Assembly (NCBI RefSeq): GCF_023343835.1
Contig: NC_064442.1
Coordinates: 19,330,501 to 19,394,500 of the forward strand
Origin: Lagopus muta
Taxonomy: Eukaryota; Chordata; Aves; Galliformes; Phasianidae
DNA: 64,000 nucleotides
Direction of reading: 5' to 3'
The translations under genes and the position numbers were made by a program. This document shows positions 1 through 64,000 of this stretch, one piece after another; position 1 is the first letter of the stretch; each line of letters begins with the position of its first letter. The notes beneath the pieces were generated by a model. It worked only from the letters and a program-made list of their open reading frames with translations, did no database searches and was not told where the DNA came from.

Positions 1-768
1 GGTGACTCCACCACCTCCCTGGACAGCATGTTCCAGTGCAGTACCACTCTTTCAGAGAAGAAATTTTTCCCAATATCCAACCTGAACCTCCCCTGGTGCA
101 ATGTGAGACCATCAGCTCTCATTCCATCACTGTTACCTGGGAGAAGAGGCTGGCCAACACTTCACCACAACCTCCTTTCAGGGAGTTGTGGGGAGCGATA
201 TGGTCTCCCCTGAGCCATCCCAGCTCCCTCAGCTGCTCCCCATAACACTTGTGCTCCAAACCCTTCACAACTCTGGGGTTGAGGGTCCCAACATTGAGCA
301 CAGCACTGGAGGTACAGCCTCACCAGTGCTGGCTGTAGGGGGATGATCGCCCTCCTGCTCCTGCTGGCTGCACTATTTCTGACGCAAGCCAGAATGCTGT
401 TGACCTTCTTGGCCACCTGGGCACACTGCTGGCTCATGTTCAGCTGAGGGTCAAACAACAGCCTCAGATCTTTTCCTCTGCACGGCTTGCCAGTCACTTT
501 GCCCCAAGCCTGTAGCAATGCCTGGGGTCGTTATTGCCAAACACAGGACCCAACCTTTGGTCTTGTAGCTCACTCCATTGGCCTCAGCCCATCGATGCAG
601 CCTGTCCAGATCCCTCTGTAGGGCCTGCCTGCACCTAGGCAGATCTACAATTTCTCCCAGCTTGGTGTCATCTGCAAACTTACTGAGGGTACACTCAGTC
701 CCCTCACCCAGGTCACTAATAAAGATATTAAACAAGGCTGACCCCGATACTGATCCCAACACAAGGGC
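1..768 (-). mobile_element. CR1 LINE fragment, 5'-truncated, runs off the left edge
   Basis: The minus strand reads as CR1 ORF2. A reverse-transcriptase stretch has LFNIFISDLGEG followed by the active-site block FADDTKLG, then DRLHRWAEANGVSY-like text. Its 3' part runs out of the window at base 1, and the insertion appears to begin near 768. It probably lies in the 5' flank or an early intron of the DUOXA1-like gene. Plain LINE remnant, not expected to be active. Confidence 0.88.
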
Positions 769-2384
769 TGTGAGCACTTGACGTGCCCATGTGCACTTCT
801 GAGTATTTGCCTGTTCTAATGGCACTGAGGAGCCCCACGTTTCTCCAGCTGCACAGCCCAATGCCAAGGGAGCATGGATAAGGAGCTTGGACAGCAGCCA
901 GACAAATTTAGAGCCTTGCAGTGATGGAGAGAGAGTAAAACAAAACAAAATACAGTCAGCATGGAAGTAATGGGTAGAGACTTTCCAAGGCGGGAGATGA
1001 AGGAGAGAATTTGATTGGGCAGAGAGCAGGAAATCTACTGAAATTAATGGGACTAATACTTGGAAACAGCAAGGTCCAGACTGTGGGCATCTCAAATTTG
1101 GACAGAGCTGCAGGGTGTATGAGTAGCAGCTGCAGGGAGAGGAGGGAAGATGATGGGCGGGGAGAGCAACCAGTCCTGACCCTAAGTCAAGGAAACTCTC
1201 CAGAAGCCCTCCAAGGGAAGGTTTTAAAGGCCAGGGCAGATAACAAACAAAAAGCCACTTGGAGCAAGATGGTGAGGCACAACCTAAATGACGAGCACTA
1301 GGTCAACTCGAGGATAGAAGTACATAGCCAGACTGTGAGTGGCCACAGCACTCTGCTGCCTGACGCATGGCTTGCAGGGCCTGGTCTGACTGCAGTGGTC
1401 ACCCTCTGCTCAGAAATATCCAGCCACTGAGTGATGCTACCAGAAGTGCCAGGCTGCAGCTGATGGAGGGGTGGGGACAGCAGCTTGCTCCACAGCCTGA
1501 GCCAGTTCAGCCCTTGCTCAGCCCTGGAGAACCATCCAGCACTGCTCTCTGGATAAGGATGCAGCCAAGTGCTGCTTGGATAAGCAAGAGGAATTGATTG
1601 TTTTAAAGCCAGCGTCAGGATTTCTGTCCAGAGGCAGAAGGGCACACAGTGCTGCAGCCAGGAAATGTCCCCGTGAAGCTGCTGCCGGATCAGTGCTCTC
1701 ACAAGTTGACCCAGCTTACCTTCAGGCAGATTTGAAAGGTCTTGTTCAGCCTGAGGTTCAGTCCTCACCTTTAATTTCAGCTCACATAATTGCCAGAAAA
1801 TTGAGTCCATCACAAAGTGAAAGTGTTTCAGAAAAGAAACTTTTTTTTCATAAAAACATATAGCAGAAAGGATTCCAATTCTTCCTGCTCTCCCACTGAC
1901 CATCCTGCTCCACCATTTCTATTTGACAAAAAATCCAGTGAATTTTTATTATTCACTAACAGTGTGATCAGCTGCTTAACAGGGAGCTTAATAATGGCAA
2001 TGAAACTCACCCTGCTGCTGAAGCTGAGGAATGGGCTCATTTCTGAGCCTGGTCCCCCGGGGCCGCGGTGCTTGCCATGGTGGGGAGCGCGTGGGGAAGC
2101 GCCGAAGAGGATGGCCGGAATGGATTCAGGCTGTGGGGATCGGAGCTCCCCGCCTGCGGGACCAAGGGGGTGGATGCTGAGCAAGAGGAGGAGAAGAGCT
2201 GTGCCAGGGCGTGGGGCTGGTTGTGGCACGTCTTTGTGGCTGAGTCATCTCTCCTGCCCTTCTTACATTCCCTGGCGGTGTCGCAGTGGGAATGCAGCAG
2301 CTCATGCTTGCCCTGGGTCCACCCTGAGCTCAGTAAAGCCCTGGAGCAACCCCTCTTTAACCCTAATCAAACTTTCTCTGGCAG
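769..2384. other. Non-coding stretch before DUOXA1-like exon 3
   Basis: No exon was recognised here. I looked for the conserved first-exon end (LPGIRGK) and second-exon block (RLFWLLRV) of DUOXA and did not find them on the + strand. An open minus frame at 1298-1903 and an open plus frame at 1817-2575 carry no recognisable domain. The part next to 2385 holds a good pyrimidine tract and acceptor (tctctggcag). Confidence 0.6.
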
Positions 2385-2519
2385 TTGTCCAGTTCACGGG
2401 GGACTGGGAGAGCGGCTGGGTGACAGCCAACACCTCCTACAAATCCTTCAGCCTCGCCGTGGTGAACGCGGACATTGGGCTGCACGTCGGCCTGGCAGGG
2501 GTGAACATCACACTGGTGG
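2385..2519 (+). CDS. DUOXA1: DUOXA1-like exon 3
   Basis: Acceptor tctctggcag ends at 2384 and donor GTGAGT starts at 2520. The exon encodes the first part of the extracellular loop (ESGWVTANTSYKSFS, then GVNITLV). It is 135 bases, the same length as exon 3 of the facing gene, with about 13 differences. Confidence 0.9.
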
Positions 2520-4305
2520 GTGAGTGCCATGTCCCTTTCTCTTCAGCCCCAGCTCTGCAGAGACCATGGCTATAGGGGGTCTCCAAGAGCTTTTTCGATG
2601 GCCTTGTTTTTACTGGAGGCTTCTGGACAGCCTCTTGTCATCGAGATGCTCCTGGCTGTCAGTGCCCATTCTATTGGGATGCAGCAGGACCTTAGTCCTC
2701 TTCCTCTGGCAGGAAACCCAGTGAATCAGGTCAACGAGACCATCAACTACAACGAGCACTTTGCCTGGAGCTTCGATGCAGACTACGACCACAGCTACAG
2801 CGAAGGCCTGGAGAAGGGGCTGCCCAGCCCCATCCTCTACGTGGCGGAGAAGTTCACCACACACAGCCCCTGCAACGTGCACAGGCAGTACCGCATCTCC
2901 AGCCACTACGCATCGGCCAGTCTCTGGTGAGGCCTTGGGTTGAGGTGGTGAGTGGTGGGTGGCGATTGCAAGTTGCTATATGGAGAGCCATGTGTGTGGA
3001 GGGGGCTCTCTGAGGTCCGCTTTCAGACCGCTGGCCCTGTGCAAGGAGCAAGAGCTCCTGGACCACAGCTGAAGGCTTCCCTTGTAACCTGGCTCCTGAG
3101 GCAAGTTCAGAGCTACTTCAAACAGCTTGAATCTACTTCTACAGGTGTCTCGGTGCCATGTGCTGCTCTCTGTGGTCTGCCCTGCACCACACTTAGGTGG
3201 GCAGGGCGCTGAGATGGTGTAGATGTGCAGTCTGTGCTTTTGCTTTCTGGACATAGCAGTATGAGCGTTGCACATCTCCCTGCTTAGCCTGGGAGACCAG
3301 GGATCACTCCAGCCTGACCACAGTTTCTTAACCTCATGCAGTGCAACCAAGAGCCCAGATCTCTTTTCCCACCTGGAAATCCTCATGTAGAGCATCCTAG
3401 TCAGTGGCACTTGCACATCTTGTCCATTGGTCTTCTCTTGTCTCTAGGGTGGCCTTTTGCACTTGGCTCATCTCCAACATGCTCTTCTCCATGCCTGTCC
3501 TAGTCTACGGAGGGTACATGATCCTGATCACAGGGGCCTTCATGATCTTCTCACTGCTCTCCTTCTCCACCGTGAGGAACTCCCTGGTGTGCCCAATCCA
3601 GTTTGGGACCACATCCCTGCAGATAGGCTATGGGGGATCTTTCTGGCTCACACTAGCAGTTGGTAAGTACATCAAGCTACTTTAGGTCCACCGCTATGAC
3701 CCCTGGGTGTGCAAGAGCCCCAGGGCTTTCTCTTCACCACTGGAGGTGAGGAGCTTGGGACTGCAGCCCTGTTTAGGCTTACCCTGTGTCTTGACACAGC
3801 GGCTCCCAGCAGAGATACAGAGAGGGCTGGCAGAACTGGGAGAAGCATCACTGTCTTGAGGGTGATGGAGAGATTTTTAGCTCCTGAGTTGCAGCAGAAG
3901 AATTGGGGATCAATTGGCTGAGTTTTAAGACCTGTTCTTGGATTTTATGGTGGTCGACACAGCAGCTGAAACCACCTCATAGAGTAGAAGGCCATCTTCT
4001 GTAAGAGAGGGTGTCCCTTGGTTCGAGGCCATTGGAGTATGGATATGGGGTGGGAAATGTGCTGACATTTACAGGATTGCTCACGGAGAGCATGTTGTTT
4101 TCCAGGCTTGCTCTGTTTTGTGGCTGGGATCACTGTTGTTGCACTGCACTACTTCAACTCTGACCTACTGAAAACTTTCTTTGATCTCCATGTGGACAAA
4201 GCAGAGGACTATCGAGAGATGACTGAAGTGTATGTCAACCTTCGGTTCATGAACAGTACTCTGTCTCCTCCTCAACCCTCCAAACTTACCCCTGATGACA
4301 TCTAG
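2385..4305 (+). CDS. DUOXA1: DUOXA1-like dual oxidase maturation factor, 5' exons missing from window
   Basis: Family knowledge: DUOXA proteins are five-pass ER membrane proteins that let DUOX NADPH oxidases leave the ER and work at the apical membrane. Seen here: four exons joined as 2385-2519, 2713-2926, 3448-3662 and 4106-4305, in consistent phase with GT-AG borders. They give 253 residues from VQFTGDWESGWV to LTPDDI and a stop. The extracellular loop has N-glycosylation sequons NTS, NIT and NET. Exon 5 reads MPVLVYGGYM, as in mammalian DUOXA1. Exons 1-2 were not found and may lie left of the window, so the start is unknown. It faces the DUOXA2-like gene tail to tail, as in mammals, and shares with it an identical tract across exon 4. 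The 1 versus 2 naming is moderately sure; membership of the DUOXA family is sure. Confidence 0.88.
2713..2926 (+). CDS. DUOXA1: DUOXA1-like exon 4 (gene-converted)
   Basis: Acceptor ctctggcag ends at 2712 and donor GTGAGG starts at 2927. It is 214 bases and encodes NPVNQVNETINYNEHF through RISSHYASASLW. The first 188 bases match exon 4 of the facing gene exactly; eight differences are crowded into the last 26 bases. Confidence 0.92.
3448..3662 (+). CDS. DUOXA1: DUOXA1-like exon 5
   Basis: Acceptor ttgtctctag ends at 3447 and donor GTAAGT starts at 3663. It is 215 bases and encodes two membrane segments: VAFCTWLISNMLFSMPVLVY, and a second through ITGAFMIFSLLSF. It is much more diverged from its partner exon than exon 4 is. 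Confidence 0.92.
4106..4305 (+). CDS. DUOXA1: DUOXA1-like exon 6 with stop codon
   Basis: Acceptor gttttccag ends at 4105. The exon finishes the last membrane segment (GLLCFVAGITVVALHYF) and gives a short cytosolic tail ending SKLTPDDI, with a TAG stop at 4303-4305. The tail is unrelated to that of the facing gene. Confidence 0.88.
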
Positions 4306-4848
4306 AAGAAAAGTTTTCCTACTCCTTACCTGAAGGCGGGCCTAAGAACACAGAGCACAGACCCTTCCTGATGTCTCTTGAGACTCGTCTATCCATCTAG
4401 GGGACTTTGAAGAGTGCATAAGTCCACGTTAGGATGAGGACTTGCTCAGAACTGCCTTTGCCATCCCTGATTGCCCGCTCTAGGACAAGGACAGCTTTGC
4501 AGTGAGCAAGCAGGCTGCAGGCAGTATAGCTCAGACCTCCAGCAACCTGAGCTGCACACTCACCTGGCTGAGGAGTAACCCCCACTCCTGCTCTATGCCC
4601 TGCCACAGCTTGGTGCAGGGGGTTTCTGATGGCCAGTTCCCATACCAGTGGGTGAGATTTCCCATAGTGATTTCTCTTTGAGGATGCTCACTACTCCAAT
4701 AGCCAGCAATCAAACACGCTCAGTCTTTCTTTTCCCAAGCACTGATGTCTAGTGTAGACCTTCAGATGTTCCTAGGAAAGCCAGGCACAGACCCAAACTC
4801 CCTCAGGCTGGATGCTGTGTGAGCCAGAGTATAAAAGATGGCTACAGA

Positions 4849-4854
4849 ATTAAA
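4849..4854 (+). terminator. Possible poly(A) signal ATTAAA of the DUOXA1-like gene
   Basis: ATTAAA lies 544 bases after the stop codon. A canonical AATAAA at 5160-5165 is the other candidate. The sequence alone cannot say which is used. Confidence 0.35.
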
Positions 4855-5159
4855 GATTAAGTAAATATACTGAGGAGCTTGCCAGGGGGAATGTGGTGAT
4901 GTGATTATTTTCACTTTCAGACTTGGGTTTTATTCGATAAGAATTGTAGCCTAACACGGGCCAAAAAGATGTCATGGGAAAGATGGGAGAGAGAAGAGTG
5001 CAATTACACCCATTCTCTTGGATGGGCTCTATTCAAGTGGAGCACACTTGGGCTGGCTGTGCTTATCACAAAATACAGCCTTGAGTCCCACCAGTGGCAT
5101 CCTTCCATGGGGTGGCTGCCCTGACGGAGGCACCCCCAGAAAGGATCAGATTCAGCATG

Positions 5160-5165
5160 AATAAA
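5160..5165 (+). terminator. Possible distal poly(A) signal AATAAA of the DUOXA1-like gene
   Basis: Canonical hexamer about 0.86 kb after the stop codon of the + strand gene and before any sequence assignable to the minus gene. Confidence 0.35.
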
Positions 5166-6117
5166 TGATGCCTTTGAGAAACTTTGGGGTTGTGTGGCCC
5201 CTGGGCTGGTCCTGCCTCTTCCACCCATTGCTGAACCCGGTTTCCCGGCTGAGCCAAGATGCTGTTGGACAATGAGACACAAAGTAATTGCCAGCAAAGC
5301 CTTGGCTCTCAGCCCAGTCTTTCTGATCCCATGCTACGCAGACCTGGCCTGTTGGACACAAGGAATCTGGCCAGACAGCCTGTGCCAGTAAACTGAGCAA
5401 GCACCACAAAATGTGCCTGGGGCTCTGCGAGGATCATGGTCCTCATGCCCAAAGGCACACAGTGCCCTGGGACATGTGGCCACCACACCACTTGGCAGGC
5501 ACCAGAGCTGCCCACTGACCTGCTGCCAGGATGGGCTGCAAATGGGGACACAGTGGGAAAGGCAGAGACTTATGAGGGCTGAATTTTCGTTCAATGGATA
5601 GAAAGCTTCTGTTTCACCTTGGATCTTTAGGGTGAAGCATCTCCTAGTAGCTGCCATAGGGCATCTGCTTCCTAGCTGAAGTTTTGAAAACTCAAGGAGT
5701 TCAATATGACATATTTCTAAATGCCTTAAGGTCCTTGTTGAAGTGCTTTCCGTCTGGAGAGGGATGGGACGAGTTACCATGCCTGAGCACCCCTTCCCTG
5801 AGGGTGCTGCACAATGGTCTTCCCTCTGCTGGTCTGGGGATTCTCTCATCAAGACCTCCTCCTGTCCAGGGCCACTCCAACCTTCCCATATCCTGGTTGA
5901 TTATTTGCTTGGGGATTCTCTGGTACTCTACTTACCATTTGCCCCTACTGCCTCGAGCTGATTAGCCACTGTCAGATGTCCTGTGAGGCCACAACAACGC
6001 TGTCACTTCTTCCATTTCCTATGATCATCATGTCAAAGGATCAGCATATCCCCAGCCTGTCAGCACTCAGAGGGATTCTTTTAATGACACGCAAGAGAAA
6101 GATCAGGTCCAGCTTTC

Positions 6118-6123
6118 TTTATT
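6118..6123 (-). terminator. Possible distal poly(A) signal of the DUOXA2-like gene
   Basis: The minus strand reads CTCAATAAAGAAAGC, a canonical hexamer about 0.9 kb beyond the stop codon. A nearer one sits at 6934-6939. If this distal site is used, the 34-base tandem array is in the 3' UTR. Confidence 0.4.
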
Positions 6124-6541
6124 GAGACAGAAGAGACAGTAAGTGAGTACAAAACAGAAAAATGTTGTTGCAAAGCCTGCACAGATTTAAAGGGATGCAA
6201 ACCTGAAATACACACCCTGCATGACCAAGGTACCTGCTAGCCACCAGCAGCCAGGAGGAGTTGGCCGCATCCACTGTGGGTCTGTAGGATTACATATTTG
6301 CATGCTCCGTAACAAGTGGGCAGCTAAGCAGCATGAAACCAGGTACTTCTAGGCACTCTCCTCCTGCAAACTGTTTACAGACAGTGACGGGGGAACCGGG
6401 GCATGCACTTCCATCCCCTCTTCCTCCTCTCCTTCCCACCCACCAAAACATTTTATCTTCCTTTCAGAAGGCCACAAGAGTCTTGGTAAGTCACATTTTG
6501 TGATCTTCAACTGATGTTTTTGCCTTTGACATCTGGTATGT

Positions 6542-6711
6542 ATCTTTGACATCCCGGGAGCATCCAAGGTTTAGGATCTCTGATATCTGGGAGGTCTCTA
6601 GGGTTTGGTATCTCTGACATGCAAGAATTCTGCAAGACTTGGTGCCTCCAACATTTAGGATGCCTCCAAGGTTTGGTACTTCCAACATTGAAGAAATCTC
6701 CAAGGTTTGTC
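6542..6711. repeat. Degenerate minisatellite, five units of 34 bases
   Basis: Five back-to-back units in exact 34-base register: 6542-6575, 6576-6609, 6610-6643, 6644-6677 and 6678-6711. Each starts like ATCTCTGACAT and ends like CCAAGGTTTGGT, with a variable middle. A weaker half unit may precede it. Units differ by roughly a third, so the array is old. It lies 0.3-0.5 kb after the DUOXA2-like stop codon. Confidence 0.85.
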
Positions 6712-6933
6712 AACATCCCGCTAATACGTGGGATTCCTTGCCAGGAATCCTTCACTCCAGACCAAGAGCAGGTGCTGAATACAGGGTACTTTAGTGCCCA
6801 CAGCTCTGCTTTCTTCTTCACCTGTTGTTGGGAAGAGCATTGTTGGGCAGAGTGGGCTTCTGGAGGCACCTTTTGGGGTAAGTGTGCTACTGAGTGTGTA
6901 GGGGTTGCTTCTCCTTTGGTTCATACTTATGTG

Positions 6934-6939
6934 TTTATT
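6934..6939 (-). terminator. Proximal poly(A) signal candidate of the DUOXA2-like gene
   Basis: The minus strand reads AATAAACACATAAG about 80 bases after the stop codon at 7020. Use of this site would give a very short 3' UTR and leave the tandem array outside the mRNA. Confidence 0.35.
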
Positions 6940-7019
6940 ATATATATTTGATTTCTCTCCAGTTTCTTTTGGTTTAGCTTCCACATCAAGGAGATCTCCA
7001 AGACCATGTTGCTTTTGCC

Positions 7020-7231
7020 TCACAGGTTGGTGGCTGTCACCTCACAGAGCTCACCCAAGGACACCATCAGTATGTCCTGCTCAGAGGAGCTGGACTCGGC
7101 TGGCAGGTGGGACTTTTCCCACCCATCTACTTCTCTCTTTCCCTCATCCAGGTTGAAAACAAGCTTCAGTTTCTGCGGGCGCACAGAGTTGAGAACAATC
7201 ACACCCAGCCCCAGCAGCAGGCAGAACAGCC
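7020..7231 (-). CDS. DUOXA2: DUOXA2-like exon 6 with stop codon
   Basis: Minus-strand acceptor tgtgtttcag ends at 7232. It encodes the end of the fifth membrane segment (GLFCLLLGLGVIVL) and a 50-residue acidic and serine-rich cytosolic tail ending EVTATNL, with a TGA stop at 7020-7022. Confidence 0.9.
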
Positions 7232-10200
7232 CTGAAACACACAGCATGGAGAGATGATGCATTGTCCCCAAATGCACTCCAGGCCCATCCAGCCACAGAC
7301 CTAGGGATGGGGACCAGAGGGGATAGAAGCCAATGGGATATGGCATCACATGGGAGGTCAAGGGAAGGGATTATTTCTGTTCCCAGTTTCCTACAGCAGC
7401 TCTACAACTGGGCTCTTCAGTACAAAAAGAAGTTAATAAGCTGCGGCAGAGGGCTAGACCGTTAGGTCTAGAGCCCACCATGTATGGGGAATGGTTGGAG
7501 GAGGTAGGTTTGTTTAGCCAGGAAAGGAGAAGCCTTCAGGGGGACCTAATTGCCACCTTCTGCCAATGAGTGGAATAGCCGTGGGACATCCCCGAGGGGC
7601 AGAAAGGACCATTCATGGTCCTGAAAGGCAAAGGGTTGATGCATGGGTACATCAACTAGAAGCCTGAACAAGGCCCTGGACAACCTGATGAGGCTTTGAC
7701 ATTAATACTGCTGCATGATCCTAGAAAGTCCTTCCAAACCAAGTCTCTCCCTGATTTTATGACTCGAGACACAGATGATTTTGGTCACTCATATGAGAGC
7801 AGATGAAGTACCGCTGAGGTACTGCAGGAATGGAGACCAAAAGCCCCAGCTAATCACTCACCTGTTGTTAATGTCAGCCAAAAAGATCTGCCGTAATCTG
7901 TTTTCAGGGAGGCTGGCCCAAACTGGATGGGACACTTTGGGATGTTCCTCACCGTGACAAAGAAGAGCAGTGAGAAAAGCATCAGCACGGCAGTGAGCAG
8001 GAGCATGTAGCCGCCATAAAGGAGGACGGTCATGGAGAAGAGCAGGGTAGAAATGAGCCAGGTGCATAAGGCCATCCTACAAAAGGATCACAAAACTGAG
8101 CTGAAAGCCCTGTACGTGGGCATGTCAGTTCCTGCAGTGGTGAAGAGGGCTCTTCATACCTGGGGATATTCAGCACTGAGCTACTTGAGACTCTGATATG
8201 TTTACTCTGCATAGGGGGCTCAAGTGGAGACCTCCAAAGGGCCCCTTTCAAATTGTACCTTTCTCTGGCCCTGTAGTCCTTCGTAACTGGCCAGCCCCAG
8301 GTGTTTCATATCTATTCAAAAGGAAAAGGGCAGCCAAGGAGACTTCTGTTGGAAGAATCACACCATGAGCCCTGCCCGCATCTGATTCAGCAGCTGCAGT
8401 GAGCACAGCTCTCAGCCTTGCCCTGTGCACAGGGCTTGGGTTTAGCTTACCGGGGAGGCGAGTCTAAGAAATTGTTCTGAATCCAAGAACAATAAGGCAG
8501 AATCACTTGAAATCAACGTCCTTGCCTTGAGATAACCAGTTCTCAATGACAGGGAGGTTTGGGCACAGCCTGTTATTTTTCTCGATCATGAAGAAGGAGA
8601 CAAGGGCTGGGCCTGGCTGCTGACACACCTGTAAGGAATGCCAAACCACTCTTCTCTGCAGCATCTTTCCCACGACCTCTGAGACATGTGGAGATGCTCT
8701 CAGACCTTTCTACCTACAGCTAAGCAGAAGCAGAACTTACCCCTTGTTCCGCCTTACCACAGCGTAATGGATGCGTAGCGGCTGGAGATGCGGTACTGCC
8801 TGTGCACGTTGCAGGGGCTGTGTGTGGTGAACTTCTCCGCCACGTAGAGGATGGGGCTGGGCAGCCCCTTCTCCAGGCCTTCGCTGTAGCTGTGGTCGTA
8901 GTCTGCATCGAAGCTCCAGGCAAAGTGCTCGTTGTAGTTGATGGTCTCGTTGACCTGATTCACTGGGTTTCCTGCCAGAGGAAGAGGACTAAGGTCTTCT
9001 CCCAGCCTTGGAGGCAACTCCAAGAGTTCCCAGTATGCATGCCCACTACCTGGGTGGACAGTGGCCAAACTTGTGTCCGATGTCTTTGTGTTGTGATACA
9101 CACTCACCCACCAGTGTGATGTTCACTCCTGCCAGGCCGATGTGCAGCCCAATATCCGCATTCACCACGGCACGGCTGAAGGATTTGTAGGAGGTGTTGG
9201 CTGTCACCCAGCCGCTCTCCCAGTCTCTGGTGAACTGTATGGCTGTGAAGATAATGGGTTAGCTATGTCCTGGTGAGCAGACCTCTTAGGGACAATGTAT
9301 GCTGGAAGGACATACTGTGAGTGTCACCAAATAACATTCCAAAGGCAAGGCCTGGTTTATAAGCAGGATTTTGAGCAGAGAAGCATGGTCCATGCATGTA
9401 CCTCCCCCAGCACCTACCTACTTCCACAGGAGCCCCATTTGGGATTGTTTCTCCACATGCTCAGCTCAGTTCCCAGTCCTAGAGGTAATGGGGCTTGTGA
9501 ACACCATCCAGGCACTGATCTTCTTCTAACTACAGCCAGTTTGTCTGGGTCTCCTGGCAGCTAGGAAACCAGTAGTGGTCCACCAACTTTTGGAGAGGAG
9601 GTTTCTGAGTGTCTGTGCTTCCTATCATTGCTAATCCAAGAAACCTTCAGACATAAGATTTGAATTTCAGGTAGTTCTGTGTGGAGCCAAGAGTTGGACT
9701 AGATGACCCTTGTGGGTCCCTTCCACCCTGAGATATTCTATGGTTGTCTTGCTGGGCTCAGATCCTGGGCACTGAACTGGATTGATCTTCCCTGTGAGCT
9801 CATCTTGCAAGATGGACTCAGCTGTTCTGTTCATCCTCCCACCTTGCTCCTCCTTGCTCTCCTTGTCTGTCCTTGCACTCCTTATCCCCACCTGTCTCTG
9901 AACACAATGAGACCCCCGTACTCACTGAGGACCACTGCTCCAATGAAGAGGCTTGTCACCACCCGCAGGAGCCAGAAGAGCCGCTACAAGTGGAAAGCAG
10001 AGTTGGGGATACACTCAGATTTTGTAACATGGAGCTCAGCTTTGATTAAGTCCCACCAGAAATAGACCCCTCTCTCACTTGGGGAGCAACCCCATGGGCT
10101 CCACAGGTGAGTAGGACAGGGGAAGGACCCATGGCTTGGGCATCCCTTCCATGTCATGGGCAGCATGGAGGCTGAGGCAGAGCAAGAAGGTCAGATCATC

Positions 10201-10948
10201 CCATTCGGGAAAACCGTGCCCATCCCCTTTCCGGGAAGGATATAGACACTCCCTTTAATAGTTCTGAGTTGAAGTTTCCACACTTATCCAAGCCTTATGT
10301 GCTTCCATGTGTTGGAAGCTGGCCACAGCTGGAGACAAAAGCAGTTTGGAGGTTTGCTGGGTGGGAAATGCCTTTCCAGCAGGCTCCTGGCAAGCACGGG
10401 TGGTGGTGTAGGGCTAGGTAAGTTTGCCAGGCATCCCCAGGGGGCTCAGTAAGTGGTGCTGAGGCATGCACACTGCACACCCTCAGTTTTTTTGGAGATT
10501 CAGGAAGGTGGAGCAAGCCCTTTGTGCCTCACCCAGTGAAATCATTCAGGCTAATCTAGCTAGGAGCTTGCCAAGCTCAGATCTGAGCCGATTGTAAATT
10601 TGGGGTGGTGAAGTCTGGCCTCTCCAGCATGGGAGCTGAGCTGGAGCTCATCGCTGTATCTGAGATCCCTCAGACCCAGACATCAGCAGGTTCCTGCCCC
10701 ATAGGCACATTAGCTCCCCAGGCCTGCCGTAAATGCAGGGAAGGAGGTGGCACTCAGGCTCTACCCAACACAGGGCTGAGTTCCCCTAGCCCTCCACTTA
10801 CCCCTTTGCCCCGGATGCCTGGCAGGATGATGATGGAAGTGACCAGTGCAGAGAGGAAGACGGAGGCAATGATGGCCCAGGTGGTGTCAAAGGGGAAGAA
10901 AGCGTTGGTGCCAGGGTAGAAGGGGAAGGAGCCATCCCATAGAGTCAT
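7020..10948 (-). CDS. DUOXA2: DUOXA2-like dual oxidase maturation factor, complete
   Basis: Role known for the family: ER membrane partner needed for folding, glycosylation and export of a DUOX oxidase. Six exons (minus strand) at 10802-10948, 9926-9983, 9108-9242, 8758-8971, 7862-8076 and 7020-7231 total 981 bases in unbroken phase, 326 residues; human DUOXA2 is 320. Membrane segments lie near 23-45, 50-70, 186-205, 208-228 and 248-275. Loop sequons are N84, N109 and N121. The start MTLWDGSFPFYP and the end TATNL resemble human DUOXA2 (MTLWNGVLPFYP, ITTNL). FPFDTT and LPGIRGK are closer to DUOXA1, so the protein is mosaic. The start codon was chosen because it matches the family N-terminus. 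No DUOX gene was recognised upstream to the right. Confidence 0.92.
7395..7765 (+). mobile_element. Old CR1 3'-end fragment in DUOXA2-like intron 5
   Basis: The text GGAAAGGAGAAGCC...GGGGGACCTAATTGC followed by a diverged tail resembles the 3' region of CR1 on the + strand. It is strongly diverged and lies antisense to the host gene, inside intron 5. Borders are approximate. Confidence 0.55.
7862..8076 (-). CDS. DUOXA2: DUOXA2-like exon 5
   Basis: Acceptor ttttgtag ends at 8077 and donor GTGAGT starts at 7861. It is 215 bases and encodes MALCTWLISTLLFSMTVLLY and the following membrane segment, then CPIQFGPASLKTDYGRSFWL. Same length and phase as exon 5 of the facing gene. Confidence 0.93.
8758..8971 (-). 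CDS. DUOXA2: DUOXA2-like exon 4 (gene-converted)
   Basis: Acceptor ctctggcag ends at 8972 and donor GTAAGG starts at 8757. It encodes NPVNQVNETINYNEHF through RISSRYASITLW. It is base-for-base identical to the partner exon for its first 188 bases, and so is the intron end before it. Confidence 0.93.
9108..9242 (-). CDS. DUOXA2: DUOXA2-like exon 3
   Basis: Acceptor cttcacag ends at 9243 and donor GTGAGT starts at 9107. It encodes TIQFTRDWESGWVTANTSYK through GVNITLV, with the first two glycosylation sequons of the extracellular loop. Confidence 0.92.
9668..9745 (+). mobile_element. CR1 3'-terminal fragment in DUOXA2-like intron 2
   Basis: The text TTGGACTAGATGACCC...GGTCCCTTCCA...ATTCTATGG is the characteristic end of CR1, including one copy of its terminal ATTCTATG repeat. 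Only about 80 bases are present. Confidence 0.75.
9926..9983 (-). CDS. DUOXA2: DUOXA2-like exon 2
   Basis: A 58-base exon with acceptor ccacttgtag and donor GTGAGT. It encodes RLFWLLRVVTSLFIGAVVL, the second membrane segment, which closely matches the mammalian RLFWLLRVVTSLFIGA block. Confidence 0.93.
10802..10948 (-). CDS. DUOXA2: DUOXA2-like exon 1 with start codon
   Basis: ATG at 10948 opens MTLWDGSFPFYPG; the exon continues through the first membrane segment to LPGIRGKG and donor GTAAGT at 10801. Length is 49 whole codons. The match to the family N-terminus fixes the start. Confidence 0.9.
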
Positions 10949-11692
10949 CCTGTTGCTTCAGGGGTAGAAATCAGCACTGAGAGCCTCCAGGAGCACACCA
11001 CTGATGGATACGTCATCTGCCCATACCTCCTCTGACCCAGTCTGCCCACAGAACCATCTCCTGCTCCTGTCCCAGGGTGTTGGGCACCACCACCAGTGCA
11101 CATCTCCAGGGAGGGTGGAGGTTCTATGGCTTGTGCCAGTCCTTCTGAATGGCCATCCCTCCCTCTTTGGCTCTGTACAGGGGCAAGCACCTCAATCCCT
11201 CTCTATGAGCATGACCACCACGAGCTGAAAGGCCGTTGGGAGCCCTCCCTTCTCCCCAGAGAACATCCAGACTGCAGGGATCTCTGTTACAATGCCTGGA
11301 TACACCCTCAGCTTTGATTTGGCCAAGATGCTGCCCAACAACACCCCTATCCGTGAGACACCAGTCAAGCAGAAACCCCCGCACCCCATGCAGTGCCTAC
11401 CTCTGCTGTGGCCAATGCCGGAGCACCCACTGATCCTCTGGGCCAGCAGCTGCTCTGAGCTGCTGCCTTCACCTTCCCACGCTGCCTCTGGGGCTGTGGG
11501 CAAGAAGCCAGCCTGGCATGTTTCTTCCCGAATTTGTATGCTGCGTCCCGCCTCCTCCAACACTGCTGCCAAACCCCAGGACAGGCAGGATGCAAGGAGC
11601 GAAGGGATGGCGTGGCATTTTGTGGAGCTGCAGAAGTGAGCAGTCCTGAGGGGCTTTGCCTTTTTTTCCTCCGTTTTTCCCATTAAAAATCC

Positions 11693-11741
<49 letters not shown>

Positions 11742-14700
11742 TATGGCAAGAAGACACCAGGGCCGCCAAGCTCCTTGGGAAAGCAGCAAAGGCTTTCAAA
11801 GCCCCCATAAATGCCACTGTCCCCATAAAATACATTATCCAGCAGTGCATCTTGGCTGGGGATGGCTACCACCGCTGACCATGCACCAGACTCCATCTCC
11901 AGGGGAATTTTCCCAGTAAGGTCCCATCCAAACCTTCAGTTACTAGGCAAGGTGACAGTGACACAAAAGTTGGACAGGGGATCAGCAGAGCCCAGAAGAT
12001 CTCCGGTAGGGATTTATGCCTATCCCCTTGGTGCAGTTAGTGTCCAGGAGTCTCTCTGCCCCATTGGTTGTCTCCATTGCCCCTCAGTGCTGTTCTTGAG
12101 CATAGATACTTCATCTGGCATCAAGCTAGGGCTCTGTTAAGGTGGAGACAACCAAAGTCTCCCCACCCAACATCCTGTCATTGGAAGAGGTCTGGGTGGC
12201 AGAGGGAAAGACTTCCCATTGTCCAACCCATGTGAAACCCTAATGAGATTTTTCCATCACAGGGTGCCCACCAAATGAGAAAAGATGCATCTCATCTGCC
12301 ACAGGGCACTGAAGTTGATGGGGATCCAAAGATGGGGGAAAAGACCTGACATCTCAGCACGTGAGACCTGTAAAACAAGTTTGACTGAGAGGACAGAGCA
12401 CAGCATGACTTCTCTCCCCTCCCTGTGACTGCTGCCTGGCTCAGGTCCTGACTGGCCTCCATCCTCAGCAGATTCATCCTAGCACTGTCCAGTAACCTGG
12501 TTTGGGGAACAGAGCGATCACACCTCCAACTAGCATCACCCCACAGGTCATATCCCTGCCCACCCACTTCCTGCGGAGTAATCCTGAAGACATAGGGAGC
12601 AGCTCTGACCAAACACCCACCTCTTCCACCACTCCCAGCTCCCGCCAGGTGCACCTACTGCCTGGCCTTACTGGGTTGGGTACTGTCATTGACCAGGGAG
12701 AGGAGAAATGCCTCAAATAAATACATCGCTCTTAAGGCTTCACTTTCTCTATCTCTCTGATTACATTCCACATTCAGAAGTCTGATAAACTAGGCTCGTT
12801 TCCTACTGGCCCCATGAGCTGGGGATGCCCAGTATGTATACAGTAAAGCAAGCCAGCTTGGATTGCTCCATTGTTCATCTTAGTGCAAAACTCTGGAAGC
12901 AAGAGCACGATCCTGCACAGGGCCAGAAGCAGAGCAGGTACAAATGCTCAGATGCACGTCCTTGCCCTGGGAAAAGTCAACCACTGCACCAAGATCTTCC
13001 TGAGCAATTATTTTGCTCTGAGAAGCACCAAGCATGAACTGAGGAAAGTGTCAAGGTTAGCAAGTTGGGTGAGGGACGGGGTCAGGAGAAAGCTGTCAGC
13101 AAGTGGGATTGCCATAGGGTGCAGCCATCCTCCTAGTGAGAACTGACACAGGAGGGACTTTAACTGTCAGGAATACTTCATCCAGTAATTGTGTTGAGTA
13201 TCCAGCATTCTGCTCCTTCCAAGAGCCATCAAAACACTGTAGGAGAGGAACAGGTCACCAATGGAACCTCCAGAGGTGCGTGTCAGAAAGCCCATCATGC
13301 TTGGGGCTACCTGATCATCACAAGGCCCAGCCCCATTGAGGCTCTCAGCATGTGCTCTTGGAGCTCCAGATCACAGAAACCTGGTTACTTTCCTTAATAT
13401 CTCCATCCTTACCCAGAGAATCTATGTCTTACCCCATGGGAACTGCAAACAGTGCTCATATTGAGTAAGGCGTTGCCTTGAAGTAGATTTTACTGTCTCA
13501 GCTTGGAGAATCCCTTCCAGGGGTTCAGTCTGATGTCAGAAGAGGGAGTTGACCCTTCTCAAGCTTTTCTAGGTCTTGTTAATGATGTACACCGTGATAA
13601 TTAGCATTTTCATCCCAGGCTGCAATTTAGAGATAAGCTTTCTCTCTTAATCCCTGTTTTCAGAAGCCTGATTAAAGCAATACCCGTTTTTTCCATAGAT
13701 GTCCTGTGTCTAACACCTCCACACCATCCTTGAAATTAATGCACAGCACTGTGCTACCCAAACTTGGATGAAGGTCTCTGAAGGTCTCTCTTCTGCTGAA
13801 GGCCAACAGCATGCCGTGTAATAGGAAAATATGAATCTCTCTCTCTCTCCAAAGCAGTGGAAAGTCCTGAGGGCTGCTCCACTAGGAGCTTTGTTTGTCC
13901 TTATTAAGAGAAAGGAACATCCTAAATTCACTTTCAGGAGGGATCTTGCTCTACATGCCTCTGCCCGTCACATGAGGAAGAGGCAATTCTGAACTATTGC
14001 TTTGATTGGCTTCCCGCACTGGGAAAACATCTCATTCTTGTAGAAGTGACCTAAATACATCTTACAAAAAGCATCAACGATGCAGTAACTAACTTGGCCA
14101 GCTCTACAGCTCCAGTAAGGGCTCAGTACTGGGTGGTGAAGTCAGTAGCAGCTGAGTGAAGGCACTGGTGGAGCAGCTCCCAGAAAGCAGTGATCAACCG
14201 CTACGTCACATTTATCCTACTCATGGTGCTCTATAAACACCAATTTGTCCCTGAATATTTTATTTCCCTTCTTGGTTCTTACCACCACATGTAGGTTAAG
14301 TGCAGAATAAATACATAAAAACTGGAAGTGACGTTATGTCAGACCTCTCCTCTCTGTACATCATCACCCTGATGATTTTTGGGTCTGATGCAGGGTCCAG
14401 TTGCAGGAAGGCTCTTACCAGGCTCTCTGGGGCTGGTTTTGTCCCTGTTGTTCTAGATCCCTTTCCCTCCATTGAAGCCTGAAAGCTCAGGAACAAACGC
14501 TACAAGTGCAGCCCATAGAAAGGTTTTGTGGGTCTGTAGATGGGTGGTTTGTCTTTTATCCTCTCTAGCCTAGAGCAGCAGCACCAGGCACACATACAGC
14601 AGGGTCACAGATGGACCTTCCCACATTGCCACCAGGCCATATCAGCATGACAGGAGGAGCTCTGGAGAAGCATGGGGGATGGCAAAGGTATTTAGGAGCC

Positions 14701-16828
14701 TAATTTTTTTTTTTCCTGACAGCAAGCTGATTTCCTTTCTGCTTCCTTCTCCCCCTACTTCACTGCCTTTTTTTTTTTTTTTTAAATCTCACATGCGAGA
14801 GATGGCACAAAACAACGCAGAGGAAGGAGAAGGAGCACAGCAACCTGAGGCCTGACACTTTTGCTGAGGGTGTAGGAGAGTCCTATCCAACCAACGGAGC
14901 GTGGCTGGGAGCGCTTCACTAACCCTGAACACTAATGACACCAAGTGGTAGCAGTGGACCTTCAACCGTATCAATATGAGTCTGCTTCTCACCAAGCCGT
15001 CCCACAGCTGAAAGGAAACAAATGTCAGCAGAGGAGGTGGTTTATCTCCCTTCCTCTTATCTTGCTTTGCTTCCTTTTCCCATCTCTGCAGTCATGCCAT
15101 GGCCACAGAGAAGTCCAGGAGACCTGCCACGATCACCATGAAGCCATCCATGTTCCAAACTGATGCTGCTGCTGATGGTCTGTGCAGGTTGAGGGCACCC
15201 CAGCAACCTCTCAAGTCAGTGTCCCCAATTGCAGATCTGCTCATGGCATGCAGAAGCAGCTGGCAGGTTCTGGAGAATGTTGAGGCATGAGAGAGAGAGC
15301 TCCATACAGGAGCATGGAGCAACAAGGGGACAAGTGCAAAGCTGGAAAAAAACAAACAAACAAACCCTCAACAGTTTACCAGTTTGTAATTTAAATTGAA
15401 GAGGGACTCGAGGCTTCAGCTTGAGTGGCTGCTTGTCAGAATGGGAGAAAGAATGAAACAGCCCAGTGATGGAGCTGCAGGTGCAGCACCAGGCTGCGCA
15501 GTCTTCAGCCCCAGAGATTTTTAAGACTCAGATGGACAAATCCCTGAGCTGACCCTGCTTTGAGCAGGTGGGTAGACTACAAACACGCTCAGACCCAGCA
15601 AAACCATGGTCATGGAGACGTGGCAGAGGTCTATTTAAGCTCTAAAAAGCACTGAAGTACATGGTTTTCTTCAGTCTTACACATGACCAGTCTTACACAT
15701 AGCAGGGATGCATCATCACCATCTCCATCTTTACTCTGAGCCTGCTCAGAACCTGAATCAGTACTTAAACATTTATATTAATAAATTAATTAAGTTAAAC
15801 TCCCCAAATTGAGTTTGTTTTGCCTATGACAGCAATTCCTAAATGATCTACTTATCTTTATCTCAGGGACTGGGGGAGATGGGGGCAGACAGGCAAGATG
15901 AGCATTTCTTGCTAGGTGGGTTTAATAAGAAGGATCTCACTAAGGTGCTGCATGGCAGATTCCTGCTGTAACATCCGGAAATCTGTCTGCCTTCCCTCAG
16001 GCCTCCCTGAGCAAAATGTGAGCTGGCAGTCCCACAACATGGCATGTCATAAGACAGCTGAGCATCAGGTCAGAAATCCCATACAGCTGCCATTCCATCA
16101 CAACTGCCAGCTCTCAGGCATCTGGTCTGCTCCAGCATCAAATATGATAGGCTGAGCCATTATTTTTCTTGCTTATTATTAGTTTATAAGCCAAGGCTTT
16201 GCTACAGCTAATAGAAGGCAGACTGGGGGCTGCTCATCTCCCAGCACACAGCAACAAGTGTGTGGAGAAAATAAGTTTAAGAGAGGCACCTTCCTGAAAA
16301 ACTTCCCCTTGGCTTGGTCCCACTCCCCTGAAGTGGGAAGGATCCTAGCACTGATCCAGGCATGGATCATGCCTTGGTACAACATGGCCTGCGTGCACTT
16401 GAGAGAACTGTTCTCCTCCCAGCAGGAGCTCAGAGCAGCCCCCTGCAGAGGTCGAGGCTGAATGCATTATGAGAAGGATGCAGGGGACAGCTTACAGCTT
16501 CCCTTAAGGCACCTAGTGTCAGAGTTAGCTCTGCTTGAGGATGTGCCCAGGGTAGCTGGGGGACAGTATATGAACAGCACTTTACGAAGTTACAGAAACT
16601 TATTCTGTAATCTCTGCTTGTAAGATGCAGCCTTCTGCATCTCTGAAGACAGTACACTCGCTGTTATAAACACATCATTAAAAACAAGATAATAAAAAGA
16701 CAACCTGCCTTCTTCAGCTGTTCCAGAGGACCCTGGGGTCACACACAAGAGCTTAGCCATGGGCACACACTGCAAGCACACCACACAGTCATCCTAAAGC
16801 AAGTACACTCCAACAAGGAGAACTTATG
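10949..16828. other. Intergenic region between DUOXA2-like gene and NMB, distal part
   Basis: I see no coding exon, RNA gene or clear mobile element in most of this 5.9 kb. In the mammalian layout a DUOX gene would start here, head to head with DUOXA2, but no DUOX peroxidase-like or oxidase block was recognised. Apart from the long T run there are short T and CT runs near 14700, 14770 and 13840. Confidence 0.55.
11696..11740. repeat. Uninterrupted 45-base T run
   Basis: Forty-five consecutive T on the + strand, so poly(A) on the minus strand. It is the longest homopolymer in the window. It could be a mononucleotide microsatellite or a fossil poly(A) tail; the flanking minus-strand sequence was not recognised as an mRNA copy. 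Confidence 0.95.
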
Positions 16829-18286
16829 GAATCATAGAATCACATAGGTGGAAAAAACCTTGAAGATCATTGAGTACAACCACAACCTGACCATGCACCT
16901 TAACTCTAACAACCCTCCACTAAATCACATCCCTGAGCACCACATCCAAATCCACATCCAGGGATGGTGACTCAGCCGCCTCCCCGAGGAGCCCATTCCA
17001 GTGCTTCACAACCCTGTCTGTAAAGAAGTGTCTCCTGATATCCAACCCAATCTTACCCTGGTACAACATGAGGCCATTTCCCCTCCTGTCACCTGTGAGA
17101 AGAGACCAACCCTGCTCTTGCTCTAAGCACCTTTCAGCTATTGGAAGAGAGCAATAAGGTCTCCCCTCAGCCTCCTCTTCCCCAACTAACAGCCCCAGTT
17201 CCTTCTCCTAACAGGCCATATTCTCCAAGCCCTTCACCAGCCTTGTTGTCCTTCTTCGGACCTGCTGCAGCACCTCTACATCCTTTCTGTACTGAGGTGC
17301 CCAAAACACACCACAGTACTTGAGGTGAGGCCTCACCAGTGCAGTGCAGGATGACTTCCCTGGTCCTGCTCACCACACCATTCCTGATACAACCAGGATG
17401 CCATTGGCCTTCTTGGCCACCTGTGCACACTGCTGGCTCACATTCAGCCGACTGTCCATCAGTACCCAAAGTCCCTTTCCATCAGGCAGCTTTCCAGCCA
17501 CTCCCCCTCAAGCCTGTATGGTTGCCTGGGGTTGTTATGACCAAAATGCAGGACCCAACACTTGGCCCTACTGAAATTCACAGTTAACCTTGTTAACTCT
17601 GTAGTGCCTTTCTCCCCTCTGGCAGATCAACACTCCCTCCCAGCTTGGTGGTGTCCGCAAACTTACTGAGGGTGCACTCAATCCCCTCATCAAGACCATT
17701 AATAAAGATGTTGAATAGAAGCAGCCCCAGCACTGAGCCCTGGAGCACACCACTCGTGACTGGTTGCCAACTGAATTTAACTCCACTGACCACAACTCTT
17801 TGGGCCCGGCCATCCAGCCAGTGTTTCACCCAGCAGAGCATCCATCCATCCAAACTGTGGGCAGCCAGTTTCTCTGTGAGGATGCTGGGGGAGACAGTGT
17901 CAAAGGCTTTACTGAAGTCCAGGCTGACCACATCAACAGCTTTACCTTCATCCATTAAGCGAGTCACCTTGTCATAGAATGAAATCAGGTTTGTCAGACA
18001 GGATCTACCATTGGTAAGCCCATGCTGACTAGGCCTGGTCCCCTGGTTGACCCTTAACCAGTCCACAATGGCTCTTGAGATTATCCATTCCATAATCTCC
18101 CCCGGCACCGAGGTGAGACTGAAAGGTCCGTAGCTACCAGGATCATCTTTCCAGCCCTTTTTGAAGATGGGCATCACATTTGCCAGTCTCCAGTCCACTG
18201 GGACATCCCCAGTAGCCAGGACTGTCAAAGAATGATGAAGCATTATAGAGGATTGCTGCAGTAGCAAGTGCTGTAACAACTTACCC
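16829..18286 (-). mobile_element. CR1 LINE copy, 1.46 kb, with reverse-transcriptase region
   Basis: The 3' end lies at 16829, where the + strand reads AATCATAGAATCACATAGG, the reverse of the CR1 terminal repeat. The minus strand at 18286-17593 stays open for 231 codons and shows reverse-transcriptase blocks: [41 protein letters not shown] and FADTTKLGG. The active site is normally FADDTK, so one catalytic Asp is changed. The element is 5'-truncated. It ends about 0.2 kb beyond the NMB poly(A) signal. Confidence 0.95.
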
Positions 18287-18461
18287 AAGTTTGTAATTTT
18301 GTTTTAGATCAATAAGCAGGGCTGCAGGGAGCATAGCCTATCACCTCCTGGTGAGGAGAAGCAGGAGCCTCCTTCCATTCTGCATTCTTCCTGCACAAGC
18401 CATGGGGTCTGCCTCTCCACCCTCAAGAAAAAGTCTGAGCTAGCATCTGCAAAGAGCTGGT

Positions 18462-18467
18462 TTTATT
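18462..18467 (-). terminator. Poly(A) signal of NMB
   Basis: The minus strand reads GTGAATAAAACCAG, a canonical AATAAA 0.2 kb after the NMB stop codon at 18674. The distance and the lack of a better hexamer nearby support it. Confidence 0.7.
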
Positions 18468-18673
18468 CACAGGGGCACATCAGACAACAAGGAAGCAGAA
18501 AACATACAGGAAATATACAGGGAGGATCTGCTTTTCATACAAGCAATCACTATTAACAGTATTACAGAAAGAATAAATGTGATGTTGCTACAGTAACCCA
18601 CAAGGATGATGCTCTCCTCCATTTGCCATGCACAGCTTAGCCTGCTGACCTCATCCTTCACTGCTGCGCTTCT

Positions 18674-18721
18674 TCAGTTTGAGAAATACTTCTCCAGCAC
18701 CTTTGTTAAAAGCCCAGTCTC
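18674..18721 (-). CDS. NMB: NMB exon 3 with stop codon
   Basis: Minus-strand acceptor tttttcttgtag ends at 18722. The 48-base exon reads ETGLLTKVLEKYFSN then TGA, in the phase left by exon 2. It resembles the short leucine-rich last exon of mammalian NMB (RRLLVQILQK). A poly(A) signal follows 0.2 kb later. Confidence 0.72.
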   Translation of the reverse strand, partial: ETGLLTKVLEKYFSN

Positions 18722-21694
18722 CTACAAGAAAAAGCACAATGGTGAGCCACAACTCCCCTGTGCCACCTCAGCTGATATCACATGCACAGGCACAGCCCTG
18801 GGGTGGCACTGTGAAACCCCAGCACACTGAGAGCCAAGCCCTGCTACTGCATGTGGTTAAAAAGATGAATAATCCCCATTCGCAGCCCTCTCCTGTTCTG
18901 TGAGATTTCTGCTATGATTTGCATAGAATGGTGTGTGGGATCCTGCTTCGTGGAGGGACATTTTGAGACAAATCCCACCAGCAGCAGGCAGGACCAGCCC
19001 ACGTGAAACAAAGGATTTGTTTAATGTTTACAGGAGCAAACAGGAAGGGAGAACCAGTTTATAAATGATCAGTGATACTGCCTCAGTGTAAGAGGTCTGC
19101 TCAGTTTTTGAACAGTAGTGTGCATTCCCAACAGTTACCCTGCAGCACAGCACAGCTTTTGTGCTGAAGCACCAGAACAGCACTTGCATGTTAGTTCTTG
19201 CCCCACTGAGAAACAGGAAGGGAGAAGCATCTCTGCTTTTCTAAACTGCTTCAGGATGGAAGTGACAGACCCTGAAAAGAGGGTGTACAGTGTTTCGCAG
19301 CACAAAGCTGCTAAGCAGCTTCTTAGGCAGGTGGCAAACGCAGCACACACACCAGCTCAAGCACAGGCTGGCTGCTGACCCCAGGTGTCCAACAACAGCT
19401 ACAGGAAGGGAGAAAGCAGGAACAGCAGGAGGAATTTATGCTGCTGTCATGTCACCCCAACAAGAGCAAAAAAAGGTCCCACAGAAACATATAACGACAG
19501 CGCTCAAAATCATCATGGAGAATTAATGTCAACCAGCAGCTCAGAAGCACAGATGGTCAAGGGGGTGAGTGGTAGGAAAAAAAGGAACAGGAAGGCAGAA
19601 GCCAGTCCAGAGGTGTTCAGGGTACCTGAAGGACAGAAACAGATCTAAGACCCAGCTGGGAGCACATGCAGATTGAGGCAGGAGAGCTGTGAGGTTCTGG
19701 AAGGAACTGGTATGAGGTAGGAGCCAACTGCCCGCCAGGCACCCAGAATGGGGTGCAACCTCACATCCAGGCACCAGATGGGCACTGGGCAGCCCACATA
19801 CCAAAGGCTGATGTCCAGCACTGGGTTCTAGCTCTGGCTCCATCTCCAGCTGTATCTTCTGTCCCAAGGGGATTAGTTTGCTAGCAGATCCTCAGTTTAC
19901 CTAAATCTGATGAAATTGAATCAGGGAGGTCCTTGAGCATCAGTACCACTCAGGCTCACATCCCTGCAGCTCCACTCTACCTGTGCCTATCCCAAAAAGC
20001 AAACAGGAGCAAGCACTGCCTAATCAGTGCTTCTAGATGACAGAAGCAGCTTTACCTGTGTTCAGCTACTGAATGGCTCCTCAAGCATGGCAGCTCAGTG
20101 GGAGCACACACAGGACACACCCATGAGGATTTCATCTCTTCTAGGCTCTCCATTACTTTCTGCTGTGAACAGAAAGTACAAGACACCAAGGAAACACACA
20201 AGAGGCAGCAAACGGGCAGAAACACAGCCCAAGCAACTCCATCTCCACCTCCTGCGTGAGGATCTGTGCATGCTTTGCTCCCAGGGGCTAACTTCCCACT
20301 AGGAGCTGGGAAAGCCCCCAGGGAAAAGCCACACCAAGGAGCTAAATAGAGGAATGTGAAGATCTGCTGATGTGGTACAGGAACCCCTGCTGTAGATGGG
20401 GCATGCAACTGTTCCTAAAGACATGTTCTGCAGGGAAATAACACACACCTCACCTCTCTGCAGGCCAAACTAACAACATCACACATCCCCCGCACCCTAA
20501 CCACAGCAAAACAGCCCCAGAAAGGGGAATTAGAAGACTAAAACCTTTTTGCAGGACAGACTCTTCTTCCTGCACATACAGAGCAGTGTCTCTCTTGACC
20601 TTTCTCTGCAAGGAGAGAAGAGGCAGGATTTGCACTCCTTGTCTTCACCACGGCTGGATAAAGGGACACACGTGGCAGCCACAGCAGCCAGCTACCCTCA
20701 TCTGCATCAGAGGAGGATCCAGATACTCCTTAACAACCCCTGGCCTGGAGATCACCTCATCCCCTGCTCAGCTCTCCAATCATGAGGACAAAAAGCCCCT
20801 GCCATTCAGCCGAACACAATCCTAGAAAGAGCCGAACCTCCAGCAGCAGCACAGGTGCTTCCATCTCCACCACCTCCCTGCTCCGGGCATCTCCCTCCAT
20901 ACCAGCCAATATTCACCTGGTCAGCGAGATCGTATTTTCTTTGGTTCTGATCCAAAAGTCTTTCTTGCAAGAGGATTTTCAGGAGCTCCCGGGTAAGCAG
21001 TTCCACCACGTCCTCCAGCAAAGCTCTGAGCGAGGGGCCGAAAGACATCGGCGCCGCCGGCTGCCGCAGTTCATCCATTCGCTGGGTGCCCGGCACGCTC
21101 TTCTTCCCCATGAAGTGACCTGCAACACAGCGCGCTCGTGTGCCTCGCGCCCGGCAGCGAGGCTGCGACCCGCACCGCACGCCGACAACCCGCAGCCAGC
21201 GAACCGAACGCCTAGAAGAGCCCAGCAGCCCCGGGGCCTCGCTCGGGGAGCCCTCCTCCTCCGATGGCATCTCTACGGCCATAGGACCGGCGGCTCGGCG
21301 CCAGGAGCCGCGAAGAGAGCCGTGCCCCTCACCTCCGCCCGCAGGACCGCCGGGCACAGCCGGGGCGCCAAGGCTCCCAGAGCGGCCATCCGTGCTCCGA
21401 AGGAACCGCGAGCTCCGTTCGCGAAAGGAGACCTCAGGAGACGGCGTGACCGCAGCCCGCCTCAACCGCCCCTCACGGGACCGCCGCGCCAGTCCCGGCC
21501 CCGCAGCCTCGAGCACCGACCCTCGCCCCGGCCGCTCTGCCCCGCGGGCCCCCGGTACCTGTGGCCCACAGGTTGCCACGGGGGTTGACCTTGATCTTGG
21601 CCGCCTGGCTGCGGTGCTCGGCGAAGTCGAGGTGCACGGCGCGCCCCAGCACAGCGCCGCACAGCAGCAGCAGAAGGCAGCGCACCGCCACCAT
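18674..21694 (-). CDS. NMB: Neuromedin B precursor
   Basis: Secreted bombesin-like neuropeptide precursor whose product acts on the G-protein-coupled receptor NMBR. Three exons on the minus strand (21559-21694, 20917-21119, 18674-18721) give 387 bases, 128 residues. Seen: a signal peptide over residues 1-18 (leucine-rich core LLLLL), then the neuromedin B decapeptide GNLWATGHFM at 40-49, Gly50 as amide donor and the KK cleavage pair at 51-52. The peptide is split between exons 1 and 2. The C-terminal flank is a leucine-rich, charged helix-like stretch (VELLTRELLKILLQERLL) ending ETGLLTKVLEKYFSN. Human NMB is 121 residues. The ATG has a strong context (GCCATGG). It lies upstream, by strand, of nothing recognisable and downstream of SEC11A, as in human. 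Exon 3 is inferred from splice site, phase and length; exons 1-2 are certain. Confidence 0.95.
18723..20916 (-). other. NMB intron 2, nothing recognised inside
   Basis: A 2.2 kb intron with donor GTGAAT at 20916. No mobile element or other gene was recognised. Confidence 0.6.
20917..21119 (-). CDS. NMB: NMB exon 2
   Basis: Acceptor tgttgcag ends at 21120. It starts in mid-codon with HFMGKKS, completing the active peptide, and runs to KYDLADQ before donor GTGAAT. It is 203 bases and GC-rich. Confidence 0.93.
21559..21694 (-). CDS. NMB: NMB exon 1 with start codon
   Basis: Encodes the signal peptide MVAVRCLLLLLCGAVLGRA and the propeptide to PRGNLWATG; donor GTACCG is at 21558. It sits in a CpG-rich promoter block with a TATA box 55 bases upstream of the ATG. 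Confidence 0.95.
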
Positions 21695-21747
21695 GGCCGC
21701 CCCGGCGGGACACGCTCCCGCTTAGAGCTGCCGTCGCCGCCGCTTCC

Positions 21748-21754
21748 ATTTATA
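21748..21754 (-). promoter_or_regulatory. TATA box of NMB
   Basis: The minus strand reads CAGTATAAATGG, about 55 bases before the start codon at 21694. That predicts transcription starting near 21722 and a 5' UTR of about 30 bases. A TATA box inside a GC-rich promoter suits a regulated peptide gene. Confidence 0.75.
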
Positions 21755-21880
21755 CTGAGCGGGGGGGCGGGGACTCTTCAAGCCACGCCCCCTCCTCGAG
21801 CTGCCCCTGCCCGCTGCTTTCGCGCCCTCCGCGTCCACTCAGGGCGTCGCGCGGAGTCACAGAGCGTCGCGATGCGGCGG

Positions 21881-21931
21881 GACACACGGAGCGCCGGGAC
21901 ACACGGAGCGCCGGGACACACGGAGCGCCGG
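21881..21931. repeat. Tandem repeat, three exact 17-base units
   Basis: Units at 21881-21897, 21898-21914 and 21915-21931, each GACACACGGAGCGCCGG with no differences, about 130 bases upstream of the NMB TATA box. Exact copies of a CpG-rich unit suggest a young, possibly variable array. Confidence 0.92.
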
Positions 21932-21994
21932 GGCCGCCTCACCGCCAGCCGCTGCGCTTTTATCTGCACTGTCACCCCAAGAGCCCACAGTGCA

Positions 21995-22160
21995 GCCTAA
22001 AATGGCACCAAAGCAGCCCCCAAAAGGCCCAAATGATGTCCGAACTGCCCGCAGACAGTCTAGCTCCAAATGGCACCAAAATGACTCTGAAACAATCCCA
22101 AAATGGCACTAAAAGATCCCAAAATAACCTCAAAACATCCTGAAGTGGCGCCGAACCCAA
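21995..22160. repeat. Degenerate AAAATGGC-type tandem repeat
   Basis: Loose recurrences of CCAAAATGGCACCAAAA and CCCAAAATAACC across about 165 bases. They look like a decayed minisatellite of the kind common near genes on small chicken chromosomes. Borders and period are uncertain. Confidence 0.5.
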
Positions 22161-22984
22161 AGCTCTGCTTTACCAGGAGGTCCAGGTCGTGGGGTGGAGA
22201 GCTTCCTTGGGAATAGGCACAGGGAAGACTGCTAGCATTGCGCTTCTCAGGGTTTATTGCTGCTGGAGAGAAAAGATCTCGGGGCAATTCACTGCTCCCT
22301 CAGCCTGGGGCAGAGTCTGAACTGCAAACACAGCTTTAATGTTACAAGAGGAAAAAAAAGAGTATAAAGCCTCATGTGCTCCCAGGGTCCTCACAAGTCC
22401 TGCAGCTGTTTCTCTCTTCCAGGCTGTGATGAGGGATTGCAAGCCAGGCTGGGAACAGGTAAGTGGGGAGCTTTTCTGTCACAGCCTCGTAACAAACACT
22501 CAGAAGCTGATAGCACACTGCTTTAATTGCTTGACACAGAGGCTTAGCTGGACAAGGAGATTTGATTAACAAGGGCTCACAACCCTGGTTTCAAGCTGGG
22601 GAAAAGCAACACAATAGCTGCTCAGGGACTCCGCGCAGGCTGGAAGTGGACATGATTCTGGGCAGCCAGCGGGGTTTTATGGAAAACAGGGAAATAGACC
22701 CAAGCCCACTGCTTGCTGAGCAGCACATTTGATGCTAAAGGAAGCTGTACAAGCAAGGTTTGAGAATACCAATTTTGTCCCCTGCCATGGTCTTGTTAAA
22801 ATCGAGTTCCCAACACCAAAACACAGAGCACAAACCCAAAGCTTAGCACAGCTTGCCCTCTTAAGTGGCATAATTACAGTCAAGGGCAATTTCTAGTTGT
22901 ATAATCAATGAATGTACAGATATTATAATTATGAATTATACCAGAGAGTTTGGCTAAGCAGTTGCTATACCAAAAGAGAATAGA
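22161..22984. other. Upstream flank of NMB, nothing recognised
   Basis: AT and GC content are mixed here, and no gene, RNA or repeat was recognised on either strand. Confidence 0.5.
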
Positions 22985-23207
22985 TAGAATGCTTACCCAT
23001 ATCCTGGGCCCGCTATGAAATTCCAGAGGAGAGATCTCCAGAAGAGATCCTTCCCCACTGGTAGCCAGCTCTTAAATGGGTCTGGGAGAGGTGCAGCCAG
23101 GCTCCACCCCTTCCAGCAGCACAGGTGAACTGCCTTCACTGTGCTCCCCTGGCTGACTCAGTGCTCACCTCAGGTGATTGATCAGGCCGTGATTCAGCAG
23201 TTCCTGT
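22985..23207 (-). repeat. Unclassified interspersed repeat, copy 1
   Basis: Read on the minus strand, this matches 37986-38205 over about 215 bases. Shared blocks in the same order are AACTGCTG(A/G)ATCACGGCC, GGGAGCACAG, a GGAGCCTGG-like block, GAAGGATCTCT and CTGGAGAT, ending just before GGTAAGC. It could be a solo LTR or the end of a DNA transposon. No coding part or terminal repeats were seen. Confidence 0.7.
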
Positions 23208-26200
23208 GCACTAGTGAATGTCGTACAGGTGCTAAGCAGCCCCTGGACAGGATGCTCAACAGACTGGGTCCACCCAAAACGTGTTTTACCACACCTGGGA
23301 ATAACAACTGCAGCGGTGATCACACTGCAGCCAAGCTGTTCCCTTCCTGAGCAGGCAAGAGTGCTGCTCCTTCCACTGTCACCCTGAGAATGAACAAACA
23401 TGGCTTGAAAGGTGGCTGCAGTGCAAGTGACCTTGCTTACAAATGGAGACCAAATTTCCACTGGATTTTTTCATCTGTATCTCCATTGCAAAAACATGAT
23501 ATTTGTAATTCAGGAAAAACAGCTGGCACCCACACTTGAAGTCTCCTGCTTGGGAGAGGTTCAGCAAGTTCCAGCACCTGGGGCAGAAACTGTCACTACA
23601 GTGCTCCTCCACAGCTTGCTCTCTGCAGCTCAGGAGTTCACCTTACCAACTGCTATTTGCCACCAAAGGAATCTCCCCAGTTAATATATTTTACAAAAGA
23701 CGTTACAAATTCCATTTTAGAAATTGATTTCTGCCAGCAAAGGTCACAACATTGGTTTCTGCAGGTGGTACAGGGGAGTCGCCTGTCAGCCACCGAGAGC
23801 CTTGCAATGGAGCTGGGGAAGGACGGTGGTGACTCAGCACAGGCTGGACTTCTGATAGATGGCTTTGTCCTCGAGGCAGTGTGCATCTGCGCAGAGCCCA
23901 CCGTCCCCTTTCCTGCTGGGATTAACCCCTGGAGCTGGGCCAGAGCAGCCTGCAGCCGCCTTTCTGCAGCTGGATCCGTTCCTTCCCACCTGCAGGAACC
24001 ATTCCTTCTCACCCAAGGCAGCCTGAAGGACCTCGGGATCTTTCAGCTTGAGCTGCTGGTTTCCCCTGATGCCTCTGCTTGTAGGAAACTGCCGTGGTAT
24101 GTTCTACTCTCTATTTTTTCCTATTAATTCTCACTTGCAATTTGTTTTCTCGGTGACTACTGACCACTGAAATGACATTTTCATAGCACAATCTGTTACA
24201 ACCCCAGTGTTCCAGATGGTAACACTTAACTCGGAACCCATTGTTTTATAAATAGAGTTAAAATTGTTTTTTTCCCCCGTGCACAATTTTGTATGTATGT
24301 ACATTTGAATTTCATCATTTTTATTGCCCACTCTCTTTTCACAGTTGGCCTTCATCCACACCAACCCTGAAAAACTTAATATCAACACCAAACTTCAGCA
24401 TTTGCCTTCTTTTGCAGATCATTTTTGAATGTGCTGAACTCAATCTCTGCACAGTACCCTGGTGTTTTCTGCTGCGGAAACTGTTTCCTTCTACCTTTTA
24501 GCAAAAGATTTCTCCCAGTAAGGGCCTCCTCATGTATTCCAGGTCTCCTTCCTCTCCTTAGGAGCCTTCTCTGAGAGCCCTTGCCAACTACCTTTGCGAA
24601 ATGCAGCTGGATGATCCCAGCAGGATCACCTTGCCCACACACCTCCTGATTCCAAGATTCAGCGAGCTCCAATTTTCTTGTAGATTAGGTCCTACTCCTT
24701 TCCGGCCTGCTGATCTGGTTTATAGCCTGCAGATCCCCACATTCCCAGCTCACCAGGAATCCCTTGGTGCTTCTAGTGGGTGTTGCAGGGCAGGCAAATA
24801 GCTCAATGCTTTCCGTGTCCCACAGCATCTCCATCCAGGCCCCAGGGTTTGTTGTTGTCCTTTCCTTCACTGGTTTCTTCTGTGGGTTCTCACACCGATG
24901 TTTCCCAGAGCCCACGGCACCACAGGACACCTGGGATGCCTCCTTCCTTATCAGTCAGCAACTCCAGCCTGCGCAGAGCTGATGAGGGTACTGACAGACC
25001 CGTGAAACTATCAACAAATCCAAACGTACCTAAAAGTGAAGCAGAACAGATTTTCCTCTAGCTCTGCAGAATAAACGTATCATACTCTGCACAGAGGGCT
25101 TTGCTAATGCTGAGCTAAGAGCAGGCGAAGTTAACGGAGCAATCTGGAAATGCCGTGGTTCAGAGGGCTTAAAACAAGGTCCATTTTGTTTCCTCGCTGT
25201 TGAATTATGCTTTGATACCTTGCCATTGACGGATGCATCTCCCAGGCGGCCTGGGAGGGACTCTGAGCTGCAGAGCCCCAGAAACACGGCGTGCATGTTT
25301 CTAGCCCTGCAATATCCACTGGGCAGGAAAATGCATGCTCAAAACCAATGGCTCTAATAAAAAACACACACGAAGAGCAAAGGCCTCAAAGCCCCTGCGC
25401 GTCTCTTTCACAGAGCTCCTGGTGCCAATAAAACTCTTAGCAGCAGATAAGTTGCTTCAGCTTCTCCTTCGCTGTTCCTCCAAAGCCAGGTCAAACTTAA
25501 AGCCCTGTCATATGCCCCAGGCTCTGTTTTGACGCATTTGCCTCTTGTTTACAAAGTTTGAATCCCTCTGTTACATTCATTCTTCCACAGGCAGCAGTGG
25601 TTGTTGATAAAAGATAAAATTTGAAATCTCACACATCTTGTTTTTCAATTTTCATTTAAGCAGTAAATGAGTTGTGGTTTTCCCTGAGGTTTCCCACTCA
25701 CTCCACACCCGCTGGACACAGTACAAATAACAGCTTTGTAACAAGACTTAGAGAAAAAAGTCGTGTTTTCTTGCCGGCAAATCCATGCCTAGATCAGAAG
25801 TGTCCCAACCAGAATTACGTGGCAGAAGACTGATGTCCCTCTTTGAGTGAATTGAGGCTTAGAAAAATTAAACTGAAGTTCATTTTCTACACATTATTTT
25901 TACTTCTGCCTCTCTGGAAACTGAAACCCTGCAAGACCGGTTCTATAGGAGAAAGAGAAATTGGAGAGCAGAGGCGATAGCAAGATACTCAGCAGAGAGT
26001 GCTCCAAGAAGTGCTCTTAAATTATTAAAGAGAACTAGCAGGAAAGTCAAGAGATGTGGGGGCAGGCAGAGAGAGCGGGAGCAAGAGAGCATGTTTGCGC
26101 CATCCTGGATCACAGGGTGCATTTCTAATCTGTCCCTAATTAGACAGATCTCTGTGCAGTTTTGATTTCCACCAAGGCCTGGGGAACTTTGCTAGATCAA

Positions 26201-28439
26201 ACATTCAAAAGACCTATTAGAATTGAACACGTGTATGAAGAGCCCCGTGAGCAGAAAGGGATGGAAGCGCTGCAAGGGAGAGCAGAAGGCAAAAGAGGCA
26301 GGAAATTGCCTTACGACGCAATATAGGTGCTGCTTCCCCAGAGCTAAGGTGGACCAGTCATCTTCAGGGCATGGAGCAGTGCCAGGAGCTGCCAGCACGG
26401 ATGGGAACCGAAGGTTGTGGCTGCCTGGCATCACCAGGGCAGTCAGAGGTCCGGAACCAGGACACCCCCTCCTCTGATTCAGCCCCTGAGTCACCCACAC
26501 TGCTGGCCTTCAGCCGGGGTGCTCTGTTTCTCCTGCTGCAGCAGAGGAGAGTCTCTGCCTAAGCCACCTCTCCTCCCTTGGCATCCCTGTTCAGCTCGTC
26601 CCAGGAGCTGTACGCTGGGTTTGCCATCGTGTGTTTCCCCAGCAAGAAGCAGTCTTCTATCCAAGGATAACGCTTTGCTTTACAGCTTCTCCTTGAAAAA
26701 CATAAGGTTGACGTGTTCTGATTATAAAGGCAGTAAAAGCACCATGAGATCATCCAGTTTTATTAAGGAAAGCACGAGCCAATTGTCTTACAAACGCAGT
26801 CCTTAGAAACTCCCTGCTTAAGCAGTATGCAGCGGCAGAGGAAAACAGGTAATGCTCACTGCTGTTTGGCTGATGATGTGCATTCAGGCATCATAAACAC
26901 ACAAACAAAGACAGCCTTCGTTTCAAAGAGCTTCAATTTTCAGCACGTTACTTCTCACAGCTCACCGCCCATCCATCATACTTGCCTGTCTGCCTTTGAT
27001 GTGAAAAAAGTCAGCCATCAGAACTGCAGCAATGATCAGAGACACCCAGCACTGCTTTGCTCTGAGGCGGCTCCTGCCCCTGCTGGGATCTGTGCACTGC
27101 AGAGCTGCGCCCCGGACTGCAGATGTCATCGAGCAGTAATTAGGCAATGATATTGTCTACCAGAAAATCTGCTGTGTTTGGCTGTAACCACAACAGAGCC
27201 CGTGGCAGTCTTAGCCCAGGCTGGTTTTTTTTTTTTCCCATTGTTTCTTTTTTTTTTTCTTTATAAACCAGACCTTTCAACACCCACATGCTTTACAAAT
27301 AAATCCCGTTCCTGTTGTGACACAAAGGTCTCCATGTTTCCTATGCCACCCTGAGATCCTTAAGCCTCAAAGGCTTTCCTGCAGCAGCCTCACCTTTAAA
27401 AAAAAGAACAAACCTGAAATAAAACACAAAGCCTCAGCCCATCTAAACAGCAAAACCCCTGGCTCTGTGGGAGCATGGCAGCACTTGCCAGACCTTTCAG
27501 CATTAGCAACCAGCTGAACCAGAGATCCTGCACGCTCCATAGCTTTTCTGCTCCGCAAAGCAGAATAAGAGTTGGGGAATGGAGCCAGCAGCAGCTCTTT
27601 GTCATCCTGCCCCCACGCTCCCAGTTTGCAGCCTCTGCAGCCTCATCCCCAGCATCTTCCCTTCCCGCAGTGGCAGAAGAGGTGTTGGAGGGATGCAGAA
27701 GGTGATGTGGGAGGTAGCATAGGAGCTGGTGGGCGTTGGAGCTGCAAATGGATTTGCGGCATGAATCCTCACTCTTATGAGAGCCAACACCTCATTTTCA
27801 TGGCTGCAGATAACACAGATCCACGTTCTGAGCTACACTGAGCTTTGAAGAGGCGGAAGATGGCCTGTGGAGGTCATTTCCCAAATCACACCATGGCTCC
27901 AATAATCACTAAACCCGGGCTGGAACTACCCCACACTTTACCCAAAAACATCCTTCATTTTTCAAACTCTTCCTGCTCATTTGCGGGTCACCATGCAAGA
28001 GCAAAGCTGGGAAAGACCTTCCTGCACCCAAATCTGCAGTCCTCAGCCGCACTGACTGCTGACACCTGCTGCCAGCAGCCGGCATCGCCAGCCTGGGGGC
28101 CGTGCTGCAGGCAGGACAGGGACTTTGCTATTTCCAGACATCTGAAAGGACCGTTTCTCATCTCAGGTGCTTGTGGAGAGCTAATTCCTACACCCCTCAC
28201 CATCAGAATCCCTTAGTGCTTTGCCCCCCTTTTTTTTTTTTAATTTTAATTAATTCGGTGACAGTAACACAACTGCCACTGCGAGGTGTGAAAGCTAGAG
28301 AACGCAGAGAACAGCACCTGCAGCAATTCCAGCAAGTTTTCACTGAGACGTGTTGATTAGCAGACTTCAGAAGAGCTTGACTCAGCCCCTTATATCATCC
28401 CAAGTTAAAATAAATTTAAATTAATGCACAGAACAACAA
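23208..28439. other. Intergenic region between NMB and SEC11A, no gene recognised
   Basis: Open frames are short. The longest, 23657-24127 on +, has no recognisable domain and the opposite strand is also open. Homopolymer runs occur near 27220-27260 and 28225. No RNA gene was seen. Confidence 0.55.
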
Positions 28440-29165
28440 CAACCCCCACTAACAAAATGAGCTGGGGATTAAAGGATGGAGTGCAGCTCTGCCAAAAAAG
28501 ACCCGAGGGTCCTGGTGGATGGCAGCTGGACATGAGCCAGCACTGTGCCCTCGCAGCCCGGAAAGTAACCGTATCCTGGGCTGTATCAAAAGAAGCCTGG
28601 CCAGCAGGGTGAGGGAGGTGGTCTTGTGCTTCTGCTCTGCATTGTGAGGCCTCAACTGGAGCACTGCATCCAGATGGGGAGTCCTCAGTACGGGAGAGAC
28701 ATGGACCTGCTGGAGTGCCTCCAGAGGAGGGCCACAAAAATGCTCCAAGGGACGGAGCACCTCCATATGAGGACAGGCTGAGAGCTGGGGCTGTGCAGCA
28801 TGGAGAAGAGGCGATCTGATAGCAGCCTGTCAGTATCCAAAGGGGAGACACAGGAAAGAAGGGGAGACTCTTTAGAAGGGTCTGTGGTGATAGAACAAGG
28901 GGACATGGCTTCAAGCTCAAAGAGGGAAGATTTAGATTAGATATAAGGAAAAAATCTTTTACAGTGAGGGTGGTGAGGCACTGGAACAGGTTGCCCAGTG
29001 TTGTGGTTGACGCCCCATCCCTGGAGACTTTCAAGGTGAGGCCGGATCAGGCCGGAGGCAACCTGATCTAGCTGTGATCCCTGTGCATTGCAGGGGAGTT
29101 GGATTAGATCGCCCTCAGAAGTCCCTTCTCAAAGGGAACAGATCCAAGGATTCTATGATGCTCCT
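28440..29165 (+). mobile_element. CR1 LINE 3' fragment, about 0.73 kb
   Basis: On the + strand the text runs from the CR1 ORF2 end (CCAGAGGAGGGCCACAAAAA, GGACAGGCTGAGAGC) to the 3' end GGATTCTATGATG. It lies between NMB and SEC11A, about 1.2 kb past the SEC11A poly(A) signal. Confidence 0.92.
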
Positions 29166-30413
29166 CAGGCAACAAACCATGCAGTTAAACCAATTGGCTC
29201 TGTTCAGGTAGGGATACTGCAGGTCAGCACAGCTGCTGAGTGTTAAAGAAAACAGCCTCATGGACATAGCACCTCTATAGATTGCACAAGTCTAACAAGG
29301 TACATATGCAAGAAGCCAAAAATAGAACATAAGTGAGGTTTTGTCCTTGCCCTTCTGGACTGCTTTACCCTACACAAGCTGAGTGTGCGACAGCAGTAAT
29401 CATCTTCAATAATCCCTGTTGCTGGGCAATCTGGGAGCAGTCATGAAGAAGAGGGAATAAAGGATGCAGTGAAATGCAACTGAAGTAACACACGTCAAGT
29501 GGCCTTGAACTGCTGGTAGGTTTTGCAAGATCAAGAGGAAAGTTGTCAATCCTGGGACAGCACAGGCAGGGATAACTTGGCTCCTGCTGCCAAGCAACAC
29601 AACCAGAGATAACTGCACAAGAAGGGTCAGGCAGCCTCAGGTGGAGGCAGCAAAGGCACCATGACCCCAATGCCTGTTCTTGCGAAGATCTGCCCTAACG
29701 AAGGGGAGGTAAAATCTTTCCATTAGTCAGCACAGACAGCATGGATGTAAGTTACAGTGGTCACACAATCAGTGTAGAGGCAGATGCTCCAGAGCTTCTG
29801 CCTTGTGTCTTAAATTCTCCTCCGACACCACTTCTACACAAACAAGATCACTAACAAGAAGCTCACAAAACAAGCTGTTGCATGTGGTGATGAGAGGCAG
29901 CTTCTTTAAAACCACTGGGCAGCGGTGGTTTGGACAAAGAGTAGCTTCCACATGAGCAAGATGTGGCCAGCTAGGGGCACTCTGATCCTTTTTCCAAAAT
30001 GACAACCCAAAAAACCTAACACTATTGCATCCTACTAAATCATCCTTGCCAAACAGCTGTGGGTGTTTCCCATCTCAAATCTTCCATTACCTAGGGCTGC
30101 ACTGAATGTTTGTGTTCAAAGTAATCCTTTGCTATCTTCTGCCCAAAACACCTTGCAGCCCTGAAGCAGATTATTTCAGTGTGATTTACAGGAACATAAC
30201 AGTACTGAATGGATCTACAGCTCGGGACTGCTTACTCTTCAGAAAGAAAGGACAGGAGCAGCTGCTACTCTGTAAGGAGAGGATGTCAATTCACTGGGCT
30301 CTAGGAGCCCACTTGCAATGACAAAGCTTACCCCCTCCCTGGGCAACAAAACTGGGCAACGAGGCTGGGCAATAATGAAGAATGTGGCAAGATGCTGGGC
30401 AAGATGTAAAATC
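29166..30413. other. Downstream flank of SEC11A, nothing recognised
   Basis: Lies between the CR1 copy and the SEC11A poly(A) signal. No exon, RNA gene or repeat was recognised. Confidence 0.5.
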
Positions 30414-30419
30414 TTTATT
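30414..30419 (-). terminator. Poly(A) signal of SEC11A
   Basis: The minus strand reads TGGAATAAAGATTTT, 0.41 kb after the SEC11A stop codon. The hexamer is canonical and predicts a short 3' UTR. Confidence 0.65.
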
Positions 30420-30826
30420 CCAGTTCTAAATTGGAAAAAAACCATCACCTCCACAGATCACCATTCGACAGTTCAGTCAGCATGGGGAGAGGTCACATTT
30501 GCCCAGCAGAGGCACAGGCTTAAAGGACACAGTCCTGTAGGCACTTGGAGAGGAAGCTCAGCTTCAAAGTACAAACACTGAACAGTTTGGCTTAAAGTTT
30601 TAATATAAAAAACCTCACTAAAAATGCTAAAATGTGACAAACCATTGGAAATACTGTGACAAACATTCGCCCTTAGGCAGTAAAAAACAAAACAAACCCA
30701 AACTGGCAAGAAGCTTTGAAATGTACGTTTTCTTCTTCCTCCCGGCACATCGGACCATCATCTTCTACTTAAAACGTTCACCTACACAGCCCATGGAATC
30801 TTCACTGCGTTCTTCAGTGCAGCAGG

Positions 30827-30877
30827 CTACTCTCGATGGACCAGCACAAACAAACCCAGTAGAAAGAGGACTGCATA
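30827..30877 (-). CDS. SEC11A: SEC11A exon 6 with stop codon
   Basis: Acceptor cttacag ends at 30878. The 51-base exon reads [16 protein letters not shown] then TAG, the expected SEC11A C-terminus. It is too short to stand out as an open frame. Confidence 0.95.
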   Translation of the reverse strand, partial: YAVLFLLGLFVLVHRE

Positions 30878-33800
30878 CTGTAAGACAAAGCAGAAGAGAC
30901 AAAGAGTGCACACTCACCTCTAAAGATGCAGCAACGGGATCGGAAGTACTGGGCAAACGGTTCTGCCTGAGTATGCAAAGTTCTCATAAGGGAATTTTAG
31001 CTGGTGGGAGAGAAAATGAAGAACTCTTACCTTAAATTTTGGGTAATCATTCATTAAGATGGTCACTATTCCAATGTAGGGCACAAACCTACAAGAGTAA
31101 AAAAAAAAAAAACTACAAGAAGAGTATTCAAGGGTGCACACAACCTCTACTGGTGTAACTGGTGATTTTTTCCTATGTCAGCCTTCTAGGTTCTTGGTGC
31201 TCAAGGCCCAATGGCCTTGTGGCAATCTGACCCAATTCAGCAGTGCTAGGAAAAGATGATCTGCTTCAGCCAGTGCCTGCATCTCCAACCAGGCTGGCTT
31301 TCCTGAGGGCCACTGCAGCAGGAGTAGAGGCCTGTCCAAAAGGCACATTCCTCTGCATCAAACAGGGAGAGTCAAATCACTCGTTATGCACAGCGTGCTG
31401 CAAGGGAATTCAACCAAATTAAACTGCCACCACCTGCAGCTTGTTGCTTATCCTGCTTTCCCAGCTTCTTTCAGCACAGAGAACCTCCAGCCAGGTGCCA
31501 GCACGTTTCTAGCAGTAGCCACTGGGAATAAAACATTGGTGTAATACCAGCTTATTCTCTTGAGAGGAAAGAAGGGGCAATCAGCACCCAGTTGCAATTC
31601 AGTTTAAAATAAGTGAATGGCCGTGGAGCTTCCTTGGGATAGACAAAATCAGCACAGAAGCAGCGTAGCTTGTAGGGTCCTTAGAAACTGCTATAGAGCA
31701 GAGCAAAATCTAAACAAGCCAAGAGTCAGCTGTCTACTTCCAATTATTCTAACACTCTTCACGGTTAATTAAAGTGACACTCTTATGCGTGATTTGGAAT
31801 ACAAAAAAATGCTTCATGGTGAGATTTTGTGTGCGTGTGTGTGATTATCAGGAAGATGAAGCTTAGATTACATTTGGGTACTTGAGCTGTCCTGTCTAAT
31901 CGAAAGAATATCCTCAGGAAGGACAACTTCAACAAAAAGGAATTAGGCAAGCTGTGGAGATTGGACACTGGTAGTTGTTTCCTCCCATGAGGAAGGAATT
32001 ATTGAGCAAGTAGGCTCTCAGGCCTCTAACAGCTCTGATGATAACCCACACTGCTTAAGAGCCTTATTGTGAACACAGGGGTTCCACATTAGAAACTCAG
32101 ATCTCTCTTGCTGGAAGGACTGTGACTCGCAAAAATAATTTTGACACATATTCTCATCATGCCTTAATGCCAGAGCAGGCACTGCCTTTGCACTGCTGTC
32201 TGTTCAGCATCAAAATCTCACGATGCAGCTCACAGCTTGATGCCTTCACTTGGGCCAAGCTCAGAACACAACCACATTTGTCTTTTAACCCCCCATGGTA
32301 CCACTTGAAATACTTCCATGCAGGTCACAAAAGCCCAGTGGGGAGCTCACTGGGAGAGGGGGATTAACAGGCAGCAGTGGGAAGCAATACAAAAAGCTCC
32401 ACTTACCCTCTTGCTCGTCCTACTACATCCTTTTTCTCCAGCCAGTGCTGCCCTCGTTTGTACAGCCCTCTGTCATCCACAGCATTGTTGTCTCCCTTTG
32501 TCAAAAATTTGATGTCACCGTTTTGCCTGGCAAAGAAAAGTCAGAAAGAGAAGTCAAAGAACTTCTTAAAAGCTGTCCTAGAATTAGCGTGTTGAGACTG
32601 ACACAAATGGCTAGAAGCAAATACGTCCAAGATGTTTGAGCAGGATGAAAGAGGGAAACTGTTGAATGCAGAGGAAGGAACACTGTGTTTGGGGGAAAAA
32701 ATGCAAACAGAAGAATGAATTCTGGCCCCAGGCAAGCTTTCCTGCAGAGTTTAAGAACAGAACCAGCCATTTCCAGTGAAGGTTCAGCTACTGTGACTAT
32801 GCATTTGACTTCTCTTGTGTCAATGCCCATCTTGCATTATATTGAGTTCTGGTATCTGTACTGCCATCCAAAACGGAGCGGGGCAGAGGAGGCATGGAGA
32901 TGCTGCGAGGGCTGCAGCACCTCTGCTACGGAGACGGGCTGAGGAGCTGGGGGTGTTCAGCCTGGGCAAGAGAAGGCTGTGGGGAGACCTCAGTGCGGCC
33001 TTCCAGGACTTGAGGGGAGCTCAAAACAGGAAGGGGACTGACTTTATATGGTCTGACTGTGAAAGGGCAAGGAGTGCCTTTAAACACAGGAGATTTAGGT
33101 GAGATGTCAGGAAGAAATCTTCACTCAGAGGGTGCTGAGGCACTGGAACAGATTACCCAGAGAGGCTGTGGATGTCCATCCGTGGAGGCATTCAAGGCCA
33201 GGTTGGATGGGATCCTGGGCAGCCTGATCTAGTGGCTGGCAACCCTGTCCATGGCAGAGGGGTTGGAACTAGGTGATCTTTAAAGTCCTCTCCAACTTAA
33301 GCCATTCTGTGATTCTATGAAAATGAGGCTCTGGGGTTAAAGCACACAGTTCTACTCAGTAGTGGTCAGGAACAAGCTGACACACAGAAATTATCAGGAA
33401 AGAGGGACAAACCAGAACAAACAATCCCTTTCTGACATGACATGAACTCAGGATGTGCCTACATCTTGAAGGCTTTGTATGGCTCTGAACACTCTACATC
33501 CTTTTTGGAGAGAAGACCTGGCCAAGGTTCAGAAATGGTGAATAAGGTCCGGAGCCACTTCTGTACAAAGAAAAGACCAAGGCTCTTCAGCCTGGAAACA
33601 ACAGAACTGACAGGAGATGTGACAGCAGCTCCATGTAAGTGACACAGAAACAGCTTTTCACTGCCTCTTCCATACAACACCCAGATGCCACCAAGCAAAA
33701 CCAGAGGTAACAGGTACAAACTGAACTATGTCTCAATGACAAAGTATTTTGGATGGCAAAGAATGACATCAGTAAGTGAGCAGATACCCACATCAAAATG

Positions 33801-36800
33801 AAAACGGGGCTATTAATACAGAATATCACTTCTTGCTTGAAACCATTATTTACTGAAAGCAGGGAAATTATCGCTGTACATTCTCTTTACTCTTTAATCC
33901 TTTCATTCTCTTTAATTTCTTCTAATTTAATCCTTCCTTCAACTAATTCTTCCTCAGTTAGCTCATCAGAACCAGCACCCAGGAGCAGCAGAACCGCTGC
34001 TCTGACCTAGAAGCAGCGCTGTCCTGCTCTGGCCTTACACACGGTGTTTTGCTCTCTTCTCCCTTCTCCAGGCATTCCCACCTGGCTGGATGGACAACCA
34101 GCAATGCTTGTTTCAAAGCAGCGGTCTGTGCCACTGCCTGGGGACCCCGCTGCCTCCCTGTGGTATCTGGAGAACTGCTGCTGGTTCTGTTGGCTTCCTC
34201 AGAGAAACAACAGGTCCAGCATGGTATGGGAAAGCACGCGGGTCCTCACAGCCCCTGCTGTTGTCATCACAGCCAAACAACAATCTGTGTTACACGAAAG
34301 GAGAGCCTTGGAAGGGAAAAGGAGGGAAAAAAATAGAACAGATCTCTCTTCAAAGCACATCTGGCTCACAGTATGGAAATGGCAACAACCCAGCAGCTTA
34401 CTTACAGAGTCCAGGAAAAGACAGAGATACCCAAAGGCACAGATAATGGCGTTTCATTCTGAAGACTGACGGTGTGAGGAGCACACCATCATACCAAACT
34501 GTTTCCATGCTGCATCATAAACCTGTGTGAGAAGCCCACAGCAGAGCTGCTCTGCTGTTTGAAAGGTGAAAGGAAAGCCAGCCTGGCTCTCCTGCACAGC
34601 CACTGCACCACTCTGGATGGCAGACTGTTCTGTAATACAGAGCAAACTCAATTTCATTCTGAACAACGAAGAAGAAGCTAGCAAGTAGAAAAAGCTTTTC
34701 TCCTTGAAACAATACTGCTGTGAACTGGAGCCCCAGTTGCTACAAAACTGTGGACAACAGAGTATTCTGCTTCTCTTCATTCTCACACTCCTGTCAGCTT
34801 TCACGGAGTCTTTTCACGATTTTCATTCTCAGCCTGTAACTACAGAAGCAAACTGGACTCCGGCCATCCAGAGGAAATTCCTGAATTCAGAACCACCACC
34901 AGAAAAATAGTCTTCAACTAATGAGAGAAGCAACTGATACCTCAAAGTATGAGCTGCTTCCAGTGCTCAGCTTTGGGTCTTTCATCTTTACTAACATAAG
35001 GATCAAGTTTGGCTTTGTCTTTTTTGTTTTTAATGCAATCAAAAATACTGGAGAACGGCTTGACTTCACTTCAAAATCTGGGATCGGTGCTATGCTTCCA
35101 TTAAAACAAAAAAAAAGCACTGGATACCTAGTGTTGAGATAAAGCCAGGCAAAAAAAATAGGGTGAAGAATGTCTGGAGACAAATTGTTACACTGAGAGC
35201 ACGTTTCCGCTTCTCCTTCCCAAAAACTGGCTGAAAGCAGACAGAGAACACCCTGACTTTTCTTACCTCTTCAATCACCAGTCCGAGCAGCAGCACTGGA
35301 GCCCAGATGAGACTTTTGCATGCAACAGGGGAGAAGGAAAGTAGTGTTTCACTTAAAAGAGTTCCCAAGACATCTCAAAAAGCATGTGCGCAGTGTTTGA
35401 TAGCAGATATACTGCCTATACAACCTCCTTTTTGAAACTAAAGCTACCAAGAACCAACACTTTGAAAAACAACTAACCCACGACAGGTTCTGGGTGCAGA
35501 ATCAATCTGTACAGCAAACAATCTGCTATGCCTACAACATCCTTGCAGTCAGGATTTCAGCTGAACTATTTATGTGCATGAAGCCGGCTGAGCTCGAGTT
35601 GGGCCAGGAGGGCAGTCAAGACGTTCCAACAGCCGTAGCCGCCACAAAAGCTTGAGAGAGAACCTCTGTCCCTTCAACCTCATCGGCTGACAGCAACCCA
35701 GAGCAGTTGGATGTCCCTGGAGGTGTTAAAGGCCAGGTTGGATGTGGCCCTGGGCAGCCTGGCCTGCTATTAGATATGGAAGTTGACCAACATGCCTGTG
35801 GCAGGGGGGTTGGAGCTTGTGATCTTTGAGGTCCTTTCCAACCCAAGCCATTCTATTCTTTGATAACCCTTGAATGCCACCTTTACATATGATGCAAGTG
35901 ATTCATTAAATCTAGAAATGGATCTCTGAGCCTTGGTACAGCTCCAGATCATTCCTAATTTACTCAGCAAAAAGATGCCGGGACCACATTCAAATGGGGT
36001 TACCCACTCAGCTCTCTTCTCAGCATGCCAGCTCTTCTGGCATGAAGAAACAGGGATTCAGTTCAAGGTTCAGCTTTGACTCACATCCCTCACAGGGCCG
36101 GCTCTTATCCCCACCAACTGCTGGCTTTGAGCAGTCCCAATTGCTTCAGAACAGACAAATAAGAAGGCTCACAACTGAAGAGAAAGTCTTGCTTGGAAAA
36201 CCAAACCCTGTTCAGTAATCAAACCAGAATGACTGCTTTTTTCACTTCTTCAGACGCACACTCTGCTCAACATTTTGAATACAAATGGTACAGGGACAGT
36301 GCAGCCCATCTGGACACTGAGTATAACGATGCTATAATGATTCCTACAGAGAAGAAAACGGTACAAAGAAACCCTTCCCCTGGTTAGGTCCCTCAAAGTT
36401 TAAAACAGTGCATGCTGTGCTGAAAACACTCTTCACGCATAAAGTTCTACTTCAGAGGTTACTTAACACACCCATTCCTAGAGGAGACAAAGCAGCAAAG
36501 TTATGAGGCAATTTGGGATGGAAATGACAGGAGATGCTACGTGACAGAGTGAGTTCAGGATACCGGGACAGACTCCCCAGCTTGGGAACTCTGCAGCTGA
36601 AACTCACAGGGGAACCAAAGCGGATAGATCTGCACTGCTGGAAACTCTGACATTACTTCCTGCAGCACTTGGACATCTCTTAAATGAAGTTCCACCCATT
36701 ACTTAACCAAGGAGATGAGGAAAAAGACAATTAATTCAACAATTGCAATAGAAGCCCCCCAAATTCTTAACGTACTTCTCGTGAATTTTCAGAACACGAT

Positions 36801-39632
36801 GGACTATAGGAATTTCCCTTCCTTCTATCCTAAAGACCACAATTTCTCCCACTCTGATTGGATCTTCAATGCGGTTTGTTAGGAACAGGAGATCTCCTCT
36901 GTGAAATGCAGGCTCCATGCTTCCACTGAAAAAGAGAAGAGGAGCAATTAAGCAATATTTAAACACTGAGAATCAGGCTTCACCAGTTATAGCCTTTTAA
37001 GAGAAAGCTTACCGTGTCTTTAAAGAATGCCTAAGATAATGGCACAGGCCTGGAGGACTGGCACGTGTCTGACCCCTGCTCCATCTGGGTTTTCTATCAC
37101 TATACTAGCAGCAATTAAGATCAGTGCCAGCGGGGAGGGTTAAAACCATACCAAGGGAAAGTCATTATGCTCTCTCCCTCGTAACAGGGCTGGCAACCAG
37201 CAGCACCTTCTCTACGAGCACTGAATTCATTGCGCTACGCTGGCAGTGCTGCAGTGGTGGGCAGACAGCTTTTGCGTTTTGTTTTTTCACAGGTAGATGG
37301 ATGGCCCTTGAGAACACAGCGCTGAAAACACACGGGCTCTTATGCTCCCATCTGGAACAAACAGACGGGCGTGCTGAAAATTTGTTATTGTGATTCATCA
37401 CTTTGCTTAACTATCTAATTTCAGGCACTGCTATTCAAGTTGTTTTTCCCCTGTCCTGTAAATGATGACTGTTATCAAATACCTAACCTTCCTGCTTTCA
37501 AATCAATAATGCGATACAGCAGGAAACAATGAACTTTCACTGTTTTATCTCAAGACAGTAAAGAAGCTGCCGTTTAGGAGATAAGAAGAGAGGATGCGAC
37601 CCAAAGGCCCACGTCTGACTCACTGGGAAGAGCAGCGCAGAGCATCTCCCCTGAACTTCAAGGGATCCATCAGGAGTGCCACTTGCTTCTAAGTCTTTTC
37701 TTTTTGAGCCTTGTTAAATGGCATAAGGTAATTAACACCGATGTAGAAATGCACTGAAAGACCAAAGCAGCCACAGAACAGGACACGCATGGTACCCATG
37801 CAGCACCTGGCCGTGCCTGCACCCAGTCAATGCCCAAGAACTCCACCAGGACGAACCTGTCCCAGAAAGGAGGAGGACGCAAGCAGGGCACACCATCAGT
37901 GGCACCCATGGCATCATGCTTTTGTGAGGCTACGCAGCATCTGAAACATATCCAGTTATGGTGATATCCCTTATTTTCTGCCTGTAGGGGAACTGCTGGA
38001 TCACGGCCTGATTGACCACCTGAGGGGAGCACCAAGTCAGCCGGGAGCACAGGTGAAGGCGATTCAGCTGCGTGATCAGAAGGGGCGCAGCCTGGTTCCA
38101 TCTCTCCTAACCCCATTGAAGGGCTGACTGCCACTCAGGAAGGATCTCTCTCTGGAGATTGCTTCACATGGAGTTTCCTGTGAGCCTACAACACTGGTGA
38201 GCACTTTCCATTTATCTCTGATTATCTTTTCCAATGTCATAATCTCACCAGCCTAACCTTCTCTGTATACCTATTGATCATCCAATACTTTACAACGTAT
38301 GTACACTTATTTCTCTTACACAGTCACACATGTACCAGGGTATGGCTGCAGCTCCCTTTCTCCTAGCTCACTAGAAGATCAGGGGGAAAAAAATAAGTAG
38401 CTGTGAAAAACATAGTGAATGGATACCAGTGAGGATGCAACGTAACGTCAATAACGCTCATTGGTAGTGGCAAGCCCGGTCCTATTTAAAAAAAACTCTT
38501 CCCTGTAAGAATTTATTTGCTAGCATCTCAAAGACATCAACCTCTTTGTTCATTGAGACTTGTTGCATTCTTCAACCACTCACACAGCAGCAACAAGAGA
38601 GGTGAACAGGAGGCGACTGTGCTGCAATGCCCTGCTGCTATGGCCTCTACAGCGGGATGTGCTGCAACCTCAGTGACAAGGCGAGCCCTGCCACAAGCAC
38701 TGCTTTCATGCAGCAGCGTGTGTCCCCAAACCACTGGTGCCAGGCCTCCTGCTTCAAGGCCTTCCTTTCCCATGTTTCACCCAAGTTTTTCCAGGAGGTC
38801 TGATAGAACTCGAAAGCGCTTGGATCGAGCTCTTTGATGTCCTCTAATTTCTTCACTGTCCCTCCTCCAGGACCACCCCTGTCATGTACGTATTTGACAG
38901 CTGACAGAAACAGAAGATGCTATTTCTACACAGTTTCGCCTTCCTGCTTCACAGAACCATCAAACAGCTGAGGTTGGAGGGGAGCCCTGGGTCCATCTGG
39001 CCCAGTGCTGCCCAGCACGGAGCAAAGTGCTCACATCCAGGTGGCTTCTGAACGTCCCCACAGACAGAGGCTCCTCAGCCCCTCCGGGCAGCCTGTGCCG
39101 GCGCTCCGTCACCCGCGCTGTGCTGGCTGACGGTCAGTCAGAACCTCCTGCTCTGTGCCCGGCACCGCTCAGCAGCGCCCGTCCTCTCCCTGCGGGCATT
39201 TCATCCTCTCCCCCGTCTTCCACTGACACCGGAGATCCTCAGAGAGGCTCTGCCCAACCAGGACCCGGCAGCCGGGATGGACGCAGGGCCACGTCTCTAG
39301 AGAGCATCCTCCAGAGGGCCGGACGCCCAGGCACCGCCAGAACCAAACCGCGGCCGCGACCCCAACCGCACCGCGCCCACCGCCTTCACCTCAGCACCAC
39401 CACGATGGGGCTCTCGCTGCCCGTCACCACCATCAGCCCCTTCCAGATCATGAGGGCGGACGAGACGATCATGCCGAAGTTCAGCACCTGGTAGTAAAGC
39501 TGGGGGGGAGGAGAAGGGGGCGGCGGGGTCAGGCTCGGCCGGGGTCTGCGCGTGCCCGCTTCCGCCCGCCCCGCCGCGCACCTGCCGCTTGTTCATGCGC
39601 CGCACATCGTCCAGAAAGTCCAGCGACAGCAT
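30827..39632 (-). CDS. SEC11A: Signal peptidase complex catalytic subunit SEC11A, complete
   Basis: Serine endoprotease (family S26B) of the ER signal peptidase complex; it removes signal peptides from secretory and membrane proteins at the lumenal face. Six minus-strand exons (39582-39632, 39390-39499, 36776-36925, 32407-32526, 31031-31088, 30827-30877) total 540 bases in unbroken phase. They give 179 residues, the human length. Seen: N-terminal cytosolic [17 protein letters not shown], a membrane segment near 20-45, catalytic Ser56 in SGSMEPAF, His96 in PIVHRV and Asp122 in NNAVDD, and a C-terminal hydrophobic end [13 protein letters not shown]. Only a few residues differ from the mammalian protein as remembered (for example IED, NGDIK, YKRG). 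The promoter is CpG-rich with no TATA box. Introns carry CR1 copies and one unclassified repeat. Confidence 0.97.
31031..31088 (-). CDS. SEC11A: SEC11A exon 5
   Basis: 58 bases, acceptor cttgtag after a T-rich tract, donor GTAAGA. It encodes [20 protein letters not shown] and ends on a whole codon. Confidence 0.95.
31089..32406 (-). other. SEC11A intron 4, nothing recognised inside
   Basis: 1.3 kb. It contains only short simple repeats, an A run near the acceptor and a GT run near 31834. No mobile element was recognised. Confidence 0.6.
32407..32526 (-). CDS. SEC11A: SEC11A exon 4
   Basis: 120 bases, acceptor tttgccag, donor GTAAGT. It encodes [20 protein letters not shown] through VVGRARG and carries the catalytic Asp region. 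Confidence 0.96.
32865..33321 (+). mobile_element. CR1 LINE 3' fragment in SEC11A intron 3
   Basis: The + strand shows GGGCTGCAGCACCTCTGCTA, GGAGACCTCAGTGCGGCCTT, CACTGGAACAGATTACCCAG, and the 3' end GTGATTCTATGA. About 455 bases, antisense to SEC11A, well preserved. Confidence 0.95.
35690..35863 (+). mobile_element. CR1 3'-terminal fragment in SEC11A intron 3
   Basis: The text TGGATGTCCCTGGAGGTG, GGCCCTGGGCAGCCTGG, GGTCCTTTCCAACCC and CCATTCTATTCTTTGAT on the + strand is a CR1 3' end of a different subtype from the copy at 32.9 kb. Confidence 0.88.
36776..36925 (-). CDS. SEC11A: SEC11A exon 3 with catalytic Ser and His
   Basis: 150 bases, acceptor ctttttcag, donor GTACGT. It encodes [16 protein letters not shown] through [11 protein letters not shown], holding catalytic Ser56 and His96. 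Confidence 0.97.
36926..37985 (-). other. SEC11A intron 2, part nearest exon 3, nothing recognised
   Basis: This 1.1 kb separates exon 3 from the unclassified repeat at 37986. No exon or known repeat was seen. Confidence 0.5.
37986..38205 (+). repeat. Unclassified interspersed repeat, copy 2, in SEC11A intron 2
   Basis: Matches 22985-23207 read on the other strand, over about 215 bases, with clearly more than chance identity. It begins near GGGGAACTGCTGGATCACGG and ends at CACTGGTGAGC. It is antisense to SEC11A. Confidence 0.7.
38948..39125 (-). mobile_element. CR1 3'-end fragment at the edge of the SEC11A promoter block
   Basis: The + strand reads CACAGAACCATCAAACAGCTGAGGTTGGAGGGGAGCC..., then GCCCCTCCGGGCAGCCTGTGCCGGCG, the reverse of a CR1 3' region. 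It lies about 265 bases into intron 2 from the exon 2 donor. Confidence 0.7.
39390..39499 (-). CDS. SEC11A: SEC11A exon 2
   Basis: 110 bases, acceptor cccccccag, donor GTGAAG. It encodes [20 protein letters not shown] through [10 protein letters not shown], the membrane anchor and the approach to the active-site Ser. Confidence 0.96.
39582..39632 (-). CDS. SEC11A: SEC11A exon 1 with start codon
   Basis: Encodes [17 protein letters not shown] (17 codons), identical to the mammalian N-terminus as remembered; donor GTGCGC. The 82-base first intron lies wholly in the CpG-rich block. Confidence 0.96.
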
Positions 39633-39654
39633 CGCGGGCACCACGGCGGCGGCC

Positions 39655-39710
39655 CCGCGCCACTTCCGCTTCCGCCCGCGCGCTCGGCCGCTTCCGGCCC
39701 CGCCCCACCC
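39655..39710 (-). promoter_or_regulatory. SEC11A core promoter with ETS-like and GC boxes
   Basis: Two back-to-back CTTCCG elements (39662-39675, starting ACTTCCG), a third CTTCCG near 39691 and a GGCCCCGCCCC box near 39697 lie 30-75 bases upstream of the start codon. No TATA box was seen. This is the usual make-up of a housekeeping promoter. Confidence 0.55.
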
Positions 39711-39842
39711 GGGAAAAGCGGGAGCGGCAGCGGAAGGGGGCGGTGGAGCGGGGACGGAACCAACGGGGGGTGGATGTGGGAGGGGGGAGCGGAGGATCAT
39801 GGGATCCCGGCCCGTGTCCTGCGCGGGGCCCGCCGCGCCATG

Positions 39843-40045
39843 GGGCGCCCGCAGCTCTGGGCAGCAGCGCCAGCGCCTCACCGCTCTGTGCTCGCAGTGC
39901 GCTCCTCGCACCTCACCGCAGTGTCCTCTGTTAAAGCCGTCCCATTTACCGCTACCTGCAGCCTTCTCTTCCCCAGGCTGAACACCCCCAGCTCCTCAGC
40001 CCGCCTCCTTGGCCCTCCTCCGGCCCCTCAGCCCCCCTCTGTTAA
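39843..40045 (-). mobile_element. CR1-derived fragment between ZNF592 and SEC11A
   Basis: CTCTGGGCAGCAGCGCCAGCGCCTCACC and CTTCTCTTCCCCAGGCTGAACACCCCCAGCTC match the reverse of CR1 ORF2 and 3' sequence; nearly the same first block occurs in the CR1 copy at 50.3 kb. It is GC-rich and diverged. Confidence 0.6.
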
Positions 40046-40251
40046 GGGTCAGAAGGGACAGAAGACAACAAGGAGACGGCAAAGAGATGCTGGCAGGAGG
40101 AGGGGACAGCGGTGACAGGGCGGGGATGGCGGGCAGGAGCCCCTGGGCTCTGTCCCTACCCCTGCCGGCTGGGGTGTCCCTTCAGTCCCCTCCAGCCCCA
40201 CGGCCTTCCCCTCGGCAAGCAAACACCGCGCCAGGAGCACTGTTGGATGCT

Positions 40252-40257
40252 TTTATT
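40252..40257 (-). terminator. Poly(A) signal of ZNF592
   Basis: The minus strand reads TCAAATAAAAGCATCC, a canonical hexamer 1.24 kb after the ZNF592 stop codon and 0.62 kb before the SEC11A start codon. Confidence 0.65.
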
Positions 40258-41496
40258 TGAAATACTTTGAAGTAAACATTATAGCAAGGCACAAATGCCA
40301 CTGCAGATTAAATAGATATGTGATGGCTTGGGAGTGCCCCCGCTATCGTTACTCTACGTAGGCTACCTTGTAAAACATTCCCTAGGCTAATGTACACAGT
40401 ATCAAAAAATACAAAGAGTCCAAACTGTTTGTATCAAAACACATTGAGACAAGAAAGTGAGCAATTCATATGCAATAAGATAAATAGTTCTTAAATTATT
40501 TAAACATTGTCATAGTAAACAATAACGAGCAGGATTCTGGCTCAACATAAAAAAAAAAGTATAGAAGATAATTATATTACATGAAACGCGTGTGTTGGGG
40601 GAACGATGAGGAAACGGCACGGACAGAGTCAATATGACTACGTGGACATAAACGTCTCCAAAGGAATATGGAAAACTGAGGCAATAGGACAGCGGCTTCC
40701 CGGCCCCACCAGCCTCGTGGGGACCCTCATCACCTCCCTGCCAGGACCCCACAGGCCCCGGTGAGAAGTTCTTGTTTTCGGGACCGCGATGCCCTAATGC
40801 AGAGAGAAGTGCTGTACCCACCCACCTCCCTCTCCCTGTGGTTGTGCTCTCCCAGAAAGGGGCTACAAAATTCTGTTTTGGGGTGATTAAGAATCATGAT
40901 GCTTCATTAAATTACTTTTTGGAAAACGTGACTGTTATTAAAGTAGTAACTTAAATGCAAGCTTGAGTACAACTCAGGCCTGTCCCATTAAACACAGACA
41001 ATCTCGGATCGGCCAGCATGGCCCTGACACACGTGCTTTGCTGAGATAGCATTATGAATTAAAATGAATGAAACAAAGGCAAAATGGGAAAAGTAAGTCA
41101 TAAATAGGAGGAGACAGAAAGGGAGATGGGGGAGGCAAGGCTGGGGCTGCGGGCAGCGGCTGAAGCAGTGCACTCAAAGGAGGAAAGCTCATCTTCAGGG
41201 AACTGCAGCTGCAGAAAGTGCTCCTTGATCCTCAGGAGCTGGACAAACTCCAGGGAGGATTCTCGCCCTGCTTTCCCTTTTCAACTCTCTGAGCTGGCAG
41301 AGAGTTAGTGCTCAGGATGCAATGGCAGGTATTTTTTTTTCCAAATTTCCCTTACAAATGGAAGTTAACGGAAAGCAACGTCTATCCCAAGAAATCAACA
41401 GAACGTTTCAATGATTTGCCCCATCCCCACCCAGTATTTTGAGTAAAAACCCCCAGAGAAAAAGCCCCAACAGAGCAAAAAGCTTCTGTTTCGCTT
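40258..41496 (-). other. Likely ZNF592 3' UTR
   Basis: From the stop codon at 41497 to the poly(A) signal. It is AT-rich, with no open frame of note and no mobile element recognised. Confidence 0.6.
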
Positions 41497-42021
41497 CTAA
41501 GTCTTAACAGACTTTGAATGATTGTTCTGAGAGGTGCTACGAGGACCCTCCACACCACACGTCTGCCTGTGCTCACAAAGAGCTGAGTCAGTTTTGCACT
41601 CTTTGCCTTCCAGGCTTTCCTCTTCCGCCATAGTGTTCATCTCGCCATTATACCCCTCGTGTCCGTTCTCATTCGTCTCTGCTCGTAGCTTCTCCCTCTC
41701 CTCTTCTCCCTCCTCCTGCTCCTCCTCATCCTCTTCTTCCTCCTCTTCCTCCTCATCTTTTACTTTGTGAACAATGAAGAGGTGTCTGTTCAGAGAGATC
41801 TGAGATGTGTAACACAAGCCGCAGAACAAGCACTGATACGTGGAGCTGTCTGTCTTGTGCTGAGGTATGTGCTCCTGGAACTCAGTACTGACGTCTGTTG
41901 CAAACCCACATTTTGCACATTTCCAGTGCGCTTTCAGTTTTTTGGCCGGCGGTGCGTCTGAACCTGCAGCAGTCCCTGCCTGCCCCACATCGTTCGTCAT
42001 CATCCTCTTTGGAGATCTCGC
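41497..42021 (-). CDS. ZNF592: ZNF592 last coding exon
   Basis: Acceptor tttttttaag ends at 42022. It encodes [16 protein letters not shown], two fingers ([17 protein letters not shown], then [17 protein letters not shown]), a glutamate-aspartate tract coded by GAG/GAA repeats (41695-41757), and a hydrophilic tail ending HSKSVKT then TAG. Confidence 0.92.
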
Positions 42022-45000
42022 CTTAAAAAATAAGATTAACAAGTTACTTCATCGTTTGAGCCCACAGAAGAATAAGTCTTAGTTTGTCGAATCCCACACA
42101 TACACATGAAGGCACCTGAGGTGAATACACACAGGTATTCTGTCACAAACTAAACAGTGGCATGCCTGGGGGCTCCCCTCGCACTGCCTTCCCTGTTGAT
42201 ACCCAAACACCTTGAGGTTGCAGCAATGCCTCCTCTGCCCCCTGTCACAATTTGCAGGATGTCAGCTGCTATCCTGCAAGGCGAGATGGGAGCTCTGGGA
42301 GGAGCCAGCAAGGCAGAAAAACCATGGGATGGAGAAGCTGAAACGTCTTCCCCTCTACTCTGCCTTTTTCCTCACGCCACCTCTCACAGCCTCATGCCCT
42401 GTACTGCACCATCCTGCAGCACGGTCTCCTCCTGTGAGGACGGCTCGACCACGTGTCCCTTTGTGTCATTTTGCTATCTCCCCATCCAGCAGCACTGCAC
42501 AGCCTTTGTTTTGCATACAGTTTGGCTTGTATCTGGAACACAGCTAGAGCGGTGTGCAGCCAGCTCTCAGCTGCAGAGCTCTGCACGGGGGAAGCGGCCA
42601 CCAGCTCACAGAATTCCAGATTTCCCTTTCTCCCTGCCTGGGATCACAAACAGAGAAGGGTCTTGGTTGCAATCCCTCAGTGCTACGGGACTGGGGACAG
42701 ATAAATAGAGACAGATTTTCCTTATTGCTTCTGTTTTTAAACTGACTGGAACAAGGAGCTCAACCTGCCAACCTTCCGCTCCAAACCAGTCCAAAATAAC
42801 ATCAGTTGAACGGTTACAATTGTTGGAAAAAAATGGCACAGTCCCACTGCAGAGGAATGCAGTGCTTACATGTAACAGATCTAGTAGGAGCTAAACCAGA
42901 AACCTTTGTGCAAGTAGTAACAAAAACACGAGGGAGAAAGCAGAAAAAATGTACCAGACTCTCATACCTCAAGGAAACTGTGCAGTGGTATGGGGAGAAC
43001 GAGGGTAAAAACAAACCCTAATTAGTTCTGGTTACAAAGTGGTCCGAAAAAGGCCAGTAAACACAGGGCCGTATGTTCAAAACCATCTTGAAAAACGCAA
43101 GATGCGTTGCCCCAGTGCTGCTGCAGCTCAGCTGCACTTTCAGTTCAGATCACGACACTGCTAGAAACAAACTAGATGGAATTTGGAGAACAGGAGGGAA
43201 ATCTGCCATATTTCAAAGCAAGAGGGCTTCACTGCCACCAATACCACTCGTTTTCTGCCCCGTGTGGACAGCTACTTGCCAGATACATCTATTTTTGAAT
43301 GAAAATGTATGAGTTACTTCTGCTGTGTCTCTCTCTGGGGCTTTTGCTTTGGCCATCTGGGATAAGTCTGGGTTTTTGATGCCGTGCATGAGGCTGATGT
43401 GATTCTCCAGCATGAACGGCTGAGGAAATGTCTGATTTTCATCTGTGCAGTACCTTGGAAATAAATACAAAACAAAGAAAATTTATTAGAGGAAATGCCC
43501 CACTGTTCTTTCATCCAAACAGCTCTTCGTTATGCGCCAAACCAATAGGTGTCATAGGAGACAGAAGTTGTTGAGTAATGCACTATTAAATTACCAAAAG
43601 AGACAGGAAATCACCATTTTACTAATAAAATATTATCCCTGACAGAAATCCATGGAAGTTTACCGCAGTAAGGACGAGCAAGAACAAAAGTAGGGCACGT
43701 ATTATTTACAGCACAGCACTTAATGAATACAGGGATGACTGGAGATCAGGCCCGCTGTGATACACGCCGCAGAAGCACCAGGTAAGTAATCAAGACGAAA
43801 AAAGAACAGGAGAAAAGCAGCTTTCAGGAGAGCAATGCACGGGGAGACCTCATTTTGTGTGCAACGAGGAGGGGCCCTGCAGGTCCCACTACCAGTGCAG
43901 TATCACATCCACAGGACCTTGTTTATCATGGCACACTTGAAATTCTTACAAAACCTCTCAACTTCCAGCCCACGTGTCAAAAGCACTCACAAATGCATCA
44001 TTTATGTGGAACTAAATACATGAAAACCCAGAAGGACCTAAAAGCTGCCAGAAACGACACTGAAGCTTCAGAAGGAGATGTGAAATGGAAGAGCCAGCTA
44101 TTAACTTGCCCTCTTGGACGACCAAGGTCTACTGGAAATAAGCACCAGGAATATAAACCACCCCTCTGCAGCATGGCCAGGTGCAAAGAGCACTCGGAAA
44201 GCGGTCAGGAAAGCCAAGGTTGACTTTGTACTCTTCTGCTGACCGCCAGTGTGACGTGGGGAAGCTCCACGAGCTGGGCATCAACCCGAGTGGTGAGGCA
44301 AGGAACATCGTACCTCTCTGCAATGCACAAATTGCAGCTGAAACACAGGCAGCAGGGGATGAAAAGCAGCAAATCGAGGGTGAAGCAGATCTGGGAGACA
44401 AAGGCCTTTTTTAACAGGAGAGAAAAAGGTTTCTACTGATCTTCCAGCTTCTCCACTAGATGGAAAAACAACGATCAGTAATGATGTTAAAACACAGATG
44501 TAGTCACCGAGTATTTCTGTTGTGTTTTTTTTTTTAAACAGGAATTGCTCAGATGATAAATCAGTATTTAATAATGATGGGATTTTTCTCCTTCAAGGAG
44601 GCAAGAGGAGGTTATTAAGTGGTATTTATCAAAAATAAACATGCTGAAAATCAAGTGTTCCAGACAGTTCATACCTAAGACTGGGAAAATGAGAGCAAGG
44701 TCTGAGCACAAGAACCAAGTGAATTATGAAAGAAAATGCATAAAACATGAGAATGCCTTGCAGTTTGTTCTAATTTGGAATTCTTTTTGTGTGAATAGCT
44801 AAAAGATGCTTTCCTAATTACACCAGTGACAAACTTGGCAGGAGGGAGCTTAAGCAAGTCCTCCATCACTGCTTTCACCCTACAAAGTTAACGCAAGGAT
44901 GAGACCCTAAGCAGGGCAGGGCAAGAAGGGGAAATCACAGCTCGAAATGTTAGAAGCAAGAGAGTAACTACAAGACAGCACACCTGGAGCCACAGGAATA

Positions 45001-48000
45001 TTGGACAATCAGTGACAGATTTTACTCATGCTTCTAATCTTCATGGGGAAATCCTGGAGCAGAGGGTGGCAGCAAGTTAGGGCACTGAGACTGATATTTG
45101 AGGGTGTGTTAATAGGAAGGCTCAGTAACGAGACACGCTCAGGTCACCTAGCTGAAGGGAAGACCAACCAGAAGTCCTGAGATCCAAACAAAGAGCAGCT
45201 GTTGGAGATACTGGCACAAGTGTTTTAAAGAGAAGGCTTAATGAGAAGAGTACTGTAGTGAGACTCAGTGAAATATAATGATTAAAGAGAGCACAGCCAC
45301 TGTCCAATTAAAACCTCATCAGCAGATTCTGAGAAGGAGCAACTACGAGCTCGAGAATTAAACACAACCACAGTTCACTGGAATTTGTTGCTCAGTTTTC
45401 TCTGCTACAAATAATGCACGCCCATGAACGCGTGGGTGAACTGCAGATCCACAGCTGCCTGCTGCTCTGAAAAGTAACAGAAAAACTGGATCCCAGGCTC
45501 TGTACAAACTAATGCACACCCCAGGGCATTATTCCTACACAAATCTTCCTTCCCTGCTATTTTGATTCTGATGCACCCTGCTCTGAAACCAACTGATCCA
45601 AAGAGAAGAGGTTTGTACAACCCAGGTGCACATAACTCCAACAACCCACAAAGCAAAAGCAAAACGAAAAGTACTGGGAACCAGTGCTTCATCTCCTGCA
45701 GAGGGTGCAAGAAAAGGGAAGCTGAGAAATTCTGGCTGAAAAACGTGTTGGGAATTTGCTTCTATCAGGGTCCAGTGGTGATGATGCCAACACTTCATCC
45801 ATTTTCTCAAAGCTACCATGGCTCACCACGTGGGCCACAGGAGCAGAGCACACTGAGGATGTACACTTCAAAACAGACCTGTAGTCATTTAAGTGCAAAA
45901 ATCCATAGCACACTCCTCAGAAACACCTGCATTCATACAAAATTTCAGCTGAACCAAAAAATCCCTTAACCCACATCAGCACAAACGTCCTTTCCAACAC
46001 AAACATGCTTGAATTCTGTTTTAAGAAGATGCCTCAGAATCTGAGGCAGGAACTAAGCTTGCATGATTGTTCAGCATATGACTTATTCTGCAACAGCAGA
46101 TAAGAACAGTTGCAGGGGTATTTTTGTAAGCTTTGTCCTGAACTGACACCGTATTCTCAGTGAAAATATGTTCACCAGCCAAGATTTTCATTCACTGCTG
46201 ATTCATGCAGCTCCAAACCCATTCTCCTACTTTGAGGAGCATCCTCCCAAGCAAATCCAGATTCTCTCCACTGCAGCTTGTGCAGACACTTCTGCCTGTG
46301 TAAAAGGCAGCAGGCAGATCGGTCTGGTATTTTCTTGGCTGTTCCACAAGGCTGTGCAACCTAGATGTCACCTGCAGCTCTCAAATCAAGCTTTACCCTG
46401 AGTTTCCAGAAGGGCACCATGCAGTCCAATGCAAGGACTTATTTTAGCCACCAAGTTGCTTACAAATTTAAAATATTTGTCTTCTCACTCTTCCTCAGTC
46501 ATTTCTAGCCCGATGTAGGCATGGATCTGTTACAAAGGGCTTCCAAACACAAAGGTTAGCCCGTCACTGAGCACGCATTCAAGAGGTGGCACACAGTACA
46601 TACCAGCAAGTGTAAACTTTCTTTGCTGTGTCGTGATTGTTGCGGATGTGTCTACGCAGGCTGTTGGAGGCATTAAAAGAGCGTTCACACTGTCGGCAGG
46701 GGTATCTCTTCATAGCCTAGCAGAAGAACAGAAATATCTCTCAGTAACAGAGAGACAAAAAGGCACTGACTTCCTTATTCTGACTCTCCCCTGCTGCTCA
46801 TCTGGACCTTACCTCATGGGTGCAAAACAACCCTCCTCCACTGATAAAGGCAACTGAAATGTTGGGGTTTCACTTGCATTCAGCCCAGCAGTTGGCTAAT
46901 GACAGCACTGGTCTTATGAAACTAGTTAAGCCACACGCTTGCTTGCTTTTTTTAAAGATAGGAATTGCATTGGACGCTTCTGCTGTGCAGTCATTTTGCT
47001 GCAGGACTCTGCAGAAGTAACTCAAGGAAGGTCCATCCTCACCCAGGAGACGGCAGGACCCAGTGTGAAGGACAGCTTTCCTTTCCAAGCTCAGTGCAAT
47101 GAAAGGGCAGTGCGCTCGAGAGCATCACACAGTGCCAGCTGTTACCCATGTGTGACCTCCTCACCAAACTCTGCCCTTCTTAGCTAACTTTCTCCTCCTG
47201 TTCTCCTTTGTACACCCTGCGTGCACTCCATTTACAATCATCTTAAACATATTTTGCATTGAACTGAAATATTTGCCAAATTTCCTCCTGCTACAGAACT
47301 CAAATGGGAAAATTCTGCACTCTCACCCTGCCCAAATCTCCTTGATATTTAAATGCACAACCCAGCGCTCCCCACACGAAGTTACCAGGCATGCAGGCCA
47401 AAGAACCACATTTCCACAGTGTCTGCTCATGGGACTCAAGAAGGGTGGCTCAGTGCTTCAAACAAGAAGTCCTGATGCCAAGGTACTGAGAAATCTGGCA
47501 CACAACATCTTGGCCTGTGTTCTGCCAGTAAGTAAGGATTAACTTGACAGAACTAGGTCAAGGCAAGACCAGAGCTGAATGAAACCAAAAAAATTGAGGA
47601 TTTACAGTTCCTAATAATGATAGCTCTGCGCACTCCATATGCCTTTTGTATCTACCAAATAAAGTCATTAAGAACTCTATGTCCTCCTGCAACTTTGTTT
47701 AGACCACCTGTTGCACCGGCAGCTGGTGAAGACAGGACTTTCCATCTGCTTACAGAAATGAGCAGAGGAGAAAGCCTGCCGTGAGATGCAGTGGGAGAAG
47801 GAACAACGAAACAACGGATAAGGTACACAGGTTGTAAGGCACACGACCAAGGACAGAAAGTCTGCTTTCTGCTCGTACAGAAAGCACTCTGCTTTTACTC
47901 CTCAGTGAGCTGGCAAACAGATTCTTTTTGGCTCAGATATTAATGACCACCAGATCCTTCAGCCAAAAATATCTCATCACCCAGCTGAAACGTTCTGTGC

Positions 48001-51000
48001 CAGTCCTTACCCTTCCATGACTTCTCTTCATGTGGGACACGTAGGTTTCCCGATCAGGGATCCACTGCGAACATTCCTTGCAAGTCCAACCAGTTCTTCT
48101 CAGCCTGGCCTTGGATTCGGGATTGTGTCCTTCCACCCTCATGTCTTTCCTTGGCAGAGGTGAGTGGGAAGTCCCATTGGCTACCGACAGCTCCTTTGGT
48201 GGGTTATGAACCTGGTTCCTTGACGTCTTCTCAGACTTCTGTCGAAAGTTTAAGAGCTCCTCCGGATTCTGGGGGACTCCATGAACACCCTGGAAAACAA
48301 AAATAACGGAATCGCATAACATTTATTCGTAATCTGTACTGCATGTCATACATGACCATCACATTTAAATAGATAATAAAAGCCCCCTCCAAACACCACA
48401 TTAACATCTTGCCCCTGTGCGTCCTCCCACTTCTTCTTGAGGCTGACCACAGCACTTCCCCAGTAAGAGATATTGCCAAGAAACACGACGCTCCTATTAA
48501 TGTTTCCTGCATGACAACAGCAACTCCTCTCTGTTCAACATTCTGTGTGAGCCCCGAGCGCTCAAGTTAAAAAGTTGTAATGAGAGAGAAATGCTAACTG
48601 CCATTATTTCAAGAACCCAGGCTTTAAAAACACGATGCTTTGGGAAACGCTGAGTGAAACGTTTGCCGTTATCTTGGAGGCTCCAAAGCTGCTCGATCTT
48701 TGCTGAAGGTAAGAGAAGAGAATCTCACAGTCTCTCCAACCCTGCTTTCTTTAACTCCACGACTACTGTTGTTGACATTTTCAGAGTTAAAAACTTTGCT
48801 CCCTACAAATAAAAGCAAGCACAAAGCCAGAAATCAGCCTCATATGGAACATGACTTCAGGCTCTTTGCTTGTTCAACAGGCCAAAATCCCTGACCCCCA
48901 AAAAAGTTATTTTAACAAAGAAAACTGAACATAAAGAAAATAATAAGAAATGAAGAGCTGTGGGAAAGCAAAAGCAAATAAAACAGCAACATACCAAAGA
49001 AACCTCAAGAAATTCCCCTAGGAACAACAACAGTTCATCCACACAAAAGGATAATTTAGAGGCTTAACTGTGCATAGTAATTAATAATGGGTAAAGTTTC
49101 AACACACGAAGGTCCCCGGGGCATTTGGAAGCCTTTCCTTTTGTTAGGCACTAAACAAACTTCAAAACACGAGGGCTGATCCAAAAAGCCTGTGCTCTGC
49201 ACCTGAGCCAGCCCATGTCTGCACAGCTCCGACGCGATCACAGGGCACAGCATCGCTATGCGGGGTAACAAACACCTCCCCTCTCTCCCCACCTGGAAAT
49301 CTCAAGTGTTTTATAAGCACAGAGTATGTTATCACCCATTACTCCATGCCTTCTGTTATTCCACCACTGGAAGGAAAGAAAAACGGAGCACAGAAAGTGA
49401 GGTGACTTTCAGACAGCACCTCCTATGAACTCCGAATGGCACAAAGCAGTGCCATCTGATGGGAACAGAGATGGGTTAATGCAATTACCACCTTGCCAGG
49501 ACAAAAAGCCGCCTTCTATTACAACCTCAAAGACACACTGATGGCCAAATACGGCCCAGTGATTAAAATACAGAAGTTCTGTTGTGCCAACATCAGGCAG
49601 CCTGCTCACAAACTGCTGCAGACAAATTACTGGGGCTGGCACCTGCAAATGAGCTGCAGCAAGTTGGGTACTTCTGCTCAAGCCCAGCTATCAGCACTGG
49701 GGCTTTGAAGGTCCCAGCCTTACTCTCAACTCTTTTTCCCCAGGAAATAATACAGGAAGATTACCAATCATCAGCTTTACAGGAGGGTTTCAAATTTTAA
49801 TTCATTAATGCATCCAGAGCATTTCCAGATTTGCAAATTAAAGGTATGGAGAGAAAGAGCAAGGTAGTAGTTTTAACTTTTTCTCTTTTAGGACCGAGCT
49901 ACCGAACCCTCTGTCCTTTTAGGTAAAAATGAAGTAGGCACTGATTAAAAAAATTATGTCTGCTTTTTTCTAATCAAAGAGAAAAACAGTTTGCAGGTTC
50001 TTTCTTCAGAATGCAACCAGGAAACCTAAGAGGATTTTCACAGAAGTGTGGTTAGTGTGCACACTACAGAAATACACTGACTGGAGCAACACAGTATTCA
50101 CACATTGTGAGACCATCAGATCTGCAAGCCCACAGACACAGCCTGCCAAGAACTCCACCAAATGGGCAACAACAGGCTCTTCATATGTATCACAGAACCA
50201 CAGAAAAGGTTGGGTTGGAAGGGACCCTCAAGCCCATCCATTTCCACCCCTGCCACAGGCTGGCTGCCCCCAGATTGGTCTGCCCAGGGCCCACCTGTGT
50301 CCTTGTCACCTCCAGAGATGGGGCACCCACAGCTCTGGGCAGCAGCGCCAGCGCCTCACTGTCCTCTGAGTAAAGAATTTTCACACAATATCTAATCTAA
50401 ATCTCCTCTCTTTTAGTTTTAAGCCATTCCCCCTTTGCCCCGCCACGACGCTCCCAGGGTCTCTCAATAACCCCCAGCTCTCTCAGCCCACCTTCATAGC
50501 AGAGGTGCTCCAGACCCCTGAGCATCCTCGTGGCCTCCTCTGGATTTGCACCAACAGCTCCATGTCATTCTTGTGCTGGGTGTCCAAGAGTTGAACACAG
50601 CACTGCAATGGGGTCTCAGAAGAGCAGAGCAGAGGAGGAGAATCGCCTCCCTCAACTTGCCAGCTATACTTCTTCTGGGTGCAGTTGCAGATACAGTTAG
50701 TTGGCTTTCTGGGCTATGAGTGAACACTATTGAGCTTTCCCTCCACCAGGATGCCCAAGTTCTCTCTCTGTAGGGCTGCTCTGTATCAACTTACTGCTCA
50801 GCTGGTGTTTCTTCTTGGGACTGTCCTTACCCAGGTTCAGGACCTTGCACCCGGCCTCGCTGAACCTCATAAGGTTCTTGTAAGCCCACCTCTCAAGCCT
50901 GTCGAGGTCCTCTGGATGGCATCCCATCCCTCCAGGGTGCTGATACCATCACATCACATTGCTTGGTGTTGTCAGCAAACTTGCTGAGGGTGCACTCTGA

Positions 51001-54000
51001 CCCACTGTCCGTGTCACTGACACGATGTTAAATACCACTGGTCCCACTGATGACCCAGGAGGATCATCAGTCATCACTGCTCTGCACTTAGGCATCAAGC
51101 TGGTGACCTGAGTGCTCCATCTGTCAAATGCACGACTGTTTTAGAGACTGGGATGTCACGTAAGTCACTGTCAAATGCTCTGCACATCTCCACATAGATG
51201 ACATAAATTGCTCTTCCCTTCTCTACCAACGCTGTAACCATGTAATAGAAGGCCACATTTTCAGGCACAATTTGCCCTTAGTGAAGCCATTCTTTTTTCC
51301 ATATGTGTTATCACTCTGCAGGAGGATCTGCTCAATGATCTTGCTGGGCACAGTGTGAGAATGACTGACCTGTAGTCCCCTGGGTTGTCATTTTCTAAAT
51401 TTTTTAGGAACAGGGTTACATTTCCCCTTTTCCAGTCACTCAGAACTTCACTGAAGTGCCACAGCTTCTCAAGTACGATGAGTAGTGGCTTAAAAACTTC
51501 ACGTGACAGTACAACATAGCTACCTTCTGAAGGCTGGCACCTCCAGGGCAAACCCTTCTGTCTCAGCCACTCTCCTCTAGCAATCTCCTGTAGTTCTGCA
51601 GTTAAGTTAGGGAAGCAGGTGTCAAACGCTGTGCTGCCTCTCTTGGAGGCAGCTGCTAAGGGGACAAGGAACCAAAGCCCTCCCTTTTTATGTCAGTACC
51701 CAGAAGAGGGGAGATCCAGCCTTCCTTACACAAATTCAGTAGTACTGTGGGCAGAGGACACTTCTTCCTGCCTCCCAAGCAAAGACAAAGCTCCCCTCAA
51801 AGCTTAATCACTTCCTTGGGTTTAATATAGAACAGTTAACCATCAGAAAGATTTATCTGTCTTTGTCACAAGGTTGAATGAGACAAGGAGGAGTAACCAC
51901 CTGCAATGTTACCAACTAATACAAAGTGCTCAACTGGAGTTTCCAGATAATACCATAAATTTTTGCAGTCTGTTTTTCTACTAATGCATTGCTCAAGAAC
52001 ATTCCATTTCTTCAACCAGTGTCCTTAAATAGTCAGTGCAAACTCTCTGTGAACTCAGAAACTAGGACCTCATATCATGAAGTGGTGGGAGTTACCTACC
52101 TTAACGTGCTGCATTAACTGCTGTTTCTGCATATACACCAGCTGACACTGCGGACACTTAAACACGCCCACAAACAACTTGCTGGTATTCTGCTGGAAGT
52201 GCTCCTGGAGCAGCTTCTTCTTGTTAAAGACAGTCTCACAAGAACATTTGTAGATCACCCTGGAACAATTTAAAAAAGAAAACTCACTCTCTCTTCATCA
52301 GTTATCTTGAGGAGTCAGTGGAAGGGGTCATCTCGGCAGCTTGGAAAAGGGATGGGCTTCTAGAGGGCTGTGCTCTATCAGTCAGCATACACCCACACGG
52401 ACCACTCAACTATTATCTCAACTGGGAAAAACAAGAAAATGCCCCAGGCACGTACCACAACTTGCTAAAAATAAGTTTACTTACATGCATATGCATGACT
52501 ACCTAAGTGTGTGACAGTAAGTGCAGATGGATGGGAGCAGACTCAGAGCATACTTGCTATGTATTTCTTTCAGTTCCACCTCTCCACGGTCCCTCCCTTA
52601 CAGCACACGTTTTTGGCACTAGCTCGAGGCTCAGCAGGGAATGCTACAGAGTGGAAAAAACAAGAGTTTCTCTCTAGTGATTTTTTCTGGGGCAATGTGG
52701 CACAGCACAACTCTCCCCTCGTTGTGGAGTGCCAGAATCAGCAGTTACCCTGATTCTGGCACTATCAAGAGGTGCCACCCCAGCTCGACCAAACGGTGAC
52801 AATTAAGATCTGTTTGCAGATGTTCCACCCTTCCCTGCCCAAACTCCTCTCTTCCTAACCGAGGAGGCAGCAATTGTATCAAGGACAGCATGCCATGGTT
52901 AGGAACAGACCTCTGCCAGCAAAGGGGCAGCTCTTCTGAAATTAGGAAACAAACAACAATAAAAAAAAGGAAAGAAAGAAGAATAAACAACTGAGACAGA
53001 AAGTGGAGGCAGCTGTAGAGCTATGCAGTAAAGGAGAAGAGCAGATAATAACAAAATACTTACTGAGTAGTCTTGTGAGGCTCTGCTGGGTGCTGGCTGG
53101 TCACGTGAGCCATGGTGCTGTCTGCTGATTTGAAGGCCATTGGGCAAAAAGAACACTTGTGGAAGACTTCGCAGTGCTTCTCGTGAATGTGCACTTTCAG
53201 TAATGCCAGGGTCATGAAGACAACCCCACAGTGGATGCACCTAGGGGATGCAGAAGGAAAGAGCTGAATCAGAGCTGCAATACTGCTTCCAAGATGCATG
53301 TACCGATGGAAGGCAGCGTAGCAGGACCATGCTACTGCAGGTCCTTGTTTAGTCTCTTCAGTAACAACGCAGAGGAATCAAGGAGGAATGTGATACAGGA
53401 ACTCAGCAGCTGGGCAGAACCCACAGATCAGCAAGGGAGCACATCTATAAAAGAAATCTACAGAGACCAAAACGACCTGGAAAGAAGAAGGCAAGCTATG
53501 CTACACAAAAATGCTGCCTCGTACCCCTGGATGCCAATTCCATCACAGGTGCAAGTGAAGAACTGAAATAAATGTATCTGAAGAGGTGTCCAGGTAGTAA
53601 CAAGCAGCAAAACAAATGTACTAATAAAAGAACATCCAGCCAGGAAATCTTCAGTAACCCTGCACCATACTACACCAAGCAACAGACAATAATGACAGCA
53701 GCAGCAAAGATACTGAAAACAGCAACAGAAAGCAATTAAGCTCAATAAAGCCAGTAAGACAGAGGTGTTGCCTGGATAGTGCTCATCTGGGGATGCTCCA
53801 TGCGGAAAGATGGGAGGAAGAAGAGGTTGCAGGTGGAGCTAAAGGATTCCTCCCTGCAGCCCCAGACAAAGCCAGGGTGACCCAGCTGCTCCCTCTCTTC
53901 CCAACAGGCCTCTCCCAAGATAGCAACATCTGACTGAGGCTATCCAATATTTAACTTGAATCCTTCTCCCAAGCACACATCCAACAGCTGAGCTCACGGG

Positions 54001-57000
54001 AAGCCACACACCAGCATGGAAAGAGCAAATGAGGCTCCATTTCCTTACCAGCACTCCTCTGGCCTGGGATTGGAATAGCTGTGAATAGAGATGGTTCCCC
54101 TCAGTGAGGCTGGAGTTAAGCTTTATGACTGTTTTTCCCTTCGTTCTGACATTTGCTAGATTATCCTTCCCTCCAAACGAGCCTCCCGACAGCGCTTAGG
54201 AAACAAGTCTGTGCTTTGAAGTTGTACTTCAAAAGCTCATTAGGCAGAAGGAGCCCAGAGGAGAAAAACCCTCTCCCCAAAACATGCACAGAAACGCTCC
54301 TTTCTTCATTTTCAGGAGGGAAGAAGTGACAACAGCCAGCGTCATCCTTGGGAAAACATGAAAATATTCTGCTGTGCCTTGGAGCCCAATGCTCAGCCAT
54401 GTCAGCTGGGGGGAGAGACTTCCATTAGGGTAGCACCAGGAACTCTGTTATCAGGAGGAATAAATCTCCAAGAATAAACGGGAGAGAAAGCCCTAATCCT
54501 GGCAGGAAGGTACAGATGGTACAACCAGGAATACTCAACAGGCTTCCCCCAGAAACACTTCTCAAATCAGCAAGAGACAGCTCTGCATTACACTCTGTTT
54601 TGGCAAGCACTGAAGACTTCATAAAGATTTAGGGGATGAAATAATTACTAACTCAGGGTCAAACGATCACAAGTTAATTTAATTTACAGTAAATGGAAGT
54701 TTAAACAAAAGCCACTTTGTAATCAAGAATCTCAGTGCCAGAAAGATGAACTTCAATAAAGTAAACTAATTAGCAGAGCAAAGTGGATGGAGGATGTCAG
54801 AGGCTTGCCATGTAATTTCTGTAAATTGTGAATTCTGCTATAATCCAAGCATGAGGGGATAATTTGCAGCAGAAGACTCTAGGAGAGCCTCAGGGCAAGG
54901 AAGGGTGCTGTATGAGTCTTGGAAAGAATCCTGTGAGGGAAGATAAGGCTACATGATGTTGTCTTAACCTCTGCATATCTCTTATCCTGCCAGCATCCAG
55001 CTCCTGAACTCTCCAAACAGCAGCAAGCAGGAAAATGTGCGCCATGTGGTCAGTGGGGAGCAGTGGGAGAGGCGGGGAGGTGACATGGGGAGGTGACACT
55101 TGGAGCCTGGCAGCACTTTGGGCAGGCTTGTTGATTTTCATGTTAAAATGCAGAAAACCCTCCTCATCTGCAATGCAATCACTAGCCGTGACCAAAACCT
55201 GAATTCAAACAATCCTACTCCAAACTTAATTGGACACGCTGGGATATCAGCGGAAAAGGAGACAGAACAAGGGCTGATGAAAAAACAGCAAAAGGTATGC
55301 ATCAGAAATCCAAGGAGAGCAGAGACATGTTGTGGAGAAGCAACAGTTGAGCTGACCTTGGGCAGGATTTCGAAGAAACCCTTGGCTTCTCAGCACTGCA
55401 AGTAATGAAAAGGAAGGGAAAGAACAAAAGTTGCTACGTGACCATAAGACAGATGCCACGGATTATCTAGATTTGGTTCTACAACTTGAATTTATTTCTT
55501 CTGTTTTCAACGACTGCAACGATGCCAGTCTGGCAGTGGAGACAGGAAGGATGACAGGATGGCACGGCCACTGCTTCCCTATCTGCTGGGTTCAGTTGCC
55601 AAAGATGAGCACCAGCACACACCAATTAAAGAAGAGAAAGAGAAGCTGGTAAAAGCTAATAAACCCCCCATAAGTACCATTCCTGAACTCTGCCTTGTTT
55701 CAGACATTCATTAATGCTCCCAGCACAAAAAGCAAATATTTGTTAGACATCTGCGGATGGATGGAAGCTGGCATTGCTGATAAGGATTAAGAAGGCATCA
55801 TAAAGATATTATAAATCTGGAATTAATCATGCTTTAAAAAAATGCGAGGGCACACACTTAAGAAGCAGAACCGACCTCTGCTGTAGACTGAGAGCCCAAC
55901 AGCTAGGAGCAGAAGAGTAAGGACTAATGGTGACAAGCAACTGCACCAAAGCCAGGGCTCATTTTCTGACATCTTCTCCCAACCCCTTTTTTCAACATTC
56001 CTCCTTCTCCAAAATTAATTCCTTTTTCAAACAGCCACAGTATCACAGCCATTTAATTTGAGACGGAATTAATTCTTTGTTGTGGGCTATGCCTCCTCTA
56101 ATCAGATCCACATTAAAAAAAAAACACCAAAAAACTATCTGTATGTAATTAAATTCAGGATCAGTTGGATATGTCTCTTTTCTCTGTGATTGAAAGAAAC
56201 TGCCCTTGAAAACTTCAGTGTGATTTCAGAAGAAGCCACAGAGCGCAGGCTTCCCCAATTGGCAGACATTTTAAAAGAACAGCTCGAGCGCAGGAATCGC
56301 CCTGTTTCCTGGACACGTCGTGGTACTTAACAGCAAACAGAGAAAAAGCTGAATTCTACGGAATCCTGGAAGGTCACCCAGTCCATCGCTCATCTGCCAG
56401 GTAAATCATCTGCATCTACACACAGAAAGCAGGAAAAGCTTGTGGGGGAACGTAACGTCTTTTATTAAAGCAATCAATTTGGCTGCAGCAACGACAACGC
56501 AAGCGCACATACCACCACATCCAGAGCCTTGGGAGCCTTCCCCCATTCCTCTCAGCTCATAGTAAGAGCCTGGAGATAAAATAACCTGCAAAGTGCATCC
56601 CTCAATCCCTGACAACTGACATGTGCTCAGTCCTCCGAGAGATGTGGAGGATTAAGATCTGCAATCTTTTGGTTGTGAGCAGCAATCTTGAGGGACCACC
56701 TGTGACCAGAGGTGATGCCAGCGCCTTTCAACTTAAAGCTGCCTCAAAATCACGTCTGCTCTCCGAAAGCTCCCCTTAAATCCACTGAGTCATTTCCCAT
56801 TTCAAAGGCGCTTCATCCCACAGAAAACCACGCCGGTTCTGTGTTACATCCTCTTCAGTTTCTGCTTTAAGGAAGATTTCCAAAACCTTTATCCAGTTTC
56901 CCACTCCCTCCTGCCCCTTCAGCTTTAAACTCCACAAACCTGAAGCCGACTTTGCGGGAGTAATGCAGGCAGTTCTCTTTGACGTGGGTTTGGAAATAGG

Positions 57001-57118
57001 CGGAGCGGCAGACAGCCCCGCACTCGGGGCAGCAGTACGGCGACTTGTGAGCGTGGATCCTCTGGTGGGCGCAGTAGCTGCACTGGTTGGGCAGCATCAT
57101 CTGGCACACCTGGCACGT
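41497..57118 (-). CDS. ZNF592: Zinc finger protein 592, seven C-terminal coding exons
   Basis: Large nuclear C2H2 zinc-finger protein; the mammalian form is reported to associate with ZMYND8 and ZNF687. Seven minus-strand exons (56940-57118, 53064-53240, 52100-52259, 48011-48289, 46604-46716, 43318-43453, 41497-42021) join in phase to 1569 bases, 522 residues plus stop. Human ZNF592 is about 1267 residues, so the N-terminal 700 or so lie right of the window. Fingers include [91 protein letters not shown] and [20 protein letters not shown]. After the last finger come 25 nearly all acidic residues. The choice of ZNF592 over its paralogues ZNF687 and ZNF532 rests mainly on the SEC11A neighbour. 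Confidence 0.88.
42022..43317 (-). other. ZNF592 intron before the last coding exon, nothing recognised
   Basis: 1.3 kb with donor GTAACT at 43317. No repeat or other gene was recognised. Confidence 0.5.
43318..43453 (-). CDS. ZNF592: ZNF592 exon completing a split finger
   Basis: Acceptor atttccaag ends at 43454, donor GTAACT. It starts in mid-codon; the previous exon's TG plus G gives Trp in CWYC. It encodes [20 protein letters not shown] through RDTAE. Confidence 0.88.
43454..46603 (-). other. ZNF592 intron, nothing recognised inside
   Basis: 3.15 kb of unique-looking sequence with short T runs. No CR1 copy, exon or RNA gene was seen. Confidence 0.5.
46604..46716 (-). CDS. ZNF592: ZNF592 exon with finger CRQC
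   Basis: 113 bases, acceptor tctgctag, donor GTATGT. It encodes [28 protein letters not shown] and DTAKKVYTC, one whole finger and the first Cys of the next. Confidence 0.92.
46717..48010 (-). other. ZNF592 intron, nothing recognised inside
   Basis: 1.3 kb between donor GTAAGG at 48010 and acceptor at 46717. No repeat or exon was recognised. Confidence 0.5.
48011..48289 (-). CDS. ZNF592: ZNF592 linker exon with one finger
   Basis: 279 bases, 93 whole codons, acceptor gttttccag, donor GTAAGG. It starts [15 protein letters not shown], has a basic and serine-rich linker, then finger [20 protein letters not shown] and SHGR. Confidence 0.92.
48290..50187 (-). other. ZNF592 intron, part before the CR1 copy
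   Basis: 1.9 kb with no exon or RNA gene recognised. Confidence 0.5.
50188..51610 (-). mobile_element. CR1 LINE copy, about 1.4 kb, in a ZNF592 intron
   Basis: The + strand begins ATCACAGAACCACAGAAAAG then GGTTGGGTTGGAAGGGACCC, the reverse of a CR1 3' end. It continues through ORF2 sequence (AAACTTGCTGAGGGTGCACT, the reverse of the active-site region) to the part where CR1 reverse transcriptase begins near 51.5 kb. It has the same sense as ZNF592 and is more decayed than the copy at 16.8 kb. Confidence 0.92.
52100..52259 (-). CDS. ZNF592: ZNF592 exon with two finger-like units
   Basis: 160 bases, acceptor ttgttccag, donor GTAGGT. It encodes [20 protein letters not shown] through [19 protein letters not shown]. 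The first unit has a C-x-C spacing, not the classical C-x2-C. Confidence 0.93.
52260..53063 (-). other. ZNF592 intron, nothing recognised inside
   Basis: 0.8 kb. An exact 16-base inverted repeat at 52733-52762 (CCAGAATCA...TGATTCTGG) could form a short hairpin. No exon was seen. Confidence 0.5.
53064..53240 (-). CDS. ZNF592: ZNF592 exon with two classical fingers
   Basis: 177 bases, acceptor catcccctag, donor GTAAGT. It encodes [20 protein letters not shown], then [18 protein letters not shown] and PAEPHKTT, with phase matching both neighbours. Confidence 0.94.
53241..56939 (-). other. ZNF592 intron, nothing recognised inside
   Basis: 3.7 kb with donor GTTTGT at 56939. No CR1 copy, exon or RNA gene was recognised. 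Confidence 0.5.
56940..57118 (-). CDS. ZNF592: ZNF592 first exon in window
   Basis: 179 bases, acceptor tcccctcag. It encodes [20 protein letters not shown], then [20 protein letters not shown] and SRKVGF, ending in mid-codon at donor GTTTGT. It is more GC-rich than the other exons. The acceptor shows that another exon lies upstream, out of the window. Confidence 0.9.
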
Positions 57119-60100
57119 CTGAGGGGAGAAAGGTTGCAGCAGTTAGTTACTCTCTGTTTGACTCTTCCCAACCCAGGAATCTTTCGGGTTTAGAGGAGCA
57201 CCCAGCTTCTTCTCCTGCCCTTTGCAGTCACTGCTTTCATTCCAGCAATGAGACATTTGAGATGGAAAGTACCCCCAGACTGCATCAAAATCACCGAAAA
57301 CCAGAAGAACCTCCCAGTCCTACAACTCAAAACGCATACTGCAAAACTCAGCACAGAGCTGACGGATGGCAGCCTTCTCCCCAAAACCACGTTTCTGCCT
57401 TTCATGATATTTCTCCGAACCAGACTGAATCTCAGCTTCTGAGGAACACAAGCCACGTGTGCAGCAATGTGCAGTGAGAATTCTCGATACTCTGGCATTA
57501 CAAATGACGCAAAGATGTTTTGTCTCCGTTTCAGTGTCCTTTTATTTCCTTGTTGTTGGAAGGGCTGCACTCAACAGCACTACGGATTTATTTCTCGCTT
57601 ACAGATTTACAGATTTAGTTCCTCATTTACTTGATACGTAAAGTTTAGCACCCCGTCAGTATGCACATGGATAGCTGTAGCAGATACCTCTGGGAGCTAA
57701 AACTCTCATCTGTCATCAGTAAATCCATGCAAGATCACTCCACTGCTCCTAACACGACCATAAGAACGAGCTGCAGCAAGCAGCCAATGATGAGTTATCA
57801 AAGCATGAAACTGAACTGCGTAATTTCTTCTGCACTGTCCAATATACTGCAAGTAACAGAAAACACCATTTATATTAAAACACAAAGCTAGAACAAATCC
57901 AAGATGGTTCGCTATGAGCAGAGGACAGATTAAGAAATTAAGCTCCAGAGAAGCAGGAAACTTCAGAACTTGCCAAGCAATCCAAAAGCCACAGTCTGAG
58001 GTGTTGCAGATTGAATCTGAAGCAGGAAAGATCTCCGTAGGAGAGAAAATACTGTCAAGAAGAAACTGCTGCAGGACCCCCATGCACACCAATGGCAGGA
58101 CAACGTCAGCTCTTCCCAAATGCTGGAGGAGCCCCTGATTCCAAAAGGAGCTGCAGCAACACTGAGCCATCACCTGAACCCATAAATAGGAAATTAAAGC
58201 GTCCCCGGGACCTCTAGGCAAGGAGTATTTTGAGAGTGCTTTGGTCAGCAGTTAAAGGGTGAGCTACAAGTAAGAATTAATGTTCAGGGCAGTCTGAGCT
58301 GTCATTGTCTTTTATGGCATTTTTTCCTAACTGATTTGTGCTGGGAAACGAAGCTTTTTGGCATGGTTAGAAGAGGGCTTCTCAACTTTGATCCCTCCCA
58401 GTATTTAGAGCAGACTCAGCACAAACAGGAGGAGAAGGCCACCTTTGCCCCTGTAGCAGAGCAAGAAATACTTTCTCACCAGATCCAAAAAACTGCCTCA
58501 TTGAGGCTGGCTACATTTTGATTTTAGCTAGCAAGGGACATCAACACCAACTGCTAATTTCTTTAGGCTCTGCAAGAACCACACAATATGGGAATAAAGA
58601 GCAAGACACAGGGAAGACAAGGTGCAATGAACGCACTGTGTCTGAGGGTGCAGCTGGAGAAACACCTGCCCCAACACAGCGCTCCACAGGGGCATGGAAC
58701 ACTGAGCCTCTGAACGACAAGCAGGGGCTGCCCACTAAGAACCACATGGAGAAGTGGCCGAGCAAAATGACAGCAGGTCGTATTTACTTCTCCATGGAAT
58801 CCAAGTGATGCCACAGGAAAGAGCAGCCTTCATGGCACGCACCAAGTGACAGCCTGCCCGCTGAGCACTGCCAGCACAGGGAGCAGGTCTGTGAGAGCAG
58901 CGCAGTGCTCAGCAACAGTCACACCAAACAAATCAGATGTCAGGAATTAATAAAATTAAGATGACACCAAACAACATCATCCTGGAGACTGAGCGGCTTT
59001 TTCTCCTTTTACAACACTCCTGCTTTGTAACTAGGTTCCAGATGTCACATTTTTATCTCTGAGCTTTCCATGACTCTTCAAAGAAGTCTGGCAGCAATTT
59101 GAGACATTCATTAGTCAGTTATTTCTAAAGCATGTTACCAGGATATGATTTGAATTGTGTAATGTCTGTGTTTCTCACATGCTCCCATAACTTATGCTTT
59201 AATCAAGAGTTATTTGCTGCAAGTTTTATATAGCTCCAGTTTGCCTGCCACACAGCACTCAGGCTTTTCTTCTTCCAGAACTCAAATCCACACAGACAGG
59301 AAAACACTCAGAAGCTCTGCCACTTCAGAACACTTGATTTTATTCCCATTTCTATTTATTAGCTTCTTCAGAAGGGGGGGGAAAAAAAAAAAAAAGGCCA
59401 ACAAAACCAACAGCAGCTGAAGCAAAGTGAAGCACAGAAAGCCGCATCAGCTCAAGTCTTCTGGCGTGGAAAGCACAACCCCAGAGCCACAGAGGTGTTT
59501 GTGAATCACAGTCTGGAGTTAAAGCCCAATTTTGCTCAGGAAAATGCCTGCAAAGAGATGACACCACTGACCTTCGGCTGCCCTGAAACAACTGCAGGAA
59601 GGACTCTGAGCCATGGCAGATCCATTTACGAGTGTGCTCCCTCCCAGCCCAGCTGCGCACAGCAAGCTAGAGCAGAAAGTCAGAGCAATCTCCCTTCTCA
59701 CACGCAGGCATCACCATGAAATGCCCTCAGTCCATTTTCTCGCTCAGCTGAAGCCCACACCCAGCTAGGGCAGGGTCCCCATTAACACCCCACTGGAAGC
59801 TGAACCTGGGGCACAAAACTCTTTGCTTTCACTTACTGCTGATGCAAACTGAAAGGGAACCAGCTTCAGTGCAAGCAGAGATGATTTACACTAGTTTTAG
59901 ATCCTCTTCACTGCTGTAGAGTTAAGGGATGCTGACAAAATTCACATTTAAGAGATGTCCCCAGACCACAGAAGTCCTCCTTAACACAAGCACCACAGAG
60001 CTGCAGCAGAGAACATGGAGCTGTGCTGACAGCAAGGCATGGAATCTGGACTACAGAAGAGGAAAATCTGCAGAAGGCTAACAAAAAAAAGTAAAAAATT

Positions 60101-61377
60101 AATGAGGAAAAAAAAAAAATGCAGAGTGAAACAAGTGGGAAACAGAAGTGATATTTTTGGAATGCAAATGTTTTAAAGAGCCCTTGTTCTTTATATATTC
60201 AAACCAAAATCCCCCACCAGAGGCATCTGCTTTAATACAGAAGGGGCACCCGAGGCACCCCAGTTACAGCACTGCAATGGAAAGTAACAGGATGCTTCTG
60301 CTCTAAGAAAAAAAAAATGAGCATGGAATTACTACTTCAAAAGTTCACCTTTAACTATGCACTGGCTTTCCCTTAGTGCCTCACTGGGTCGAGGACCAGC
60401 AGCCTGCACCTCCAGCACGTTCAGCGTGGAGCTGGGTGACGCAGCTCTGGCAGCACAGCGTTCAGCAACACGCAGCCCCAGCACATCAGCTCTGCACCTC
60501 CTGCCCGCCATCCACTGGCATAACTCTTTTTTGCCCATCCTACAGCCAATCAAGCCAGCCAGAGACCTGCACAGCTATTTTGGCTTGCATTACTTTGATA
60601 GTGTGAGCAGAAGTGGCCAGCAGAGAATTTCTTCTGTGGGCTTCCCGATAGCTAAGATATATCTCCCTTCCCAAGTCTCTCTCTAAATAGCTATGTATCA
60701 TTTCACTAGCATGTTCAACTTACAGGTGAAAAAGAAAAAAAAAATATATAGAATAGAAACTTAGTTATTAGTTAAAAGAAAGATCTAGACCCAAACTGAC
60801 ACCTAAAACCAGTCAAGTAAAGGAACATGCATCAAGTCCAAGCCTAAGTATCCCATATATAGACAATGCTGCATCAAATAAACCTAATTCTCAACTTTCT
60901 CAGTCTATAGTCTTTTCTCCTCACAACCTCAGCCATAGTTTTAAGAATTTCAGTTTCTGTGTCATTTCTTTTGACCCACAGACTGCCCGCTGTCCCCCTT
61001 GTGTTGCAAAACCAGAACTCCCAGTTGCTAAAATAATCCCCTACTGAATGACATTGGGCTTTTACATCCTCACTTTCCCATCACTTCTACAACCCCTAAG
61101 GTTACACAGCACGTGTCTCCTCTCCCTTCTTATGACAGCCCTCCATCAACAGCAATGCCCATCAGTCTCTAAGCTCCGCTTCTTTTTTCTCACCCTGTAC
61201 CTCCTTACACCTCACATCCTATCAAAGATAGCATCACAGCTGTCCAAATGTCACTTCTGCTAGCATCTTTATCCACTACTTTGCTTTTTGACCAACTCCC
61301 TTCATACATGACCACTCAAGTAATTGCTAATACCAGCAACAACACTTCAGCCCTCCCTCCAGAAGGTAGATGCACTC
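57119..61377 (-). other. ZNF592 intron running toward the right edge
   Basis: No coding exon was recognised. A minus frame open at 57706-58221 has no known domain. G and A runs lie at 59373-59395. The large exon coding for the N-terminal half of ZNF592 is expected further right. Confidence 0.5.
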
Positions 61378-61785
61378 TTCTCCATCAGGATGATGAAAGG
61401 CATGGAGCACTTCTGCTGCAAAGAGTGGCTGAGGGAGTTGCGACTTCAGCCTGGGAGAGGAGGCTCAGGGGAGTCTCAACCATAAATACCTGCAGGAAGG
61501 TACAGAGAAGAAAGAGCCAGGCTTCTTACCATGGTGCCAGGACAAGAGGCACTGGACACAAACTGGAGCAGAGCGGGTACCCTCTGACCATCAGGGACCA
61601 TCGCTTCTCTGCCGTGAGGGCGATGGAGCATCGGCACAGGATGCCTAATGAGGCTGTGGAGTCTCTTCATTGGAGACCTTCAAAAGCCAGGACGCAGGCC
61701 TGGGCACCCTGCTCGGAGGTCCCTGCTGGGGCAGGCATGGTGAGCCGGCGGTCCCTTCCGAACCAAATGATTTGTGTCTCTTTCA
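61378..61785 (+). mobile_element. CR1 LINE 3' fragment in a ZNF592 intron
   Basis: The + strand reads CTGGGAGAGGAGGCTCAGGG then GAGTCTCAACCATAAATACC, CCAGGACAAGAGGCACTGG, and GTCCCTTCCGAACCAAATGA. This is the 3' region of an older CR1 subtype, without the usual terminal ATTCTATG. Antisense to ZNF592. Confidence 0.78.
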
Positions 61786-64000
61786 AAGAGATCCCTGAAG
61801 ACGTCTGAGTCTTCTCTCCTGAAGTGCAGCAGGTTTGTCCTTCCCCCCTGCCTCTGCCCTCAGGATCCTGAACTCCACCATCTCACGGATGCCACAGCCA
61901 AGGCTTCCTGCAACCTTCACATTCCCACGTTACTTATGATTACGAAATCCAGAGTATCTTTCCCCCCCAGATCCCCTTTCTCTGGAGCCAGGGGATTGCC
62001 ACCGATGCCACCCAGAGAATTGGGTGGCTGCAGCCCCCTTAAGGCCCTGCAGACGTGAGGCTACTTCTAACACCAGCTTGTTCTTCCCATCAGCCTGCAG
62101 TGAGGAGCCACCACCACATCACCCTTAGCAATCTCCTGTTAATTTCAACCCACCACCGGGCAGAGCTTCACGCCTTCCGGCTGCTTTCACAAAAGACGAC
62201 AACTCCTTCATTTTGTCTTGCCAGCCCGTCCTTCCAAAAGGGCCCACGTCCCTCCATCGCGGGACTCCAGTCGCTGGAGGCCTTCTTTCTGTTGCCAGAA
62301 GCCATCAGCTTACAGCCTTCTCTTCTCCCCTAGCATCTCCTCATCCCAAAGCACTGCTTTGGCCTCAGGGCACCAAGTCTCACTCCTACCCTGCCATTTC
62401 ATCTCTCTGCCTGCTTCCTTCCCTCAACATGCTTTCATCATAACATCCTCCAGCCCTTTGCTTCCATAAAAACCAGAGGGAAAACATCCATATAAAACAA
62501 AAATCAGTACCTAAGGATTGCATTCGTTGCCTTTGCTTTGGGAGACGGAGAAAGCACTGCTTTACAGCACCAGAGGCATTTTTATTGACTTTCAATCCTC
62601 TTGCTTTCCAAATTAAAACACGCGCATGCAGGGGAACAAGAAAAAGAAGGAAAAAAAAAAAACAACAGAAGAAATAGCAGAGATATGGCTGCTTTCTTAC
62701 TTGCCTTTACTGCTGGGAAATTACCATTGCAGCATGTGGTTTTACTAGCTTCTGGCAGGTTTTAGCCAATAAGTTATAAAACATTGATTTAAGGGGGGGA
62801 AGGAAGGAGAAACAAAAAAAGACAGCAATAAAATTGCTTTTAAGTAGCTCCAGTGTAGGTGATGCATAAACAGGATACGTCATTACTCAGTGAAAAATTC
62901 TTACTGGACACATAAAAGACACACACAAAAAAAAAAAAAGAAGGGGAAAGAACAAAAGCACAAAGGTGAAAGAAAATTCAGAGGTCCTTAGTTCATATTC
63001 TGTACTTCATTTTGTACTTATCTTGGCTATCTCAATGGATTTTGGGTGGTGAACTCACAAAAGAAAAACAATGCATATGAAACTTCTCTGCTGTTGATGA
63101 CGCTCAAGAGAATCAGAACGTACCTTGAATTTTTGCACACATTATTCTGGGATGTGAGTCTCTTCTCACATCAATGTAGCCTGTAGGTTTAAAAAGCTCT
63201 ACTATTTAAACATCACACTGAATACACAGAGCAAGTGTGTGCGAAGCTGCTGTAAGGAAAAGCAAATCTATACTGAGCACATCAGGAGCTGCACGATTTC
63301 TTTTTTCTTCATCTTGAGTTTGAGCTCAGTTCTGAACAGGCTACAAGAGCTGTCTGATGCTGACAAGCCACTTCTAGTGATCCCTGCAAGTAGAGAAGAC
63401 TCTTCATTTCTGAAGATATAATTCCTGTAAGACAATAAGTGCCACAGCCCTCACCTTAACATCATGCCCAATACGATGCTGAAGGAGAGCCGTCATAACT
63501 TATATCTTTATCAGGCTGAACTCATAAAAGTCTTCTGATTTCCCCTCATAACATCGTAATTCCAACTCCTCGGTCATTTTTCATTTATTCCAGTTTATTT
63601 CTGATAATTCAGGACCACAAATGAGGTCCTGACTGGTACTGCAGGTTAACACAAATCCCGTGCATGATCACACCACCTTGGTCATACAGAGTCTTCTTGA
63701 GACCAAACATTCTGACTCTCAATTGCTTCATCCTGTTCCTACTCTGTCTTCATGATCATCCAGGTCCTCCTGTAAAGCATTCCCAGCTTTCCACGATAGC
63801 TTCTTATCTTGTTGGTTCAGCAAATTTTATCTACACATACACCGAAAATGAATTATAGAACATATGTATGAATCAGCTTACTTTGGCATCATCTAGCATA
63901 TATTTAATTATGCTTGCCTCAACAACAACAACTTGCTCTTGAACATAACGCTACAGTAGTCAGACCAAACAGCTCTGAAGTTACAAGAAACATCTGCCAT
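61786..64000. other. Right edge, intronic, nothing recognised
   Basis: 2.2 kb of mostly AT-rich sequence with A runs near 62650 and 62930. No exon, RNA gene or mobile element was recognised on either strand. Confidence 0.45.

Follow-up and report, generated by a model that had tools for sequence, protein, structure and literature searches.

The genes DUOXA1 and DUOXA2, which encode helpers (maturation factors) of the hydrogen-peroxide-making enzyme DUOX, lie as an old inverted pair in the galliform bird Lagopus muta, and we have little doubt that interlocus gene conversion has repeatedly rewritten the exons for their claudin-like ectodomain. This exchange appears to be ancient and recurrent, and to be limited to the middle of the proteins. 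Its clearest trace is a stretch of exon 4, with some of the preceding intron, in which the two genes do not differ by a single base.

The window analysed here is a stretch of 64,000 nucleotides (contig NC_064442.1, positions 19,330,501 to 19,394,500) that is free of any N. The two genes are neighbours in opposite orientation, tail to tail, with the two copies of the shared stretch about 5.9 kb apart (6 kb in the preliminary description), and both have intact reading frames and GT-AG introns. On the forward strand, exons 1 and 2 of DUOXA2 are upstream of the window (C13:19329869-19330015 and C13:19330155-19330212), and are followed within it by exons 3 (2385..2519), 4 (2713..2926), 5 (3448..3662) and 6, with the stop (4106..4305). 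Exons 1 to 6 of DUOXA1, on the reverse strand, are at 10802..10948, 9926..9983, 9108..9242, 8758..8971, 7862..8076 and 7020..7231 (the last with the stop). All seven matches listed for the Pfam DuoxA profile (PF10204), one of them within exon 1 of DUOXA2 (19329896-19330015), exceed the curated cut-off and fall at this single locus; they represent only part of the exons of the two genes, the other exons being absent from the list. When 10 of the window's 42 reading frames of at least 130 residues were scanned against Pfam, one gave a match. Searching the genome for 211 bases of the identical tract (2690-2900) yielded two places, the DUOXA2 and DUOXA1 copies themselves; although such repeat counts are lower bounds, these two matches and the confinement of PF10204 to one locus led us to reject a third DUOXA copy or a recent re-duplication. 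Searches for relatives gave six pattern matches in viral contigs and 54 in bacterial and archaeal genomes, none of them confirmed.

The identical tract covers 217 bases (DUOXA2, 2688..2904 on +; DUOXA1, 8780..8996 on -), beginning in both genes 25 bases before the end of intron 3 and running 192 bases into exon 4; the remainder of intron 3 has no nucleotide match between the genes. A letter-perfect island of more than 210 bases, with about 25 from the intron, had been claimed in the preliminary description and is confirmed as a real observation; the start given there within exon 4 was right, but the extent of 188 bases fell 4 short. Similarly, there are indeed eight differences at the end of the exon (214 bases in all), but they occupy its last 22 coding bases rather than the last 26. 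Around this island the genes are strongly diverged: they differ at 65 of 147 sites in exon 1, 27 of 58 in exon 2 (92/205 for the two together) and 58 of 215 (27%) in exon 5, with exon 3 intermediate (13/135; 90% identity) and exon 6, the tail, unalignable at the DNA level; the earlier estimates for exon 3 (about 13 sites) and exon 5 (roughly a quarter) agree with these counts. The coding alignment of exons 1-5 contains 171 differences in 769 positions and a longest identical run of 211, against a longest run of 60 when the differences were shuffled 20,000 times, so chance was rejected as the cause; even with differences shuffled within exons 3-4 alone, none of 100,000 shuffles gave a run of at least 192.

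Identity in the tract extends to positions on which the protein has no hold. All 63 degenerate codons agree, compared with 38 of 71 amino-acid-identical codons outside it, and none of the 37.7 silent sites differs, while between the genes exon 5 has a dS of about 0.94 and exons 1-2 one of about 1.35. Protein constraint was rejected as the cause on the codon comparison, in keeping with the earlier argument that it could not account for an island that includes intron sequence. The signal for GC-biased conversion was weak (GC3 of 56/64 in the tract, against 105/140 for exons 1-2 and 5 of DUOXA2; p = 0.04) and was set aside; exon 3 of DUOXA2 has an equally high GC3 (0.87).

How old is the pair in relation to the tract? 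Trees were compared for DUOXA1 and DUOXA2 of this bird, as the one bird genome, with those of human and mouse; the human DUOXA1 sequence was taken from PDB, and for human DUOXA2 a provisional sequence was used, which agrees with three papers at all 14 residues that they name, five of them in exon 4. A PDB search returned only mouse and human DUOXA1 and no DUOXA2, so that such a search alone cannot discriminate the paralogues; it is by its closeness to human DUOXA1 that the reverse-strand gene is assigned as DUOXA1, and the forward-strand gene as the other paralogue. In exons 1-2, the informative sites favour grouping by gene (9:0:0), and the by-gene tree is the best (AU p = 0.001 for both alternatives, with the provisional human DUOXA2). 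In the same exons, human DUOXA1 (PDB) matches only bird DUOXA1 at 21 sites and only bird DUOXA2 at three (p = 0.0003). This second comparison does not involve the provisional sequence, and points to paralogues that are older than the tract and to a pair that predates the bird-mammal split. Exon 3 from residue 75, taken together with the exon 4 tract, behaves in the opposite way: 26 sites group by species and none otherwise (26:0:0), and the by-gene tree has an AU p of 0.00009. In the tract itself there are 21 sites at which the bird pair is alike and the human pair is alike but the species differ, and none that groups by gene. Grouping by species in exons 3-4 of a pair that predates the bird-mammal split argues for interlocus gene conversion, the interpretation first put forward for this locus and now supported by the intronic bases, the degenerate codons and the conflict between trees. 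Three marks of a conversion tract are found together: abrupt identity above the flanks and longer than chance, identity at silent and non-coding positions, and grouping by species in the tract but by gene elsewhere (exons 3-4 vs exons 1-2, for bird against human and mouse, with exon 5 leaning by species). Human DUOXA1 and DUOXA2 (the latter provisional) share 55 of 64 exon 4 residues and look homogenised there too, which suggests that conversion has probably been recurrent in amniotes.

More than one event seems to be recorded. A block running from base 18 of exon 3 to the donor site (2402..2526 on +; 9101..9225 on -; the BLAST island is 2390-2526, at 93.4%) has six differences in the about 117-118 bases of its coding part, and the contrast with the exon 4 tract (6/117 vs 0/192; Fisher p = 0.003) marks it as a putative older converted tract, separate from that in exon 4, so the simple one-event picture did not hold up. 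Nor did the expectation that exon 5 would cluster by gene: six of its sites group by species, one by gene and one is crossed (by-gene tree, AU p = 0.054), and human DUOXA1 matches only bird DUOXA1 at six sites and only bird DUOXA2 at eight.

This lack of gene signal in exon 5 could also reflect crossing-over between the inverted exon 3-4 islands, inverting the 5.9-kb interval once and swapping exons 5-6 between the genes. Inverted repeats would permit such an event, exon 6 of bird DUOXA2 scores higher with human DUOXA1 (62) than with provisional human DUOXA2 (54), and the C-terminal -TNL of bird DUOXA1 is as in provisional human DUOXA2; but exon 6 of bird DUOXA1 is best matched by human DUOXA1 (71, vs 57 with provisional human DUOXA2), and exon 6 as a whole weakly favours no exchange (by-gene tree ahead by 1.5 log units, not significant), so we regard this explanation as improbable. 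An artefact of assembly or polishing, in which reads from one copy served both and erased slight differences between the exons, is more doubtful still. Short reads wholly within a 217-base repeat would be unplaceable, but reads from differing copies could have been separated, the flanks of the two copies differ on either side within a single contig, and the assembly has 1.03 Gb in 165 contigs and no N in the window. Moreover, the same trend in exon 3 and the closeness of the human genes in exon 4 (with DUOXA2 provisional) suggest that homogenisation is more than a peculiarity of this assembly. Finally, that purifying selection, acting on the protein as well as on elements in RNA or DNA (such as splicing enhancers), maintained the identity in the absence of exchange is scarcely credible, for although exon 4 encodes a conserved interaction domain and the splice acceptor lies within the 25 intronic bases, it would have to account for the agreement of every degenerate codon, for identity that breaks off within exon 4, at codon 178, with the frame continuing, for tract sites that group by species and never by gene, and for 27 and 30 of 64 residues that differ between the shared bird tract and human DUOXA1 and (provisional) DUOXA2, respectively, which indicate that the domain is not frozen.

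Conversion would imply that one DUOXA gene suffered a break or gap and that its repair used the inverted copy, some 5.9 kb distant, as template. The stretch copied extends 25 bases into intron 3 and leaves the final 22 bases of exon 4 untouched. The exon 4 event would be the last, with no difference arising since in 217 bases, and we infer from general bird rates an age of at most about 8-20 My. It would have been preceded by that in exon 3 and perhaps by a still older one in exon 5, whereas exons 1-2 (the N-terminal peptide and TM1-TM2) would have been spared, so that DUOXA1 and DUOXA2 stay distinct.

The loop between TM2 and TM3 of DUOXA is a claudin-like domain that contacts both DUOX1 subunits (PMC7794343), which fits the earlier placing of the exon 4 region in an extracellular loop touching the DUOX partner; the converted blocks code for most of this domain. 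One DUOX gene was detected in the genome, and it seems probable from this that both factors serve one enzyme, to which they would offer nearly the same docking domain. A DUOX1 relic beside DUOXA1 was rejected: when the upstream 59.8 kb was compared with the window by blastn and tblastx, the matches were judged to be noise and what we take to be interspersed repeats. By tblastn, eight DUOX-region reading frames gave 12 matches in the window (best E 0.058); as each frame extends between two stops and contains intron sequence, a faint relic might have escaped notice.

Tentatively, and with the balance of probability against it, one might go further and suppose that recurrent conversion has kept the docking domain common throughout amniotes and has been selectively favoured, since a single DUOX surface has to accommodate both factors, with the N-terminus and tail spared because paralogue-specific function is set there; after a loss of DUOX1 in galliforms, DUOXA1 and DUOXA2 would then supply isoform-like heads and tails on a shared domain. 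The pattern suggests that the docking domain is an interchangeable part and that paralogue identity resides in the N-terminus and tail, and galliforms, with one DUOX and two DUOXA genes, would offer a natural test of the role of the second maturation factor. Whole-protein DUOXA trees can mislead, since the most conserved block is a record of conversion and not of descent. Should exon 4 also be exchanged between the human genes DUOXA1 and DUOXA2, variant calling from short reads for DUOXA2 in congenital hypothyroidism might be affected.

The mechanism is already known, and DUOXA1/DUOXA2 is a new example of it: among openly licensed papers, we found none on gene conversion or concerted evolution of the DUOXA genes, and none joining the loss of DUOX1 in birds with DUOXA1. 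Avian TLR1A/B and TLR2A/B show domain-limited concerted evolution, and there, as here, a single domain is homogenised while the rest of the protein diverges freely; in the TLRs, however, this is the signalling domain, whereas in DUOXA, a maturation factor, it is the extracellular domain that binds the partner. The same two genes as those studied here have been described as the duplicated NIP genes (NIP1/NIP2, = DuoxA1 and DuoxA2), with a single Duox in chicken, in a paper whose available text, unlike our interpretation, contains no occurrence of 'gene conversion' (PMC1940245). Set beside interlocus conversion between duplicated genes as reviewed in PMC3924818, the DUOXA tract is likewise a local, abrupt stretch in which diverged paralogues of the same chromosome are identical, and its length is within the published range (most estimates being 50 to several hundred bp). 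It differs in that the two genes stand in inverted orientation and form an old pair (with dS close to or exceeding 1 for exons 1-2 and exon 5), and in that the tract hardly reaches beyond a single protein domain, the adjoining exon having apparently been rewritten earlier.

The two DUOXA genes are intact and lie tail to tail on contig C13 (NC_064442.1) of an assembly of 1.03 Gb in 165 contigs: DUOXA2 on the + strand, with exons 1 and 2 upstream of the window and exons 3–6 at 2385–4305, and DUOXA1 on the − strand at 10948–7020. Exons 1–5 have the same lengths in both (147, 58, 135, 214 and 215 bases) and exon 6 is of unequal length (200 and 212). The exon 6-coded tails show no nucleotide match (7020–7231 in DUOXA1, 4106–4305 in DUOXA2), and the proteins end in -TNL (DUOXA1) and -DDI (DUOXA2); the provisional human DUOXA2 sequence used below ends like the former. 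In both genes the last coding base of exon 4 is number 554, where PMC5096480 also places the exon 4/intron 4 junction of human DUOXA2. The upstream flank of DUOXA1 carries a run of 45 T (11696–11740), about 750 bases from exon 1, and its 3' flank an imperfect 34-base tandem repeat of 3.2 copies (6602–6709). Elsewhere, a reading frame at 41500–42048 (−) encodes a C2H2 zinc finger (PF16622, E 3e-18) and is probably part of a further gene, and window bases 1–606, which align over 655 bases at about 71% identity with sequence some 32 kb upstream, look like an interspersed repeat. The lysozyme gene of this genome, compared over 80 residues, comes nearest to turkey egg-white lysozyme among solved structures (60 of 70 matches listed), as befits a galliform-like bird.

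Nucleotide identity between DUOXA1 and DUOXA2 is 55.8, 53.4, 90.4, 96.3 and 73.0% in exons 1–5, respectively, and is complete over a tract of 217 bases (2688–2904 on +, 8780–8996 on −), 25 of them from intron 3 and 192 from exon 4. When 2000–4800 was compared with the reverse strand of 6500–9600, four segments matched: the tract and its edge, exon 3 and its donor site, exon 5, and 17 bases at E 0.088. The introns showed no match besides these. Along the coding alignment, in 30-base bins, differences drop from 16 (bases 181–210) to 3 (211–240), stay at 0–4 as far as base 330, are nil across 331–510, and then number 1 (511–540) and 10 (541–570). The island of identity in exon 4 and adjoining intron, as first described from the sequence alone, is borne out, its limits having been correct within 4 bases.

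Silent sites follow the same course: 32.7 of 52.2 differ across exons 1–2, 4 of 29.2 across the part of exon 3 that begins at residue 75, none of 37.7 across the tract in exon 4 and 29 of 54 across exon 5. Wherever the two proteins carry an identical residue that can be encoded in several ways, the codon is shared at 38 of 71 positions outside the tract (exons 1–2 and residues 185–256) and at all 63 within it (8e-18, assuming codon independence). Together with the exon-wise grouping below, these identities support the preliminary description's reading of the island as gene conversion.

The pair predates the bird–mammal split: human DUOXA1 (from PDB alignments) matches only bird DUOXA1 at 21 sites of exons 1–2 and only bird DUOXA2 at 3. 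For exon 5 the corresponding numbers are 6 and 8, and for exon 6 they are 6 and 3. Human DUOXA2 was included as a provisional sequence. With it, site patterns (orthologues grouped by gene : same-species paralogues grouped by species : the remaining, crossed pairing) go by gene in exon 1 (6:0:0) and exon 2 (3:0:0) and by species in exon 3 (0:1:0 for its first six residues, 0:5:0 for the others) and the exon 4 tract (0:21:0); the tail of exon 4 gives 0:0:0, exon 5 gives 1:6:1 and exon 6 gives 1:0:0. Likelihood tests on five sequences (two bird DUOXA, human and mouse DUOXA1, and the provisional human DUOXA2) agree with these patterns: exons 1–2 give the by-gene tree (alternatives, AU p = 0.001), exons 3 and 4 give by-species trees (by-gene AU p = 0.001 and 5e-14), exon 5 favours by-species (by-gene p = 0.054) and exon 6 decides neither grouping, all p values being approximate for such short segments (27–103 residues). 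The provisional human sequence agrees at all 14 of the residue positions that PMC5096480, PMC6098846 and PMC6588112 name.

There was more than one conversion event. Exon 3 holds an older block (2402–2526 on +, 9101–9225 on −), which starts abruptly 17 bases inside the exon and differs at 6 of 117 bases vs 0 of 192 in the tract (p = 0.003), or at 4 of 29 vs 0 of 38 silent sites (p = 0.03). If neutral sites in birds change at 1.2, 1.9 or 3e-9 per site per year, the 95% upper limit on the age of the exon 4 event is 20, 13 or 8 My, and the exon 3 event would be about 63, 40 or 25 My old (limits 7 to 171 My for the three rates together). Exon 5 may reflect still earlier conversion, or slow evolution.

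Had conversion been confined to birds, the human pair should, at like rates, have diverged no less than bird from human. Over the tract in exon 4, human DUOXA1 is like the provisional human DUOXA2 at 55 of 64 residues, and bird and human are alike at 37 (DUOXA1) and 34 (provisional DUOXA2); in exon 1, the human pair are alike at 17 of 44, and human and bird counterparts at 26 of 44 (DUOXA1) and 29 of 49 (DUOXA2, provisional for human). Since the human proteins are closer to each other than bird to human in the tract, exon 4 has probably been homogenised in the mammalian line too, insofar as the provisional human sequence holds.

Only one DUOX gene was detected in the genome (C13:19306999–19321587), head to head with DUOXA2. 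An animal peroxidase profile gave 33 matches, five at one place on this contig (19316498–19321587, −), upstream of DUOXA2 and in opposite orientation; those on C2, C8, C19, C22 and C23 we take to be peroxidasin, thyroid, myelo/lactoperoxidase-like and prostaglandin synthase genes. Of five NADPH-binding matches, one is at this DUOX locus (19306999–19307616). The closest solved structure to a reading frame from this locus is Dual oxidase 1, with DUOX2 absent from the eight matches listed; this does not separate DUOX1 from DUOX2, and we name the gene DUOX2 because it is head to head with DUOXA2. Next to DUOXA1, neither blastn and tblastx of the upstream 59.8 kb against the window nor tblastn with eight DUOX-region frames revealed a DUOX-like exon; these frames run stop to stop with intron sequence included, so that a weak DUOX1 relic could escape. 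An assembly gap could possibly account for the missing gene. Chicken is credited with only one Duox, and mammals and frog with two, in PMC1940245. From these observations, DUOX1 seems to have been lost, with an intact DUOXA1 outliving its neighbour.

Gene conversion is a well-known mechanism, and our search of openly licensed papers found no published report of it in DUOXA genes. In the human DUOX1–DUOXA1 complex, according to PMC7794343, the TM2–TM3 loop forms a claudin-like domain in extensive contact with both DUOX1 subunits, and the N-terminal peptide has a contact of its own. The converted blocks (residues 75–177) span most of this loop, its limits in the bird being placed by alignment, and the N-terminal peptide, TM1–TM2 and tail lie beyond them. 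Conversion would thus give both paralogues a single docking domain and leave their ends to diverge, an arrangement that selection may favour. Four features go beyond the routine: the near confinement of conversion to the docking domain, the repeated rewriting, the detection of a single DUOX, and the likely parallel in mammals.
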